A stretch of DNA of 64,000 nucleotides from Kordia sp. (lineage in GTDB: Bacteria; Bacteroidota; Bacteroidia; Flavobacteriales; Flavobacteriaceae). The notes beneath the pieces are model-generated. The model was not told the DNA's origin and searched no databases. It saw only the letters and a program-made list of their open reading frames with translations. The stretch spans positions 1 through 64,000 of the forward strand of contig NZ_JAKVBC010000024.1 of NCBI RefSeq assembly GCF_022447245.1, given 5' to 3'. The position numbers and the translations under genes were made by a program. Below are positions 1 to 64,000 of the stretch, in pieces (within the stretch, counting starts at the first letter, position 1; every line of letters begins with the position of its first letter).

Positions 1-1
1 G

Positions 2-1099
2 TATAAAGATCACTTAGAGGACAGAGCAGTAAAAAAAGGTATAGTATACCTTTATAGCGAATGGGCCAGCTAGCGCGTTGGGTGACTCTCTTATGAAGAT
101 ATTGATGGAAATGGAACTATCAAAGCAGATACAGAAATCAAGGAAGAGAATCATTATTATCCCTTTGGACTTAAACACAAAGGGTATAATAACCAGATAA
201 CGGGACTTGACCATCAATATGGATACAATGGAAAAGAAGAACAAAATGAACTGAGTCTTAATTGGCAAGATTATGGAGCTAGAAATTATGATGCAAGTCT
301 TGGTCGTTGGATGAACATTGATAATATGTCTGAATCTAATTTTTTATTGTCTCCATATAATTATGCTTTTAATAATCCAATAATTTTTATTGATCCTGAT
401 GGAAATTTAGCTTTTAAGCCTACTCCAGAAGAGGCTGCTTTATTAGCACAACACGTATATAGTGGTAGTGGAGAGTTAAAAGGAGAATGGAAAGTATCTA
501 AAAGAAAAATTGATGGGGTAACTTATTCAGATAAAGAAACAGGATTTAATTCTAATTTATACGAAAGAAAACAAGAAGATGGTTCTATTGAATATGCATA
601 TGTTACTGCGGGAACAGATGACTATAAAGATGGTAAGGAAGATCTTACTCAATTATGGGGTAAAACGGAACAATATCCCCAATCTATTAATAATGCTGCA
701 ATAATTTCAGATGAATTAGAAGACAGTGAATTAACATACGTTGGGCATTCGTTAGGAGGCGGATTAGCTAGTGCTAATTCTTTAGCAACAGGAGATAGTG
801 CAATGACGTTTAATGCAGCTGCGCTTAGTGATAAGACTAAAGAAAATTTAGATTTAGAAGGTATAGATTCCTATGAACAGGTAGAATCATTTATAGTTGA
901 AGGGGAAATTGTTAATCACCTGCAATTTAAGATAGGAATGAGAGTTGAAGGACATATAATTGAGATACCAAGTAATATTAAACCAACAAGAAAAACAGGT
1001 CTTGTAAAGACAGTAGATACAAGAATAAATTTACATATGATAGGAACTGTAATTGATTTATTAAGGAAAAATAATATGACAGATGAATATAAAGAATAG
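2..1099 (+). pseudogene. Rhs-family core end with lipase-like toxin tip, core broken
   Basis: From about base 86 the frame reads the end of an Rhs/YD core: HYYPFGLKHKGYN, YGYNGKE, then ARNYDASLGRW and the core boundary FIDPDGN near 395-410. After it comes a tip of about 225 residues with the nucleophile elbow GHSLGGG (bases 741-760) and a late His in INLHMIG, the pattern of class-3 lipases, so the tip is probably a phospholipase-type polymorphic toxin. Bases 2-16 encode YKDHL in the same frame, the usual start of the core motif KDHLGN, but the frame then has stops at 71 and 83 before core homology resumes at LSYED. The first ATG after the stops is at 311. The 5' part of the gene lies outside the window. 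Core identity is secure; the toxin activity is inference; whether a product is made is unclear. Confidence 0.7.
35..53. repeat. 19-bp perfect palindrome inside the interrupted Rhs core
   Basis: AAAGGTATAGTATACCTTT is a perfect inverted repeat centred on G44. It sits inside the roughly 65-bp segment that replaces the Gly-Asn-x-Arg part of the core motif. Function unknown; it could mark a recombination junction. Confidence 0.4.
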
Positions 1100-1936
1100 A
1101 ATAGTCTTTTTAGTTTGTTTTTTTACATTGTTTAATTGTGAAAAAAAATAGAAACAAATAATAAGTTGAAAGGAAATAGTTTTGAGTTATTTAAAAATAC
1201 GGAAGTATATGATTTAGCTAAAGCTGTTAAAAATCAGGATTCTATTAAAATTTTCACTCTAATATCTGGTGGCAAAGATATTAATTTAAGAGAACCTAAA
1301 TTTGGTCAAACACTTTTAATTTTAGCTGTAAAAAACGAATTAAAAAAATCAGTAAAATACCTTTTAGAAAATAAAGCTGACCTTTCTATCTATGATTCTT
1401 ACGATGGAACCTCTGCAATAATAGAAGCTTCTAAGATGGGTAAAGACTATAATAGAGATCCAGAGATATTAAAAATGCTATTAGATAATGGTGCTAATCC
1501 AAACGATATAGAAAAAGGTAAACGTAGAAGTGATAATTTAACTAGAAGCACGCCATTAATCGAAGCATCTAAATGCTGTTTAGAAAAGGTTGAGTTATTA
1601 GTGCAAGGAGGTGCTGATATTAATTTTATAAATGAATATAATCAAAGTGCTCTATATTCAGCCTTAAATGGTTCTAAAGGAAAAGAGTTAATTGTCAAAT
1701 ACTTATTATTAAACGGAGCAGATTATAAAAGACCTCTTAAGACAACGAAAGATGGGATAGAAATTAAAATCGAAAATAAATTAAGAGATTGGAGATTTGA
1801 TTTAAACTCTGATAAATATAAAGTTAAGATGGAAATTGTTGATTTTCTAAAAAGTAAAGGGGTAGATTATAGAAATACAAAAATTCCAAAAAAGTATTTA
1901 GATAAATATCCTGAAGAATACTTATCTAAATATTAG
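1083..1936 (+). pseudogene. Ankyrin-repeat lipoprotein, probable immunity protein, frameshifted at an A8 tract
   Basis: An ATG at 1083, overlapping the toxin tip by 17 bases, opens a lipoprotein signal peptide: MNIKNR, a hydrophobic stretch, then lipobox LFNC followed by EKK and a TAG at 1149. The long downstream frame (from about 1142, no ATG at its head, first TTG at 1166) encodes about 256 residues with four or five ankyrin repeats, for example LLILAVKNE, VKYLLENKADL, LLDNGANPN, LLVQGGADIN and LLLNGADYK. The two halves join perfectly if the A tract at 1141-1148 had nine rather than eight bases. Position right after a lipase-like tip and a lipoprotein signal fit an immunity protein that neutralises a periplasmic toxin; ankyrin immunity proteins are known for other phospholipase effectors. 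The break may be real, phase-variable or a sequencing error. Confidence 0.65.
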
Positions 1937-2037
1937 GTAATAAACTCCTCTATTGAGAAGCATATCACACACATATTATCTAACGACATGGGAATAAATT
2001 AGGTTAGTTAGATATAAATAACATAAGTGGTTCTAGT

Positions 2038-2075
2038 CAGTAGGTTCGAAAATTCGAACCTACTGTTTTGGTTTT
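2038..2075 (+). terminator. Rho-independent terminator after the Rhs/immunity pair
   Basis: A 13-bp stem (CAGTAGGTTCGAA with its complement, 2-base loop) spans 2038-2065 and is followed by TTTTGGTTTTT. It lies about 100 bases after the ankyrin gene. Confidence 0.7.
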
Positions 2076-2530
2076 TAATCTGCATCATCAAAGAAGCAAA
2101 AAAATGAAAAAAAGTGATAATACGAGAACTTACTAGAGTTAGAAATATTCAGTATTTTAAGACACTATTAATAATCCAGAATGTTCCTTTAAAAATAAGT
2201 AGATAACTTTCAAATCTTCTATCAAAAAGTTCGACTTTGGAAACCTTGGGTTTAGACACACTTCGCTGTCAGAATCAAGATTGCTTCGCACTAGATTTAA
2301 ACATGTTAGATACTTATTTGCGAGAAACATAGCGACGCGACAATCTATTTCTTTAGTAATAGTATTTTGTTTGTTTTGATTTTTAAGATACAGTAAATAA
2401 GCTAATCACTGTAAAGTTTTCATCAAAAAGTTCAACTTTAGAAACTTTGAGGTCAGAGCATTAGACTTCTTAGATTGTTAGACTTTTTAGATAATTTATC
2501 AACACTTTCAATATTCACATCTATTAAAAA
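2076..2530. other. Gene-free stretch with an imperfect direct repeat
   Basis: No coding frame is convincing here. Bases 2221-2250 and 2422-2451 are imperfect direct copies of a sequence beginning ATCAAAAAGTTC, about 200 bases apart. It may be the remnant of a duplicated spacer; no function is evident. Confidence 0.4.
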
Positions 2531-4951
2531 CTACCGTTTCAAAGTAAAATGACCTGTAAAGCTACGACCATCTTGTAATTGTACTGAAAACCAATAATCG
2601 TTTGATGGCATTTTTGCTCCATTGATAGTTCCGTTCCAAGCATCTTCGGAATTGATTAAGACTCTAAGCAACTTTCCATAACGATCGTAGATGTAGACTT
2701 GTGAGTTTGCTTGAAAAACTTCTGAAATCCCTTTGAGTTGCCATGTATCATTTATTCCATCATTGTTTGGTGTAAAGAATCTTGGATAGCCAATCACAGC
2801 AATGTCCACATTCACAGTTCCGCAGTTATTTTTAATGTCTCGCACATACACTGTATGAAAACCTGCTGCAACATTTTGAAAGATATTTGATTCTTGATAG
2901 ATGCCATTTGGATTGTCTAATGCAAATACATACTGCCCTTCTCCAGAAACCATGACAGTTACTACATTAGGATCAGAAATATCATTTATTAAAATTTCTC
3001 CTATGGTTGCAATGTCAGAAGGTAGTACCGAGATTGTTTTCGTTTTAGTGCAACCGCCAATTTGTGTTACATCCACAGTATAAGTTCCTATTTGATTGAC
3101 TTGTATGGTTGGCGATGTTTCCCCTGTAGACCATAAAAAGGTATAATTGTCAAAATTACTATTGATACCACTGAATAAGGTGAGTAGTTGTGGTGAAAAA
3201 TTCAAACAGTAGTATTCTGTTTCTTCAGTTTCAATCGCTGGTAAATTCAGTACATTAAGCATGACTTCTCCAATACCATAACAATCTCCATTTTGGGCTA
3301 CTCGCGCATAAATTGTTTGCGAATATGGTGTTGTATTTGTGAATTGATTTCCTAACGGATTCGACAGTGACAACGCATTTTCTATAGTTTCAAAATAAGT
3401 AACCGTAACATCTGTAGGCAAACCATCTGTGATTTGTGCATCTGCCTCAGATAAATCAAATTGTGTGATTCCTATTTCTTCCAGACTGTCACAAGCACTA
3501 ATTATTGCATTGTTTATTGCATTTGAATTTACTTGTAAGGTTACTTCTGCTGTATTTTCGCAACCAGAAACTAAGTCAGTTACTTTTGCATATACAATTT
3601 GCGGATTGGATGTGTTTTCATAAGCTCCACTAGTGATTTCATCTGTCAATGCACTATCCGTGTAATAACGTACTTGCCGATCTGCAAGAATTCCAGCAGC
3701 CACTTCTTGATTGTATTCAAATAGATTAAAAATACTAGCTTCACTAGTAGAACCGCATTGTACTATAGAGATATTTTCTGTTTCTGGCAATCCAAAAATT
3801 GATCCTGTGATTGGAATTCTCGGGCCACTTGTGCAGCCAGAAAATGCTGGAAACACCCAAAACGTAGTCGTTTCTGTGAGTAAAACGGTATAACTAGTTC
3901 CTGTGTGAATTGGTGTCGTAGCAGTTTCTGAGGTATACCATTGCACACTATCTGTATTGGTTTCTACGATCAAAGTTAGTTCAGCTGCATCACAACTCTC
4001 ACTTTCCGCAATGGTTGATTTTGGAGTTTCAATTCGCGTACTTACTGATAAATTGATTACAGGTTCTCCTGGCATACCGCCAAATTCTACTATATATCCT
4101 TGCGGATGATAAGGGTTGTTTGGATCTGTTGAACCTTCGTTAGGCAAATCGTTCCAAGATCCCATTAAACCAATACTAGGATCTGTAATATGCGCATAAT
4201 GTTCTCCGCCAAGGTTGTTAGGCTCTCCTATATTCCAAAAGGTATACGAATCATTTTGAGCCATACCATTGACCGCTCCTAACCAAAAAACGGTTCCTGC
4301 TTCGGGTCCAGTAACCCATTGCCATGTTCCTTCTTGATCTGCATCTGAAGCACCAATCCAACCTGTTCCAGAACTCTGTGAACCTGCTAAATCACCTTCT
4401 TCTTCTGTGGTGAGTGTTGCCAAATATCCTTCCAAACCAAAATAAGTTTGTGCTGCTGCTGCATCACGAGCTTCTGTCCAAGTTATTCCTGGATTTTGCA
4501 CATAAAAGTAATAGTGTCCAGTAGATGGCAAATAGTTTGCATCTCCCAAGTTGATGGAGAAAAATTTATCTTCAGTAAAGTTTGTCTGCGTGGTTTCAAA
4601 TACAATTGCTTCAATGGCAGCTTCGTATTCTGCAAATGTTGCAGGTCCAACTAAAGCTAATCTACCAAGATTTGGCGTCCAAAAAGCATCTATATTCGGA
4701 TGTATTCCTGTTAAACTTAGTTCATCTTGTCCATTACTATAGCCTTCTGAAATTTGCACATATACAATTGGTAAGCTTGTATCGCCAGCATCAGGGTCTG
4801 TAATTGATACATTCATGGCAATATTCATAGGAGTATCGCCACAATATTGTTGATCACCTTCCGCTGTAATACTTGGTGGTGTTTGTGCATACGACACTAC
4901 TGTTACTAAAAACAGAAAACATAGATGTATTGATTTGGAAAAGTTGCGCAT
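2531..4951 (-). CDS. C-type-lectin-like secreted protein with T9SS type B sorting domain
   Basis: 806 residues. A signal peptide (MRNFSKSIHLCFLFLV...SYAQ) is followed by a cadherin-like entry region and, at about residues 145-290, a C-type-lectin-like fold: WIGASD, GTWQWVTGPE, FWNIGEPNN, GSWNDLP and YIVEFGG. Several Ig-like or SprB-type repeats rich in Cys-Asp-Ser motifs follow. The C-terminus has the gliding-motility/T9SS type B signal: YPRFFTPNNDGINDTW, IYDRYGKLL and FTGHFTLKR as the last residues. The protein is therefore predicted to be exported by the type IX machinery and held on or shed from the cell surface, where the lectin-like domain may bind glycans or proteins. It stands alone, with an ATG start fitting the signal peptide. 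A homologous C-terminus occurs in the 979-residue protein at 58.6 kb. Confidence 0.85.
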   Translation of the reverse strand: MRNFSKSIHLCFLFLVTVVSYAQTPPSITAEGDQQYCGDTPMNIAMNVSITDPDAGDTSLPIVYVQISEGYSNGQDELSLTGIHPNIDAFWTPNLGRLALVGPATFAEYEAAIEAIVFETTQTNFTEDKFFSINLGDANYLPSTGHYYFYVQNPGITWTEARDAAAAQTYFGLEGYLATLTTEEEGDLAGSQSSGTGWIGASDADQEGTWQWVTGPEAGTVFWLGAVNGMAQNDSYTFWNIGEPNNLGGEHYAHITDPSIGLMGSWNDLPNEGSTDPNNPYHPQGYIVEFGGMPGEPVINLSVSTRIETPKSTIAESESCDAAELTLIVETNTDSVQWYTSETATTPIHTGTSYTVLLTETTTFWVFPAFSGCTSGPRIPITGSIFGLPETENISIVQCGSTSEASIFNLFEYNQEVAAGILADRQVRYYTDSALTDEITSGAYENTSNPQIVYAKVTDLVSGCENTAEVTLQVNSNAINNAIISACDSLEEIGITQFDLSEADAQITDGLPTDVTVTYFETIENALSLSNPLGNQFTNTTPYSQTIYARVAQNGDCYGIGEVMLNVLNLPAIETEETEYYCLNFSPQLLTLFSGINSNFDNYTFLWSTGETSPTIQVNQIGTYTVDVTQIGGCTKTKTISVLPSDIATIGEILINDISDPNVVTVMVSGEGQYVFALDNPNGIYQESNIFQNVAAGFHTVYVRDIKNNCGTVNVDIAVIGYPRFFTPNNDGINDTWQLKGISEVFQANSQVYIYDRYGKLLRVLINSEDAWNGTINGAKMPSNDYWFSVQLQDGRSFTGHFTLKR

Positions 4952-5044
4952 AAAATTAATGGTCTAACTCAAAAGTAAGTATTTTTTTTTGCAGTCTAGT
5001 GAGTTGCTAGATTTTTATTAACTACAACGTTATAGTTGAAAATA

Positions 5045-5437
5045 TTAGGTTTTGATTTTGTATTTTCTAGGATAAATTTGGTGGATTTTTTGTTGTTGTG
5101 ATTCAGTCAATTCATCATATGAACGCTTAAACTTTTTCATTGCTACACCGTTCCAAAGTAATTCTAAAACTTCTTGGATTGTTTTCCTTATATCGACAAC
5201 TGTGCCCATTAGAGTTTCACTATCAATTTTTAATGAAACATAACTATTCGCTGTATTTTTTAAATAATGCTGTTTTATTTGTCCTTTTAATTCATCAAGA
5301 GACACAATGGTATTATTCACTGTTACGGTATTATTCCCTTTAACTATGATTTGAAATTGCCCTTCATCAGTCTTTATTTGACTAAAAACTTGCGTTGAAA
5401 TCATTACTGTTAGTATACATAATAATTGTTTCATCAT
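5045..5437 (-). CDS. Small secreted protein resembling the ExbD/TolR periplasmic domain
   Basis: I place the start at 5437 (MMKQLLCILTV), where AGGAAAAGAT precedes two ATGs and a signal peptide ends at VFSQ. A longer frame to 5515 would run into the cytochrome gene. The mature part of about 110 residues has the ExbD/TolR periplasmic pattern: VTVNNTIVSLDELK, a hydrophobic strand, ETLMGTVVDIRKTI, and the Bacteroidota-type tail YDELTESQQQKIHQIYP. The N-terminal membrane anchor of true ExbD is absent. The same domain forms the C-terminus of the 309-residue protein at 7385-8314 three genes upstream. No function can be assigned; a periplasmic partner role is inference. Confidence 0.6.
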   Translation of the reverse strand: MMKQLLCILTVMISTQVFSQIKTDEGQFQIIVKGNNTVTVNNTIVSLDELKGQIKQHYLKNTANSYVSLKIDSETLMGTVVDIRKTIQEVLELLWNGVAMKKFKRSYDELTESQQQKIHQIYPRKYKIKT

Positions 5438-5462
5438 ATCTTTTCCTTTAAAAATCAACTCA

Positions 5463-5909
5463 TTATTTTTTCGCATTAATATATTCAAGCAAATCATCCA
5501 ATTCTGAATCGTCATATTTAAAGTTATGACTGTTAGGTCTATTTTTATGGACTTCTTTTAATTTCATCGCGTAGAGATCTCCAACACTTGTTAATGAATC
5601 TTGCTTTGTTACATATTTTTTGAAATAATGAACTCCCATTTCTTCTAAGATTCTTCCATTCATTGATATGGTACTCAAAAGTGTTCTACTACGATGACAG
5701 GCGACACAATCATAAAGAAATAATTCTTTTCCTCGTTCAAACTTAGGATTGACTCGCTGAGTTTTTTTTGATACTGAAGATTTATTTTCAGCATCACTAA
5801 ATTCGTCTGCTACACCTCTTTTTACAACAAGAAAGAAAAAAGTCGTGATTACCATAAGAAATATTGTAGCGATCACTAAAAATTTAAGCATAAATTTCTT
5901 CTGTCTCAT
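5463..5909 (-). CDS. Membrane-anchored c-type cytochrome
   Basis: 148 residues with an N-terminal membrane segment (about 8-30) and one haem motif, CVACH, at about residue 67, in the context GKELFLYDCVACHRSRT. The protein is short for a class I cytochrome c and looks anchored to the inner membrane with the haem domain outside the cytoplasm. It lies 18 bases after the hydrolase and 25 bases before the ExbD-like gene, so it is probably cotranscribed with both. The redox partner is unknown; there is no oxidase or reductase nearby. Confidence 0.75.
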   Translation of the reverse strand: MRQKKFMLKFLVIATIFLMVITTFFFLVVKRGVADEFSDAENKSSVSKKTQRVNPKFERGKELFLYDCVACHRSRTLLSTISMNGRILEEMGVHYFKKYVTKQDSLTSVGDLYAMKLKEVHKNRPNSHNFKYDDSELDDLLEYINAKK

Positions 5910-5927
5910 TTTAGTAATTTCTTTATG

Positions 5928-6818
5928 TTATAATTGCTTTTGAATAAAGTTTAGCCACTTTTTCTGATATGATTCACCTCCTTTTGCACCTACATCAAAA
6001 TGTCCTGCGCCTTTTACTAAGATAAATTCCTTTTCAGTGGAAGCCAAATTCTCGAAGAGTCGTTCCCCATAACTGTAATGAATGTTTTCATCCTGATCGC
6101 CATGTGCAATAATAATGGGTTGCCGAATACTTTTTACAGAGTGAATTGGTTTTACCTCATCTGGATTAAAGTTAGCAATTTTTCCTGCTTCGCGCAACGC
6201 TGCATCCGACACAAAACGCAATCCGAAGCCTCCTAGCATTTTCTTTTTGTAATCGTATACTATTTGATCTAAATCTGTAAATGTGCTTTCTATAATGCCA
6301 AATTCGATTCGCTTTTCAAATTCTAAGGTTTGAATGGCAATGGCGCCTCCAAGTGAGTTTCCCCAGATACCTATTTTTAATGAAGGATTTCGCTTTTTGA
6401 GTTCATCTACAATTTCAGCAATATCTTGCTTTTCATAAAAACCATACGTGCAATATTGCCCGCCACTTTCGCCATGTGCTCTTCCATCAAAAACAATAGA
6501 AGCAATTCCATGCGTTGCCAAATTTCCTGCAAGGTTTAAAAAGTGTTCTTTACAACCACCAATTCCATGAATAAGAATCATGACTGCTTTTGCTTCTTGC
6601 GCTTTGGGTTGAATGTAGTACCCTTTGAGCACAATACTATCCTTTGTCGTAATTGTTATAGTTTCACTTTGTAGACCTAATTGTTGTGGTGTAATTTCAA
6701 GATTGATTTTTTGCGGTTGAATGATGGCATACGGAGCTACATGAATGGTAAGAATATAACCAACTATTCCAATCAAAAATAATAGAACGATACTTATTTT
6801 AAGTAATTTCTTTTTCAT
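5928..6818 (-). CDS. Alpha/beta hydrolase
   Basis: 296 residues with an N-terminal membrane helix (residues 5-25). The serine hydrolase set is visible: oxyanion strand LIHGIGGCKEHF, nucleophile elbow GNSLGG at about residue 155, acid in HGDQDENI and catalytic His in GAGHFDVG. It belongs to the BAAT/DUF3887-like group of membrane-tethered hydrolases, acting on an unknown ester or peptide. It sits between two secreted paralogues and the cytochrome gene in a same-strand cluster. Confidence 0.8.
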   Translation of the reverse strand: MKKKLLKISIVLLFLIGIVGYILTIHVAPYAIIQPQKINLEITPQQLGLQSETITITTKDSIVLKGYYIQPKAQEAKAVMILIHGIGGCKEHFLNLAGNLATHGIASIVFDGRAHGESGGQYCTYGFYEKQDIAEIVDELKKRNPSLKIGIWGNSLGGAIAIQTLEFEKRIEFGIIESTFTDLDQIVYDYKKKMLGGFGLRFVSDAALREAGKIANFNPDEVKPIHSVKSIRQPIIIAHGDQDENIHYSYGERLFENLASTEKEFILVKGAGHFDVGAKGGESYQKKWLNFIQKQL

Positions 6819-6846
6819 TATTTAAGATGTTGAAAACCTACCAATT

Positions 6847-7392
6847 TCATTCTTTTTTATTGGATGCATGATACTTATCAATCAATGAAAACGTAAGATA
6901 TTTGTAGAATTCATGGTTAAAATCTTTAGCTTCAAATATTTCTAGCATTTTACTAGTCAAATCCGTAATTTCAGGATTGTTTCCAGAGGAAGACATGGCA
7001 ATAAATTTGCTTAGTTTGGAATCTTTAAAGTCAGAGCTTTTAAGAATTCCATCCATACATTTACTGTACTTTTTAGTATTTTTAGTATCTAATAATCTTT
7101 TAATCACATAGTCGCTAATTCCGAAATTAGAAATTCTTCCATCAATCGCTAATTGGATATTTTTATAGAGTGCTATATAACTTTCGCCATTTGTATTTGT
7201 TAGCAATTCTGTACTTAGCAATTTTTGTTCTGCCTTTTTGATGAGCGATTTAAATTCTGCTCCATTATCTTCAAATAAACTACACATACAGTTCATGTAG
7301 TCAGCTTCTAGCTTGTAATTATCTTGAGCATTGGTTTGAAATGAAATAAATGCTACAAAAGCACAGAGTATTGATTTGATCATATTATTCAT
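6847..7392 (-). CDS. Secreted protein, lone copy of the N-terminal domain of its neighbour
   Basis: 181 residues with a signal peptide (core IKSILCAFVAFISFQTNAQ). The mature part aligns along its length with residues 20-185 of the next gene: EADYMNCMC against ETDFMYCFY, IKKAEQKLL against LKKAEQKLI, and GESYIALYKN in both. Helical and Cys-containing; no family recognised. ATG at 7392 overlaps the preceding stop by 8 bases; a second ATG at 7383 is also possible. The overlap implies translational coupling with the larger paralogue. Confidence 0.6.
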   Translation of the reverse strand: MNNMIKSILCAFVAFISFQTNAQDNYKLEADYMNCMCSLFEDNGAEFKSLIKKAEQKLLSTELLTNTNGESYIALYKNIQLAIDGRISNFGISDYVIKRLLDTKNTKKYSKCMDGILKSSDFKDSKLSKFIAMSSSGNNPEITDLTSKMLEIFEAKDFNHEFYKYLTFSLIDKYHASNKKE

Positions 7393-8314
7393 CTATTTCT
7401 AAGTTTTTGATATTTAATGGATAGATTTCTTTTATTTTTTCTTGTTCTGTTGTTGATAATTCACCGTAGAAACGCTTGTAGGTTTCTTTTGCCAGTTGAT
7501 TTCTTACGGTTTCTACTCCTTTTTCAATTTCACTTTGAATTTTTATGAAGGTTCCATAATGAGTCATTCTACTGGTGCGTACAACAAAGACACTGTTTGA
7601 TTTGTGTTTTTTCAGATATGCAATTACTTTTTTTTGCAAGTTCTCTACATTTTCTTTTTGATCCTGAATGTACAGTTGTTGTTCTGCATCTATTTTTATA
7701 AATAAGGCACGTCTTTGTTCTTCTCTTGTTAACGAATTTTCATTTTCCACCTTTGGCAATTCAAGGCTCGGAAAATCTACATAATTCATAGATTCAATCA
7801 TGGTAAATGTAGTCATTCTAAAATAGTCATGTGTAAAATCTTCAGGATCAAGAATTCCTATAAATTGCTCAATGAAAGCCGAAGGATCTGGATCGCCTTG
7901 ATTTAAGGAATTTATTAATTGCAACATTCTTGAAAGCTTTGAATTTTGAAAATTTACGGATGAGAATACTTTTTCCATACAATCTTCTGCTTCTAAAGCA
8001 ACTATTTTATCCGCTACTTCTGTCATGTATTTTGCTACTCCCAAATCTTGCAGTTTTTCATCAAACATATTATCAAGATTCTTGTATAATGCTATGTAAC
8101 TTTCACCGCTTTTGTCTTTTAAATAGTTTAAATCAATGAGTTTTTGTTCCGCTTTTTTAAGAATATTAATGAACTCATTGCCCTTATCTGGTAAGGACTG
8201 ATAGAAACAATACATGAAATCTGTTTCTGTTTTTAATCGATTTTTTTGACCAAAGACGGTTATAGAACTCGATAAAACAATAAGATAAATAAGTGATTTC
8301 AGGATGTTTTTCAT
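7385..8314 (-). CDS. Secreted two-domain protein: unknown N-domain plus ExbD-like C-domain
   Basis: Start chosen at 8314 (MKNILKSLIYLIVL, cleavage after VFGQ); nine more codons upstream would spoil the signal peptide. 309 residues. Residues 20-185 are the same domain as the 181-residue neighbour. From about residue 205 the protein reads like the ExbD periplasmic domain of Bacteroidota: FIKIDAEQQLYIQDQKE, a Leu-rich helix, then TSRMTHYGTFIKIQSEI and the tail YGELSTTEQEKIKEIYPLNI. The three-gene set therefore holds domain A alone, domain B alone and the A-B fusion. There is no ExbD-type transmembrane anchor. Function unknown; a periplasmic sensor or adaptor for a proton-channel complex is speculative. 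Confidence 0.6.
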   Translation of the reverse strand: MKNILKSLIYLIVLSSSITVFGQKNRLKTETDFMYCFYQSLPDKGNEFINILKKAEQKLIDLNYLKDKSGESYIALYKNLDNMFDEKLQDLGVAKYMTEVADKIVALEAEDCMEKVFSSVNFQNSKLSRMLQLINSLNQGDPDPSAFIEQFIGILDPEDFTHDYFRMTTFTMIESMNYVDFPSLELPKVENENSLTREEQRRALFIKIDAEQQLYIQDQKENVENLQKKVIAYLKKHKSNSVFVVRTSRMTHYGTFIKIQSEIEKGVETVRNQLAKETYKRFYGELSTTEQEKIKEIYPLNIKNLEIDE

Positions 8315-8390
8315 GCGTAATTTTTCTGTTTGATGACACATTATAAGTATTTTTTACAATATCGTGTTCAAAATACAAAATTAAGCACAT

Positions 8391-8425
8391 AAAAAAAGCT
8401 TCTGAAGACATCCAGAAGCTTTTTT
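8391..8425 (-). terminator. Bidirectional terminator after the barrel gene
   Basis: AAAAGCTTCTG and CAGAAGCTTTT form a strong stem with an 8-base loop, with A and T tracts on both sides. It lies 16 bases beyond the stop of the beta-barrel gene on the minus strand. Confidence 0.75.
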
Positions 8426-8440
8426 ATAATTGTTTGAATA

Positions 8441-11212
8441 TTAGAAGACTTCAAAGCCACTTTTATCCCCTCCAATTTTACTAATTTTATAGGTAAACCC
8501 GAGCATAAAATATCGTTGTAATACGGTACTTTGTGAATCTTGAATAAAGTCAGCTGTAATACTTCTTCGTGTATTAATATTTTGATCTAATAAGTCATAC
8601 GCCGTCAACTTAATTGTTCCTTTTTCCTTGAGAACTTTTAAACCTAAGCTCATGTTCCAAAATAAAGCACTTCGTTCAAATCCTGGCGCTACATTGGTTC
8701 GATATGTATAACGCAAGTCGTTTCCAAACACAATATTTTTGGGCCAATATGTTGTAGTTTTTAAACCGGCAGTATGCGTTTGAAATGTTTCATTGTCTAA
8801 GTTTGCCAGACTGTAACGTGTGGTATTGAATGATACATAATAGTTTGGTTCTATTTCTAATATTTCTTTGTAATTATACGTGAAACTAATGCTTGGTGTA
8901 ATTTCATTTCGTTTTGTAGAAAATTCAACACCGTTACTAAAGTTGATTTCTTTGTTAATATTTCCATAGAGCCCAACTCTGTACCCAAAAGATGTACTGT
9001 CTTTTTTGATTGTTTTATTAAAAGATCCACCTCCATTTAATCTGTAAATTCCATCTACATTGGTAAATGTAGTTGTTCTAATTCTGTTTTCATCAGTAAC
9101 TGATAAAGGAACAATTCTATCATTGGTAACACCTCCATTCATCCATACAAAGAAGCCACTTTTTGTTTTGTAGTCGTAGTTATTGAAGTTTGCATAGAAA
9201 TCGTGGTTAAATTCTCGGTTTAAGTTTGGATTACCAATTGTGATATTTAATGGATTACTCACATTAGCTACAGGTTGTAATTGCTGCGCAGTTGGAGCTT
9301 GCGTTCTAGTATTATAATTAAAATACACACTCATTCCTTGCTTGATATTGTAGCTCATATAACTATTTACATTAATATCTTTAAAGGTAGATCGAACTGT
9401 TGTATTTTGAATAAGTTCTTCATTTTCTAATTCTGATAACAGCAATCCAGTTGTAACACCTAATCTTAGTTTTTCACCAGAATAGTTAATACCGATTCTT
9501 GGTGAATGTGTTTGAAAATTAACTTTTAAGTCAGAGCTTAAACTTTCGTTGAAATCATCATAAGCATTGGTTCCATTATCAAAATCAAACACACGCCTAT
9601 CATTGCGTTCACGCCTATTAGAAAATCGATATTCAAGGTCTAAAAATAGTTTTTTTGCTTTTAGCGGAATTCGGTATTCCACATTTGCAGCAATTGTATT
9701 TTGTTTGGACTCCGAATCCGTCAATTGATCTCTAGTTTCAATAGAAGGTGTTGTTCCAAATATTTCATTGGTTGTATTTAAGAAGTTGTCGGAAGCATTG
9801 TTGATAAAGTTTCCATTTGCTCCAACTTGAAGATACGCTCCTTTATCACCAAACTTTTTAATAACATACAAATTACTTCTAAAGTTACGGCGTTCTGAAT
9901 CAGTTCTGTTTTGCGATTCTCCTCGGTTGATAACTGTACCATCTTCTTCTAACGATTCTTCATTACGAGAAGAAAAATTTTCTCCTTCTGAAAATTGAAA
10001 GTTTGGTCTAAAAATTACTTTAAAGGTTGAATCTATTTCAAACTGTAAGTTTGCATTTGCTCTATGGTTGTCATTTCTGTTTAAAAATGTACTTCTTGAG
10101 TTTGTAAAGAAGCTTCCATCTGGCAGAATATTTTCACGCTCTACTCTATTTTCATTTTCCGAATCGGCACTTGAGTAAAAGTAATCTGCAGCAATTTCAG
10201 TTTTATCTTCATATTCATCTACAAAACTAGCTCCTGCATTGGTAGATGTTGTAATTCCTTGTCCACCACCAAATGTTTGTCCGCCAATAGTAAACGAACC
10301 ATTATCGCTCCATGAAACACCACCACCAGCGCTTCCCATCATATCATAAATTTCATCAAAACTAAATCCTGAGCTATTGATATTATTTTTACTAGCTAAT
10401 ACACTGAGTCGCTGCTTGTCATTAAAATAGTTCCCTATTCCACTCATCGCATAGCGTTCATCGGTTCCGCCACTTACCGTAGCGCGTCCAAAGAATCCTT
10501 TATTTTGATCTTCTTTAAGTTCTATATTGATGGTTTGATTTTCCGAAGTACTTTCTTTTCCAGTAAATTTTTCAGAATCACTTTTGGTTGTCGTTACTTG
10601 AATTTTATCAACGATCTCCTTTGTTAAGTTTTTCGTAGCAATTTTTGGATCGTTTCCAAAAAATGGCTTTCCGCTTACGAGAATTTGATTTACTTCTTTT
10701 CCATTGACTTTTATCTTTCCATCGCTATCTACCTCAACACCGGGCAGTTTTTTGATAAGATCTTCTACCGTAGCATCTGGACGTGTTTTGAACGAATCTG
10801 CATTGAATTCTAGTGTATCTTTTTTTACGGTAATTGGTGCTTTGATTGCCGTAATTTGCACAGCATCCAATTCATCTGTTGCCAACTCCATTCCAATTTC
10901 TGGAAGTGTGATTACTGGTTTGTCTAGCTTGATTTTTTTTTGATAAACTTTAAACCCTGTGAATGTAACAAAAAGATTAGCTTCTTTTTGTTTGGTTCTT
11001 CCTGCCAATTCAAAACGCCCTTTGTTATCACTAATGGTATATGTGATTAAAGTAGAGTCTTTAAGAGTTTGTAAATAGACAGTTGCAGATTCTAAAGATG
11101 TATTGTCTGTTTTGTCAACAATATTTCCTTTAATTTCGAATTCTTGAGCAGAGAGTTGCCCTGACAAAAAGCTGACTAAAATAATTAGCAGCAGACTAAA
11201 TGGTTTATTCAT
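8441..11212 (-). CDS. TonB-receptor-like outer membrane beta-barrel protein
   Basis: 923 residues from the ATG at 11212 (MNKPFSLLLIILVSF, signal peptide ending LSAQ). Residues about 25-110 are a carboxypeptidase-regulatory-like domain (IKGNIVDKTDNTSLESATVY). Next is a plug-like region (VEDLIKKLPGVEVDSDGKI, ILVSGKPFFGNDPKIAT), then a long outer-membrane barrel rich in Tyr/Asn/Phe strands ending KSGFEVF. This is the Bacteroidota outer membrane protein group near TonB-dependent receptors. No SusD partner is adjacent and the substrate cannot be told. The gene stands alone with its own terminator. Confidence 0.8.
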   Translation of the reverse strand: MNKPFSLLLIILVSFLSGQLSAQEFEIKGNIVDKTDNTSLESATVYLQTLKDSTLITYTISDNKGRFELAGRTKQKEANLFVTFTGFKVYQKKIKLDKPVITLPEIGMELATDELDAVQITAIKAPITVKKDTLEFNADSFKTRPDATVEDLIKKLPGVEVDSDGKIKVNGKEVNQILVSGKPFFGNDPKIATKNLTKEIVDKIQVTTTKSDSEKFTGKESTSENQTINIELKEDQNKGFFGRATVSGGTDERYAMSGIGNYFNDKQRLSVLASKNNINSSGFSFDEIYDMMGSAGGGVSWSDNGSFTIGGQTFGGGQGITTSTNAGASFVDEYEDKTEIAADYFYSSADSENENRVERENILPDGSFFTNSRSTFLNRNDNHRANANLQFEIDSTFKVIFRPNFQFSEGENFSSRNEESLEEDGTVINRGESQNRTDSERRNFRSNLYVIKKFGDKGAYLQVGANGNFINNASDNFLNTTNEIFGTTPSIETRDQLTDSESKQNTIAANVEYRIPLKAKKLFLDLEYRFSNRRERNDRRVFDFDNGTNAYDDFNESLSSDLKVNFQTHSPRIGINYSGEKLRLGVTTGLLLSELENEELIQNTTVRSTFKDINVNSYMSYNIKQGMSVYFNYNTRTQAPTAQQLQPVANVSNPLNITIGNPNLNREFNHDFYANFNNYDYKTKSGFFVWMNGGVTNDRIVPLSVTDENRIRTTTFTNVDGIYRLNGGGSFNKTIKKDSTSFGYRVGLYGNINKEINFSNGVEFSTKRNEITPSISFTYNYKEILEIEPNYYVSFNTTRYSLANLDNETFQTHTAGLKTTTYWPKNIVFGNDLRYTYRTNVAPGFERSALFWNMSLGLKVLKEKGTIKLTAYDLLDQNINTRRSITADFIQDSQSTVLQRYFMLGFTYKISKIGGDKSGFEVF

Positions 11213-11355
11213 TTTGTTTTTTGATTGATAGTAATCGGTTTCCATACAAACAAACAGAAAAAATCCTCATTTATTATTAAAATAATCTTAAAACACTCAA
11301 TTTAAATCTTAAAATCTCCAATATTCCTTTTTCAAATTCGGTCTTCTTTATTATT

Positions 11356-11363
11356 TACTTTTG
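11356..11363 (+). promoter_or_regulatory. Surviving -7 promoter box of the decayed TPR-HTH gene
   Basis: TACTTTTG matches the Bacteroidota -7 box TAnnTTTG and lies 33 bases before the ATG at 11397. No clear -33 element was seen. Confidence 0.4.
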
Positions 11364-11396
11364 TATTTCACCTATCGTGTTAATTTTTATCCATAC

Positions 11397-11890
11397 ATGC
11401 TCAAATCTTTCTTTTCGTTATTGTCTCTGTAACATTTACGTTTGTACACATACGCACAAAAAGATAGATTTGACTCAGACAGTTTGGCTACATCTTCTTT
11501 TGAAAGTTTAACTGATTAACACACCTTTGATGCTAAAGTATATTTAGATCGTGAACTTTTGAAACCAGAAACTTTAGAACAGCTTATCACTATTCTTTTA
11601 ACCAATTGTAGACAGGAAACTTTTTACGGAACTACAACAGCTAAAAAAATTATAACTTATCATTTTTGGCGCAAGAACTCACCAGAGATAAAACCTATAT
11701 TTCAGAGATTGTCTACACTCATAAAAATCAAAGTTACACTGAATATTTACTAAACTTATGTATTTCGTATGCCATAAAAAGACTTAAAAATAAAAAAACA
11801 GTTTGGATGATATTCTGTTGCTTACTCAGCTAATAAATACGGCTCTAAAAAGGACTAAGTCATTTTCAATAGTATTCGAAAAGCACATAT
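11397..11890 (+). pseudogene. Remnant of an AraC-type HTH regulator with deleted sensor domain
   Basis: MLKSFFSLLSL at 11397 looks like the signal peptide of the flavobacterial TPR-AraC regulators and is followed, with a stop and frame change, by YAQKDRFDSDSLATSSFESL. The TPR and membrane part seems deleted. The DNA-binding part then appears in shifted frames: ELLKPETLEQL, LAQELTRDKTYISEIVYTHK, YTEYLLNLCISYAIKRLKN, and a last scrap SFSIVFEKHIYL. These pieces follow the double HTH of AraC proteins. Several frameshifts, stops and the large deletion make it non-functional. Confidence 0.6.
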
Positions 11891-11908
11891 TTATTTGATT
11901 CAAACACC

Positions 11909-12541
11909 TTAAATCCTTGATTTTCTCTTATTGCTTCTTACGAGTTGAAAGCTGAAAAAATCTATGGTTACCACTTTATTGTTTGCAACTTTAAAAATGC
12001 TTACTGTTCCATCAGAATCTAATGTGTAGTCATCATTTGGTTCTCCTTCATTTACTACTAAAATAAAGTTTCCATCTTTCGTAAATGTCACCATATCTGG
12101 TAAAGAACCTACGGTATATTCGTTTGCTAAAGAATTATCGGAAGTATTGTATACATATACTTTTCCTGCTGCTTGTTTATTGCTTGCTTCTACGGCAACA
12201 GCTACTTTTCCATTATGAACTGCAACACTATTTGGCGCACCAAAAGCACTTACATCAATTGGAGTTTTTTGTATTAGTGCATTTACATCAGAAATATCAT
12301 AAATGGAAATTTGATCTGATTCGGTATTTACGGTAAATAATTTATTTGTGGAAAGATCGAAAGCAAAAATCTCTGCCGAACCTTCTCCTCCAATATTAAT
12401 GGTGTTTTTAAGTTGAAAGTTTACAGAAGTATCTACTGGAGTCGTTGCGGTTTGATTGTCATCATCGTTATTACAACTGTTTAATCATACGAGAGCAGCT
12501 GCAACAAAAAGTGTGTGTCTTAAGGTTTGTATTTTGTTGAT
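11909..12541 (-). pseudogene. Decayed choice-of-anchor I lipoprotein fragment
   Basis: The minus strand reads NKIQTLRHTLFVAAALV, a TGA at 12485-12487, then LNSC (lipobox) NNDDDNQT and about 150 open residues: GGEGSAEIFAF, SQISIYDISD, SVAVHNGKVAVAV, LPDMVTFTKDGN and NEGEPNDDYTLDSDG. These match the intact 502-residue protein at 16.6-18.1 kb. There are at least three lesions: ATC where the start ATG should be (12541), the TGA inside the signal peptide, and a frameshift at a T6 tract near 11960 followed by loss of the C-terminal two thirds. It abuts the AraC remnant tail to tail. Confidence 0.75.
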
Positions 12542-12640
12542 TTATGTTTATTTCAACAAAAACGAACCGTGCGCTTGATATGAATGTTAGCGAAGTGTGA
12601 TTGAATTGTGTTGCTTTTGAAAAATTATTGTAAGGAGTCA

Positions 12641-13255
12641 TTAATTCCTTAACAAAGTCGTAATGATTTCTTCTTTTTTATTTTTAATAGCTTCTGCTAA
12701 TAATTGCAATTTCGAGTGGGAAGCTACTGCAGGAAAGTCTTTAAAATTATAGTTTAACCAATCGGTATCGCCTGAATATGCATTGCGTACCAGCGCTTTG
12801 ATATTTTTTAACGCTGGATATATATTTTGCAAGCTGCGAATGGTATTTTCAAGTGTACTTAGTGTGGCGACGAATCGTGTTGCTTGTTCAGTGTAATCAC
12901 CATTCTTTTTAAAAAAAACTGTATTATTTTCGAAACTTATGTCTGATTGTTGCAAATCGTGCGCAGCAAGTCCACTTGGAAATAAACGTTCTTGTAAACC
13001 TTTAATCTGTGAAAGTAAATCTTCTGTCACCGTATGTAAGGCTTCAACTGGCGTAAATTCTTTTGGCTTTTTTGTACCTAGCGCTTCCAATGAATCTACA
13101 AATGCATTTTGCTGCTTTTTATTTTCCTCAATGGTATTTGTAATTCTCTGATTGTCTTCCAAAGGATTATTCCTCACATCAACCACTAGAAACATAATTC
13201 CAATCAATAAAAGACTGACAACTGCAAACGTGATAAGGATTACTTTTGGTGACAT
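12641..13255 (-). CDS. Small membrane protein resembling the GldM N-terminal domain
   Basis: 204 residues from the ATG at 13255, which follows the Der stop codon after a single base, so the two genes are cotranscribed. One N-terminal membrane helix (KVILITFAVVSLLLIGIMFLV) is followed by a helical domain. The segment DWLNYNFKDFPAVASHSKL with LQLLAEAI and ITTLL mirrors the end of the GldM N-terminal domain (W..YNF..P...A...L.KLQ.D), and NNTVFFKKNGDYTEQA fits its middle. GldM drives T9SS and gliding; this protein is much shorter than GldM (about 520 residues) and could be an accessory or paralogue. Similarity is by eye only. Confidence 0.5.
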   Translation of the reverse strand: MSPKVILITFAVVSLLLIGIMFLVVDVRNNPLEDNQRITNTIEENKKQQNAFVDSLEALGTKKPKEFTPVEALHTVTEDLLSQIKGLQERLFPSGLAAHDLQQSDISFENNTVFFKKNGDYTEQATRFVATLSTLENTIRSLQNIYPALKNIKALVRNAYSGDTDWLNYNFKDFPAVASHSKLQLLAEAIKNKKEEIITTLLRN

Positions 13256-13256
13256 T

Positions 13257-14561
13257 TTATTTTTTTCTGAAATAGACCTGTACAGGAACACCTGTAAAGT
13301 CAAATTGTTCGCGAAGTTTGTTTTCTACAAATCGTCTATACGGATCGCGCACATATTGTGGCAAGTTTGCAAAAAAGGCAAATTGCGGATATGCTGTTGG
13401 TAATTGTGTACAGAACTTAATTTTGACATATTTTCCTTTGTGTGCTGGTGGTGGTGTACGTTCTATAATTGGTAACATAACATCGTTTAGTTTGCTTGTT
13501 GGCACACGGTTCGATCTGTTTTTATACACTTGTACCGCAGTTTCAATAGCTTTGAAAATACGTTGCTTTGTCAATACAGAAATAAATACGATTGGCACAT
13601 CGGTAAACGGTTCAATCTGCTTGCGAATGTGTTGTTCAAATTCTTTTACTGTAGAGGTGTTTTTTTCTATCAAATCCCACTTGTTGATTAAAATCACGAT
13701 TCCTTTGTGATTCTTTTCAGCCAACCAGAAAATGTTTTGTACTTGCGAGTCAAATCCTCTTGTAGCATCTACCACAAGCAAACACACATCGCAATGTTCA
13801 ATAGCGCGGATAGAGCGCATCACTGAGTAAAACTCTAAGTCTTCTTTTACTTTGGCTTTTCTACGAATTCCGGCAGTATCAACCAAATTGAATTCAAATC
13901 CGAAACGATTATATTTGGTATCAATAGCATCACGTGTAGTTCCTGCAATGTCGGTTACAATGTAACGTTCTTCTCCAATTAAGGCATTGATTAAGGATGA
14001 TTTTCCAGCATTTGGTCTTCCAACCACAGCAAAACGCGGTAGGTTTTCTTCCTCTACTTCTTCCACTTCTGGTAAGGCTTCTACCAACGCATCTAACATT
14101 TCACCTGTTCCACTTCCGTTGATACTTGCAATTGGATAATATTCACCTAAACCTAACGAATAAAATTCCGTAGCATCATGCAGACGATTGGCTGCATCTA
14201 CTTTGTTTACGACTAATAACACAGGTTTATTTACACGACGAAGTAAATTTGCTACTTCTTCATCCATTCCAGTCACACCAGATTCTACATCCACAACAAA
14301 AAGAATGGCATCAGCTTCATCAATAGCCAACTCTACTTGCTTGTCAATTTCTTGTTCAAAGATATCGTCACTTCCTACTACATATCCGCCCGTATCGATA
14401 AGCGAAAATTCTTTTCCGTTCCAATCTGATTTCCCGTAATGGCGATCTCTGGTTACACCACTTACTGAATCAACAATCGCTTCTCTACGTTTAATCATAC
14501 GATTAAATAAAGTCGATTTTCCAACATTTGGACGTCCTACGATAGCTACTATATTACTCAT
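13257..14561 (-). CDS. der: Ribosome-assembly GTPase Der (EngA)
   Basis: 434 residues from ATG at 14561 ([17 protein letters not shown]). Two tandem GTPase domains are plain: G1 [10 protein letters not shown]3 DTGG and G4 NKVD in the first; G1 [10 protein letters not shown]3 DTAG and G4 NKWD in the second. A C-terminal KH-like domain ends [13 protein letters not shown]. Length and order are typical. Der binds the 50S subunit and acts in its maturation. The GldM-like gene follows one base after its stop. Confidence 0.97.
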
Positions 14562-14775
14562 TTCGTTCTTTTTGTGCCTGCAAAGGTACATTTTCTCTTG
14601 ATGCGTAAAAAGTAATTTGAAGTAAGTTTTTGTTTAAACTTTTATATTGAATCCATAAAGTGTGTTATTCATTCTATAATTTGACACTTCTTATAGATTG
14701 TTTATATCTGTTTATACAGGTATTTTCTATCTTAACTTCTGCATCAAATACCTGTTTTCCTTTCAAAGCACTTAC

Positions 14776-15144
14776 TTAGATCCTCATTAATTCTAAGGTT
14801 TCTAAATTCAGAAGTATTTCACTTTTACGTGCCTTTTTTTCTTGATAAATTTCAAACTTTATATAATATGACATGATCTTTTTTGAATGATACCAAGAAG
14901 CTAACACAGGTATATTTGAAGTATTAGAAGTTTCAAAATATTCTCGCACACATCGAGGAAATGTAATTTTTTTATCTTTTATTCTGAGGTGTTTATTTTT
15001 TAAATTGAATGTTGCCTTTATATATTCTTGGGGCAATCCAAGTATATTTCCCTTTTTATCAATTTTAAGGATAGTATCTTTATGTAAAGGACGATTACTT
15101 GATATAAAAAAGAATATGGTTAAAAGCAGTAGTTGGAGTTGCAT
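14776..15144 (-). CDS. Hypothetical secreted protein
   Basis: 122 residues with a hydrophobic N-terminus (MQLQLLLLTIFFFISSNRP) that could be a signal peptide or anchor. The rest is basic, strand-like and without recognised motifs (ILKIDKKGNILGLPQEYI). It lies between Der and another secreted hypothetical on the same strand, 83 bases from the latter. Confidence 0.45.
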   Translation of the reverse strand: MQLQLLLLTIFFFISSNRPLHKDTILKIDKKGNILGLPQEYIKATFNLKNKHLRIKDKKITFPRCVREYFETSNTSNIPVLASWYHSKKIMSYYIKFEIYQEKKARKSEILLNLETLELMRI

Positions 15145-15227
15145 GAGTATAAGATTATGTATGTCACTGTATGTTTGGTATCACTTTAAACATAAACGCA
15201 CATATACGCTATATCATATTTCAAGGA

Positions 15228-15908
15228 CTACTTTTTTGTCGTTTTTGTAGCAAAAGCATTGTCTTTATATAGTTTTATAAATAGTTTCGGATCAAATTTC
15301 ATTTCATTTTTGGGATTGATCTGATTTCGTTCGAATCTAAATTGCACCAATTCATTTAAAAATGCAGAAAGTCCACCAAATCCACCTTTGGTATCAAATC
15401 CTGTAAAAGAAACTTTGATCATTCTGTTTTTAAAATAGAATATGTAATAATCTCCAATATTGTTGCTTGAAGGTTTTTTATAAAACACATAATCACCATT
15501 GGCATAAAATAAATGTATTTTGACTGATACATATTTATAGTTTTCTAAATCATTCTCTTCTTTTTTTGACCAAAAATTATAGATCGTATCAGCAAACTTT
15601 TTACGAATACTTCCATTGGTATCAACTCCAATTTCTATAAGATAATTAGCTTTTACTTTATCATAGGTTCCTTTACCTATCATTGCACAAGATGTTTGCA
15701 CCGATATGTTACTATTTATGGTAAATCTTTGCACAGGAATTTGCTTTTGATTCAGGAATGTAGTTACTGAATCGGAAAGCTTTTGAATTGTATTATATTT
15801 TAAAATAAGACCATCTAAAGTTGTCAAGTTTTCTTTTGAAAGTTCCTTTTTTTGTTGTGAATATACGCAGGTGCTCGCTAATAGTAAACAGATGAAGATC
15901 ATTCTCAT
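15228..15908 (-). CDS. Hypothetical secreted protein
   Basis: 226 residues with a signal peptide (MRMIFICLLLASTCVYSQ). The mature protein has an early helix with SVTTFLNQKQIPVQ and a mixed strand region containing VKIHLFYANGDYVFY and GFDTKGGFGGLSAF. No known family recognised. Probably periplasmic or outer-membrane associated. Confidence 0.5.
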   Translation of the reverse strand: MRMIFICLLLASTCVYSQQKKELSKENLTTLDGLILKYNTIQKLSDSVTTFLNQKQIPVQRFTINSNISVQTSCAMIGKGTYDKVKANYLIEIGVDTNGSIRKKFADTIYNFWSKKEENDLENYKYVSVKIHLFYANGDYVFYKKPSSNNIGDYYIFYFKNRMIKVSFTGFDTKGGFGGLSAFLNELVQFRFERNQINPKNEMKFDPKLFIKLYKDNAFATKTTKK

Positions 15909-16042
15909 GATATAGATTTTAGCTTTTATAAAAGTAATAGATTGTAAGGTTTGGGATTGATAATGTTTTCATAAATCATTCTGAATTGATTGTTAAAGCA
16001 ATATGATATATATCGGTCTTATTCCAAATGAAATAGACTATT

Positions 16043-16558
16043 TTGACATCCTTAAAAAATAATCACCATGAGTTTACGAGAAGAAATTGTATTATGACCT
16101 CGGTTTCATATAGAGCTTCAGCATCGTCTGAAACGGTTTTGAATCGACAAGAAGCAAGCAAAAAGAGTCAAGAAGATTTTGTAGTTTCTCGTATAGACCA
16201 GTATGTATTTATCCTCATTCCAAAACATAAACAACATTTTTGGTCTCCGCAATTGCATCTTGAAGTTGATGAGATTGATACTCTTAATTGTTTGTTACAT
16301 CGTTTATTTGAGCCAAGTCCAACCGTTTGGACTTTATTTATGTTTTTGCACTTTATAGTTGCGTGTTTATTCATTGGATTTGGTGTTTGGGCTTATTCCA
16401 ATGCTGCACTGGATAATTCATACACCATTCAAATTGCGCGCATGTTTTTCATGGTATTGGTATGTTTTTCCTTGTATTTTGGTGGTCGCTGTGGAAAAGC
16501 TACTGGAAAACAAGAAATGATAGCATTGTATGAGTTTATGAAGGAAACGATAAACTAG
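16043..16558 (+). CDS. Two-helix membrane protein, N-terminus uncertain
   Basis: The reliable part runs from about 16180: DQYVFILIPKHKQHFW, LHLEVDEIDTLNCLLHRLF, then two membrane helices (WTLFMFLHFIVACLFIGFGVW and IARMFFMVLVCFSLYFGG) and a cytoplasmic tail KQEMIALYEFMKETIN. The frame has no good start: TTG at 16043 or ATG at 16094. In another frame ATG at 16068 gives MSLREEIVL then TGA, and the same frame continues FHIELQHRLKRF. A frameshift in the N-terminal region is therefore possible. Function unknown. Confidence 0.5.
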   Translation: MTSLKNNHHEFTRRNCIMTSVSYRASASSETVLNRQEASKKSQEDFVVSRIDQYVFILIPKHKQHFWSPQLHLEVDEIDTLNCLLHRLFEPSPTVWTLFMFLHFIVACLFIGFGVWAYSNAALDNSYTIQIARMFFMVLVCFSLYFGGRCGKATGKQEMIALYEFMKETIN

Positions 16559-16559
16559 T

Positions 16560-18068
16560 TTATTTTACCTCAAACAAACTTATGGTTCCACTGTATTCAT
16601 TAGAAACTACTAATACATTTTGATTGTTTGGACTTTCAAATGCTGGAATTACAAATAATCCTTCTGGAGAAATATCTCCTTCGTGGTTGATCCACTCTAA
16701 AGATACAGGTTGTTTAGGATTCGAAATATCGTACATCAACACTCCATTTGTTCTTTCTAAACCAACAAATAATATTGTTTTTCCTTTTATCTTGATTGTT
16801 GCTAATGCTTCTGGCTCAGAACCTTTATCATCACTTCTAGAATCGTTTTGATTGAATGCTTTGGAATTTTTCATGGTAAGTTTCGCTACTTCATTTCCAC
16901 TATCGTACACCAAATTTCCTGCTGTGTCCCATATAGAAAAGGAACGTGCTCCAAACGCATAGAGTTCATCATAATCGCCATCGTTATCAATATCACCTAG
17001 CGTTTTGGTTATTTTTAAGCGCCCTAATTGCTCATCTCTTTGAATTTCTTTAGCATTTGGAAATACTACAGTATCAAGTTTGATTTCCGAAACTCTGGCT
17101 TCTTCCGAGAATCCTAAGTAGTCTCTAGAGTCACCTTCGTTTGCCGTGATTAAGTAAGTAATTCCATCTACTTTTATTTTTGTAATAGCATCTGGCAAAT
17201 ACAATGCTTTAAGGTTTCCCCAAGTATTTAGCTGTATCTTTCCGTCTTTATCACTAACATCTAGCTTGTTTTTTTCTATACTAAAATCTTTGAATCCAAG
17301 TGGCAGTATTTTATTCAGTTTGGCATTCACAACATCAATCTCGGCAATTGCATTGTTTTCTTGTAATACAACCCAAGCTGTTTTTTCATCTTCAGAAATT
17401 GTCAAATATTCAGGTTCTACATCTTGAGAAAAACTAGCATTTTTCCCAAAACTACGAAGTCCTTTTTGTTTGAATCCATCTAATTCATTGTCTGAAAGAT
17501 CAAACTCTACATTCGTATGCGTATTTGCTTTTGTATTGTAAATAGTAACAGAACCTTTTGGATCTACTGTATAATCTTCATTGGGTTCGCCTTCATTTGC
17601 AGAAAGAAGGTAATTCCCTTTTGATGAATATGCAATCATATCGGGCAATGCACCTGCTTCAAAAACTTTTTTCTCTTTCAAGGTTTTAGTGTCATATATC
17701 GCAATAAATCCTGTAGCTTGTTTGTTTGTATTTTCAATTGCCATTGCTACATTTCCTTCAAAAACAGCTACACTATTTACATTTACTCCATACGGAGAAA
17801 TATCAATTTCAGTTATTTTTTTCGGCTTTTTTATATCGGATAAATCAAATACCAAGACACTTTGATGCAAAGTACTTGCCGTAAACAAGCGTTTTGTTTT
17901 TGCACAATAGTCACTGATTTCTACTGCATTTTGTCCTCCTCCATCAATAGTAGAAATATAAGACACTTCAATTGCTGTTGAATTATCTTTTGAATATACA
18001 GACGGTGATTTTTTGGCACAACCTATCACCAAAACAAAACTTACTACAGCGAATACAATTCTAGTCAT
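16560..18068 (-). CDS. Choice-of-anchor I family lipoprotein
   Basis: 502 residues from ATG at 18068, four bases after the Era stop. A lipoprotein signal MTRIVFAVVSFVLVIGC ends in a clear lipobox. The body is a beta-propeller-like repeat protein of the choice-of-anchor I type (also seen in alkaline-phosphatase-like surface proteins): GGGQNAVEISDYC, KNASFSQDVEPEYLTISEDE, EGDSRDYLGFSEEARV, SRSDDKGSEPEALA and SPEGLFVI. It ends GTISLFEVK without a T9SS tail, so it is held by lipid. The role is unknown; extracellular phosphate or nucleotide scavenging is a guess. A degraded copy lies at 11.9-12.5 kb. Confidence 0.8.
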   Translation of the reverse strand: MTRIVFAVVSFVLVIGCAKKSPSVYSKDNSTAIEVSYISTIDGGGQNAVEISDYCAKTKRLFTASTLHQSVLVFDLSDIKKPKKITEIDISPYGVNVNSVAVFEGNVAMAIENTNKQATGFIAIYDTKTLKEKKVFEAGALPDMIAYSSKGNYLLSANEGEPNEDYTVDPKGSVTIYNTKANTHTNVEFDLSDNELDGFKQKGLRSFGKNASFSQDVEPEYLTISEDEKTAWVVLQENNAIAEIDVVNAKLNKILPLGFKDFSIEKNKLDVSDKDGKIQLNTWGNLKALYLPDAITKIKVDGITYLITANEGDSRDYLGFSEEARVSEIKLDTVVFPNAKEIQRDEQLGRLKITKTLGDIDNDGDYDELYAFGARSFSIWDTAGNLVYDSGNEVAKLTMKNSKAFNQNDSRSDDKGSEPEALATIKIKGKTILFVGLERTNGVLMYDISNPKQPVSLEWINHEGDISPEGLFVIPAFESPNNQNVLVVSNEYSGTISLFEVK

Positions 18069-18072
18069 ACTT

Positions 18073-18957
18073 TTATTTATTGTTATATCCAAAGCGTCGT
18101 AATTGCTTAGCATTGCTACGCCAATTTTTGTTGACTTTTACATATAATTCAATGTGAATTTGCTTCCCAAAAAACTTTTCTAAGTCTTTTCGAGCTTGCA
18201 TTCCTACCGTTTTTAAAGCGCTTCCTCGATGACCAATGATAATTCCTTTTTGTGTTTCGCGTTCTACCATTATCACAGAACGAATTCGGATGATGTTTTC
18301 CTCTTCAATAAACTCTTCAGTCTCTACTTCTACAGCATACGGAATTTCCTTTTTGTAGTTTAATAAGATTTTTTCACGAATGGTCTCATTGACGAAAAAG
18401 CGCTCTGGCTTGTCTGTCAATTGATCTTTAGGATAAAACGCTGGCGATACAGGTAGTAATTCAATAATTCTTGAAAATACTTGTGATATATTGAAGTTTT
18501 CTAAAGCAGATATTGGATAAATTTCCGCAGTTGGTACTTTCTCTTTCCACAATTCCATTTGTTCCTCTAATTGCTCTTGTGACGAAGTATCAATCTTATT
18601 AAGTAACAATAACACTGGTATTTTGCTATTGATAATTTTGTTGAAGAAAGCTTCATCTTTTAGACTTTTCTCGCCAATTTCAACCATATAAATCAACACA
18701 TCGGCATCTTCAAAGGCAGACTTTACAAAGTCCATCATAGATGATTGCAATTCATAAGCTGGTTTTATAATTCCTGGAGTATCAGAAAGTACAACTTGAA
18801 AATCATCACCATTTACAATTCCTAAAATTCGGTGACGTGTAGTTTGCGCTTTCGACGTAATGATTGATAATTTTTCGCCAACAAATGCATTCATCAAGGT
18901 TGATTTTCCAACATTTGGGTTTCCAATAATATTAACAAATCCTGCTTTATGTGTCAT
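18073..18957 (-). CDS. era: GTPase Era
   Basis: 294 residues from ATG at 18957 (MTHKAGFVNIIGNPNVGKST); the frame stays open further upstream but without family residues. G1 GNPNVGKST, G2 TTRH, G3 DTPG and G4 NKID are visible, followed by the C-terminal KH domain with GHRGSALKTVGMQARKDLE. Era binds 16S rRNA near its 3' end during 30S assembly. The lipoprotein gene starts four bases after the stop, so both share a transcript. Der lies 3.5 kb away on the same strand. Confidence 0.97.
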   Translation of the reverse strand: MTHKAGFVNIIGNPNVGKSTLMNAFVGEKLSIITSKAQTTRHRILGIVNGDDFQVVLSDTPGIIKPAYELQSSMMDFVKSAFEDADVLIYMVEIGEKSLKDEAFFNKIINSKIPVLLLLNKIDTSSQEQLEEQMELWKEKVPTAEIYPISALENFNISQVFSRIIELLPVSPAFYPKDQLTDKPERFFVNETIREKILLNYKKEIPYAVEVETEEFIEEENIIRIRSVIMVERETQKGIIIGHRGSALKTVGMQARKDLEKFFGKQIHIELYVKVNKNWRSNAKQLRRFGYNNK

Positions 18958-19144
18958 ATATAAATAATATAAATCTTCCACTGTGAATAGAAGTGCAAAA
19001 GTAAACATATTTATACATAAACCTTGATTTTACCGTATTTTTCATGAACTTGATTTTCAAACAATTCTAAATTATTTCCCCAATCTGTCATACAGTTTTT
19101 TTCAAAAAAATAGTTAAACTTTTATTTTTCAATAGTATTACTAT

Positions 19145-19152
19145 TATATTTG
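19145..19152 (+). promoter_or_regulatory. -7 box upstream of the TetR gene
   Basis: TATATTTG matches TAnnTTTG exactly, 12 bases before the start codon of the TetR gene, implying a very short leader. No strong -33 TTG is seen. Confidence 0.45.
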
Positions 19153-19163
19153 TAATTAGTAGT

Positions 19164-19832
19164 ATGGATCGTTTACAAATACATATTGTCATTAGTGAAG
19201 AATTGTATACGAAGAATCCTGAATCATCTGAATTGGGAAAGAAAATCGTATCACGCAGTATTGAAATGATTGATGAACTGGGTTTTGAAGCATTTACCTT
19301 CAAAAAACTCGGACAATCAATTGGATCAAATGAAAGTTCTATTTATCGGTATTTTGAAAGCAAACACATGCTTTTGGTGTATTTGATTTGTTGGTATTGG
19401 AGTTGGATTGAGTATAAGTTGGTGTTTGCAACAGCAAACATTCAATCCAAGGAAGAAAAGTTATCAGCAGCTATTGAGATTTTGACACGTAAAGTAGATG
19501 TAGATAATTCTTTTTCATATGTAAATGAAGTGATTTTGAACAGAATTATCATTGCAGAATCTTCAAAGGCGTACCATACTAAAGACATTGACACCGAGAA
19601 CGAAAAAGGATATTATAAAGTATACAAACGTGTTGTACAACGTGTGAGCAATATGGTAAAAGAGATTAATGGCGAATTTGATTGTCCACAAATGTTGGTT
19701 TCTACAGTAATTGAAGGTGCACATCAACAACGCTATTTTTCAGAACATTTACCCTCATTAACCAATGTTCAAGAAGGAAAAGATACGATTGTAAAATTTT
19801 ATAACAATTTAGTTTTTAAAGTAATTAATTAA
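19164..19832 (+). CDS. TetR-family transcriptional regulator
   Basis: 222 residues. Residues about 20-65 form a TetR-type N-terminal HTH: IVSRSIEMIDELGFEAFTFKKLGQSIGSNESSIYRYFESKHMLLVYL. The rest is a helical ligand domain with a Trp-rich start (YWSWIEYKLVF). It leads a same-strand block with a small acidic membrane protein, SulP transporter, carbonic anhydrase and DUF2490 protein, so it probably controls that block. The signal is unknown. Confidence 0.85.
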   Translation: MDRLQIHIVISEELYTKNPESSELGKKIVSRSIEMIDELGFEAFTFKKLGQSIGSNESSIYRYFESKHMLLVYLICWYWSWIEYKLVFATANIQSKEEKLSAAIEILTRKVDVDNSFSYVNEVILNRIIIAESSKAYHTKDIDTENEKGYYKVYKRVVQRVSNMVKEINGEFDCPQMLVSTVIEGAHQQRYFSEHLPSLTNVQEGKDTIVKFYNNLVFKVIN

Positions 19833-19834
19833 TA

Positions 19835-20161
19835 ATGCCAATCAACCAAAAACATATATTAAAACTGTTGAAGCAACTCCCGTTTTTACTGGTTTTATGT
19901 GCATTATTGTCGCCACCAATTATACAAACCTATTCGATACTTTCTGATTCAAATATAGAGTTTGCAGATTTCGATTTTGAAGATGATACTGAAGAAGAAG
20001 TTGAAGATTCATCTGAAGAAAATGAAAAAGTAACACAAAATTCAATTCATTTTTTACTTGCTACCAGTGATTTATCATTGTACAATTCTCACTTTTATGT
20101 ACAACGATCAAATCTTTTGCACAGTATTGAAATATTGATTCCTCCGCCAGAAATGGCATAA
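19835..20161 (+). CDS. Small acidic secreted or membrane protein
   Basis: 108 residues starting two bases after the TetR stop. An N-terminal hydrophobic segment (LPFLLVLCALLSPPIIQTY) precedes an acidic stretch (FADFDFEDDTEEEVEDSSEE) and a C-terminus ending PPPEMA. No family recognised. The position between the regulator and SulP suggests an accessory role in anion uptake. Confidence 0.55.
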   Translation: MPINQKHILKLLKQLPFLLVLCALLSPPIIQTYSILSDSNIEFADFDFEDDTEEEVEDSSEENEKVTQNSIHFLLATSDLSLYNSHFYVQRSNLLHSIEILIPPPEMA

Positions 20162-20328
20162 ATTACTCTTATATGCTTTATGCATATTCTGAGCTACATT
20201 TCTACACATTCTCAGAAACTTACTGTAGAAAAATAGTTCAAATTTTCACTTAAAAATATTAAGCTAACTACGAATTGAAAGTACATTTTATAGTGTAATC
20301 AATTCACAAAAAACATTTATTTACTATC

Positions 20329-21891
20329 ATGAATAGTTCAAATCCATTTAAAAATTTCAAATCAGACATACCCGCAAGTATAGTAGTATTTTTTGTGGCA
20401 CTGCCCTTGTGTTTGGGTATTGCTTTGGCCAGTGGTGCGCCACCGATTTCAGGTTTAATTGCCGGAATTATTGGAGGTATCATTGTTGGTATCATAAGTG
20501 GCTCACACATTGGTGTGAGTGGACCTGCTGCTGGTCTTGCTGCAATCGTTTTTGCAGCAATAGAATCTCTAGGTTTTAGAGACTTTTTAGTAGCCGTAGT
20601 ATTGGCTGGAGTTATTCAAATTCTATTTGGAGTTTTACGACTTGGTATCATCGGATACTTTTTCCCTTCTTCTGTAATTAGAGGAATGCTTACTGGTATT
20701 GGTATCATTATCATTTTGAAAGAGATTCCATATTTCTTTGGATACGATCCAGTAAAAGGCGAAGGAACCTTTGCAGCTATTGGATCTACATTTTCTAACA
20801 TAAGTGTAGGAGCTACTGTTGTGGGACTTATTGGAATCGCAATATTGTTACTATGGCAAAACGTATTAACTAAAAAAGCAAAGATTTTTCAACTCATACA
20901 AGGACCTTTGGTCGCAGTTATTATAGGGATTCTTTTTTATGTATTCTTAGGAGATTCTGAGACGTTTGGTATTGCTGCTGAAAGTTTAGTAGAAGTTCCT
21001 GTTCCAGAAACGATGGATTCTTTCTTAAATCAATTCGTGTTTCCTAATTGGGCTGTAATTGCAAAGCCTGAGGTATTAATTACTGCTTTTACGATTGCAC
21101 TAGTTGCTAGTTTAGAAACATTATTGTGTGTAGAAGCAACAGATAAAATTGACCCATTAAAACGTGTTACTCCGACAAACAGAGAGTTAATCGCTCAAGG
21201 AGCTGGTAATGTAGTTTCTGGATTAATTGGAGGGTTACCAATTACTCAGGTAATTGTAAGAAGTTCTGCAAATATTCAATCTGGTGGACGCACTAAAATG
21301 TCTGCAATTGTTCACGGTTTCTTCTTGTTAATTTCTATTATTTTAATTCCAACCTTATTAAATAAAATACCATTGGCAGTATTAGCTGCTATTTTATTCA
21401 TCGTTGGATATAAATTAGCAAAGCCAGCTGCATTTAAGAGTATGTGGGATGCAGGATGGATGCAATTTGTTCCTTTCATTGTAACGGTATTACTAATTGT
21501 ATTCAAAGACTTATTATGGGGAATTGGAATAGGATTGGCAATTGGTGTTATTATTACTCTTTTCAAGAGTTACCAAAACTCTCACTTCTTGCATATTGAA
21601 GATAAAAGCAATGGGAAACATAGAATTAAAATGACCTTAGCAGAAGAAGTAACTTTCTTCAATAAAGCCACCATTTTAAAAGAATTAGATAGTCTTCCAA
21701 AAGATACGCACTTAGAACTTGATGTGCGCAAAACAAGCTACTTAGATCATGATGTTATTGAAATTTTAGACGATTTCAAAGAAAAAGCAAAAAATAGAAA
21801 TATAAACGTGAAGCTTGTTTCAGAAAGAGGTACTGTTGAAAACCCTGAAAGTTATATCGAGTTTTTTAAACTTAGACCTACACAATCATAA
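20329..21891 (+). CDS. SulP-family anion transporter with STAS domain
   Basis: 520 residues. The SulP signature region opens the protein: FKSDIPASIVVFFVALPLCLGIALASGAPP, GISGSHIGVSGPAAGL, followed by about 10-12 membrane helices (for example GVIQILFGVLRLG and SLETLLCVEATDKIDP). A C-terminal STAS-like domain follows from about residue 430 (HLELDVRKTSYLDHDVIEIL). SulP proteins move sulfate, bicarbonate or other anions. A beta-carbonic anhydrase starts 36 bases later, which points to bicarbonate as substrate, as in other marine flavobacteria; this is inference. Confidence 0.9.
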   Translation: MNSSNPFKNFKSDIPASIVVFFVALPLCLGIALASGAPPISGLIAGIIGGIIVGIISGSHIGVSGPAAGLAAIVFAAIESLGFRDFLVAVVLAGVIQILFGVLRLGIIGYFFPSSVIRGMLTGIGIIIILKEIPYFFGYDPVKGEGTFAAIGSTFSNISVGATVVGLIGIAILLLWQNVLTKKAKIFQLIQGPLVAVIIGILFYVFLGDSETFGIAAESLVEVPVPETMDSFLNQFVFPNWAVIAKPEVLITAFTIALVASLETLLCVEATDKIDPLKRVTPTNRELIAQGAGNVVSGLIGGLPITQVIVRSSANIQSGGRTKMSAIVHGFFLLISIILIPTLLNKIPLAVLAAILFIVGYKLAKPAAFKSMWDAGWMQFVPFIVTVLLIVFKDLLWGIGIGLAIGVIITLFKSYQNSHFLHIEDKSNGKHRIKMTLAEEVTFFNKATILKELDSLPKDTHLELDVRKTSYLDHDVIEILDDFKEKAKNRNINVKLVSERGTVENPESYIEFFKLRPTQS

Positions 21892-21927
21892 CAAACTAAA
21901 TTAAAAAATATAATTAAAAGAAATAAA

Positions 21928-22554
21928 ATGAAAGCACAAACTAAAGAAACACAAGCAGTAATGACTCCTGATTCTTCAATTCAGGCATTGAAAGACGGAA
22001 ACAAGCGTTTTGTAGAAAACATGCAAGTTTCTCGTGATTTACTTGATCAAGTTTCTGATACAAGTACAGGACAATACCCATTTGCAACAGTTTTAAGTTG
22101 TATTGACTCTCGCGTTTCCTCTGAACTTATTTTTGATCAAGGAATTGGAGATATTTTTAGCGTACGTATTGCTGGAAACTTCGTAAACGAAGATATTTTA
22201 GGTAGTATGGAATTTGCTTGTAAACTAGCTGGAACTAAAGTAATCGTAGTTCTAGGACATACAGCTTGTGGAGCAGTTAAAGGTGCTTGTGACCATGCAA
22301 GACTTGGAAATTTAACAGCTTTAATCAACAAAATTGAGCCAGCAGTAGAAGCGGTTACTGAGCCTACTGACGAAAGCTTACGTAACTCAAAAAACATTGA
22401 GTTTGTAAACAATGTAGCTGCTAAAAATGTTGAAATGACTATTGAAAACATTCGTAAACAAAGTCCTGTGTTAGCAGAATTAGAAAACGAAGGAGATATC
22501 AAAATTGTAGGCGGAATGTACGATATCAGTAATGGTAAAGTAACTTTCTACTAG
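21928..22554 (+). CDS. Beta-class carbonic anhydrase
   Basis: 208 residues. Zinc ligands Cys58, His111 and Cys114 and the Asp60-Arg62 dyad are visible in LSCIDSR and LGHTACGAVKGAC. The enzyme interconverts CO2 and bicarbonate. No signal peptide, so cytoplasmic. Adjacent to SulP and only one base from the following outer membrane gene; the set probably supplies inorganic carbon for anaplerotic reactions or pH control. Confidence 0.95.
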   Translation: MKAQTKETQAVMTPDSSIQALKDGNKRFVENMQVSRDLLDQVSDTSTGQYPFATVLSCIDSRVSSELIFDQGIGDIFSVRIAGNFVNEDILGSMEFACKLAGTKVIVVLGHTACGAVKGACDHARLGNLTALINKIEPAVEAVTEPTDESLRNSKNIEFVNNVAAKNVEMTIENIRKQSPVLAELENEGDIKIVGGMYDISNGKVTFY

Positions 22555-22555
22555 G

Positions 22556-23254
22556 ATGAAAATGAACATACAGAAAAAAATAATTGTTCTGCTATTGTGT
22601 ATGTCGCCACTAATGAGTTGGAGTCAGGATGAAACAGGAAACTGGTTAATGTATTTTGGATCTAACCGAATCAGTGAAAAATTTAGTATTCACTCGGAAG
22701 TTCAGTTTCGTAATCACACCGTATTTCCCAATAATACAGAACAATGGTTGCTACGTACAGGATTAAATTATCATTTTACTAAAAATGCCTTTGTGACGGC
22801 TGGATATGCGTATATCGGAAGTTTTGTATATGAAAGTGAACGCGATAGTCCAGAAACAGAAGAACACCGTATATGGCAGCAATTAATCACAAATAATTAT
22901 TTAGGACGCGTAAAATTTGAACATCGTTACCGTGCAGAACAACGCTGGGTTGAAGACGATTTTAAAACGCGTTTCCGTTATCGATTGATGCTGTTTATTC
23001 CGGTGAACAAGCCTAAAATGGAACCAGGTGCATTTTTCTTCGGAATCTACGATGAAATATTTATCAATGGACAAGAAGAACTGTTTGATCGAAACCGTTT
23101 GTATGGCGGAATTGGATATCAGGTCAACAAAAACCTTAACTTACAAACAGGAATGCTTTATCAAAGAGTTCGTACTACAGGAAAAGGCTATTTGCAATTT
23201 GGTGTTGTATATAATACTGATTTACGTAAAAAGAAAAAGGAAAAGGATAGTTAA
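22556..23254 (+). CDS. DUF2490-type outer membrane protein
   Basis: 232 residues with a signal peptide (IIVLLLCMSPLMSWSQ). The mature part opens with GNWLMYFGSNRISEKFSIHSEVQFRNH and continues as amphipathic strands, with TEEHRIWQQL and RAEQRWVEDDFKTRFRYRLML, the DUF2490 barrel pattern. Starts one base after the carbonic anhydrase stop, hence in the same operon. Likely a small outer membrane barrel; its substrate is unknown. Confidence 0.8.
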   Translation: MKMNIQKKIIVLLLCMSPLMSWSQDETGNWLMYFGSNRISEKFSIHSEVQFRNHTVFPNNTEQWLLRTGLNYHFTKNAFVTAGYAYIGSFVYESERDSPETEEHRIWQQLITNNYLGRVKFEHRYRAEQRWVEDDFKTRFRYRLMLFIPVNKPKMEPGAFFFGIYDEIFINGQEELFDRNRLYGGIGYQVNKNLNLQTGMLYQRVRTTGKGYLQFGVVYNTDLRKKKKEKDS

Positions 23255-23280
23255 AAGAGTTAGCTTGTTCTATAGTGAGA

Positions 23281-23322
23281 AAAAGCGAAAGTTTCTAAAA
23301 AGAGCTTTCGCTTTTCTATTTT
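23281..23322 (+). terminator. Terminator of the SulP/carbonic anhydrase block
   Basis: AAAAGCGAAAG and CTTTCGCTTTT pair across a short loop and are followed by CTATTTTTT. Confidence 0.75.
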
Positions 23323-23560
23323 TTAAAGTCTAAGAAAAGTCACAAATCCAGTATCAACTATTTTGCTAATAGAGCATTAAATGATTTAAAAACTTAAACT
23401 TTACGTTCATTATCTCTAGGAATAGAATGAAGAAACGTGTTTCGATTTTACTTAATAGAACTATTGAGAGGTATTTGAAAATTTTTAAATGTAAAGTTTA
23501 ACATTTTACATTTATCATTTCATTGTCGTATCTTTACAGGGCTAAAAAAAAGAAAAAATT

Positions 23561-23722
23561 ATGTTCGGACTCTTCAAAAAGAAATCAGAAAAAGACAAAC
23601 TCTACGAGAAGTATCAAAAGCTTACACAAGAAGCTTTCAATTTGTCTACATCAAACAGAAAACTAAGTGATCAAAAAACTGCGGAAGCAGAAGCGATCAT
23701 GAAGCAAATTGAAGCCTTATAA
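23561..23722 (+). CDS. Lacal_2735-type small protein
   Basis: 53 residues: MFGLFKKKSEKDKLYEKYQK, then LTQEAFNLSTSNRKLSDQKT and a C-terminal AEAEAIMKQIEAL. This is the pattern of the small, conserved flavobacterial Lacal_2735 family: charged and helical with no membrane segment. AAAGAAAAAATT precedes the ATG, TATCTTTA at 23529-23536 could be the -7 box, and a strong terminator follows, so it is a single-gene unit. Function unknown. Confidence 0.8.
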   Translation: MFGLFKKKSEKDKLYEKYQKLTQEAFNLSTSNRKLSDQKTAEAEAIMKQIEAL

Positions 23723-23731
23723 GTTCAACTC

Positions 23732-23775
23732 ATAAGAAAAGCTGCCTGTAACAAGCAGCTTTTCTTATATACTTT
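23732..23775 (+). terminator. Terminator after the small protein gene
   Basis: A 14-bp stem (ATAAGAAAAGCTGC and its complement, 9-base loop) ends in TTTTCTTAT. It can also serve the convergent gene. Confidence 0.8.
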
Positions 23776-23798
23776 ATGCTATTATTAAGTAGAGTATT

Positions 23799-24380
23799 TT
23801 ATTTTGGGTATACTTTTAAATAACCTCTTTCTACAATTGACCCTTCTTTTTGTACACCATCTACAGTGTACACCACTTTTAAGTGCTTTTGAACGCCTTT
23901 TATAGGATCTACTCCCAAAATATGATTACCAATCCAAACATTACAAATTCCATTATTAATTAATTCTTGCAATTTTTTGTTAACATCGGCAGTTTTATCT
24001 CCACTTCCGTAGATTGCACTCACAATTTCTACGGCTGGCCTTTTGTTGACTCTTTTCATTACGATAGTAGCTTGCCCAGTTTCATCAAATAAAGTTAACG
24101 AAGATGCATCACAGGATGTTACAATTGCCTTATTAGCAACTCCATTCGTTGTCACAACAATAGCATTTTCTTCTACTCTATCCTTTTCAGTTTTTGTTTA
24201 TCCTTGAAACGTAACCCTTACGGTATTATCCATTTTAAAGGACATCGTACCCTCCATGGGAGTACCATTCATAATTTCAAATTGCCAATTTCCAAAAAAG
24301 CAACCATTGTTTTGTGCAAAAACAGTTCTTGATATAAATACAAATACTATCCAAAGGAGAGATAAAGTAAAATTTCCCAT
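23799..24380 (-). pseudogene. Secreted protein with DUF3395-like C-terminus, split by one TAA
   Basis: ATG at 24380 opens a signal peptide (MGNFTLSLLWIVFVFISRTVFAQ) and 60 residues ending VRVTFQG, then TAA at 24198-24200. The same frame continues without change: TKTEKDRVEENAIVVTTNG and 120 more residues to 23799. The C-terminal part, IVSAIYGSGDKTADV with ICNVWIGNHILGVDP and LKVVYTVDG, follows the DUF3395-like pattern (A.YG...DVT...N..LG.DP...K.L.V.Y). A single C-to-T change from CAA would give this break. A downstream restart at ATG 24155 would lack a signal peptide. Confidence 0.65.
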
Positions 24381-24720
24381 TATGTTATTCTTTTAAGTTG
24401 ATGTAAATGTACTTTTTCAACAATGTACTTTTTTCATTACAATCGATCAAACTTTGCCAATATCCGAACCTTAATTTTATAAAAATGTGCATTTTACATA
24501 AAAACCACCAAATAAATATGAGCGTTTTTTATTTCAACACTAACTCTAATCTTCGGTGATTTCTAGAAAGAAGTTTTGTGTGAAAAAAATTAAATTTTGA
24601 TGATTTTTTTTAATTTCTTCTAATCTGACTCTAAATTTTTGTTAAAAAATAATTTTAATTACTCCCTTTTTTATCTTTTTTTAAAAAGCAAGATTACATA
24701 TTTAATACTGAAAAATGATC

Positions 24721-24765
24721 TGTAACCAATGTTACAGCACACCATTTTCAAAAGCAGTAATTTTG
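24721..24765 (+). promoter_or_regulatory. Crp-type operator and promoter of the regulator gene
   Basis: TGTAACCAATGTTACA (24721-24736) is a perfect TGTAA-N6-TTACA palindrome. TAATTTTG (24758-24765) is a perfect -7 box that begins 29.5 bases after the operator centre, which places the operator near -41, the class II activator position. It precedes the Crp-family gene, so autoregulation is likely. The rest of the 24381-24811 gap is AT-rich and shows no other gene. Confidence 0.75.
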
Positions 24766-24820
24766 AATCAGATACTATCATTACTTTTAGTGAATAGAGT
24801 TAATATCTAAATTGCACTTC

Positions 24821-25456
24821 ATGATTCAAGAACTTAAATACAACTACAGACATCTCTTTGAAGAAGATTTACTCAATGAAATTTCACAAGTAGGAACATT
24901 TAAAGAAGTTCCTGCTGGTTTTACCATGATGGCAATTGGCGATTACGTCCGCGGAATGCCCTTACTTGTTTTTGGTGCAATTAAGGTAATTCGTGAAGAC
25001 AAAGAAGGCGACGAATTGCTTCTATATTATTTAGAAAGCGGTGAAACCTGTTCTATGACAATGAATTGTTGTATGGGACAAACAAAAAGCCAAATAAAAG
25101 CTGTTGCGGAGCAAGACACAAAACTTATTATCGTGCCAATTCAAAAAATGGAAGAATGGATAGCAACCTATAAAACATGGCGCGATTTTGTATTTCTAAG
25201 TTATCATACACGACTCAATGAAGTATTGCATATTTTAGATAGCGTAGCGTTTGAAAAAATGGATCAACGCTTGGTAAATTACTTAAAGGAGAAAATTCGT
25301 ATAAACAAATCGAACACAATTCACAATACCCATCAAGAAATTGCATATGAATTACATAGCTCGAGAGTAGTAATATCAAGGCTTTTGAAAAAATTAGAAC
25401 AATTGGGTTGCATAGAATTGCACAGAAATCATATTAAAATCATAAATTTAGCCTGA
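24821..25456 (+). CDS. Crp/Fnr-family regulator of the sulfur-respiration island
   Basis: 211 residues from ATG at 24821 (an in-frame TTG lies three codons earlier). N-terminal cyclic-nucleotide-binding-type fold (FKEVPAGFTMMAIGDYVRG, LLLYYLESGE) without the Fnr cysteine cluster; instead it carries Cys77 and the pair Cys83-Cys84 in ETCSMTMNCCMGQ. C-terminal winged HTH: HNTHQEIAYELHSSRVVISR then LLKKLEQLG. The recognition helix has Arg182-Val183...Arg187 where E. coli CRP has Arg180-Glu181...Arg185. The Cys residues may sense sulfane sulfur or redox change (inference). Six operator-like sites nearby suggest the regulon. Confidence 0.85.
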   Translation: MIQELKYNYRHLFEEDLLNEISQVGTFKEVPAGFTMMAIGDYVRGMPLLVFGAIKVIREDKEGDELLLYYLESGETCSMTMNCCMGQTKSQIKAVAEQDTKLIIVPIQKMEEWIATYKTWRDFVFLSYHTRLNEVLHILDSVAFEKMDQRLVNYLKEKIRINKSNTIHNTHQEIAYELHSSRVVISRLLKKLEQLGCIELHRNHIKIINLA

Positions 25457-25459
25457 ATA

Positions 25460-25503
25460 TGTAACTTTTGTTACTGCAAAATCATTGCCCAAACTGTACT
25501 TTG
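25460..25503 (+). promoter_or_regulatory. Crp-type operator and promoter of the TSUP gene
   Basis: TGTAA-CTTTTG-TTACT at 25460-25475, followed by TACTTTG (25497-25503; one spacer base shorter than the consensus box). The TA begins 29.5 bases after the operator centre. Confidence 0.7.
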
Positions 25504-25527
25504 CACTGACAAATACCTAAATCAATT

Positions 25528-26325
25528 ATGGAAATACTTGGCTATGTTAGTGCCTTAATTATTGGAATTTCTCTTGGTCTTATTGGCGGTGGCGGCTCTA
25601 TTTTAGCCGTTCCAGTCCTCGCCTATTTATTTGCAGTAAACGAAAAAATGGCAACTGCTTACTCCCTTTTTATTGTTGGGACAAGTGCATTAGTTGGTGG
25701 ACTTAAACAGCACCTAAAAGGATTTGTTGACTGGCGTACCGCAATCGTTTTCGGAGTTCCTTCGATTATTGGTGTTACTTTGGTTCGTTATTATATAATT
25801 CCTGCCTTACCCAATACCTTATTTACTATAGGAGATTTTGAATTTACACGCAGAATGGGAATGTTTGGTTTGTTTGCCATACTTATGTTTCCTGCTGCTA
25901 TTTCTATGCTTAAAGAACGTAATGATAAATCAAGTACTGGACAGATTTCTTATAATTACCCATTAATTCTTTTAGAAGGTTTGGTTGTAGGAATTGGTAC
26001 TGGAATGATTGGTGCAGGTGGCGGTTTTTTAATTATTCCTGCGTTGGTATTATTAGCAAATGTAGAAATGAAAGTTGCGGTAGGTACCTCATTAATCATC
26101 ATTGCTTTTAAATCACTATTAGGTTTCTTTTTAGGCGATGCCATTACGATGGAAATAGACTGGCAATTTTTAGCAATTTTTACCTCCATATCATTAGTCG
26201 GAATTTTTATTGGAAGCTATTTAGGAAATTTCATCGATGGAAAGAAACTCAAAAAAGGATTTGGTTATTTTATCTTTGTAATGGCTATTTTCATTTTCTA
26301 CATGGAGTTTTTTATAAAGCAATAA
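25528..26325 (+). CDS. TSUP (TauE/SafE) family exporter
   Basis: 265 residues with about eight membrane helices and the duplicated TSUP motif: LIGGGGSILAVPVL near residue 20 and GTGMIGAGGGFLIIPALV in the second half. TSUP proteins move sulfite, sulfoacetate or related sulfur anions. Next to a persulfide dioxygenase, which makes sulfite, export of sulfite is the likely task. Own operator upstream; starts 72 bases after the regulator gene. Confidence 0.9.
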   Translation: MEILGYVSALIIGISLGLIGGGGSILAVPVLAYLFAVNEKMATAYSLFIVGTSALVGGLKQHLKGFVDWRTAIVFGVPSIIGVTLVRYYIIPALPNTLFTIGDFEFTRRMGMFGLFAILMFPAAISMLKERNDKSSTGQISYNYPLILLEGLVVGIGTGMIGAGGGFLIIPALVLLANVEMKVAVGTSLIIIAFKSLLGFFLGDAITMEIDWQFLAIFTSISLVGIFIGSYLGNFIDGKKLKKGFGYFIFVMAIFIFYMEFFIKQ

Positions 26326-26348
26326 GTCTTTAAAAAAAAGTACCATTC

Positions 26349-26393
26349 TGTAACCCAAGTTACTGTTTATAAATGTTTCTGTTCGTAATTTTA
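26349..26393 (+). promoter_or_regulatory. Crp-type operator and promoter of the persulfide dioxygenase gene
   Basis: TGTAA-CCCAAG-TTACT at 26349-26364 and TAATTTTA at 26386-26393, again 29.5 bases from the operator centre to the start of the -7 box. Confidence 0.7.
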
Positions 26394-26415
26394 TCTCATC
26401 TTAAAATTACTACGT

Positions 26416-27822
26416 ATGAAGATAGAACAAATACATACAGGCTGCCTAGCACAAGGCGCATATTACATAGAAAGCAACGGAGAAGGTGCCATTATTGATC
26501 CTTTACGTGAAGTACAACCTTATCTTGAAAAAGCGCAACAACAAAACGCAAAAATCAAATACATTTTTGAAACGCATTTTCATGCTAATTTTGTCAGTAG
26601 ACATGTTACTTTAGCTGAAAAAACAGGCGCTCCCATTGTGTATGGTCCTAACGCTAAACCTGCGTTTGAAGCCGTAATAGCAGAAGACAACCAAGAGTTT
26701 ACTTTAGGAAATATTACGATTATTGCTTTACATACACCAGGCCATACGATGGAAAGCACTTCGTATCTGTTGCGTGATGAAAGTGGAAAAGATCATGCGT
26801 TATTTAGTGGTGACACCTTGTTTTTAGGTGATGTTAGGAAGACCTGATTTAGCACAAAAAGCAGGTGAAATTACCGTAGAAGATTTGGCAAGTCATTTAT
26901 TTAATAGTTTACGCGAAAAAATCAAGCCTTTAGCAGATGACGTCATTGTATATCCTGCACATGGATCAGGTTCTGCCTGCGGAAAAACATGATGAAAGAA
27001 ACTGTTGATACTTTAGGCTATCAGAAGAAAGTTAACTATGCTCTACGAGTTAGTATGACAAAGGAGGAATTCATTAAAGAAGTTACCGATGGTTTACTTC
27101 CGCCTCCAAGTTATTTTCCTGATAATGTAAAGCTTAACAAAAAAGGATATGATGATATTTCAGAAGTGTTACAACGCGGTACAACTGCTTTGTCACCGAC
27201 AGAATTTGAAGTTATTGCCAACGAAACCAATGCTATTGTCTTAGACGTTCGTCATCAAGATGAATTTGTAAAAGGTCACATTCCGCGGTCCATTTTTATA
27301 GGATTGGATGGAAGTTTTGCTCCTTGGGTTGGTACACTAATTGCCGATATCAAACAACCAATTTTATTAGTCGCTCAAGAAAATCGTGAGGAGGAAACAG
27401 TTACACGATTATCAAGAGTTGGTTTTGATCACACCTTAGGATATTTGCAAGGCGGATTTGACGCATGGAAAAATGCTACTAAAGAATACGATACTGTAAG
27501 TTCAATCACTTCAGAGGCTTTTCAGAAGGTATACCAAACAGCACTGCCCGTATTTGATGTACGACTTGATGCTGAATTTACCTCAGAACACATTTTGGAA
27601 GCAACAAACACACCTGTAGATTATATAAATAACCATTTAGCTGAATTTCCAAAAGAGGAAACATTTTATGTGTATTGTACTGGTGGCTATCGTAGTGTTA
27701 TTGCTGCTTCTATATTAAAAAGTAGAGGCATTCATAACCTTATCAATATTAAAGGTGGATTTAAAGCGATTGAAGAAACGACAATTCCTGTTTCTGAATT
27801 TGTATGTCCATCGAGTTTATAA
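26416..27822 (+). pseudogene. Persulfide dioxygenase-rhodanese fusion with two compensating frameshifts
   Basis: The start encodes an MBL-fold ETHE1-like dioxygenase: IFETHFHANFVSRH, HTPGHTMEST and LFSGDTLFLGDV. An extra A near 26836 then ends the frame at 26847. The next frame carries on exactly (GRPDLAQKAGEITVEDL ... VYPAHGSGSACGK) until the A5 tract at 26983-26987, where one missing A restores the first frame (MMKETVDTLGYQKK). Two rhodanese domains follow: the first lacks the Cys, the second has CTGGYRS. The full protein would have about 469 residues. It oxidises persulfide to sulfite. The middle 150 bases have no stops, so the damage is very recent or a sequencing error. Confidence 0.8.
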
Positions 27823-27910
27823 ATAAAATTTGAGTGCAGTTAGGTAAGAAAAATGTTTTGAGTTTGTTATGGCAAAATCACTCAACTGTACTCAATATAT
27901 CAATACTTTC

Positions 27911-27955
27911 TGTGACTAAAGTTACTGAGTCCTAATCAAGGAACTCTTATTTTTA
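27911..27955 (+). promoter_or_regulatory. Crp-type operator and promoter of the rhodanese gene
   Basis: TGTGA-CTAAAG-TTACT at 27911-27926; the left half-site keeps the E. coli CRP form TGTGA. TATTTTTA at 27948-27955 starts 29.5 bases after the operator centre. Confidence 0.65.
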
Positions 27956-27979
27956 CACGGATAACCTAAATCTACATAT

Positions 27980-28324
27980 ATGTATTTTACCAATGCTTTA
28001 TTTGGCAGAGAATCAAAATCCTTAGAAGGAATCGAAATCTTAGAGGTTGCCGTTTTCAAAGAAGCCATTTCCGCAGCAGATGTCCAATTACTAGACGTCC
28101 GCACAAAACTAGAACACAATGCTGGACATATTGAAAATTCCATGAATATTGACTTTTTTGATCGTACCAACTTTGCAGAAAACTTTGCAGGTTTCAATAG
28201 AGATCAACCTATCTATGTATACTGTCGTTCAGGAAATAGAAGTCAACGCAGTGCTAAAAAACTAGCAAAATTAGGGTTCAAGAAAGTTTATGATTTAAAA
28301 GGCGGTTATAAAGCTTGGAAATAG
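27980..28324 (+). CDS. Single-domain rhodanese
   Basis: 114 residues. Rhodanese motifs: LLDVRTKLEHNAGHIENSMN, active-site loop YVYCRSGNRSQRS with the catalytic Cys, and VYDLKGGYKAWK at the end. No signal peptide. It transfers sulfane sulfur, probably between persulfide carriers, and has its own copy of the Crp-type operator. Convergent with the methyltransferase gene, whose stop lies two bases away. Confidence 0.9.
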   Translation: MYFTNALFGRESKSLEGIEILEVAVFKEAISAADVQLLDVRTKLEHNAGHIENSMNIDFFDRTNFAENFAGFNRDQPIYVYCRSGNRSQRSAKKLAKLGFKKVYDLKGGYKAWK

Positions 28325-28325
28325 T

Positions 28326-28922
28326 CTATTTCATCAACACCAATGTTATCATACTCCTTAAATCATTTACATTCGTGCTTTTTACATGTTCTAATAATGA
28401 AAGTTGATGTGTGGTAAGCATTTCGTTTAATAATGCTCTTGTGAGTAAGAAACGTTCTGATTGATCTGGTAAGAAATATACGCCGTCTTGTAAAAGTGTT
28501 GATTTCCCTTCAATGCCAATATCGGAAGTCATTCGTATAAATAAACTTCCATCCTTTTTTAACACACGTACCAATTCAGAAAACATTGCTTTAAAATGTG
28601 TTTCACTTTTTGCAAAATGTAAAACAGCATTGCACAAAACATGATCAAACATAGTATCAGAAAAAGGTAGTTTTTCTAAAGCTGATACTTTAAAATTCTC
28701 AGAAAGTTTTGGATATCGTTCTTGAAGATTTTTTATATGTTCTGTATTGATATCATTTGCGTAAAATGGAATACCACTTTGGTGGAAGTAATGTAAATTT
28801 CGCCCACTTCCGCAACCTGCATCCAAAATCAGATCATTTTGTTGATAGCGTCCTTTTAAAATTTGATCTATCAAATAAATATCTGCATTCCCTAAAATTT
28901 CGGTTAAAATGTGTTGTTTCAT
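28326..28922 (-). CDS. Class I SAM-dependent methyltransferase
   Basis: 198 residues. Motif I DAGCGSGRNLHYF, acidic loop YANDINTEH and post-motif FDHVLCNAVLHFA are the class I Rossmann pattern. Substrate unknown. It is the only minus-strand gene inside the sulfur island and has no Crp-type operator, so it is probably not part of the regulon. Confidence 0.8.
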   Translation of the reverse strand: MKQHILTEILGNADIYLIDQILKGRYQQNDLILDAGCGSGRNLHYFHQSGIPFYANDINTEHIKNLQERYPKLSENFKVSALEKLPFSDTMFDHVLCNAVLHFAKSETHFKAMFSELVRVLKKDGSLFIRMTSDIGIEGKSTLLQDGVYFLPDQSERFLLTRALLNEMLTTHQLSLLEHVKSTNVNDLRSMITLVLMK

Positions 28923-29092
28923 ACTAGTAAAATAAGGAATTCAATTTACAATTCTAATAGTTTTATTTCACACCTTAAAAAAGTTATAATTCACAAGCAA
29001 ATATTTCTTAAAATCGCATGGTCTATCTGCAAAAAATCCGTATTTTATATAGTATAATATACGTAAAAAATAGTTGATATAAAAACGTATTT

Positions 29093-29138
29093 CGCAACCA
29101 TAGTTGCCTATTAAATAAGCATTTGTGATGTATCTTTG
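29093..29138 (+). promoter_or_regulatory. Variant Crp-type operator and promoter of cydAB
   Basis: CGCAA-CCATAG-TTGCC at 29093-29108 is a palindrome with the same N6 spacing but G/C changes in each half-site. TATCTTTG at 29131-29138 is a perfect -7 box, 30.5 bases from the operator centre. The promoter position requires the cydA start to be the ATG at 29158 rather than the earlier one at 29125. Confidence 0.55.
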
Positions 29139-29157
29139 CAGTACAAAATTCTTCACC

Positions 29158-30543
29158 ATGGATACAGAAATTCTCGCTCGAATCCAATTTGCTTTCACAA
29201 TTGCCTTTCATTACATTTATCCGCCTTTAAGTATTGGTCTTGGACTTTTAATGGTACTGTTTGAAAGTATGTATATCCGTACAAAAAACAAGAAGTATCA
29301 CATCCTCGCAAAATTCTGGACAAAAATCTTTGCACTCACCTTTGGAATTGGTGTTGTGACTGGTATTGTGATGGAATTTGAATTTGGAACCAATTGGGCA
29401 GTATATTCACGGTATGTAGGTGATGTGTTTGGAAGCGCCTTAGCTGCTGAAGGGATTTTTGCCTTTGCTTTAGAGAGTGGATTTCTCGGAATTTTACTTT
29501 TTGGATGGAATCGTGTAAAACCTTGGGTACATCTAGTCTCTACCATTGGTGTGTTTCTAGGTTCTATGTTTTCTGCCGTTTGGATTGTGGTAGCCAATAG
29601 TTGGCAACAAACACCTGCAGGTTACCAAATTGTTGGGGAAGGACTCAATGCACGAGCCGAAATCACTGATTTTTGGGCCATGGTTTTTAATCCTTCAAGT
29701 GTAGATAGAGTACTTCATGTTTGGCTAGGTGCATTGCTAGCTGGTGCGTTTTTAGTTTTAAGCGTACATGCCTATTATATTGTAAAAAATCGTTTTGTAG
29801 AAATTTCAAAACCTGCATTCAAAATTGCATTGGTCGTTGCGGCTGTATTTTCGTTGGCGCAATTATACACAGGGCATCATTCTGCGGAAGGCGTAGCAGT
29901 AAATCAACCTGCAAAACTGGCTGCCATGGAAGGGCATTTTAAAGCCAGTGCGCCTGCAGATCTGTATTTGTTTGGTTGGGTTGATAAAGAGTCGCAGGAA
30001 GTGACTGGACTTAAAATTCCTGGCGGACTTTCCTTTTTGCTACATTATGATACAGAAGCGCCCGTTACAGGTTTAAATGCCTTTCCCGAAGAAGATAGAC
30101 CTGGACAAATTAATGCCGTATTTCAATTTTATCATATCATGATTGCTATCGGAATGATCCTTATCGGATTGTCCTTATACGGCGTTTTTCTTTGGTGGAA
30201 AGGAAAACTATTTCGTAAAAAAGGATTGCTTTGGGTATTTGTATTTGCTGCTATTTTGCCACAAATTGCCAATCAAGCAGGTTGGTTTGCTGCCGAAATG
30301 GGACGACAACCTTGGGTTGTATATGGACATTTGCGAACCAATGAAGCCTTTTCACAAGCTGTGACTGATAATCAGATATTGTTCTCCTTAATTCTATTTA
30401 TGATTGTATATGCCTTCCTATTCTTATTATTTATCTATTTATTGAATAAAAAGATTCAGCATGGACCATATGAAGCTTCGAAAAAGGATGATAATGATAG
30501 ACCGTTAAACAAAGAAATAACACAAGTAGTAATTGGAAATTAA
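29158..30543 (+). CDS. cydA: Cytochrome bd oxidase subunit I
   Basis: 461 residues from ATG at 29158 (MDTEILARIQFAFTIAFHYI). The haem b595/d ligand region FHYIYPPLSIG, the helix EFGTNWAVYSRYVGDVFGSALAAEG and the quinol-site motif GRQPWVVYGHLRT are present. Shorter than E. coli CydA (522), consistent with a short Q loop. The enzyme oxidises quinol and reduces O2 without pumping; bd oxidases resist sulfide, which fits the neighbouring persulfide genes. cydB starts six bases downstream. Confidence 0.96.
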   Translation: MDTEILARIQFAFTIAFHYIYPPLSIGLGLLMVLFESMYIRTKNKKYHILAKFWTKIFALTFGIGVVTGIVMEFEFGTNWAVYSRYVGDVFGSALAAEGIFAFALESGFLGILLFGWNRVKPWVHLVSTIGVFLGSMFSAVWIVVANSWQQTPAGYQIVGEGLNARAEITDFWAMVFNPSSVDRVLHVWLGALLAGAFLVLSVHAYYIVKNRFVEISKPAFKIALVVAAVFSLAQLYTGHHSAEGVAVNQPAKLAAMEGHFKASAPADLYLFGWVDKESQEVTGLKIPGGLSFLLHYDTEAPVTGLNAFPEEDRPGQINAVFQFYHIMIAIGMILIGLSLYGVFLWWKGKLFRKKGLLWVFVFAAILPQIANQAGWFAAEMGRQPWVVYGHLRTNEAFSQAVTDNQILFSLILFMIVYAFLFLLFIYLLNKKIQHGPYEASKKDDNDRPLNKEITQVVIGN

Positions 30544-30549
30544 AAGCGT

Positions 30550-31587
30550 ATGGAAACTTTTTTAGGATTAGATTATCCCACTTGGTGGTTTTTAGTAATT
30601 GGTGGATTGTTCTCTGGATACGCCATCTTAGATGGTTTCGATTTTGGAGCTGGTGCTTGGCATTTATTTTTCAAGAAAGATCACAGTCGTCGTATTGCCA
30701 TGAATGCTGTTGGACCTGTTTGGGACGGAAATGAAGTATGGCTTGTAATTGGTGGCGGTGCATTATTTGCTGGTTTCCCAGTGATGTATGCAACCTTTTT
30801 TTCAAGTATGTATATTCCGTTTATGCTATTTTTAGTCTTCCTGATTTTGCGAGGTATCTCTATTGAAGTCCGAGGGAAAGAAGAATGGCCTTGGTGGCGA
30901 AATATGTTTGATATTATTTACAGTGTTTCCAGCATTATGCTAGCGTTCTTGTTAGGTGTTGTTCTCGGAAATGTATTGCAAGGATTGGCTATTGGCCCAG
31001 AATATCAATATCAAGGAGCAGGATTTTTTGAATTCTTAAATCCATATTCTTTATTGACTGGATTTACTACGTTATTTCTATTCATGACACATGGTGCTAT
31101 TTATTTACTGGTTAAAACGGAAGGTAGATTGTTTGCTAAATTGACCATTCTTATGAAACGAGGATTGATTTTATTTATGGTTTTCTTTGGCATCACTACA
31201 ATGTATACTTTGTTATATATCCCACATTTATCTGATGATTTTAAAGCGAATCCAGTTTTATTTGCCGCACCATTAATTACGTTTTTGTCGATTGCAAATG
31301 TGCCACGATTGGCAAATAAAAAACGATACAAACTCGCATTTATATTTTCGTCTATTACCATTGCTTCCATGTTGGTTTTGGTTGCGATAGAATTATATCC
31401 AACACTGTTATTTTCTACAGTAAATGCGCAATACAATATTGATATATACAATGCTGCTGCTTCAGAAGGTTCTATGGAAAACATGCTGATTATCGTGGCT
31501 ATTGGAACACCTTTGGTATTAGGTTATACGTATTTTGTATACCGAACATTTAGAGGAAAAGTTCAGCTAGACGAAACTAGTTATTAA
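30550..31587 (+). CDS. cydB: Cytochrome bd oxidase subunit II
   Basis: 345 residues with eight or nine membrane helices. Typical start LDYPTWWFLVIGGLFSGYAI then LDGFDFGAG; GPVWDGNEVWLVIGGGALFAGFP is the CydB signature. Forms the oxidase with CydA. No CydX-like small gene was seen after it; the next unit has its own operator eight bases after the stop. Confidence 0.96.
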   Translation: METFLGLDYPTWWFLVIGGLFSGYAILDGFDFGAGAWHLFFKKDHSRRIAMNAVGPVWDGNEVWLVIGGGALFAGFPVMYATFFSSMYIPFMLFLVFLILRGISIEVRGKEEWPWWRNMFDIIYSVSSIMLAFLLGVVLGNVLQGLAIGPEYQYQGAGFFEFLNPYSLLTGFTTLFLFMTHGAIYLLVKTEGRLFAKLTILMKRGLILFMVFFGITTMYTLLYIPHLSDDFKANPVLFAAPLITFLSIANVPRLANKKRYKLAFIFSSITIASMLVLVAIELYPTLLFSTVNAQYNIDIYNAAASEGSMENMLIIVAIGTPLVLGYTYFVYRTFRGKVQLDETSY

Positions 31588-31593
31588 ACACTC

Positions 31594-31638
31594 TGTAACC
31601 TAAGTTACTTCCATCTCGATTGGTTTTTCTTTTTTTTG
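31594..31638 (+). promoter_or_regulatory. Crp-type operator and promoter of the YeeE-type gene
   Basis: TGTAA-CCTAAG-TTACT at 31594-31609, with TTTTTTTG (31631-31638, TAnnTTTG with A to T) starting 29.5 bases after the operator centre. The position supports the gene start at 31656 rather than 31620. Confidence 0.65.
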
Positions 31639-31655
31639 CTAAGAAATTACTCGTT

Positions 31656-32213
31656 ATGGAATGGATATATGAACCTTGGCCATGGTATGTTTCTGGCGTC
31701 ATGATTGCGCTAGTGATGTTTTTATTAATCATGGTTGGAAAAAACTTTGGAATGTCTGGAAATTTGCGAACTATTTGCAGTATTTGCGGCGCAGGAAATA
31801 AAGCTGATTTTTTTAAGTTTTATTGGAAAGCACAACGTTGGAACTTGATAGTAGTATTAGGAACAATGATTGGCGGATTCATTGTGCATGATTTTTTAAT
31901 GCTTGAAGATGCTGTCGCCATCAACTCAACTACAATTGCTGATTTACACGCTTTAGGTTTTGAAAGTGCTGGAAAAGCGTATTTACCTGAAACCTTATTT
32001 TCTTTTGAAGCTTTCTCTACTATAAAAAGTTTTTCATTACTCATTATTGGCGGATTTTTAGTTGGTTTTGGCGCGCGCTATGCTGGCGGTTGTACATCAG
32101 GTCATGCCATTTCAGGGTTGAGTAATTTACAAGTACCTTCACTCATTGCTGTGATTGGTTTTTTCATTGGCGGTTTACTCATGATTCACATTTTATTTCC
32201 TTTACTTTTTTAA
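31656..32213 (+). CDS. YeeE/YedE-type sulfur transporter, first half
   Basis: 185 residues from ATG at 31656 (MEWIYEPWPWYVSG). About five membrane helices; ICSICGAGNK and ARYAGGCTSGHAISGLSNLQ carry the conserved Cys residues of the YeeE/YedE family, which imports thiosulfate or other sulfane-sulfur compounds. In many Bacteroidota the transporter is split into this half and a DUF6691 half; the second half follows after three bases but is truncated here. Confidence 0.85.
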   Translation: MEWIYEPWPWYVSGVMIALVMFLLIMVGKNFGMSGNLRTICSICGAGNKADFFKFYWKAQRWNLIVVLGTMIGGFIVHDFLMLEDAVAINSTTIADLHALGFESAGKAYLPETLFSFEAFSTIKSFSLLIIGGFLVGFGARYAGGCTSGHAISGLSNLQVPSLIAVIGFFIGGLLMIHILFPLLF

Positions 32214-32216
32214 ATT

Positions 32217-32507
32217 ATGAAAAGAACTATTATGTATTTATTGATCGGGATTGTATTCGGAATCACGATGATGAAGTCGGAAACAGTCTCCTGGTTTTGC
32301 ATTTATGAAATGTTCATATTTGAATCGTTTCATAAGTATGGAATTATTGGAGTTGCGTTTTTCTTAGGTGTGATCATGACTCAAATTATCAAACGCTATA
32401 AGATAAAGTCGTTTTATGGAGAAGCGATTTTATTTCCACCGAAATAGAAAAAAGCAGCTCGTTATTTAATTGGTAGAATCATTTTTGGTTTAGGTGTTTG
32501 GTGCTAG
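32217..32507 (+). pseudogene. DUF6691 second half of the YeeE-type transporter, truncated
   Basis: Reads MKRTIMYLLIGIVFGITMM, FIFESFHKYGIIGVAFFLGV and FYGEAILFPPK, then TAG at 32445-32447. The same frame goes on KKAARYLIGRIIFGLGVWC before a second stop at 32505, and the usual following segment with the conserved Gly-Ala-Cys-Pro motif is missing. Intact relatives are about 135 residues; here 76 remain. The transporter is probably non-functional or works as a half-protein. Confidence 0.75.
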
Positions 32508-32593
32508 AAAAATCATAAACCTAAGATTCACAATTACATCTAAATACTATATTAAAAAAGTAATCGTTTCATAGTTTAGAAAACTAACAACCG

Positions 32594-33729
32594 ATGATGA
32601 AACAAACTTTACTATTCCTTTTTTTCTAACGTTTTTTACTGGATATACCCAAAACGATACTGTGTTTTAGGTAAAAATTGACGCTAATGTAGAAAACGCT
32701 AATGATCCTGAAGAGAAAGAAATTATAGTACTTTGGACAGCGTATTTACAATCTGGAGAATTCAAAAATTCAGAAATTCCTTTTTGGGGCACCAGTGAAT
32801 ATCATATTCCAGATGATTTTTTATGGATGGTTGATCTTAGATCCGTTCGTACTAGAACTCCAAAAGTTCAATGTACAGTTTTAGGTATTTTTAAGGTGGA
32901 AAATGGTCATTATGCGATAAAAACTTCTTTAGCCCATTTAGATAAAAATAATACCATTGTTTTGGAAGCAATCCTTTCTGTATATGTTAAAAAAGTAAAT
33001 GGAAAATATGTGCTTGTCATTAGTCCTCAGTATCATCAAAATGTTTAGCAAAAAAAGCAATTTGGCGCTATCACCTATTATATTCATCCTCTACATCAAT
33101 TTGATGAAAAAGATGCTTCTCGCATGAATGCTTTTAATGAAGAAATTGCAAAAATTTTTAAGGTAGCTCCAATTTCATTTAATTATTATGTGAGTAGTTA
33201 TTCTGGAGAAATTGTACGTTTGATTGGCTATGATTATATGAGCAAGATTTACATTTCTGGTTAAACTGGCGGCTTGGCAGATATTCATAACCGAATTGTG
33301 TATGCTGGAAATAATTCAGCGTATTATGCACATGAATTGGTTCATATTTATACATACGAACTTTTCCCAGATACCAATTATTTTTGGTTAAATGAAGGAT
33401 TTGCCACGTATATGGATGGAAGCGGTGGCAAAGATTTGGCTTGGTATACTAAGAAATTGAAAGCGTATCTTTTAGAAAATACTGATTTTGAAATTTCTCT
33501 ATTAGAATTGCGCGGTTATATTCCAAATGGTGAAGATCATACCTAATTTAGGTATGTTATTGGCGGATTGATTTGTATAAAAGTTTTTGAAAAACACGGA
33601 ATGCAAGGTGTTATTGATGGCTTACGAACTGTAGACACAGATGCAGACTTTTTCAAGTTTATCAAAGAGAAATTAGGTGTAAACAAAGAGAGATTTTCTG
33701 CTTATGTTAGAAAAATTGCTGCGGAATAA
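32594..33729 (+). pseudogene. Secreted gluzincin-type metallopeptidase, multiply broken
   Basis: Signal peptide MMKQTLLFLFF is cut by a one-base slip in a T tract near 32620. In the main frame there are stops at 32668 (TAG), 33046 (TAG), 33262 (TAA) and 33544 (TAA), yet the coding sense continues across all of them to the final TAA at 33727. The zinc site is intact: YYAHELVHIYTYELF followed by WLNEGFATYMDG, the HExxH plus downstream Glu of MA-clan peptidases. All four internal stops could arise from CAA or CAG by C-to-T change. An ancestral product of about 375 residues. Confidence 0.8.
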
Positions 33730-33805
33730 ATTAATCGTAGAAGATTTTGACACATCTTTTTCTCAATATTTATCTAATGTAAGATCTCAATACTCATAAC
33801 TAAAA

Positions 33806-34456
33806 TTATATCAATTTCTGCGATCTCGCTTTTTGTACCGCCTCCATTTTGTTATGTACTTGCAATTTTCGGTAGATGTTTTCAATATGTTTGCGAATGG
33901 TGCCAGAGGAGATGAATAAGTTTTCTGCGATTTCGTTATAATTCAATCCTTTGCTCAATTGTAGTAATACATCAGTTTCTCGTTTGGTGAGTTTTACTTT
34001 TTCTATCTCTGAATCTTCTGTGATTTCGATCGGATTTCGTAATAGATTCAACGCTTTTAAAGCAATACTTGGCGACATTGGCGCACCATTATTCACCACT
34101 TCCAGAATGGATTTATGAATGTTTTCTGCGTTGATTTCTTTCAACAAATAACCATCAGCACCAGCTTGAATTGCTTTAAAAATATTTTCTTCATCATCAA
34201 AAACAGTCAGCATAATGATTTTGATTTGCGGATGTTTTTCCTTGATGATTTCTGTTGCTTTTATACCATCCATTTCAGGCATTTGAATGTCCATCAGAAT
34301 GACATCTATATTGTGATTTGCTTCCAATTTCCCAATCATCTCCGCACCATTTGCTGCTATAAATTTAAACACAAAATCGTCAAAGAAAGATAGTTTTTCA
34401 ATCACCGCTTTGGCTAAAAAATGATTATCTTCTGCAATAGCTATTTTGAGTTTCAT
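33806..34456 (-). CDS. NarL/LuxR-type response regulator
   Basis: 216 residues. Receiver domain with acidic pocket AIAEDN and phospho-acceptor Asp56 in VILMDIQMPEMDG; C-terminal LuxR HTH: LTKRETDVLLQLSKGLNYNEI, then ISSGTIRKHIENIYRKL. Lies 97 bases after the kinase gene on the same strand and is its likely partner. The protein may bind the AATACG-N8-CGTATT palindromes found nearby (inference). Confidence 0.9.
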   Translation of the reverse strand: MKLKIAIAEDNHFLAKAVIEKLSFFDDFVFKFIAANGAEMIGKLEANHNIDVILMDIQMPEMDGIKATEIIKEKHPQIKIIMLTVFDDEENIFKAIQAGADGYLLKEINAENIHKSILEVVNNGAPMSPSIALKALNLLRNPIEITEDSEIEKVKLTKRETDVLLQLSKGLNYNEIAENLFISSGTIRKHIENIYRKLQVHNKMEAVQKARSQKLI

Positions 34457-34553
34457 GATTTTAGTTTTATTGGTTTACTCGTGAATTTTCTATTTATTTT
34501 GATCATACCTCAACTACACTTTACATGCAGCGTTCAGCACGAAATGTTACTTT

Positions 34554-36371
34554 TTAAATAGTATATTTCACTATAATTTCTGTTCCTTCTGCTGGTTTTG
34601 CGTTGATCTTTATTTGCGCATTAATTTCGCCCATACGTTTTTGCATATTATTCAATCCATTACCAAGTGAAACGGTTTCTTTTTCAAATCCGATCCCATT
34701 ATCTTTTATGCTAAATATGATTTGACTGCTTTCTTCTTTAAAATCAACCGTAACCAAATCTGCATTTGCATATTTTAGTGAGTTATTGATTGCTTCTTGA
34801 ATGACACGAAATAAGTGCATTCCTTGAATTGCGGTGAACTGAATGGATGCATTTACTTCATTATTGAACTTAAATTTAACTTCCTGCTTGGCGATTTTGG
34901 CTTTTTCAATAAACGCGAGTGTTCTGCTTTGTAAATCTGTCAACGAAATTTCATCTTTGTTCATTGCCCAAATAGTATCTCGCAATTGATCGATGGTGGA
35001 TGATGTAAACTCACTTATACAACTCAGTTTGTCTTTGAACTCTTGAGTTACTTCCTTGGAAGCATACTTTAAGTTATCAATTGATGAAATGATAAATGAT
35101 AGTTGCGCGCCAATATTATCGTGTAAATCGCGCGAAATTCGCAAGCGTTGTTCTTGTAATTTGTTTTGCGTTTCCGTCTCTTTTAAGGCTACTTTTAGTC
35201 TATTTTCTTTGATTAATTGTCGATTCTTTAATTTCTGTTGATTGTAAAATAGATATCCGATTATTAAAATTAATATTGCCAAGCCTAAAGCACCATAAAA
35301 TTGATATTGACGTTTTTGTAGTGTCAACTCTTTTTCAGCGATATCGGCACGTTGTTCTAGAATTTGACGTTCTTTTTCAGCAGTTTTATATTTGGTTTCC
35401 ATTTCAGAAATACCATCTGCAAAACGTTTGTTGTAATTCTCAATTGTTAATCCATAAATAGAGTCGCCCAATTTGCTTGCTTCTTCATAGGATTCCATCA
35501 ACATTAACATTCGTTTTTTCTCTACATATGCATATAATAATGAAGGATTGTCGTCTGCTTTTCTATAGATTTTTGATGCTTTATCAAACATTTTTTGCGC
35601 CTGATGGTATTGCTTATTATTGGTAAATATGTTTCCTTTTTTTATCATTGCAAAACCTTCTTGTCCAAGGTTTTTATCTTTTTGAGCAAAATGAATGGCA
35701 CTATCCAAAAATTTAAGTGCTTTCTGTCGGTCTTTTAATTGATTGTAGCTTTCGGCTAATAAGCTGTAGTTTGAAGCTAACTTTGTATAGTTTTTAATTT
35801 GTTTATTGATAGAGATTGCCTTATCTAATCTGTTGACTGCATCCTGTAATAAAGCGTCATCTTTTTGTTGCATGCCCAATTCAATATTAACCGCACCTAT
35901 ATTCGCTAAAGCACTAGTGGCTAAATCTTGACTGATGTACTGCTTGTTAGCGATTACTTCTAACATAACTTCTTTAGTAGCTTCACGGCGATTTACATAA
36001 TAGTAACAAATTCCTATTTTGTAACGTCCGCGATAATAGTTTGGGTAATCTTCTTGCAGTTTGAAAAATTCCGTAGTTTTTAGCAATACTTTCATTGCTT
36101 CATCTGATTGTGTATTGCGCGTCAACACTGAACCGCGAATTAAATCAGCTCTGTAATTGTATGAAGAATCTTGAATTTGTGGCAGCAATGCATCGAGTTT
36201 TTTTAAGTACACTTGCATCGAATCTAATTCGCGTTTTTGATTGAAGGTTTCACTTTGCTGTTCGTACGCTTCAAACAATGCGATAGCCTCTTGTTTTGCT
36301 TGTGCAATATCTGTTTGAGCAGCAAGAACTGCTGTTATACATGAGAAGAATATAAGCATGCGGTATTTCAT
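34554..36371 (-). CDS. TPR-containing sensor histidine kinase (HisKA_3 type)
   Basis: 605 residues. Signal-like N-terminus (MRMLIFFSCITAVLAAQ in essence: MKYRMLIFFSCITAVLAAQ), about 300 residues of TPR repeats (for example ALKFLDSAIHFAQKDKNLGQ), a coiled coil, one membrane helix (QFYGALGLAILILIIGYLFY), then dimerisation box RISRDLHDNIGAQLS with the phospho-accepting His417 and ATPase motifs AINNSLKYA, DNGIGF and GNGLNNMQKRMG. Periplasmic TPR plus HisKA_3 plus NarL partner is a common flavobacterial layout. A palindrome sits 88 bases upstream. Confidence 0.92.
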   Translation of the reverse strand: MKYRMLIFFSCITAVLAAQTDIAQAKQEAIALFEAYEQQSETFNQKRELDSMQVYLKKLDALLPQIQDSSYNYRADLIRGSVLTRNTQSDEAMKVLLKTTEFFKLQEDYPNYYRGRYKIGICYYYVNRREATKEVMLEVIANKQYISQDLATSALANIGAVNIELGMQQKDDALLQDAVNRLDKAISINKQIKNYTKLASNYSLLAESYNQLKDRQKALKFLDSAIHFAQKDKNLGQEGFAMIKKGNIFTNNKQYHQAQKMFDKASKIYRKADDNPSLLYAYVEKKRMLMLMESYEEASKLGDSIYGLTIENYNKRFADGISEMETKYKTAEKERQILEQRADIAEKELTLQKRQYQFYGALGLAILILIIGYLFYNQQKLKNRQLIKENRLKVALKETETQNKLQEQRLRISRDLHDNIGAQLSFIISSIDNLKYASKEVTQEFKDKLSCISEFTSSTIDQLRDTIWAMNKDEISLTDLQSRTLAFIEKAKIAKQEVKFKFNNEVNASIQFTAIQGMHLFRVIQEAINNSLKYANADLVTVDFKEESSQIIFSIKDNGIGFEKETVSLGNGLNNMQKRMGEINAQIKINAKPAEGTEIIVKYTI

Positions 36372-36458
36372 CTTTATAAAGATAAAAAATGTTTTGGTTG
36401 GTTTTGTTTTGTGTGATGCTTCACACTAACAATATTCTTACTTTTCAGCTAAAATTCC

Positions 36459-36478
36459 TATACGAAGAGTTGCGTATT
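36459..36478. promoter_or_regulatory. TATACG-N8-CGTATT palindrome before the kinase gene
   Basis: TATACG-AAGAGTTG-CGTATT, one of four similar 20-bp elements; this one is 88 bases upstream of the histidine kinase start on the minus strand. Confidence 0.5.
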
Positions 36479-36555
36479 TTTTGAATTGAAGAATTAAATT
36501 ATTGTATGAGCTACTAAATCAAATTCTCTATAACGATTTACAAAATAAATATTAT

Positions 36556-37104
36556 TTATATAATCCGAATTCGAAAGTATTGATCGGCAAATATAATTGC
36601 CCAACTGATTATTAAAACTAACAGAATTGTAACAAGTTGAAACTTCCAATTTAATTTATACTTTTTACTTATGATATATACCAAGGTGAATAAAAAGATG
36701 CTTACAACGAGGGATAATGTATGTGTTCCTATTCCTAAATATTGGCCAACACGAGCTTCATCATTTGGATTCATAAAATTCATAATTCCAGCCATAAAAC
36801 GCATGTAAAATGCTGTAAATAGTACTAGATATAGAAGTTTGTGCCAACCTTTTGATTTTAATAACAGAAAGGCAATGACAGCTTGCAAAATAGTAATGAT
36901 TGGTCCTGAAATAGAAATAATAGCTTGATGTATTTCTGCTGGTTTTTCTCTGTTAATAGTTCCTACGCCATTCAATCGCATAAAAGCTTTATAACCTAAG
37001 AGCTCACTTGTAAGCCAATGTGCAAATTCATGAATAAACCAAGTAAATAGTACTACGACTATTCCTATGAAAATATACTTTGGGGTTACTTTTTGATTGT
37101 TCAT
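36556..37104 (-). CDS. M50-like membrane metallopeptidase family protein
   Basis: 182 residues, about five membrane helices. HEFAH at residues 25-29 in TWFIHEFAHWLTSELLG is the HExxH zinc motif inside a helix, as in M50 proteases; a possible third site is MNFMNPNDEARVG. Short compared with site-2 proteases and without a PDZ domain. Substrate unknown. Confidence 0.7.
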   Translation of the reverse strand: MNNQKVTPKYIFIGIVVVLFTWFIHEFAHWLTSELLGYKAFMRLNGVGTINREKPAEIHQAIISISGPIITILQAVIAFLLLKSKGWHKLLYLVLFTAFYMRFMAGIMNFMNPNDEARVGQYLGIGTHTLSLVVSIFLFTLVYIISKKYKLNWKFQLVTILLVLIISWAIIFADQYFRIRII

Positions 37105-37229
37105 TGTCGCTTTTGTGAGTGTTGCTTAAATTAACAAAAATTCTAATGTTTTTACTCGATAATTGAGATTTGATAGTTGCATTGATTCGCGCTAGCACTT
37201 AACAAACTCACTTCAAACAAGTTGAGGTT

Positions 37230-38337
37230 TCATATAACTTTTGCATGTAGTTTTTTAAATAAAAAATCTGTTATAATGGAGAAAATGACATAGATAAGAA
37301 TATACTTAGGCATATATAAAAACGAATAGAAAACTCCATAACTTTCGCGTCCGCTTGCATAGGGTTCACCTGTAGAAGCATCAATCCAAAAAGAAGCCAT
37401 TATGATTGTGAGCATAAACAGTATTGGAATAACTATAGTACCCAAAACGGCTACTATTGAAACCTTTTTTTGAGGGTTCTTTTTGCGGAAACGGTATATT
37501 TTCCAGACATGAAATAGCACAATAAAACTAATGAGTATTACTGCTAGCCAAAAGAATTCTATACGGAGTAAGAATATTGCAAAACTGCTCAGTTTGGGAA
37601 TTCGAGTGATTTGAATAATGTCTACAGACAATTTGTTAAAGTGATAATTTGCAATTCCATTGATATCACCATTTTCTGGTGTTCCAAGATTGATGGCTAT
37701 TTGATCTTTTACTTTGCTTGTATCAATTGTGATATCTAGTGTTCCAAATGACTTCCAGTATTTTGCTGGTGCCAATGCATAGCGGAAACTATCTTCATGT
37801 AATCGATTGTGTTTGTAACGCCAATTTGTACCTCTGTAATGCACTTTGATGCTGTGTTTTCTTGCTGCAATATCTGTTTGAAAGTATAAGAAGTCGTTTA
37901 GTGAAATCCGATCACTCCTACCATATTTGAACTCATTTTCAAGTTCGCGTATCGCTTTTTGATCGGTTTCATATAAGTATAGAAAGTTGGTCAGTTTTTC
38001 TTTGTCATCTCCATATAAATCCCAAAAATTTTCCTGTTTTTTGAAGCATTATTTTTTTACCATTAGTCGTGGCTTCAAAATTTGTATAGTATTCCGAAGC
38101 ATAGAAAAGTTATGGGATTTGTGCACCGCTTTTTTCAGCATTGATAATATATTCAATCTCAAAGTCAGCATACTGAAAATCCTCATCAATCGCAATACGT
38201 AAATTTTCATGTAAAATATGCACATATTGACTGATAAATGGACGCGTTCCTAGAGTTCCTTCTTTTACAGGCGAAGCCATATTTGCATGTAATATAATCG
38301 TATGAAAGAGACCTATTAGTAAGATTGTAATTTTCAT
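37230..38337 (-). pseudogene. Secreted-then-membrane protein broken by a TAA and a frameshift
   Basis: ATG at 38337 gives a signal peptide (ITILLIGLFHTIILHA) and 75 residues ending AEKSGAQIP, then TAA at 38110-38112. The frame continues LFYASEYYTNFEATTNGKK, then shifts at an A tract near 38052, after which DLYGDDKEKLTNFLYLYETD and the rest stay open to 37230. The C-terminal part has about four membrane helices (FFWLAVILISFIVLFHVW, SIVAVLGTIVIPILFMLTII and two more). Ancestral length about 370 residues. No family recognised. Confidence 0.65.
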
Positions 38338-38394
38338 GATGCCTTTCCTTTTTTAGTTTCTTTATTTTATGAAAGTTGATTTTCTTCAAAAAAT

Positions 38395-38432
38395 AAAGAG
38401 ATTACTTAAAAGATATTCTAAGCAATCTCTTT
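38395..38432 (-). terminator. Terminator after the broken lipoprotein gene
   Basis: On the minus strand AAAGAGATTGCTT and AAGTAATCTCTTT form a stem and are followed by ATTTTTTG; it lies 17 bases past the stop at 38449. Confidence 0.7.
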
Positions 38433-38448
38433 ACAACGACTAACTCGG

Positions 38449-39063
38449 TCATTTTAGGTATTTAAAGGTATTCCAAACAGTAGAAATTGTAAGTTTGTCT
38501 TTAAAATCATCATAATCTTTTGCTTCTTGGTCGTCTCTTGCTGCCATTAACATGATGATACTTGTATTTCCATGCGGATTGGGTTTGGCTATTACATTAA
38601 AAAGATAGCGCCCGACAAACTCTTTGCTGATGCCTTCTTTCATAATTCCAATAGCGCGTAGTGACATATATTCTTCTCCATCAAATTCGTGTTCGCCTAT
38701 ATTTTCCTCTTCTATTTTGTAACCTCCACTTTTGAGCATGCTTAAAATTTGATTCATAAAAGTAGCTCCATCTTTTACGATTTTCATGCTACCATTCATA
38801 GTGATATATCCAAATGAGCACATTTCTGTAACAACACTATCTTTCCCTACTTCCTGAATCATTCCATACGAGTATGTTTTTTTGCCTTCAACAGGTTTGT
38901 CAAATTTTAAACTTTTAGGAATATCCGCTGAAAAGTGTACTGCTAGTTTATCAATTTTCTTGGCAAATTCTTGAGTAACTTCATAAGTCTCCACAGGAAT
39001 TTCGCATTTTATAAAGCAACATCATACGCAGATTACTATAAGTAGTATTTTAATTTTCTTCAT
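38449..39063 (-). pseudogene. Lipoprotein with a TGA inside its signal peptide
   Basis: ATG at 39063 gives MKKIKILLIVICV, then TGA (39022-39024), then CCFIKC as lipobox and EIPVETYEVTQEF with about 185 open residues to 38449. The mature part contains EGKKTYSYGMIQEVGKDS and GEEYMSLRAIGIMKEGISKEF. A GTG within VETYEV could restart translation but would make a cytoplasmic protein. Function unknown; the neighbours are other envelope proteins. Confidence 0.7.
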
Positions 39064-39083
39064 GTAAATTGTATTGATTAGTA

Positions 39084-41168
39084 TTATTGATAGTCTTTGA
39101 CTTTTGCGCCTTTATTATTAAAAACTCCAAATACCAAATTGCCTGTTTTGCTATATTTCATAGAGCCTAGTCCATCTATTTTATCATTGACAAACATGCC
39201 TTTGAAAACAGATTTATCAACATAGGTATACATTCCATAACCATTACGCTTTCCATTTTCAGTATAGGTTCCCGTAAAAGCACTTTTGTTGCTCCACACA
39301 TAAGTTCCTACTCCTGTGCGCTGTCCATGTTTGAAAAATCCCCAATATTTGTCGCCGTTGTTGTACGTATATTTTCCAAATCCATCATTACAATTCCCTA
39401 AGCAATTTCCGTTCGTTTTTCCTGATTTGTAATCTGCTCCTTGTTTTTCAACTAGTTTCCCATTTTCAAATCTTCCTGCACTTGTGATTTGCAATTCTTT
39501 ACTCATTGTATAGCCAAGCCCATGTTGTTTTCCATCTTTCCAATTTCCGATATAGATATTTCCGCTGCTCCATTTGTAATAGCCAAATCCTTCACGTCGA
39601 TTGTTTTTGTATTGTCCATGATAAAATCCACCTTCTGGATATGATATGTAAGCAAGTCCATCAATAGCGCCATTTTTAAAGGTTGCTTTGGTAATAATTT
39701 CGCCCACTTTTATTTTTCCCCAACCTTCCATGCAATCGCCTTCGATGCAATCTAACTTACTAGTTGTATTTGTTTTAGTTTTTTTATAATCGCTACCTAG
39801 TTCACCATTATATCTTTTTCCTATACGTACTTTTCCATCTTCTGCCATTCTGAATCCTGTGAGTACATATTTGGGTTTTTCATCTACAAAAATGACAGGA
39901 TCTCCATTCGTCAAATATTCAAATCGTGCCTTTTTGTAATCGATGTGTTTCCCTTTGTCTACGATGAAAAAGTTTTCCTTTTTCAACTCTCGTATGTACA
40001 AAATCGAAGCTGTATCAGCAGAGAACAACTCCATTTGTTTTACTTTCTGATCTTTGATGTTTTTGTAGTTTCGAATGATGTAAGTTCTACCTAATATTTT
40101 ATCTATACGATAATCGATCATGTGTGGTCCAAGAAAGGCAAAGTCACGCGATTTTACTTTGTTGTATCCATGTACATAGTTGATAAATTTTCCATCGTAT
40201 GCATAATTCATGTATGGATTCCCTTTAGAAAGAATATTTTTTACTGGAATTCGAGTATCAATCGTATGGCTTTCTGGAATAATATTCTGAATAGTATAAT
40301 ACGTTTCTGTTAATCCGTCATAAATTACTCTTTCATTTGGTTTTACACCTTTACTTACAGCAATTTCTGTACTTCGTTTACCATTTACATATATTGTACT
40401 TGTTTTTTTAGCTGTTTTCCGCTCGCTCATTTTGTAATATCCGTATTCAATTTTCACAGGTTTGTTAGCATCACTGAAATAACGATTTAAGGTTTCAAAG
40501 TGTTTTGCATCTGCTCTATCTGCATCGTAAAAGTCAATTTTATTTCCTTTAGCATCTGTTTTTACTATATAGCGATATGTTCCTGATTCCACTATTTCTT
40601 TTACCAAAAAGCCATTGATATAGTATGATTTTGCAGTAAATCCGCGTCTACCATTAGTATATGTATATGCCATATCAACAATTAAAGAATCTCCTTTTTT
40701 ACTGTAGGTAAACAAACGCTTTTGACTCAGTTTTCCTTTCTTTTTTATAGATGTTTTAATCAAGCGATTTTTGGTATCGTAGGTATATGTTTTTTCGTCT
40801 CCATACGAGCTTTTTTCATATACCAATAAGTCATTTGCATTAAATTTATATATTGAAGTACTTCCATTTTTGTATTTGAACTTGGTTTTATTTCCACGGG
40901 AATCGTACTCTAATGTATCATTGTAATTATTTCCAGTAATTCTTCCATTGGTATCGTAGTAATAACGTATTCCATAGTTGAATGTTAGATTTCCTTTTTT
41001 GTCAAAAATCTTTCCCGCAGAAGAATAAATATCTCCTCGTAAAAAGAAGTGCTCCTTTTTATGCTTGAAACCAATTGGGTTTCGCGGCGCATTCTCGATA
41101 TCTATTTTTTGTGCAATTGTTAACTGACACATAAAACAGTAAAGCAGTATAAATACTATGTTTTTCAT
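39084..41168 (-). CDS. MORN-repeat secreted protein with YD-like N-terminal half
   Basis: 694 residues; signal peptide MKNIVFILLYCFMCQLTIAQ. Residues about 60-230 carry YD/Rhs-like strand repeats (YYYDTNGRITGNNY, LEYDSRGNKTKFKYKNG, YTYDTKNRL). The C-terminal 230 residues hold MORN repeats (FYHGQYKNNRREGFGYY, YIGNWKDGKQHGLGY, YWGFFKHGQRTGVGTYVW, FKGMFVNDKIDGLG). Such proteins are usually envelope-associated scaffolds. Starts upstream of the broken lipoprotein gene; both share the strand. Confidence 0.8.
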   Translation of the reverse strand: MKNIVFILLYCFMCQLTIAQKIDIENAPRNPIGFKHKKEHFFLRGDIYSSAGKIFDKKGNLTFNYGIRYYYDTNGRITGNNYNDTLEYDSRGNKTKFKYKNGSTSIYKFNANDLLVYEKSSYGDEKTYTYDTKNRLIKTSIKKKGKLSQKRLFTYSKKGDSLIVDMAYTYTNGRRGFTAKSYYINGFLVKEIVESGTYRYIVKTDAKGNKIDFYDADRADAKHFETLNRYFSDANKPVKIEYGYYKMSERKTAKKTSTIYVNGKRSTEIAVSKGVKPNERVIYDGLTETYYTIQNIIPESHTIDTRIPVKNILSKGNPYMNYAYDGKFINYVHGYNKVKSRDFAFLGPHMIDYRIDKILGRTYIIRNYKNIKDQKVKQMELFSADTASILYIRELKKENFFIVDKGKHIDYKKARFEYLTNGDPVIFVDEKPKYVLTGFRMAEDGKVRIGKRYNGELGSDYKKTKTNTTSKLDCIEGDCMEGWGKIKVGEIITKATFKNGAIDGLAYISYPEGGFYHGQYKNNRREGFGYYKWSSGNIYIGNWKDGKQHGLGYTMSKELQITSAGRFENGKLVEKQGADYKSGKTNGNCLGNCNDGFGKYTYNNGDKYWGFFKHGQRTGVGTYVWSNKSAFTGTYTENGKRNGYGMYTYVDKSVFKGMFVNDKIDGLGSMKYSKTGNLVFGVFNNKGAKVKDYQ

Positions 41169-41188
41169 TGTATATGTATTATTTATTT

Positions 41189-41884
41189 TTAAATTTCTTT
41201 GAGTGTATTCATTAAATCATCACACATGTGAATTTTTACGGGCAAACCACTGAATACATTTTTTGATAATTGTCCCTTTAAGAGTGTTAATAAACTCAGT
41301 GTTCCTTCATGTTCCAATCTTCGTTTATCTATGACGAGTTTGAATATATAATTCATATTTTCTCTATCTAATACTACTACTTTTTTGATTTCATCGTCTG
41401 CAAAGCCATTTTCAATGAGATAGTCTTTTAATTTTTCAACATCGTGCGGAACTACTTTATTGGTGTAGCGAATTTCAGTAGCTTTTGCCATGATGGATTT
41501 ATGTGCATCTTGTAATGTATGTATTTGCAATGTGTTAAAATGACTATCACACAGATGCAAATCGATTGACAAATCCATATATTCTGAAATTTCTCTAGGG
41601 AAAAATTTGAAAACATGTGACAAAGAGTTGTCTTCTAAAAACTGTTCTTTTACAACCATTTTAAAAATATATTTGTCTCCTTCTTTAAGAAATTGAACAG
41701 ATTTTAGTTCACCATTAGTAAACCCTGAATCCATTAAACTTTCCCCAAGTTTATCTGCTTCGACTTCCGTTACACCATCTTTATAATAAATCTCTGTTCC
41801 GTCAAAAACTTTCTTTTCTCCATAATTTGTACAAGCTGCTATAAGCGTTAATAAAAGAAGTAGTATTCCTGTTTTTCTCATCAT
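41189..41884 (-). CDS. Lipoprotein with internal duplication
   Basis: 231 residues. Lipobox IAAC at about residue 18 (MMRKTGILLLLLTLIAAC). Two copies of a roughly 100-residue unit: GTEIYYKDGVTEVEADKLGE ... YIFKMVV ... DLHLCD ... FNTL, and ATEIRYTNKVVPHDVEKLKD ... YIFKLVI ... KIHMCD ... MNTL. No family recognised. A palindrome with AATACG/CGTATT arms lies 72 bases upstream. ATG at 41884 or 41881. Confidence 0.65.
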   Translation of the reverse strand: MMRKTGILLLLLTLIAACTNYGEKKVFDGTEIYYKDGVTEVEADKLGESLMDSGFTNGELKSVQFLKEGDKYIFKMVVKEQFLEDNSLSHVFKFFPREISEYMDLSIDLHLCDSHFNTLQIHTLQDAHKSIMAKATEIRYTNKVVPHDVEKLKDYLIENGFADDEIKKVVVLDRENMNYIFKLVIDKRRLEHEGTLSLLTLLKGQLSKNVFSGLPVKIHMCDDLMNTLKEI

Positions 41885-41955
41885 GTTTAGGATATTAATA
41901 TTCTGAATTACTGTTTATTAGATATTCAAAATTCCCTTTTTTTAACAGTGTATAC

Positions 41956-41975
41956 AATACGACATATTGCGTATT
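41956..41975. promoter_or_regulatory. AATACG-N8-CGTATT palindrome before the duplicated lipoprotein
   Basis: AATACG-ACATATTG-CGTATT, 72 bases upstream of the minus-strand lipoprotein start and 17 bases past the end of the TPR gene. Confidence 0.55.
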
Positions 41976-41991
41976 TTTCTAGGTAATAGCG

Positions 41992-42624
41992 CTATTTACA
42001 TTTTGCGGTATATCTTCTTTGATTACCTGTATACCCTAATTCTATTGCCTTTTTCCAGTTTGCGCAAGCATTTGTAAGATCGTGCTTCATGTCATAAATA
42101 TTTCCTTTATTGGAATACGCTTTTCCATTCGTTGGATCAAAAATGATCGCTTTTTCAAAGTAACTCATCGCTATATCTATGTTTCCTTTTTTGGCATTAC
42201 AAACCCCCATACTATTGTATACTTCTGGTTGATTTACATTTATAGAAATTGATTGTTTGTAATCTGCCAATGCATCGTTTAAAAAACCCATTGCATCATG
42301 TGCTCCACCACGAAAAAAGAATGCTTCTGCATGTTTGGGATGTAACTCAATTACTTTAGAATAGTTTGCTATGGCAGCTTTATAATTTTTATAATCGGTA
42401 CCTGCGTTTCTTTTGTTGATTAGCGCCGTATGGAATCCAGCTTTGTAAAAATAAGCATCTATGGAAGTATTGTCTAATGCAATAGCTTCTTCGCATAGTT
42501 TGATACCTTCTGTAAACTTTTGCTGCTCTTTTTTTACCAAAGCACTATCAAGTGAGCTTTTGGTGGTTTGCGCATTTGCAAATGATACTATACACAAACT
42601 CAAGAGTAAATATATACATTTCAT
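41992..42624 (-). CDS. Secreted TPR-repeat protein
   Basis: 210 residues with signal peptide MKCIYLLLSLCIVSFANAQ and about five TPR units (AIALDNTSIDAYFYKAGF, VIELHPKHAEAFFFRGGAHD, SISINVNQPEVYNSMGVC, AIIFDPTNGKAYSNKGN). Probably periplasmic and a protein-binding scaffold. A palindrome lies 49 bases upstream. Confidence 0.8.
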   Translation of the reverse strand: MKCIYLLLSLCIVSFANAQTTKSSLDSALVKKEQQKFTEGIKLCEEAIALDNTSIDAYFYKAGFHTALINKRNAGTDYKNYKAAIANYSKVIELHPKHAEAFFFRGGAHDAMGFLNDALADYKQSISINVNQPEVYNSMGVCNAKKGNIDIAMSYFEKAIIFDPTNGKAYSNKGNIYDMKHDLTNACANWKKAIELGYTGNQRRYTAKCK

Positions 42625-42672
42625 AAGTGATAATTTTAGGACTTAAAATTCTTTATTTAAACATCACGAAAC

Positions 42673-42692
42673 AATACGATGAATTGCGTATT
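42673..42692. promoter_or_regulatory. AATACG-N8-CGTATT palindrome before the TPR gene
   Basis: AATACG-ATGAATTG-CGTATT, 49 bases upstream of the minus-strand TPR gene. Confidence 0.55.
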
Positions 42693-42708
42693 TTAATAAT
42701 TAACATTG

Positions 42709-42745
42709 AAAAAGCCTTTATTTTTCTTACAAAATAAAGGCTTTT
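42709..42745 (-). terminator. Terminator-like hairpin without an obvious upstream gene
   Basis: AAAAGCCTTTATTTT pairs with AAAATAAAGGCTTTT; the minus strand continues with TTTTTC. Bases 42746-43020 beyond it show no protein gene on either strand, so it may end a small RNA or insulate the TPR promoter. TACTTTTA at 42985-42992 is a possible -7 box for the plus-strand gene at 43021. Confidence 0.5.
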
Positions 42746-43020
42746 AAAAAATCAGTTTTTATAAACATTTTTGAAAAATAAATTTAACCATAAAACTATC
42801 CCCAAAAACAACACACTTACAATTAATACATTATATATCAATAAATTAACACTTTAATACTACAAATACTCAATTATAACAATAAATTATTTTGTTCAAT
42901 TATTTTATATTTTTATCAAACAGATAGAAACCTCCAAAACTACAATCAGGTATTATCACCCATAAATTTAAAAAAGAATATTCCTACTTTTAATACCTAA
43001 TAATCTAAAAAAATAAAACT

Positions 43021-43854
43021 ATGTCACAATCCAATTCAAACTTACTGAATTACATTAGTTTGTTAATGCATGACGATGATGCATTGCATCAATTTTTGAT
43101 TGATCCAATTCAGGCAGAGAAAAACCATGGGATTACCAAAGCAGAACGTGCTGTACTTCGAAGAACAGTAGCACATTTGAGCAACAAATCTAAAAACGGT
43201 TATACTGTTGCTAGACACGCAGGTTCGTACAGACGTTCGTTGCGTTTGCTACAAAATGTGTTACACAATGTAGGTTCTAAAATGCATCAAGATGCTTCAC
43301 ATCCCGAAGTTAGCTTAAGCCCTACACAAGGAAGATATTCATTTTCAATGATTATCTATTTCCCTCACGTCACTACTGGTCAATATACAGACTTTACTTG
43401 TAAAAATAACGCTTATCTAGAAGCTAATTATGGTTCTCCTTATTCACTACAAAGTCAAACTTTCACTGTTAGATCTGACAGCAAAAATCCTACAATACAA
43501 GAAGTTATGGATCTAATTGTTAAAAACAGTAATAATTCAATCGATTATGTTCCAGTAAAAATGAATGGAGAAGAATATGTAAAGTCAATATCACACACTA
43601 CTACAGAAGTTTCTGCTGATATTAGTAATGTTTGTTATAATCTTGATGAAAATCCAAATGCTGATTCAGTTTTCTGGTTTTACTCTGTAAATGGGAAAGC
43701 AAATCCAATTACTTCAGGTGTAGTTGGAGAGGCATTCTCAACCTTTAAATTAAGACCAAATGATACTGTATTCTGGCAGTTAATTGCTCCTGATAAGACG
43801 TATGGTTTTCAACCATGTGCAGCAACAAAAGGTAACGCAAATACAAACTCTTAA
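43021..43854 (+). CDS. Hypothetical protein with LigA/leader-like N-terminus
   Basis: 277 residues, no signal peptide. The first 50 residues (YISLLMHDDDALHQFLIDPI, AEKNHGITKAERAVLRRTV) follow the Leu-Asp-Pro...Gly-Leu-Thr...Glu pattern shared by LigA-type and some RiPP-leader helical domains. The C-terminal 180 residues are strand-rich and Trp/Tyr containing (YSFSMIIYFPHVTTGQY, DSVFWFYSVNG, DTVFWQLIAPDKTYGFQPC). I do not recognise the family. Stand-alone unit with its own terminator. Confidence 0.6.
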   Translation: MSQSNSNLLNYISLLMHDDDALHQFLIDPIQAEKNHGITKAERAVLRRTVAHLSNKSKNGYTVARHAGSYRRSLRLLQNVLHNVGSKMHQDASHPEVSLSPTQGRYSFSMIIYFPHVTTGQYTDFTCKNNAYLEANYGSPYSLQSQTFTVRSDSKNPTIQEVMDLIVKNSNNSIDYVPVKMNGEEYVKSISHTTTEVSADISNVCYNLDENPNADSVFWFYSVNGKANPITSGVVGEAFSTFKLRPNDTVFWQLIAPDKTYGFQPCAATKGNANTNS

Positions 43855-43875
43855 TATTAAAAATACCGTCAAATA

Positions 43876-43906
43876 AAAGTCAAAGTACAAACTTTGGCTT
43901 TTTAGT
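43876..43906 (+). terminator. Terminator between convergent genes
   Basis: AAAGTCAAAG and CTTTGGCTTT pair (one wobble) over a 6-base loop and are followed by TTAGTTTTT. Confidence 0.6.
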
Positions 43907-44606
43907 TTTTGCAGTTGTGACTGTTGCACGTATCTAATGCAAAATAATCATTGATATTGAATTTTCGATCTTCAAATTTTTCTTCAAGTATTTTAAAATT
44001 TTGAATGCGATCTATGCGAAAAGCACGCATATCATTACGCAGGTGACACCATGCAATTAAAATCCATTTATTATCTGTAGAATACATGGCATAAGGTTCT
44101 ATTTTACGATTTGATATTTGATAATCGTTTGCTTTCTTATAATTGATTTCCATGACATTAAAATTGGTCACTGCCAACTGAATTTCAGAAAGCGCATCAC
44201 TAAAAGTATCTTCTAACTTCCAATTAAATACATGAATTTTATCACTTAATATTTCACTTTTTTCTTGGACAGATGTTTTAAAAACTGATTTAATTTTAGT
44301 CAATGCTTCTTTAAAGTCATTTACGAAAGAAGCATCTTTGGATTGATTGATGATATGTTCAGCAGTAATCAGCGCATTGGCTTGCTTTTCGGTAAATTGT
44401 ACAGGTGCAATCGTATACGTATCAATCAAACTGTAGCCTCTACCTTCTAACGTATATACAGGTACGCCAGCTTCCTCTAACTTTCGAATATCTCTGTAAA
44501 TTGTACGTACGCTAACATCATATTTTTCTGCCAATTCTGACGCAGTTAACAATCGTTTTGATCGTAATAATGTGAGTATAGATATAAGTCTTGCGAGTTG
44601 TGTCAT
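43902..44606 (-). CDS. WYL-domain transcriptional regulator (YafY type)
   Basis: 234 residues. N-terminal HTH: RLLTASELAEKYDVSVRTIY then RDIRKLEEAGVPVYTLEGRG; C-terminal WYL domain with VMEINYKKANDYQISNRKIEP and YSTDNKWILIAWCHLRNDMR. Binds DNA; the ligand is usually a nucleotide or metabolite. The VOC gene 132 bases upstream on the same strand may be a target. Confidence 0.88.
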   Translation of the reverse strand: MTQLARLISILTLLRSKRLLTASELAEKYDVSVRTIYRDIRKLEEAGVPVYTLEGRGYSLIDTYTIAPVQFTEKQANALITAEHIINQSKDASFVNDFKEALTKIKSVFKTSVQEKSEILSDKIHVFNWKLEDTFSDALSEIQLAVTNFNVMEINYKKANDYQISNRKIEPYAMYSTDNKWILIAWCHLRNDMRAFRIDRIQNFKILEEKFEDRKFNINDYFALDTCNSHNCKN

Positions 44607-44737
44607 GATATTTTTTCAATCAGTCTAAAGATTCCGTTTTGGTTAACCTAAACTTGATTCAGTTTCCCTTATATATTCATCACCACTTTATAAAGTTCTG
44701 AATCAAGTTTAGATTCCCATTAAAATAGTCTTTTTTG

Positions 44738-45109
44738 TTAATTCATAGAATGTAATGCTACTCTATTTCCTTCTGAATCGATGAATTGTGCAATGAAACC
44801 ATTTTCTTGAATGTCTGTTTTTGGCATGATGATTTTTCCTCCTGCTGCTTCAACTTTTCCTAAGGCAATACTTAAATCATCTCCGCCATTTAGATATACT
44901 GTTGAACCATCTTGTGAAGGATTTGAACCTTCCATTTGCATGATAGCGCCGCCAACATTATGATTTTCCATATCGTATGGAAAAATTCCATATTTCATGT
45001 TATCCATATGATGATCTTTAATTTCTTCTCCTAAAATTTCAGAGTAGAATTTTTTTGCTCTTTCATATTCTGTTACTGGAATTTCAAACCAATTTACTGC
45101 GTTTTTCAT
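44738..45109 (-). CDS. VOC-superfamily (glyoxalase-like) protein
   Basis: 123 residues. NWFEIPVTEYERAKKFYSEILGEEI at the start and GFIAQFIDSEGNRVALHS at the end form the two beta-alpha-beta-beta-beta modules of the VOC fold; possible metal ligands are in the last strand and near Glu8. Substrate unknown; relatives serve in detoxification or antibiotic resistance. Confidence 0.85.
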   Translation of the reverse strand: MKNAVNWFEIPVTEYERAKKFYSEILGEEIKDHHMDNMKYGIFPYDMENHNVGGAIMQMEGSNPSQDGSTVYLNGGDDLSIALGKVEAAGGKIIMPKTDIQENGFIAQFIDSEGNRVALHSMN

Positions 45110-45185
45110 GTTGTTGTATTTTTTTAAGAGTTAATAATACTGCAAATGTATCCGCGTCTTTGACAGATGATGTCAGAGGTGTTTT

Positions 45186-46130
45186 TTATTTTTTAAAAAT
45201 TAGTGTTCCGCGTTGAAATTTACACACATCTTCCACATTTGAAAGTTGTTTATATTTCTTTAAAACGTCTGGATGAATCTCTGTTGTTGGCAATGGATTA
45301 TGTATTCTATAATTTTCTCCAATAAAGTCAATTACTTGTAATTTGTTTGCTTCGCACAACTCCAAATAATATAAATATGACAAGCGATTGGTATAGGCAA
45401 TCGCATTTCCTGCCCAAAAATCCCAAGTGTTATCTGAATACTTTAAAAAGTTAAATTCCGAAATATTTTTGTCTTGAAAAAATCCAGGGTTTGCAAAGTG
45501 ATCTATAAAATTGATGGTATGTATAGCGCAACCGTCCTTGGTTAGCCAAGTTTTCATTTTTATAAATAATTGTTTTAAAAATGCTGGTGAGATGTGTTCA
45601 AAAACCACTTGCGAACAGATATAGTCAAATGAATTGCAAGTGTTTTCGATATCGCTTAGTGTGTATTTCGGAATGTAAATGATGTTGCAAAATTTATACA
45701 ACTTTTCAAGTGTTTGAAACGATTGTATCTGCTGTAATTTTTCTTTGATTTCTAAAACTGTAAACCTTCCCTTTTCTGATACGGTTTGAAGCAATGTAGC
45801 ATCATTCAAGTGTATAATTTGTTTTTGAAATGTTTTGATAGAAACATCTTTGGAAATATCAACCGTTACAATAGTATCAAAACCTAACAGGTACAAAACC
45901 ACAGGCGCAATTAAGGAATATCCTGTACCAATTTCCAATGCTGCTTTTTTAGTGTCTGTTTCTAGCTGAATTTTAGAAGCTTCAAATTTTCGAATGCATT
46001 CGTAAAACTGATATAAACACACATTTTTATGATAATCTTTTTTAAGCGTAGCCGGAATGTGATTGAGCTGATCGCCAATCTTAGTGAAATGCAATATTTT
46101 TTGCAAACTCGCTTTAATTTTCCAGTGCAT
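45186..46130 (-). CDS. SAM-dependent methyltransferase-like protein
   Basis: 314 residues. AALEIGTGYSLIAPVVLYLL and IVTVDISKD are motif I and its acidic partner; FDYICSQVVFEHIS is the motif-II-like strand and KTWLTKDGCAIHTINF the following one. Substrate unknown. Stand-alone gene. Confidence 0.75.
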   Translation of the reverse strand: MHWKIKASLQKILHFTKIGDQLNHIPATLKKDYHKNVCLYQFYECIRKFEASKIQLETDTKKAALEIGTGYSLIAPVVLYLLGFDTIVTVDISKDVSIKTFQKQIIHLNDATLLQTVSEKGRFTVLEIKEKLQQIQSFQTLEKLYKFCNIIYIPKYTLSDIENTCNSFDYICSQVVFEHISPAFLKQLFIKMKTWLTKDGCAIHTINFIDHFANPGFFQDKNISEFNFLKYSDNTWDFWAGNAIAYTNRLSYLYYLELCEANKLQVIDFIGENYRIHNPLPTTEIHPDVLKKYKQLSNVEDVCKFQRGTLIFKK

Positions 46131-46404
46131 ACTTTAATTGGTTTTATAAGAATAAATCTTCATTGTTGCATCTACACTTCAATATTAAAAATTTTAATGC
46201 AGATCATATCAATTTAGAAACATCAAATATTTTGTTCAATACATAATTTACCTACTTTTCTGGTAATTTATTTTATTTTTTTTAAATAATTTTAACATAA
46301 TTTTAACTTTTTAAGTATCTTGTAGAAGATCATTGATACGTTCACTATTTTACACAATACCGAACAAAAGCCGAAACCAAGAATATCTAAACCGTTTTAA
46401 TATT

Positions 46405-46794
46405 TTGAAAGAAGTTCATAAAAATCTCCATCTTACCTTATCTACCATTGCTATTTTGGTTGTTGGTGCTACTTACGGACTATATCCGAATACGTTTTTA
46501 CCGTTATTTTTTGATTTTCATGTAGAAAGTACCGACTTAAATCATGTATTTAGAGCCATGATGGGTTGCTATTTTGCGCTTGGAATATATTGGGGATATA
46601 GTGTTCTTTTTCAAAAACATTGGCGTAGTGCAACTTTTTCTGTAGTTTTCTTTATGGGCGGATTGGCCCTAGGTCGTTTGCTAAGCATAATGGTAGATGG
46701 TGTGCCTTCAACAGCATTTACTGTAGGAACAGTATTGGAAATTCTGTTTGTAATTTGGGGTTGTTATAATTTAAAAGTCTACGCAAAAGAATAA
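46405..46794 (+). CDS. DUF4345-like membrane protein
   Basis: About 130 residues with four membrane helices: LTLSTIAILVVGATYGLYP, VFRAMMGCYFALGIYWGYS, FSVVFFMGGLALGRLLSIM and TVGTVLEILFVIWGCYNL, the DUF4345 pattern. No ATG fits the family N-terminus. I use TTG at 46405 (KEVHKNLHLTLS); a TTG at 46333 would add 24 unlikely residues. Function unknown. Confidence 0.6.
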   Translation: MKEVHKNLHLTLSTIAILVVGATYGLYPNTFLPLFFDFHVESTDLNHVFRAMMGCYFALGIYWGYSVLFQKHWRSATFSVVFFMGGLALGRLLSIMVDGVPSTAFTVGTVLEILFVIWGCYNLKVYAKE

Positions 46795-46903
46795 TTACAT
46801 CTCTCTTTTTAGAATATGTATTACGATATAAATCGTTTGGAACGATCTATAAATGTCTTTGTTTTGTCGTATTTTTACACTGATTTTTAGCAACAACATT
46901 AGC

Positions 46904-48151
46904 ATGAAGAAAGAAACGTATAAAATATATATTGTAGGAGCTGGAATTAGCGGATTAATCGCTGCACAAATTCTAGAAAATTATGGTTATTATCCTGAAA
47001 TCATTGAAGCTACAGATCGTGTTGGCGGACGCGTAAAGACTGATATTGTAAATGATTATCAATTAGATCATGGATTTCAAGTACTACTTACTTCGTACCC
47101 CGCTGCTCAAAAATATTTAGATTATAATGCGCTCGATCTTCAACATTTTTTACCAGGCGCTACTGTTTTTACCAAAGGAAAACAAAAAACAATTGGCGAT
47201 CCGTTACGAAAGTTTTCTTTGTTATTTCCTACACTTTTTTCGGGTATTGGAAATTTTTCAGATAAACTCAAAGTGCTCAAACTAAATTCAACCAAAAAGA
47301 AAAAATCAATACATGAAATTTTTGCGCAACCAGAAACGACCACACTCACGCATTTGCAAAATTTAGGCTTCTCTGATGATATGATTTCTAAATTTTTCAA
47401 ACCCTTCTTTAGCGGTATCTTTCTTGAGCCAAACTTAGTGACTTCGAATAGAATGTTTGAGTTTGTATATAAAATGTTTGGCGATGGTTTTGCTGCACTT
47501 CCAAAATCAGGAATTGAAGCGATTCCTAAGCAATTGAAATCTAAATTACAACACACCAAATTTCATTTCAAAACAAAAGTCAAAACAATTGAAGACGGAA
47601 AAATTACATTAGAAAATGGAACTATTTTAGAAAGCCATTTTACCATTATTGCGACGGAAGCTAGTCAATTAATTTCAAACTTAAAATCGCAAGAAACTGC
47701 TTGGAAATCTTGCGAAACCTTGTATTTTGAAACTCCCAAACGTACCATTTCGAAACCTTTGATCGGATTAGGTGCAGACAATACATTACTTGTAAATAAT
47801 ATCTTTTTTCATCACAGTTTGCCAACTGCTTCAAAAGGCACAAAAGAATTGCTCTCCGTCACGATTGTGAAAAAACATAACATGTCTTCTAAATTTTTAA
47901 TTAAAAAAGTGCAAGAAGAGTTGCAAGAATACTGCGGTATTACAAATTGTAGTTTTTTAAAACAATATAGCATCCCGAGAGCATTGCCAAATTTACAACA
48001 GCTTCAATACAATGTATTGCCTTCAGAAACGCGTTTAACAACACAAACTTTTCTCGCAGGAGATGTACAACTAAACGGTTCATTAAATGCTGCAATGTTG
48101 GCTGGTGAAGCTGCTTCCTTAGGTGTAGTTGAAACTATAGGTAATATGTAA
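46904..48151 (+). CDS. FAD-dependent amine-oxidase-like oxidoreductase
   Basis: 415 residues from ATG at 46904 (MKKETYKIYIVGAGISGLIA). Rossmann dinucleotide site VGAGISGLIAAQIL, Glu in EIIEATDRVGGRVKTD, and the C-terminal FAD-binding stretch TFLAGDVQLNGSLNAAMLAGE are clear. Relatives include protoporphyrinogen oxidase and phytoene-desaturase-type enzymes; the substrate is not apparent and no pigment genes are adjacent. TATTTTTA at 46870-46877 could be its -7 box. Confidence 0.85.
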   Translation: MKKETYKIYIVGAGISGLIAAQILENYGYYPEIIEATDRVGGRVKTDIVNDYQLDHGFQVLLTSYPAAQKYLDYNALDLQHFLPGATVFTKGKQKTIGDPLRKFSLLFPTLFSGIGNFSDKLKVLKLNSTKKKKSIHEIFAQPETTTLTHLQNLGFSDDMISKFFKPFFSGIFLEPNLVTSNRMFEFVYKMFGDGFAALPKSGIEAIPKQLKSKLQHTKFHFKTKVKTIEDGKITLENGTILESHFTIIATEASQLISNLKSQETAWKSCETLYFETPKRTISKPLIGLGADNTLLVNNIFFHHSLPTASKGTKELLSVTIVKKHNMSSKFLIKKVQEELQEYCGITNCSFLKQYSIPRALPNLQQLQYNVLPSETRLTTQTFLAGDVQLNGSLNAAMLAGEAASLGVVETIGNM

Positions 48152-48303
48152 GTGTTACCTGTTTTTACTTTTTTATTTCAAAATATAAACCTCTAAACTT
48201 TATAAATTCCGAAGACTACAATTTATAAACTCTTTTATCGTTATTTAGATTAATTGTCTCGAAACATTTATCTTTCAGCGCTTAAAAAGCGTAACTTTAA
48301 TAC

Positions 48304-49185
48304 ATGTCAAATCTTACCAGAATTCTCACACTTATAATATACTGCTGTTCTTCGGCAATATATGCACAATTGAGTGATTTAGCCCGTATTGATTATACCT
48401 ACATTCCAAATGCAAAATCAAATATAGAATATGAACGCTTTCGAGCTTTGTTTAATTATCCTGTAAAGTTAAAGGGTGACGACACCTATTTATTTTTTGG
48501 ATTAGATTACAGTAAAATTAATTTAAAATCTGAAGTTGAGTTTCCTTTTCCAACAGGTGATCTAAGAGATTTTCAATTGTTAGATTTAAGTATTGGGTAT
48601 ACAACTCCGATGCGAAACAATTGGCGACTAGGAATACGATTTCAACCTGGTGTAAGTACAAATTTGGTAGCGGATGCACTGAGCATAAAAGATATCGTTC
48701 TTTCAGGAACCGTTATTTTTATAAAACAAGGAAAAAAATATAATGGAAAACATCAAACATTAATTTTAGGAGTTTCGTATGCTGGAAATTCAGGATTCAA
48801 TTTTCCGTTACCTTTTGTTAGTTATTTCAAGAAGTTTCACCCGGATTGGTCGTTTAATTTGGGAATTCCAAAAACCAATTTACAATATTATTTTTCACAA
48901 AAACATAAATTAAAAGCATACGCACAATTAGATGGTTTTACATCAAATTTGCAACGTGAAGTTGCTCTTATTGGTGGAAAAGAAGCTAGAAGTATTAATA
49001 TGTCGCTAATTTTGTCGGGATTGCAATACGAATATAATTTTACAAAACGATTGCAATTATATTTACGAGCAGCCTATATTTTTTCGATTGATACTGAGCT
49101 TAGAAACAAAAATCGAAACATGATTTTTTCCCTAGATAACGAAGCTAAAATTTATTTGAGAACAGGAATTAAGTTTAAGATTTAA
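48304..49185 (+). CDS. Outer membrane beta-barrel protein (DUF6268-like)
   Basis: 293 residues with signal peptide ILTLIIYCCSSAIYAQ. Alternating amphipathic strands (YTYIPNAKSNIEYERFRALF, YLFFGLDYSKINLKS, WRLGIRFQPGVSTNL) and a final aromatic strand KIYLRTGIKFKI indicate a barrel. DUF6268 is the closest family I can name, without certainty. Confidence 0.65.
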   Translation: MSNLTRILTLIIYCCSSAIYAQLSDLARIDYTYIPNAKSNIEYERFRALFNYPVKLKGDDTYLFFGLDYSKINLKSEVEFPFPTGDLRDFQLLDLSIGYTTPMRNNWRLGIRFQPGVSTNLVADALSIKDIVLSGTVIFIKQGKKYNGKHQTLILGVSYAGNSGFNFPLPFVSYFKKFHPDWSFNLGIPKTNLQYYFSQKHKLKAYAQLDGFTSNLQREVALIGGKEARSINMSLILSGLQYEYNFTKRLQLYLRAAYIFSIDTELRNKNRNMIFSLDNEAKIYLRTGIKFKI

Positions 49186-49189
49186 AAAA

Positions 49190-49217
49190 AAAGCGAACCA
49201 AAGTTCGCTCTATTTTT
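49190..49217. terminator. Bidirectional terminator between barrel and peptide genes
   Basis: AAAAGCGAAC and GTTCGCTCT pair around CAAA, followed by ATTTTTTT; A-rich on the other side. Confidence 0.65.
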
Positions 49218-49433
49218 TTAATTTCCATTACAAGCATAACTTGCATGTACTCCATCACATGGGCCATAACAGGAAGCATATACACTGTACAAACACCAAT
49301 CGCCAACAGATTCTTTCATGTATGTTTTACATTTTTCATTTTCAGAAACCATTCCACCAGTAATTTGTCGTACTTCAAATTGAGAAACTTTTTGCTTGTT
49401 TAGTTTTAGTGATTTAAGATTTTTTCTTTTCAT
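49218..49433 (-). CDS. GG-leader peptide precursor, RiPP or bacteriocin-like
   Basis: 71 residues. The leader MKRKNLKSLKLNKQKVSQFE ends VRQITGG, the double-glycine leader shared by Bacteroidota natural-product precursors (KSLKLNK...GG). The core of 44 residues has five Cys and many Ser, Thr and Tyr (ESVGDWCLYSVYASCYGPCD). No lanthionine synthetase, radical SAM maturase or C39 transporter lies next to it in the window, so any modification would act in trans. Could instead be an unmodified disulfide-rich secreted peptide. Confidence 0.7.
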   Translation of the reverse strand: MKRKNLKSLKLNKQKVSQFEVRQITGGMVSENEKCKTYMKESVGDWCLYSVYASCYGPCDGVHASYACNGN

Positions 49434-49518
49434 CTTTTAAAAATTTAAGTTAATACTAACTAGGGTTTGAATTGTTATTTCATTACCCAAATTTTAAAAA
49501 GATGTATTCAATTTGTTT

Positions 49519-50289
49519 CTAGAGTGGTTGTTTTTCGCTTAAATATTTCCAATAGCGCTTGGGAACATGTCGTACATGTAACAACATATTTTTTCTAGAT
49601 TCAATATTGGTACTTTTGAAATAGTTTTGCCACAATTCTTGAAAAGCCAATTCTTCTTCAGCAAAGAAATCTTCAGAAGTTTTGGTAAAATCAAATTCCT
49701 TTGGAAAGTCCATCACAATGGTTTCTACATGCTCTAAATTGTAGTGCAATCCGTAGTTTCGTTTGATATCATAAATAACCCATTTTTGATCTGCATAACG
49801 CGATTTAAAATGCTTAGCTAATAATGGCAATACATTAAAATCTGGTTCTAAATTTGCAAAATACAAACCGTCTTTGGTCAATTTAAAACGTACAAAAGCT
49901 TCCATACGATGTTTTTCTCGCCCAACACTTCTCGTAATTTTTGAGAGTTTTAAAACCGTAGCATTTGAAAAGTCTTTTTCTATATTTTCTGATGCCTTAA
50001 ATACTTGTTGAATGTAATCTAGTAGTATATTTTCAACAGAATTCATCTCGCTTAGAAACGAATAATACACTTGATTTCGCCCGTAGGAAGTTAGTTTCTT
50101 TTTTAAACCATTCCATACACGATCTGCTTGTAACTTATTGGTAATTATTTCCTCTGTTTCACCAAAAAAAGAACGTTGTACATTGCCCTCTCGTTGAATA
50201 TCAACCTCTATGAGTTTTTCTTCATATACTTTAAAAACAGCACTTAAAAAACCTTCAAACGAACTATCATATATCAACACTTTTTGCAT
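49519..50289 (-). CDS. TIGR03915-type putative DNA repair/metabolism protein
   Basis: 256 residues starting MQKVLIYDSSFEGFLSAVF with a DUF4130 core: FKSRYADQKWVIYDIKRNYGLHYN, EEELAFQELWQNYFKSTNIESRKN and HVPKRYWKYLSE. Always found with the radical SAM partner encoded just upstream; the two genes overlap by one base. The role in DNA repair is assigned by family name, not by direct evidence. Confidence 0.85.
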   Translation of the reverse strand: MQKVLIYDSSFEGFLSAVFKVYEEKLIEVDIQREGNVQRSFFGETEEIITNKLQADRVWNGLKKKLTSYGRNQVYYSFLSEMNSVENILLDYIQQVFKASENIEKDFSNATVLKLSKITRSVGREKHRMEAFVRFKLTKDGLYFANLEPDFNVLPLLAKHFKSRYADQKWVIYDIKRNYGLHYNLEHVETIVMDFPKEFDFTKTSEDFFAEEELAFQELWQNYFKSTNIESRKNMLLHVRHVPKRYWKYLSEKQPL

Positions 50290-51551
50290 TAGCCAAATAG
50301 ATTTAACTGATTACTGGTAGCTTGTCTGAACTTACTTTTGGAATTTTGAAGGATGAATCCTTTGATTTTATTTGGTTCTAAATCGCGACGTTCAAAATCA
50401 TTAGAATTACAGATTAAGAAATATTTTGCTCTGTTTAGTGCAACTCCCAAACGTTTTAAATGTTCCCAATTGAGTTGGCGGAATTTACGAGCGTTCAATA
50501 TTTTGTATACAGAAGTCATTCCCAAACCTGGTACACGGGCAAGCATACGTTTATCTGCACGATTTACATCTACAGGAAACTCATGAATATTGCGCAATGC
50601 CCACGATAGTTTTGGATCAATATCTAAATCTAAATGCTGATGTGTTTCGTTGACAATTTCATGAATATGAAAACCATAAAAGCGCATGAGCCAGTCGGTT
50701 TGATATAATCTATTTTCACGTAACATTGGGACTTCACTTCCTATTTGTGGCAAACGACTATCATAACTTATCGGTACATATCCTGAATAATACACACGTT
50801 TCAAATTGAACTTTCTGTAGAAAAAATTGGAAGCTGTCATGATTTGATAATCATTTTCTCCACTAGCGCCAATAATCATCTGAGTACTTTGTCCTGCAGG
50901 CGCATATTTTGGTGTGCTTTTGATGATTTTTTTCTCGGCTTTGTATTGAATGATTTCATTTTTGACTTTTTTCATGGGTTTGATGAAATCTTCACGATTT
51001 TTATCTGGAGCAAGTCGTTTCAAGCCTTCACGTGTTGGAATTTCGATATTCACACTCAATCTGTCAGCGTACAAACCTGCTTCACGCATTAATTCATCTG
51101 AAGCACCTGGAATTGATTTTAGGTGAATGTATCCGTTAAAGTTTTCCTCTAAGCGTAATTTCTTTGCAACAGCGACCAAACGTTCCATGGTATAATCTGC
51201 GTTTTTGAAAATCCCAGAACTTAAAAATAAGCCTTCGATGTAATTTCTTCTATAAAAATTAATTGTCAAATCAACTACTTCTTGTACTTTGAAGGCTGCG
51301 CGTTTGATATCATTACTTTTTCGTGTCACGCAATAAGCACAATCAAAAATACAATAATTGGTCAATAAAATTTTCAATAAAGAAACACAGCGACCATCTT
51401 CTGTATAGGTATGACAAATCCCCATGCCTTTTGCATCTCCTAAACCTTTATTTTTATTGGCACGATCACTTCCGCTTGACGCGCAAGAAACATCATATTT
51501 TGCGGCATCTGCCAATAGGTTTAGTTTTTCTTTAATTCGTTCAAACGACAT
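50289..51551 (-). CDS. TIGR03916-type radical SAM putative DNA modification/repair protein
   Basis: 420 residues. Radical SAM cluster NYCIFDCAYCVTRKSND (Cys-x3-Cys-x2-Cys) near residue 77; an N-terminal Cys pair region (CASSGSDRANKNKGLGDAKG) and a C-terminal helix-hairpin-helix-like DNA-binding stretch (DKRMLARVPGLGMTSVYKI). Partner of the downstream TIGR03915 gene. May repair or modify a nucleic acid base; the reaction is unknown. Confidence 0.9.
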   Translation of the reverse strand: MSFERIKEKLNLLADAAKYDVSCASSGSDRANKNKGLGDAKGMGICHTYTEDGRCVSLLKILLTNYCIFDCAYCVTRKSNDIKRAAFKVQEVVDLTINFYRRNYIEGLFLSSGIFKNADYTMERLVAVAKKLRLEENFNGYIHLKSIPGASDELMREAGLYADRLSVNIEIPTREGLKRLAPDKNREDFIKPMKKVKNEIIQYKAEKKIIKSTPKYAPAGQSTQMIIGASGENDYQIMTASNFFYRKFNLKRVYYSGYVPISYDSRLPQIGSEVPMLRENRLYQTDWLMRFYGFHIHEIVNETHQHLDLDIDPKLSWALRNIHEFPVDVNRADKRMLARVPGLGMTSVYKILNARKFRQLNWEHLKRLGVALNRAKYFLICNSNDFERRDLEPNKIKGFILQNSKSKFRQATSNQLNLFG

Positions 51552-51760
51552 AAAAATAATTTTTTAAGGATTGTAAATACAAACAGATTACAGTTTTACA
51601 AATATAACATTTTACAGATTCAAACTAAAACATATTTTTAAATATTCTGTCAAATGTTTTTGAGATCTTATCTATATCTAATTAAATATCAGCATTTACG
51701 GAATAATTATTGTGATGATTCACATCGTATTGTATAAACATTTTAACCTCTAATCATTTT

Positions 51761-52297
51761 ATGAAAAGAATTCTACTTCTGTGTTTGTTCTTAACAAGTT
51801 TAACAGCTACTGTACACGCAGCCAACAAAAAGAATATTTCGAAAATCGCTATGGAAGCAACGTTTTGTGATGGTTGGAAAGATGGTTACGAAGCTGGCTA
51901 TAGTTATTACAATATTACAAATCACAAACCGAAACCCGTTTTTATTACGCCTATTTGCCCAATTGCAAAAGCTGGACTAGACTCATATCAAGATGGTTAT
52001 AATTGTGGATTGATAGAAGGCAAAAAAGATTTCAAAAAGCGCAATCCTAATATTGAAGATGATAACAGTCATCCATTAGCGATTCCTGTCATTGAAAATG
52101 ATGATGAACGCTCATTTTGTGACGGTTGGGAAGCTAGTTTTGAAGCTGGTTATACCTACTATAATGTGACGAATAAAAAAAGTAAGCCCATTTTCATTAC
52201 ACCAATATGTCCTATCGCAAAAATTGGTGCAGATACTTATCAAGATGGTTATGATAGAGGCAGGCGTCAAGGTTTGAAAGACTTTAAAGATCGTTGA
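51761..52297 (+). CDS. Secreted protein made of two copies of a Cys-containing unit
   Basis: 178 residues with signal peptide ILLLCLFLTSLTATVHA. Two 58-residue copies: FCDGWKDGYEAGYSYYNITN ... ITPICPIAKAGLDSYQDGYN ... GKKDFKKR, and FCDGWEASFEAGYTYYNVTN ... ITPICPIAKIGADTYQDGYD ... GLKDFKDR, joined by an acidic linker. Each copy has a conserved Cys pair. No known family recognised. Confidence 0.65.
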   Translation: MKRILLLCLFLTSLTATVHAANKKNISKIAMEATFCDGWKDGYEAGYSYYNITNHKPKPVFITPICPIAKAGLDSYQDGYNCGLIEGKKDFKKRNPNIEDDNSHPLAIPVIENDDERSFCDGWEASFEAGYTYYNVTNKKSKPIFITPICPIAKIGADTYQDGYDRGRRQGLKDFKDR

Positions 52298-52700
52298 TCA
52301 CAACACTATACCTTTACAAACACGCAACTCCAGATTTACTTGAAATTATAACTTTTACTACCTGAGATTCAAAGCAAAAAAGGAGTTGCTAAGTATTTAT
52401 AAAATCATATTATTGATATGCTTATCTCTAAAAATTTAATAATGATTTTTTGAGGTAAAAACAGTCTAAATTTATTAATCAATAGTAGTTATAGAAAGTA
52501 ATTGATATCGTATTTATTTAATTTCGAGTAGCAAAAAAACACTACAATTCTATCATTCAAAATGTATTAAACAGTTTCTTAAGTATGTTTTCTAATTCTG
52601 CATTGCGAAGGCTTTTTTGTTTTAAAACAGCAACTATTTAAAGAAAAAACTTACTTTTAATATTGCTAACAAAGTAGTAAATTAACAAATTATTAATACT
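52298..52700. other. Gene-free AT-rich spacer
   Basis: No convincing reading frame on either strand and no clear hairpin between the repeat protein and the decayed membrane gene. Confidence 0.4.
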
Positions 52701-53218
52701 TATAAGTACGTTGAAATTTATGACAAGTGGATACAACTATTTAAGTTTTCATTGTTTGTAGTACTTCCTACTAGCCTCATTTGTATACTGGCACTTATCT
52801 TATTTTCTTATGCCTACTATTCAATACTATTTATTTTTTGCACTTGTAGGTATTTTATACTACAAGTATATTATATTCAAAAAACAATGTGTACATTACA
52901 ATTTACTGACATTCTTTACCAATAAAATCCTGTTTTATGGATTCGGAAATTTTCAAAAGGATCAGATATATGGAAATCACATGCATTTATAGACATTGTA
53001 TTACGGCCTTGGTCAACGGTTGTTACCTTAGCCGATAATAAAATTAAATATGGTGCTGAAACTAGAGTGTTCAAACGGAAAATAATTGTGATCATTATAC
53101 TTCTCTACTTGTTGATTCTTTATACCGTTCACTATTTCAAATCTTATGATTCTTTTGTCACGTATATCATAAGTGCTATTGTATTTATTGTAGCATTTGG
53201 CTATATGTATTTGAAGTA
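52701..53218 (+). pseudogene. Decayed membrane protein gene
   Basis: Coding sense runs through three frames: YDKWIQLFKFSLFVVLPTS with ICILALILFSYAYYSILFIF, then ALVGILYYKYIIFKK and LLTFFTNKILFYGFGNFQK from about 52840, then DIVLRPWSTVVTLADNKIKY and KIIVIIILLYLLILYTVHYF to TAG at 53216. At least two frameshifts and no start codon. The original had about three membrane helices. Family unknown. Confidence 0.5.
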
Positions 53219-53422
53219 GCTTAAATATCGTAATTGATTTTCTAGGGTTACAATCTATTTTCTTGGTATCCTAATTTTAAACATAATTCTAAAGAAACTC
53301 TTTCCTACTCCAACTACCTAATTAACAAACACATATATTTCAAAAACTAAATCATATCCTAAAATAAGTTTTTTTCATACGAATTCGTTATTTTTAAAGT
53401 CAAACACTAAAAGACATCTACT

Positions 53423-56400
53423 TTGAAGATTAAAAAATTATGGAAACGAATTTTATTAGGACTCATCATAGTTCCTACTTTAGTAGTAGGTGGACTCATA
53501 CTATATGTTCAGGTCAACCAATCTGAAATTATTAAAGGAGAAATTGAAAAATTAAATAAAGGACACAAAGGTCTTATTAGTATTGGTGATAGTGAATTAT
53601 CTCTTTTTGGTAATTTCCCATACATCGCTGTAAAAGTTTATGATTTCAAAATTTTTGAAACAAAAGAAGACAATGCACCAGTTATAATGGATGTAAAAGA
53701 CATCTATGTTGGCTTTAACCTATGGGACATTGTAAATGGAAATTATGATATTCAATCTTTGATAGTTGAAGATGGTGTTTTTAATATCGTTATTCACGAA
53801 AATAATACTACTAATATTCAAAACTCTATCGCTAGCACCTCTGATACAGAAACTCCATCTACGAACATTCATCTAAAGAAAATTAAATTTAAAAACCTTG
53901 ATATTCATACATTGGATGAAGCTACGAATACAGATGTTGAAAAATTTGTATATGCAGGCACAGGTAGTTTTAATCAAAAAGATAGCATTATCTCAGGGCA
54001 TGTAGATGCCGATCTTGAATTAAATGTTATAAAAAATGGAGATACCACTTTTTTCCATAAAAAACATTTAGAAGTCCACACAGACGTTGTATTCAATGAG
54101 CATACTGGTATTCTTGACATACAACCTTCGGGTATTGTTATGGAAAATGGCGATTTTGAATTAAAAGGCTCTATAGATGTAAAAAATGATGTAGACCTTG
54201 ACCTTTCCATAAAAGGGAAAAAGCCCAATTTTGATATGTTTATAGCTTTCGCTCCGGCAGATGTGATTCCAGTTTTGGAAAAATACAAAAACGCTGGTGA
54301 AATTTATTTTAACGCTAGTATTCAAGGTGCTGCCAATAAAGGAAATAGACCATTTATAAATGCTGATTTTGGAGCTAAAAAAGCCTTTTTAGAAAATACT
54401 AAAAAAGGAAAAAAGATAGATAACATGGGCTTTAGTGGTCATTTTACAAATGGCGAAAATAGAGATACAAGTACTATGGAATTCTCACTCACAGACATGA
54501 CCGCTTCATTAGAAAAGGGAGAGTTTAAAGGTGCTATTCTGGTTAAGAATTTTGAATCGCCAGAAGTAGACATGCAAGTCGACTCTTACTTTAATCTAAA
54601 TTTTATTGCCGACTTTTTTGATTTGGAGCAAGTACAAGGTGCCTCTGGAGAAGTTTCGTTAAAAATGAATTTTCACGATATTATAGATATTGACAGACCC
54701 GAAAAAGCTTTACAAAAACTCAATCAAGCATACTTTGCACAGTTGCGTGTAAAAGACTTAAGTTTAAACGCCAAAAACCTTCCCGCTCCTTTAGATTCAT
54801 TGAATGTAGATTTGGTCATGAATGGTAAAGAAGCAACATTGAAACAATTTGATATGTCAATAGGTAATACAGATCTATCCATTAGTGGTTTTCTGTCTGA
54901 CTTACCCGCTATAGTGCATCATACGAATATTCCAGTAGAAGCTCATTTTGATATTACTTCTGAGCATCTGGATATTGCACAATTGACAGGATATTCTGAG
55001 TTAGATTCTATCCAAAAAGGTATTGATGAGCAAATACAAAATCTTAGTTTAGGATTTTCTTTTAAGGCTTCTGCTAAAGACTTTACAGAATCTAAGTATT
55101 TACCAAAAGGTGAGTTTTTTATTGATAGCTTACATGCTGGCTTAAAACATTATCCACATAAGCTACATGATTTTCATGCTGATGTATTAATCGACAGTAC
55201 GGATTTAAAAATAGTAGATTTCACTGGATATATTGATGATAGTGATTTTCACTTTGATGGACTCATACACGATTATACATTTTGGATGCAACCCGAACTT
55301 AACGGAGATGTAGACTTAGATATCAACATCACTTCCAACAAGTTAAGATTGGAAGATGTTTTTTCGTATGGAGGTGAAAATTATGTTCCTGAAGAATATA
55401 GACATGAAGAATTTGATGATTTGGCATTGCATTTTGACTCTAGTATGCATTATAAAGATTCTGCTTTGCATTCCATCGATCTGGCTTTAGACAAATTAAA
55501 TACAAAAATGAAATTGCATCCGCTTCGTTTTCATGATTTTAGAGGAAATATTCATTATGAGGACGAGCATATTGTTATAAAAGATTTTCATGGAGAAATA
55601 GGAACCACTAATTTTAATTTCGATTTAAATTATTATTTAGGAAAAAATCAAGAAATAAAGAAAAGAGATAATTACCTAGCGGTAAAAGCAAATTACATCG
55701 ATTATGATGCTCTTTTTAAGTTTGATTTACAGCCACCAAAACCAACAGAAGTTGTTGCATCAAAAACTGCTGATGTAGCAGAACATGCCAATGCTTTTAA
55801 TATATATGAACTGCCTTTTACAGACATGCAGTTTAAGGCAGATATAGAGCACTTTATCTACCATAGGATAGACCTTCAAAAGATCAAAGCAGAATTCAGA
55901 ACAACGCCCAATCATTACATTTATATAGATACATTACAGATGAATGCTGCAGGAGGAAAGATTCAATTAAATGGCTATTTTAATGGTAGCGATCCAAAAC
56001 ATATTTATCTGCAACCTGATTTGGTAATGACTCATGTTGATTTGGATAAACTGCTTTTCAAATTTGAAAATTTTGGGCAAGATCATCTCATTTCTGAAAA
56101 TTTACAAGGAAAACTCACTTCCAGAATTAAAGGTAAGATTAGAGTATATCCAGATATGGTTCCTGATTTGGATCAATCTACGCTAGAAATGGATGTAAAA
56201 GTATCAAACGGTAGGTTAAAAAATTACGATCCCATGTTGGCACTTTCAGATTATATGGGAGATAAAAACCTGCGAAACATTCGGTTTGATACTTTACAAA
56301 ACAGCTTGAATGTGGAAAAAGGAAAGATTCATATTCCTTCTATGACCATCGAATCTACTTTAGGTCACATGGAACTATCTGGCACACATGATAGCAATCA

Positions 56401-56623
56401 AAATATCGATTATTATTTACGTATTCCCTGGAAAACTGTTCGGAAAGCTGCTTGGTATAAATTATTTAAACGCAAGAATCGTACTATTGCTGAAGATCAA
56501 GAAGATGAGATTGTAGAAGTAAATACCAACAAAAGAACACGATATCTTAACATAAAGGTCCGAGGAACCGTAGATGATTATAAAATTTCATTGGGTAAGA
56601 AAAAGAAACGTAAAAAAGAATAG
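53423..56623 (+). CDS. Large AsmA-like envelope protein
   Basis: 1066 residues. TTG start (KIKKLWKRILLGLIIVPTLVVGG) with one N-terminal membrane helix; a short AsmA-type entry (LNKGHKGLISIGDSELSLFGNFPYI) is followed by long strand repeats typical of the AsmA/TamB group (VQGASGEVSLKMNF, LSISGFLSDLP, GKIQLNGYFNGSD, KLTSRIKGKIRVYPDM) and a basic tail KKKKRKKE. AsmA proteins form hydrophobic bridges for lipid movement between membranes. Placed alone between a decayed gene and an insertion sequence. Confidence 0.85.
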   Translation: MKIKKLWKRILLGLIIVPTLVVGGLILYVQVNQSEIIKGEIEKLNKGHKGLISIGDSELSLFGNFPYIAVKVYDFKIFETKEDNAPVIMDVKDIYVGFNLWDIVNGNYDIQSLIVEDGVFNIVIHENNTTNIQNSIASTSDTETPSTNIHLKKIKFKNLDIHTLDEATNTDVEKFVYAGTGSFNQKDSIISGHVDADLELNVIKNGDTTFFHKKHLEVHTDVVFNEHTGILDIQPSGIVMENGDFELKGSIDVKNDVDLDLSIKGKKPNFDMFIAFAPADVIPVLEKYKNAGEIYFNASIQGAANKGNRPFINADFGAKKAFLENTKKGKKIDNMGFSGHFTNGENRDTSTMEFSLTDMTASLEKGEFKGAILVKNFESPEVDMQVDSYFNLNFIADFFDLEQVQGASGEVSLKMNFHDIIDIDRPEKALQKLNQAYFAQLRVKDLSLNAKNLPAPLDSLNVDLVMNGKEATLKQFDMSIGNTDLSISGFLSDLPAIVHHTNIPVEAHFDITSEHLDIAQLTGYSELDSIQKGIDEQIQNLSLGFSFKASAKDFTESKYLPKGEFFIDSLHAGLKHYPHKLHDFHADVLIDSTDLKIVDFTGYIDDSDFHFDGLIHDYTFWMQPELNGDVDLDINITSNKLRLEDVFSYGGENYVPEEYRHEEFDDLALHFDSSMHYKDSALHSIDLALDKLNTKMKLHPLRFHDFRGNIHYEDEHIVIKDFHGEIGTTNFNFDLNYYLGKNQEIKKRDNYLAVKANYIDYDALFKFDLQPPKPTEVVASKTADVAEHANAFNIYELPFTDMQFKADIEHFIYHRIDLQKIKAEFRTTPNHYIYIDTLQMNAAGGKIQLNGYFNGSDPKHIYLQPDLVMTHVDLDKLLFKFENFGQDHLISENLQGKLTSRIKGKIRVYPDMVPDLDQSTLEMDVKVSNGRLKNYDPMLALSDYMGDKNLRNIRFDTLQNSLNVEKGKIHIPSMTIESTLGHMELSGTHDSNQNIDYYLRIPWKTVRKAAWYKLFKRKNRTIAEDQEDEIVEVNTNKRTRYLNIKVRGTVDDYKISLGKKKKRKKE

Positions 56624-56669
56624 TGTTCGTAATTAATTTGCAACTCCATGGGTTTGTAAAAAAGCATGC

Positions 56670-56697
56670 TGATCATTCCCCCGAAATTAGGACAGTA
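56670..56697 (+). repeat. Left inverted repeat of the IS3 element
   Basis: Begins TGATCATTCCC and ends AGGACAGT; pairs imperfectly with the right end. Confidence 0.7.
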
Positions 56698-56732
56698 GTT
56701 TAAGTTAGAAAAAAACACTTAAATTTACTGAT

Positions 56733-57008
56733 ATGACACGAAGAAAATTCACTTCAAAATTCAAGACCAAAGTTGTTTTGGAAGTATTAAAAGAACGTTC
56801 AACCGTTCAAGAGCTTGCACAGAAATTTGAAATTAGTGTGCAACAAATCTACACATGGAAACGGGAATTTCTAGCCAATGCGGAAACGGTTTTTGATAAA
56901 GGCACAAAATCTGTCAAAAGTGCAGCAGAAGAAAAAGAAGAACATTTATTAAAAGTAATCGGTCAGCAGAAAGTCGAACTTGATTTTTTAAAGAACGCCT
57001 TGCGATAA
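56733..57008 (+). CDS. IS3 transposase OrfA
   Basis: 91 residues: RRKFTSKFKTKVVLEVLKE with the HTH TVQELAQKFEISVQQIYTWK and a leucine-zipper-like helix at the end. In its last codons GAT-TTT-TTA (heptamer T-TTT-TTA at 56984-56990) is a canonical -1 slippery site; after a -1 shift the frame runs without stop into OrfB. OrfA is in phase 0 and OrfB in phase -1, as expected for OrfAB fusion. Confidence 0.92.
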   Translation: MTRRKFTSKFKTKVVLEVLKERSTVQELAQKFEISVQQIYTWKREFLANAETVFDKGTKSVKSAAEEKEEHLLKVIGQQKVELDFLKNALR

Positions 57009-57031
57009 CACCACTAACCAAACGAAGACTA

Positions 57032-57862
57032 ATGATAAGCAAGGATCATTCTATCTTGAGTCTTAGCAGACAATGCAAATTGCTAAAGCTCCATCGTTCA
57101 GGTCTGTATTACAAACCCAAAGGAGAAAGTAAGCTGAATTTGGAACTAATGAAATTAATAGATGCTCACTATATGGATCATTGTTTTAAGGGCGCTAGAC
57201 GAATCCATACGTGGCTAACTATGGATAAAGGATATAGCGTCAATCATAAGCGTATAGAACGTCTCTATTATAAAGTTATGGGACTTAGAGCTGTCATGCC
57301 AGGAAAACATACTTCTAGGCGAAATAAAGCCCATAAAGTATATCCATATCTGCTCAGGAACTTAACCGTTACAGTTCCTAATCAGGTATGGGCTACTGAT
57401 ATTACCTATATCCCCATGCGAAAAGGCTTTATGTATTTAGTGGCAATCATAGATCTGCATAGCAGATATGTATTGAACTGGTCTGTCTCCAATACCATGG
57501 ATGCTAGTTGGTGTAAAGAAACGCTAGAAGAAGCAATTGCTATTCACGGAAAACCAGAGATCATAAATACCGATCAAGGAAGTCAGTTTACATCAGAGGT
57601 ATTTACTAAGTTCGTTCTTGGTAGTGGAATCAAATTAAGTATGGACGGAAAAGGACGTGCTATTGACAATGTATTTATTGAGCGCTTATGGAGAACTGTA
57701 AAATATGAAAGTGTCTATCTTAATCCGCCAGACTCTGCCATAGATTTATACAAACAACTCAAGAAATATTTTAACTATTATAATACCAAAAGAAGACATC
57801 AAGGAATCGAAAATCAAATACCTGTTAACAGGTATTTGATGAAAAATAAACAAGTAGCTTGA
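57032..57862 (+). CDS. IS3 transposase OrfB (DDE integrase)
   Basis: 276 residues. HTH_21 region GYSVNHKRIERLYYKVMGLR, then the catalytic triad in VWATDITYI (Asp), NTDQGSQFTS (Asp) and DNVFIERLWRTVKYE (Glu), ending YYNTKRRHQGIENQIP. Expressed mainly as an OrfAB fusion. Full length, so the element may be active. Confidence 0.95.
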   Translation: MISKDHSILSLSRQCKLLKLHRSGLYYKPKGESKLNLELMKLIDAHYMDHCFKGARRIHTWLTMDKGYSVNHKRIERLYYKVMGLRAVMPGKHTSRRNKAHKVYPYLLRNLTVTVPNQVWATDITYIPMRKGFMYLVAIIDLHSRYVLNWSVSNTMDASWCKETLEEAIAIHGKPEIINTDQGSQFTSEVFTKFVLGSGIKLSMDGKGRAIDNVFIERLWRTVKYESVYLNPPDSAIDLYKQLKKYFNYYNTKRRHQGIENQIPVNRYLMKNKQVA

Positions 57863-57892
57863 TATATGATTTATTAACTTAACTTAGCGTAT

Positions 57893-57920
57893 AAACTGTC
57901 CTCTAAATGGGAGATGATCA
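57893..57920 (-). repeat. Right inverted repeat of the IS3 element
   Basis: Reading inward from 57920: TGATCATCTCCC and AGGACAGT. Its outer TGA supplies the stop codon of the neighbouring minus-strand gene. Confidence 0.7.
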
Positions 57921-58483
57921 AGAATCTTGATAATCAACAGTATCAAATCGTACGGCTTCAGTTTTCGTTTCTACCGCTGTATTTTCAAGAACTTCATAAA
58001 ACAAAACTGTACGTGATTTTGGTGCGACTTCAAAATAAACTAAATCGCCCACTTTTACTTGCAAATACATGTTGTATTCTATTTCATGTTCTATTCCTTC
58101 TACAATGATGTAATAATAGCGTTTTTTATTTGTTTTACTGTTGCTAGAATCTCTATGATCATGACTCCTTGAATGAAAAGTACTTTGCTTAATGTTCAAT
58201 TTTTTGTCTTCTACAATTCCTTCATAGCAATTCTTAGCACCAGCGTTAAAATCTTTAATTAAAATTGAAGCCATATAACCGAGTATAACCAAAAAGAAAA
58301 CTCCAAATACACCAAATATGAGCGTAGGAATCAATTCAAAATCGTTTGTGTCTTGAAAAGAATCGCGAAGTATAAAAAAATAAATAGCAGAAAAACAGCA
58401 ATAGCAAATACTACAAAACCGAGCGTTCGCCATATTTTTGACTTTAATTTTTTTACGATCTTATGTAGTAAGCGTTTTTTGCA
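57918..58483 (-). pseudogene. DUF3592-like membrane protein, N-terminal frameshift, 3' end cut by the IS
   Basis: The clear part (from about 58390 down to 57918) reads LIPTLIFGVFGVFFLVILGY, a loop, then YYYIIVEGIEHEIEYNMYLQ and VGDLVYFEVAPKSRTVLFYE, ending DYQDS with a TGA that belongs to the IS end. In the apparent frame the N-terminus (MANARFCSICYCC) is odd; another frame gives a proper helix, KIWRTLGFVVFAIAVFLLFI, preceded by KKRLLHKIVKKLK and an ATG near 58481 that is one base out. So a frameshift at the T tract near 58375 is likely. Function unknown. Confidence 0.55.
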
Positions 58484-58549
58484 TACGAGGTAGTTAAGGT
58501 TCTAGTATTACACTACCTTCCAAAAATTGAATATTTTAAGAGTGATTAC

Positions 58550-58569
58550 AATACGACAAATTACGTATT
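58550..58569. promoter_or_regulatory. AATACG-N8-CGTATT palindrome before the DUF3592-like gene
   Basis: AATACG-ACAAATTA-CGTATT, about 70-115 bases upstream of the minus-strand membrane protein start. Confidence 0.5.
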
Positions 58570-58579
58570 TTACAATGTC

Positions 58580-61519
58580 TTATCGTTTTAGCGTAAAATG
58601 CCCTTTATAAATAGTTCCAATCATAGGTCTTTCTACTCTAAACCAGTAATCTCCGGAAGGCATTCGTTGTCCATTATAATTTCCGTCCCAACCTTTAGAT
58701 GCAGGATTCAACGTGGTAAGTCGCTTTCCGTAACGGTCAAAAATATAAATACGTAATGTAGGATCACTACTAGAAGCTACAATTTGCCAATTATCATTAA
58801 AACCATCATTATTTGGTGTGAAGAAACGCGGATAATTTAGCAGAAATACAGGTTCTGTCACAATGCCGCAATTGTTCTTATCTCTTACATACATCGTATA
58901 TTCGCCTGCTAATAAAAATTCAAAAAGGTTTGAATTAGTATAGGTAATTCCATCTAAAGAATATTCGTAATTACCCAAACCTTGTACGGCTACAGCAATG
59001 GTATTTTGAGTATTTGTCCAATCTGTAATTGTTACATCAATAGCCGTTGCAGGACCAGATTCTATCACCGTAAACGTTCTGGTATTGCTGCAATTTTGTT
59101 GCTCACCAAAAATGGTAAAACTATTGCCAATTTCCACAGTATACGTTCCTGCGGTATCTACAATAATGGTTTCGGAAGTTGCTCCATTGGACCAGTTATA
59201 AAAATCGGCATCAACTCCAGCAGGTAAAGCAACGGTTCCATCTGTACATAAATACAAAGTTTCATCATCCGCTACAATTGGTCTTTCTAGTGCAGTAACT
59301 GCAAAATCTACAATATCAAAACAACTTGAATTGGTAGTATCTTCAACTCGAACATAAATTTGCTGCGGATTTTCAGTGTTGGTGTAAATACTACTGATTG
59401 GTGCTATATTCATCATTGCATCAGTTTCGCTCAAGTGATACGAAATTCCATAAGTTCCTGTAAGTCCATCTAGAATTAAAGCATTCTGAGTTGTTAAATT
59501 AAAAGTTGCCGTGTTCGGATTATCTAAAAAACTACATTCAAACAAACCGTCTACTTCATTGGCAATAATGGCTGACGTAATGGTAATTTCAAAACTAGTA
59601 GTGTCATAACAAGTTGCGTTTCCTGCGGCTTCAATTCGTACTACAATTTGTTGTGGATTGTCTATAGTTTGAAAATTAGTAGCAAGCGCACCTATATCAT
59701 TATCTGCATCTTGTTGTGTGAGGTGATAGGTAATAACAAAGTCACTTGCCGTTTGACTCTGCAAGACTTCAGGATCAAATTGATTAAGATTAATTACTTC
59801 AAAACCATTATTACTTTGATCGTCACAAATATCAATATTATCAATAGGATTTGCCATAGGAAGTGGATTTACAATCAATGTAAAACTGGTAATATCAAAA
59901 CATCCAGATTGTCCTAAATTAAAAACACGCGCAAAAATTTCTTGATTATTAGAAGTATTGTCAAATGACAATGGTAGTCGATTTTGATCTGTATCTGCAT
60001 CTTCTTGAGAAGCATAAAAAGCTACACTAAATAATTGATCAGATTGTCCAGCCAAAGCTTCTGTAATTTTAGTTGACAAATCGAATGTCTCAATTTGATT
60101 GTTTGAAACATCATCACATAATAAATAGTCAGAAATTGCACCTGCAACTGGTATTTCATAGATGGTAATATCTCTTGTGGTATCTCTTATTTCACCATTT
60201 ACATTGATAGAAACAGTTACTGAATAAGTTCCGGGATTTGCATACAGATGTACAGGATTTAAGTCAGTTGATGAATTGCCATCACCAAAATTCCAAGCAA
60301 CAGAAGTGACTGTTTCAGAAGTGTTTAAAGTGAAATTGGTTTCTTCACCTAAACAAATATTTTCAAATTGAATACTGCCCACAAAGAAGGATTGGATAAA
60401 TGTAGGCAATCCAAAACGTCCTAATCGACCTTGTAAACTGATGCCTCGATTTAAATATCCAGCACCAGTTCCTGCAACATTTGGGTTTTCAATGACATCT
60501 AAAAACGCAACACCGCCATTTGCAACATATAGTTTTTCATCAACGGCTAATTGAATAGCTCCAAGAATATCAGGACCTTCATACAAGATTACATCCGAAG
60601 CTAAAATATCTGCTTGATTCCATGAAGTAATATTAAACTGATGGACTTTACTTTCAACAGTAGGATTAAACTTTAAGTCAGAGACATACAAGAATTCAGT
60701 ATTTGGTGAAAACTCTACGCCGTATGAACCATTTTGTTCACCTACAAAAAAAATATTGTCTAATAATATAGGATTGGAAATAGTTCCATTGGCATCGTTA
60801 AAATCAAAAATTTCAACAAAACTATCGTTTGACCATTGTGCAACAGCTAGTTTTTCTCCATTGGAAGAAGCTTTCATATAACCAATTGCTTCTGTAGTAT
60901 TTCCGGAATGAATAGCTCCAATATCTTGTGTAATGGGAGTTGTATTAACACCCGCAGCTGTCACTTGAAAAACCAAAAAAGTATTGTTAGCCCAAGCGTG
61001 ACTCAATACCCAGTAGTCAGTGCCATTTGCATGTTGAACTGCGGTAATTTTCTCTGCGGTAGAAGGCCAAAGAGGTACGTTTTTTAAGCTTGTTACATCG
61101 CCATTTCCGCTATTTAGCGTAAGATCAAACTCAGAATATCGTAGACCATTCAAACCAGCTTCATTATCTACCGTAAAGATGTAGTAAATATTAGGATCGC
61201 CTGGTTTGGGAACAATAATGGCAGATTGTGAACTAGAACTATCACCAGTCAATCCTGTTCCATTTGGAGTTACTTGATGGTTTCTATCCCAAACCGATCT
61301 TCCGTCCGTGTAAAAAAGTAATTGCCCAGTTTGACTAGAAATGGTAGCTACACCTTCATTGGTTTCCAAAGCTCCATCTAGCAATGCAGTAGGAGGCGAG
61401 GTTGTAAAATCTAAACCTGCGTTAGAGCCAAAATACCAATTAACGCCTTCACCTTGCCCAAACGCAACATTCACACAAAAAAATAAGGCACTAAAAACAA
61501 ACTTGTAATATTTTTTCAT
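58580..61519 (-). CDS. Large secreted PKD-domain protein with T9SS type B sorting domain
   Basis: 979 residues with signal peptide MKKYYKFVFSALFFCVNVAFG. Residues 25-370 form a beta-propeller-like region (NWYFGSNAGLDFTTSPPTAL, EGVATISSQTGQLLFYTDG, VEFSPNTEFLYVSDL). A PKD domain follows (VAWNFGDGNSSTDLNPVHLY then ANPGTYSVTV), then SprB-like repeats (ICDDQSNNGFEVINLNQFD) and the C-terminal signal YPRFFTPNNDGFNDNW, IFDRYGKRL and YKGHFTLKR. Exported by T9SS; likely a surface adhesin or gliding-related protein. Its tail is nearly the same as in the 806-residue protein at 2.5-5.0 kb. Confidence 0.88.
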   Translation of the reverse strand: MKKYYKFVFSALFFCVNVAFGQGEGVNWYFGSNAGLDFTTSPPTALLDGALETNEGVATISSQTGQLLFYTDGRSVWDRNHQVTPNGTGLTGDSSSSQSAIIVPKPGDPNIYYIFTVDNEAGLNGLRYSEFDLTLNSGNGDVTSLKNVPLWPSTAEKITAVQHANGTDYWVLSHAWANNTFLVFQVTAAGVNTTPITQDIGAIHSGNTTEAIGYMKASSNGEKLAVAQWSNDSFVEIFDFNDANGTISNPILLDNIFFVGEQNGSYGVEFSPNTEFLYVSDLKFNPTVESKVHQFNITSWNQADILASDVILYEGPDILGAIQLAVDEKLYVANGGVAFLDVIENPNVAGTGAGYLNRGISLQGRLGRFGLPTFIQSFFVGSIQFENICLGEETNFTLNTSETVTSVAWNFGDGNSSTDLNPVHLYANPGTYSVTVSINVNGEIRDTTRDITIYEIPVAGAISDYLLCDDVSNNQIETFDLSTKITEALAGQSDQLFSVAFYASQEDADTDQNRLPLSFDNTSNNQEIFARVFNLGQSGCFDITSFTLIVNPLPMANPIDNIDICDDQSNNGFEVINLNQFDPEVLQSQTASDFVITYHLTQQDADNDIGALATNFQTIDNPQQIVVRIEAAGNATCYDTTSFEITITSAIIANEVDGLFECSFLDNPNTATFNLTTQNALILDGLTGTYGISYHLSETDAMMNIAPISSIYTNTENPQQIYVRVEDTTNSSCFDIVDFAVTALERPIVADDETLYLCTDGTVALPAGVDADFYNWSNGATSETIIVDTAGTYTVEIGNSFTIFGEQQNCSNTRTFTVIESGPATAIDVTITDWTNTQNTIAVAVQGLGNYEYSLDGITYTNSNLFEFLLAGEYTMYVRDKNNCGIVTEPVFLLNYPRFFTPNNDGFNDNWQIVASSSDPTLRIYIFDRYGKRLTTLNPASKGWDGNYNGQRMPSGDYWFRVERPMIGTIYKGHFTLKR

Positions 61520-61700
61520 ACAATTTTATAGATACATAATAGTATTTTAATTCTATAAGACTGGGTTTCTTATACGTAGTTTTTGATGTTGCAACGTTCA
61601 AAAGAATACGGTTAGGCTTCCATATTCTTCTAGAAGTAATGAAAAAATCATTCTCTGTAACATTGTTTAAAACTAGAGCTTGGGGAGATTTTTACCTAAA

Positions 61701-61719
61701 TATACGAAATACTCGTATA
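61701..61719. promoter_or_regulatory. TATACG-N7-CGTATA palindrome upstream of the PKD protein
   Basis: TATACG-AAATACT-CGTATA resembles the AATACG-N8-CGTATT elements but has a gap of seven. About 180 bases upstream of the minus-strand start. The surrounding gap 61520-61804 shows no gene. Confidence 0.3.
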
Positions 61720-61804
61720 TGGAAATAGTTTTTTTATGGAAAGATCGGGTAGAAAGTATAGATTTTTCGTTTTTTAATCTGTTGAATATGAAATGTTTTA
61801 TGTG

Positions 61805-62302
61805 TTATTCTGACTTTCGAGTCTTCTTTGTTTTTGAAGTTTCTTTAAATTGATCTAAAACGGAATAATATTGTGTAATTAAACGCACATAAACATAGGC
61901 TGTATCTGCTTGTGCTTTGAAGCGTAATTGCAAATTCTGAGTATCATTTTTAAAAACAATAGAATCTCTCTTATAGGTTGCTTCACCACCAAAAATTTCC
62001 TGCATGATTCCTTTTTGGTAGCGTTTGTCATATGGCCAAATAATCCAATCGTCTTCTACTAGTACTTTAGAGAACTTCTTTGGCTTTTCAGCTTGCCATT
62101 TGTTTAAAATCGTCACCAAACTGTCTTTTTTCAGTTTTAAAATGGTTCTATCGGCTTCAAAAGCAACTGCAGAATTCAGTTCAATCTCACTTTTTTTAAT
62201 GCCATGACTCCAAATAATCCAAGCACCTACAACGAATGCTACCAAAAATACGATTCCTAGCAATTTGTACAGTGGTTTTGTATGTTTTGAACGCTTTCTC
62301 AT
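61805..62302 (-). CDS. Single-pass membrane protein paired with the transpeptidase
   Basis: 165 residues: basic N-terminus (MRKRSKHTKPLYK), one membrane helix (LLGIVFLVAFVVGAWIIW) and a periplasmic domain with EDDWIIWPYDKRYQKGIMQE and LQLRFKAQADTAYVYVRLI. Its ATG overlaps the stop of the upstream transpeptidase gene by four bases, so the two are coupled. No known family recognised; a cell-wall role is inferred from the neighbour. Confidence 0.6.
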   Translation of the reverse strand: MRKRSKHTKPLYKLLGIVFLVAFVVGAWIIWSHGIKKSEIELNSAVAFEADRTILKLKKDSLVTILNKWQAEKPKKFSKVLVEDDWIIWPYDKRYQKGIMQEIFGGEATYKRDSIVFKNDTQNLQLRFKAQADTAYVYVRLITQYYSVLDQFKETSKTKKTRKSE

Positions 62303-64000
62303 AGTTCGTAATACAGTTTAAAGGATTCTGATTTTATAATTAAGTCAAAGAGTTTTTTTTGTTTTTTCTTATATTCTGAGTTTTTAACACTGTTTATGGT
62401 CAATAACATAGTGTATAATTTTGGCTCGGTTTCATAGTTTGGCAAGGTCAAATCCACATCACTGATTACTATCACGAGCGATTTATCGTTGACTTCGTTT
62501 GGTTTGCCATTATGTGTTCCAGTCTTCGCATAGACATAAAAAGTAACATCTTCTTCCGTTTTTGTATTGTACGCCGTAAAGGTATTTTTACCTTTAAACA
62601 CCTCTTGTGCAGTTCCTTTTTTAGGAACATTGTGCATGGTTTGGTAAATATTTTTCTTGACAAAACCTTTATAAGACGCATCACTCCAGTCGTTTACCGC
62701 AAAGTTCATCTTCGTGTACGTACTATCGGTTTGTTCTTGAACAGTCGCTTTTATATCAGAATTCAGCTTAAACAAGCGCACTATATTTTCCAACATTCCC
62801 AATTGTGTCAATTCAAATGGACTTCCACCTTTGGCAGGATTGATAATATTGTTTCGTAAATCTTCTCCCGGAATGTTGGTAGAGTTTTTAATGAATGCTT
62901 GCTTTTCAGGAAAAACCCATTGATAGTTAAAATTACTATTTCGAATTGCTTTTCCGAATAATTCTTCTGTTTTCAGGAACGTATTGATTTTGTTTTCACT
63001 ATTAAATACTACAAAAGAAGAATCAACACTCGTATTCATCTTGGAGCGTGAAGTATCAAAATCAAAGTTGTTGATCAATCCAGATCGCAATACATAATCT
63101 GTACTATTCAAATCTTGCGGAAGCTTATCGTAAAAATCTTCCGAAAGTACATAGTTACGTCCATTAATAGTAAATCTAGGGAAGCGTTCACGCATTTCAA
63201 TCGTATCTGAATCTGGGCGTAAAATATCTTTTCTATAATTTTTTAATCGCTTATTAGAATAACTTCCCAAGAGCATCATCATTCCGTTATACGCGTTTTT
63301 AGACTTTAAAATGTAGGTTTTGTTATCAATTTCACCTTTAAATTCGCCTGTAGCTTCTAACCAAGGTGCCACCAAAGGTTTGTTTCCAAAGTACTTTACT
63401 TGTTCCCCTTTGAGTGTAGTGTCTTTAGGAGCAGAATAAATTTTATCACTGTACATATTGTTCAGTTTGATAGCGTCCCAATCCAGCTTTTGTTGCGAAG
63501 TAATAGCTCCATAGACAATTGGTTTTATGGTAGAACCAAATCCTCCAGAAGCATATATTTTACGAATGTTTCGAGTGCCTAGCGTTAAATCTTCTTGACG
63601 TGTGTTAAAGTAGATTTCTTCGTAAATCTGATTCAATTTTCTATGATCGTTCGGATTGATTTTATAGTTTTCTTTCCCACGATTGTAATCAAACATGGCA
63701 CGTACATGTCCTTCACCGTCCATCACAGTTAAGAAGAAATCATCGTGAATTTCCTTATTAATTGCCAAATCGTTTAAATCTTGTTGCAATAGATAATCAA
63801 ACGTAGCGCGTTTGGCTTCTTTTGGCGGTGTTTTTTCGTAATTTTTTTCTAATAATTTTGAATAGTTATATGCCCAAATCATTCCTTTCCCTAACGGATA
63901 GAAGAAACGTTGTTTTCCGTTGTAATTATAATTTAAAGCCAAATAGTTTTCTGAATTATAACTTACGCGCAATGGTCTGTAATCTTCAATTTTGAAAATA
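62299..64000 (-). CDS. Penicillin-binding transpeptidase-like protein, 5' end outside the window
   Basis: The last 560 or so residues are visible and the frame stays open to base 64000, so the start lies beyond. The acyl-serine motif is in ASGGFGSTIKPIVYGAI (Ser-x-x-Lys), the Lys-Thr-Gly motif in YVYAKTGTHNGKP, and GGSPFELTQLGMLENIV resembles the post-SxN helix. EGHVRAMFDYNRG is the usual entry of such domains. It probably cross-links peptidoglycan or is a divergent relative; an N-terminal glycosyltransferase part cannot be judged. Confidence 0.7.
   Translation of the reverse strand, partial: IFKIEDYRPLRVSYNSENYLALNYNYNGKQRFFYPLGKGMIWAYNYSKLLEKNYEKTPPKEAKRATFDYLLQQDLNDLAINKEIHDDFFLTVMDGEGHVRAMFDYNRGKENYKINPNDHRKLNQIYEEIYFNTRQEDLTLGTRNIRKIYASGGFGSTIKPIVYGAITSQQKLDWDAIKLNNMYSDKIYSAPKDTTLKGEQVKYFGNKPLVAPWLEATGEFKGEIDNKTYILKSKNAYNGMMMLLGSYSNKRLKNYRKDILRPDSDTIEMRERFPRFTINGRNYVLSEDFYDKLPQDLNSTDYVLRSGLINNFDFDTSRSKMNTSVDSSFVVFNSENKINTFLKTEELFGKAIRNSNFNYQWVFPEKQAFIKNSTNIPGEDLRNNIINPAKGGSPFELTQLGMLENIVRLFKLNSDIKATVQEQTDSTYTKMNFAVNDWSDASYKGFVKKNIYQTMHNVPKKGTAQEVFKGKNTFTAYNTKTEEDVTFYVYAKTGTHNGKPNEVNDKSLVIVISDVDLTLPNYETEPKLYTMLLTINSVKNSEYKKKQKKLFDLIIKSESFKLYYEL

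Follow-up and report, generated by a model that had tools for sequence, protein, structure and literature searches.

A cluster of genes in the 64,000-nucleotide stretch of Kordia sp. DNA that we analysed (the window) very probably forms a regulon for the handling of sulfide and reactive sulfur, governed by an activator of the Crp family that would act from a class II position. The existence of the regulon is well supported by the sequence comparisons; computation shows the operator and its fixed spacing, their conservation, the genes they precede, the joint occurrence of site and regulator, and a covariation between recognition helix and operator. The operator consensus read from the window is TGTRAC-N4-GTTACW, and five copies, all on the forward strand like every feature described below, were recognized both in the sequence and in a genome motif scan: TGTAACCAATGTTACA (24721..24736), which precedes the regulator gene itself, TGTAACTTTTGTTACT (25460..25475), TGTAACCCAAGTTACT (26349..26364), TGTGACTAAAGTTACT (27911..27926) and TGTAACCTAAGTTACT (31594..31609). 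The original prediction had located these five palindromes correctly, but its formula TGTAA-N6-TTACA is incomplete because the inner C and G belong to the motif. Kordia jejudonensis carries a site at the place matching operator 1. A sixth, variant operator before cydA (GCAAC-CATA-GTTGC, 29094..29107) has 8 of the 12 consensus bases and is weak when considered alone, since its score lies within a background level that is also attained elsewhere in the window.

Each of these operators is followed by a -7 promoter box, and the distance from operator centre to box start, as originally proposed, is 29.5 bases in the five copies and 30.5 in the cydA variant. The accompanying description of the boxes as TAnnTTTG-like holds perfectly only for TAATTTTG (24758..24765), downstream of operator 1, and the other four of the five deviate: TACTTTG (25497..25503, operator 2) is a 7-mer, one base short; TAATTTTA (26386..26393, operator 3) and TATTTTTA (27948..27955, operator 4) end in A; and the box-like TTTTTTTG (31631..31638, operator 5), odd as it is, recurs at the corresponding site in Kordia jejudonensis. 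The cydA variant is followed by TATCTTTG (29131..29138). In Flavobacterium psychrophilum TAnnTTTG occupies -12 to -5 (PMC9723704), and the operator centre consequently falls at -41.5. With the transcription start taken from the box in this manner, the sequences have the geometry of class II Crp-dependent promoters, in agreement with the predicted position near -41.

The exact motif occurs at 10 places in the 5.24 Mb genome, five of them inside the cluster, within a span of 7 kb. Four further exact operators were set aside as background, being inside long open frames and having no box. When operator and box are combined into one composite and at most one mismatch is allowed, only five places remain genome-wide, namely four in the cluster and one before an unlinked DUF983 gene; the site at 25460 has two mismatches because its box is short. 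Looser definitions lose this specificity: with up to two mismatches allowed, TGTAA-N6-TTACA shows no enrichment across the window (96 matches versus 85 expected), the loose motif with one mismatch is at the genome background level (78/92 versus 87/92), and the composite with three mismatches shows no excess over its control in the genome (53/68 matches versus 123/110). The predicted compact regulon is therefore upheld as a regulon but not in its restriction to six sites, as at least one member, the DUF983 gene, is unlinked.

Three observations from relatives extend this picture. First, the spacing within the operator is specific. Among 80 discovery neighbourhoods, hand-picked from match lists (as were 20 later loci) to span identity and thus not a random sample, GTRAC-N4-GTYAC yields 207 matches in 69 neighbourhoods and is absent from 11, whereas any other spacing between 0 and 10 yields 0 to 3. 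Six of the 207 sites were flagged inside crude gene calls and retained; ten could not be oriented and were excluded from the profile. Second, the distance to the promoter is nearly invariant: 171 of the 197 oriented sites have TAnnTTTG within one mismatch at exactly 29.5, and the exact box is found 79 times at this offset, four times one base shorter and twice one base longer. The profile of these sites shows no strong or clearly conserved -33 element upstream of the box. Third, the pattern is reproduced in a held-out set of 73 further named loci (seven of 80 had been excluded for DNA shared with the first set), where 192 sites occur in 68 loci and 171 of the 192 have the box at the 29.5 distance on at least one side.

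Site and regulator also occur together across genomes. Of 299 sampled Flavobacteriaceae genomes, 255 contain a match to the regulator. Among 120 genomes of the family drawn evenly, the composite is present in 83 and its reversed control in none; by a split read by hand from match lists, 82 of the 103 genomes that have the regulator also carry the composite, versus 1 of the 17 that lack it, and 21 of the 103 have no exact composite. Genome reduction may explain part of this co-occurrence, because 13 of the 17 genomes lacking the regulator are smaller than 2.7 Mb.

The genes downstream of the operators are mostly concerned with sulfur. Operator 2 precedes a TSUP/TauE-SafE family exporter (25528..26325; PF01925, E 4e-38), and operator 3 precedes a gene (26416..27822) for a metallo-beta-lactamase fold part followed by two rhodanese stretches, which we call a persulfide dioxygenase-rhodanese from this domain order and not from a model above its cut-off. 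The latter gene carries two compensating frameshifts in the window and is intact, at 468 aa, in two close relatives. A single-domain rhodanese of 114 aa (27980..28324; PF00581) lies after operator 4. The variant site precedes the cytochrome bd oxidase genes cydA (subunit I, 29158..30543; PF01654) and cydB (subunit II, 30550..31587; TIGR00203 above its cut-off), so that cydAB, proposed earlier as a target, does have a site, albeit the weak one. Operator 5 is followed by two half genes of YeeE/YedE type: the first (31656..32213; PF04143) encodes a sulfur transport protein whose TsuA match is far under the cut-off, and the second (32217..32447; 76 aa, with no Pfam match of its own) looks cut short in the window, because its 137-aa L086 homologue matches DUF6691 and Sulf_transp.

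In relatives the targets also include genes of SQR-like, sulfite dehydrogenase-like, SulP and peroxiredoxin types. The first genes at the 197 oriented sites are most often the dioxygenase (45), TSUP (32), SQR-like (17), rhodanese (13), YeeE (12) and Prx (11) classes, followed by SulP (5), SorA-like (4) and CydA (4); ten of the clusters behind these classes were named from one representative each, and two clusters (three and two sites) and eight single genes were left without a name. The Kordia genome yielded no close SQR, its best match having 33% identity over 109 residues. DUF983 is the first gene at eight sites in 8 of the 80 relative loci, beside the regulator, and the one copy compared shares 50% identity with its Kordia sp. 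counterpart. Some other target classes, such as fatty acid hydroxylase, HMA and outer membrane efflux genes, are not obviously related to sulfur. The original prediction spoke of sulfur respiration, a label better replaced by oxidation and detoxification of sulfide, persulfide and sulfite together with a bd oxidase.

The regulator is a Crp-family protein of 211 aa (24821..25456) that scores above cut-off for a cNMP-type sensor domain (PF00027; 27.9 bits, cut-off 27.5) and a Crp-type HTH (PF13545; 36.8, cut-off 27), the combination that places it in the Crp/Fnr superfamily. Its recognition helix, SRVVISR, has an R-V-x-x-x-R pattern resembling that of NtcA. Regulators in relatives fall into classes with V or E after the first arginine, and the helix covaries with the operator, within a limit set by descent: a GTGAC half is found at 15 of 181 sites in V-class loci versus all 10 in E-class loci, seven of the latter being mixed GTAAC/GTGAC. 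The E-class sites come from a relaxed scan of 22 loci, in which 11 strand matches at offset 29 correspond to 10 distinct sites and 12 loci have none; a search of eight E-class loci for a perfect 6-base palindrome with box found one, similar to control shifts. The tree requires three E/V changes and offers only two independent pairs (in 200 random pairings an average of 1.9 agreed, with no opposing pair), so that, once descent is corrected for, statistical significance is out of reach for the covariation. Taken together, the discovery and held-out sets, the co-occurrence and the covariation sustain the proposal of a regulon of Crp type whose class II geometry is fixed.

What this regulator senses may be written in its former cyclic-nucleotide pocket. 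Its cysteines are at 77, 83, 84 and 197 only, and the first three lie in a C-x5-C-C motif that a profile alignment puts at the cAMP-binding place of CRP. All 81 regulators have C77, 80 have C83 and 77 have C84; Cys 197 is not conserved. Neighbours from four sulfur gene classes are missing at 5 of 7 loci without C83 versus 14 of 93 with it, an association that is suggestive only. An AlphaFold model has a pLDDT of 86.7 and its top structure matches are Crp-family proteins, many with an rmsd over 10; we claim no distance between the sulfur atoms because confidence is low in the loop that holds them (residues 71-90, with block means of 70 and 61). From these features we tentatively propose, at somewhat short of an even chance, that the pocket became a C77-C83 dithiol switch, often with C84, that would sense persulfide or polysulfide directly and so equip most Flavobacteriaceae with a sulfide-defence regulon of NtcA-like specificity, in which one helix residue may tune the operator (V for GTAAC, E for GTGAC). 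The regulator would bind TGTRAC-N4-GTTACW as a dimer, with its centre at -41.5, and would bring RNA polymerase to promoters having a -7 box and no clearly conserved -33 element. It would thereby activate, rather than repress, its own gene and those for the TSUP exporter, the persulfide dioxygenase-rhodanese, the rhodanese, the YeeE-type transport proteins and the unlinked DUF983, and probably also cydAB.

A different signal acting on the same regulon is possible, though we consider it doubtful: the cysteine loop could bind a metal or cluster, or answer oxygen, NO, disulfide stress or glutathione, and the sulfur genes would then be part of a wider redox response. In keeping with such a role, the first genes at sites include some for 1-Cys peroxiredoxin, HMA, cytochrome and bd oxidase proteins, and glutathione is stated to activate the Crp-family proteins Vfr and PrfA (PMC7315123). 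However, the genes most often found at the sites encode dioxygenase-rhodanese, TSUP, SQR-like, rhodanese and YeeE proteins, and conservation is limited to the three clustered cysteines, which do not lie at the N-terminus as those of FNR do.

Repression, or action in both directions, with the fixed spacing reflecting promoter occlusion, is improbable. Of three sulfide sensors named in a review (PMC12170894), two, SqrR and BigR, are repressors, and autoregulation is compatible with repression, yet a repressor would tolerate other operator positions, and an invariant -41.5 spacing without a strong -33 element is the layout of a class II activator. It is less probable still that another Crp-family protein of this genome binds the sites. 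The genome encodes 13 proteins with a cNMP domain above cut-off, and one of them, the Crp-like L340, has a helix (SRETLSR) with both arginines and an E between them; but such an E accompanies GTGAC halves in the regulator family, the helices read, that of the cut frame L343 not among them, include no other RVVISR, and the composite co-occurs with the 211-aa regulator. A second Crp-family protein as the likelier binder was rejected on the helices read. Chance palindromes in an AT-rich genome would match the background level of the loose motif in window and genome, but are refuted by the exact motif, the spacing specificity, the box geometry in both sets and the empty reversed control, and the earlier judgement that the arrangement is hard to explain by chance is vindicated.

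If the persulfide-sensing activator is real, a regulator found in 255 of the 299 sampled Flavobacteriaceae genomes governs sulfide, persulfide and sulfite handling and constitutes a new sensor type next to those of the ArsR and sigma-54 families. Flavobacteria are abundant marine degraders that encounter sulfide at particle and sediment interfaces, and a switch shared by Kordia and many relatives suggests widespread, little-studied sensing of reactive sulfur. Our analysis supplies the site, geometry and cysteines, and a set of promoters on which class II activation by the sigma factor of Bacteroidota could be studied. Among the matches listed from the CC-licensed PMC literature, we found no Crp-family sulfur regulon in Bacteroidota.

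Known systems share parts of this design. BigR/SqrR and FisR likewise control sulfur-handling genes, including persulfide dioxygenase, YeeE/YedE or SQR (PMC12170894, PMC7315123), but belong to unrelated families, two being ArsR repressors and one an activator that needs sigma-54; the Kordia regulator, with Crp/cNMP domains only, is not of the ArsR fold. Other sulfur-sensor types, besides ArsR and sigma-54, belong to CsoR and MarR. FNR ligates [4Fe-4S] through an N-terminal cysteine cluster, which is lacking here, and we rejected that identity. The closest solved chain by sequence, the Eubacterium rectale Crp/Fnr protein 3DV8, retains the C-x5-C pair but not the adjacent third cysteine, and its structure title says putative and gives no function. 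Class II E. coli CRP shares the fold, the -41.5 placing and, in the alignment, both arginines that contact DNA. In contrast, CRP E181 aligns with V183 and the operator has GTAAC rather than GTGAC, T80 and S90 stand where CRP has the cAMP-contact residues E72 and R82, and three cysteines occupy the pocket loop; together with a score of 40.9 bits against the NCBIfam CRP equivalog cut-off of 266, the loss of these contacts led us to reject orthology. There is also a likeness to cyanobacterial NtcA at the DNA: both have V at the CRP E181 position, and the Kordia operator contains GTAN8TAC at about -41.5, with the start taken from the box, as does that of NtcA, which is centred near -41.5 and in one cited case stands 22 bases from the -10 box (PMC3898017). 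NtcA is, however, a nitrogen regulator responding to 2-oxoglutarate, and the Kordia protein scores 40.3 bits against an NtcA model cut-off of 244.95, which rejects orthology, has mostly sulfur genes as targets and carries C-x5-C-C in its pocket loop.

The sulfur-gene cluster (about 24721-32447) belongs to a 5.24-Mb genome whose nearest named relative, judged by the regulator, is Kordia jejudonensis (86%). Its order is a 211-residue Crp-family regulator (24821..25456, forward strand), a TSUP exporter, a persulfide dioxygenase-rhodanese, a rhodanese, a methyltransferase on the opposite strand, cydAB and a YeeE/YedE pair. Reading of the sequence confirmed the proposed promoter layout. A -7-like box starts 29.5 bases downstream of the centre of each of five TGTRAC-N4-GTTACW operators, which lie upstream of the genes for the regulator, TSUP, dioxygenase, rhodanese and YeeE, and a variant upstream of cydA (GCAAC-N4-GTTGC) has its box at 30.5. 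The looser motif of the original prediction, TGTAA-N6-TTACA with mismatches, shows no enrichment, whereas this sharper form is enriched.

Several genes in and around the cluster are irregular. In two close relatives the dioxygenase-rhodanese gene is intact, at 468 codons; the copy here (26416-27822) is of equal length and carries a stretch of about 150 bases out of frame, reflecting two compensating indels, which are either sequencing errors or the mark of a damaged gene downstream of an intact promoter. The second YeeE-type gene (32217-32447) looks cut short, because it encodes 76 residues, whereas its counterpart in L086, a close relative, has 137, which is also the median over 24 loci. Downstream of YeeE, a region at 32580-33729 appears by eye to be split by stops into several open frames, and is possibly a decayed peptidase-like gene.

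Genome-wide, the exact operator occurs in ten places, five of them inside the 7-kb cluster. Four of the others fall within long open frames, and none of these four has a correctly spaced box. The remaining one, on another contig, is flanked by a DUF983 gene and a divergent ABC-family gene, and is matched by a perfect box at 29.5. A search for the composite of operator, 22 bases and box returns only this site and four cluster sites when one mismatch is allowed, and with three mismatches gives no excess over the reversed control in this genome. We compared the DUF983 gene by Pfam and pairwise alignment. In relatives, DUF983 genes come first at 8 of the 197 oriented sites, spread over 8 of the 80 regulator neighbourhoods, and one such protein, aligned with its counterpart in this genome, shows 50% identity. 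It is therefore very likely that the unlinked site truly belongs to the regulon.

Regulator matches are found in 255 of 299 sampled Flavobacteriaceae genomes (E 1e-20) and in 117 of 296 genomes phylum-wide (E 1e-15), counts whose weaker matches may be paralogues. Across these relatives, as in this genome, the fixed operator-box geometry recurs in discovery and held-out loci alike. GTRAC-N4-GTYAC occurs 207 times in 69 of 80 regulator neighbourhoods, versus 0 to 3 times at any other spacing between 0 and 10. TAnnTTTG stands within one mismatch at exactly 29.5 for 171 of 197 oriented sites; exact boxes number 79 there, against 4 and 2 at offsets shorter and longer by one base, and the profile of these sites has no strong -33 element. 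The 73 named loci of the held-out set, whose sites were not oriented, contain 192 sites, spread over 68 of them (other spacings, 0 to 4); a box accompanies 171 on at least one side, and exact boxes number 95 at 29.5 versus 1 and 2 at its neighbours. The exact composite is present in 83 of 120 evenly drawn genomes (reversed control, 0 of 120), comprising 82 of 103 with a regulator match and 1 of 17 without (Fisher p 6e-9). Because 13 of the 17 are under 2.7 Mb, this co-occurrence may be due in part to genome reduction.

The first genes at the 197 oriented sites are most often dioxygenase-rhodanese (45), TSUP (32), SQR-like (17), rhodanese (13) and YeeE (12), followed by 1-Cys peroxiredoxin (11), the regulator (10), DUF983 and outer membrane efflux (8 each), then SulP and Tll0287-like (5 each), HMA, CydA, fatty acid hydroxylase and SorA-like sulfite dehydrogenase (4 each) and SoxA/TsdA-like cytochrome (2). 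The SQR-like and SorA-like proteins score below the cut-offs of their models, and 13 sites fall to rarer, unnamed classes. In this genome, a SulP-family transporter and a carbonic anhydrase are encoded some 2 kb before the cluster (20329-22554), where an exact-motif search found no operator.

In this genome, cydAB (within 28326-31587) sits between the methyltransferase and YeeE, and its operator is the most degenerate of the set. The genes are absent from the matching place in the two closest relatives (L086 and L248), and were therefore either gained here or lost there. An operator matching at least 10 of 12 bases, its box at offset 28 to 30, precedes 4 of 4 cydA homologues with at least 75% identity in relatives' loci and 3 of 11 more distant ones. 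One relative (L131) has two operator-like sites in tandem upstream of cydA, each with its own box.

Profile alignment indicates that the regulator keeps both arginines of the CRP recognition helix, and that CRP E181 aligns with its V183; NtcA also has V. In 78 loci whose regulators have V, 181 sites have a box, and a GTGAC half is present in 15 of these. In 22 loci whose regulators have E, it is present in all 10 such sites, from 10 loci (7 mixed, 3 double). The tree requires three E/V changes, but only two independent pairs have sites (agreement 1.9 of 2 on average), and descent thus accounts for much of this covariation. This genome encodes 13 cNMP-domain proteins over the cut-off, and R-V-V-I-S-R is in no other helix read among them (one cut frame, L343, was left out); that of L340 is S-R-E-T-L-S-R.

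A cysteine loop suggests how the regulator might sense its signal. C77, C83 and C84 are conserved in 81, 80 and 77 of 81 aligned regulators, and C77 and C83 in 100 and 93 of 100 loci that include distant ones. By profile alignment, the loop matches the cAMP-holding stretch of CRP, with CRP R82 at S90. We infer a putative dithiol sensor; sulfur sensing is plausible. The distant regulators without C83 (L165 and L242-L247) carry a C-G-G, C-A-G or C-T-T pattern; five of the seven have no sulfur genes nearby, and L243 has some.

Among the matches listed in CC-licensed papers, there is no description of a Crp-family sulfur regulon in Bacteroidota, although the slash form 'Crp/Fnr' may escape such matching. 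The sulfur sensors named in passages of a 2025 review are SqrR, BigR and FisR, none of them from the Crp family. Passages on Acinetobacter report that cydAB is induced by sulfide and that BigR controls YeeE-YedE and a second dioxygenase (PMC7315123).

Conserved spacing, box geometry and regulator-composite co-occurrence in relatives support the originally proposed class II Crp-type regulon, as judged from sequence. Because passages on Flavobacterium psychrophilum place the TAnnTTTG box at -12 to -5 relative to mapped starts (PMC9723704), and the box begins 29.5 bases downstream of the operator centre, that centre is predicted at -41.5, the class II position. The C-x5-C pair of the regulator is also present in 3DV8, the solved chain closest to it. 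Passages on NtcA promoters put the centre of the GTAN8TAC site at about -41.5, with 22 bases between the site and the -10 box in one cited case (PMC3898017), which is the same operator-to-start arrangement as that predicted for the sites in this genome.
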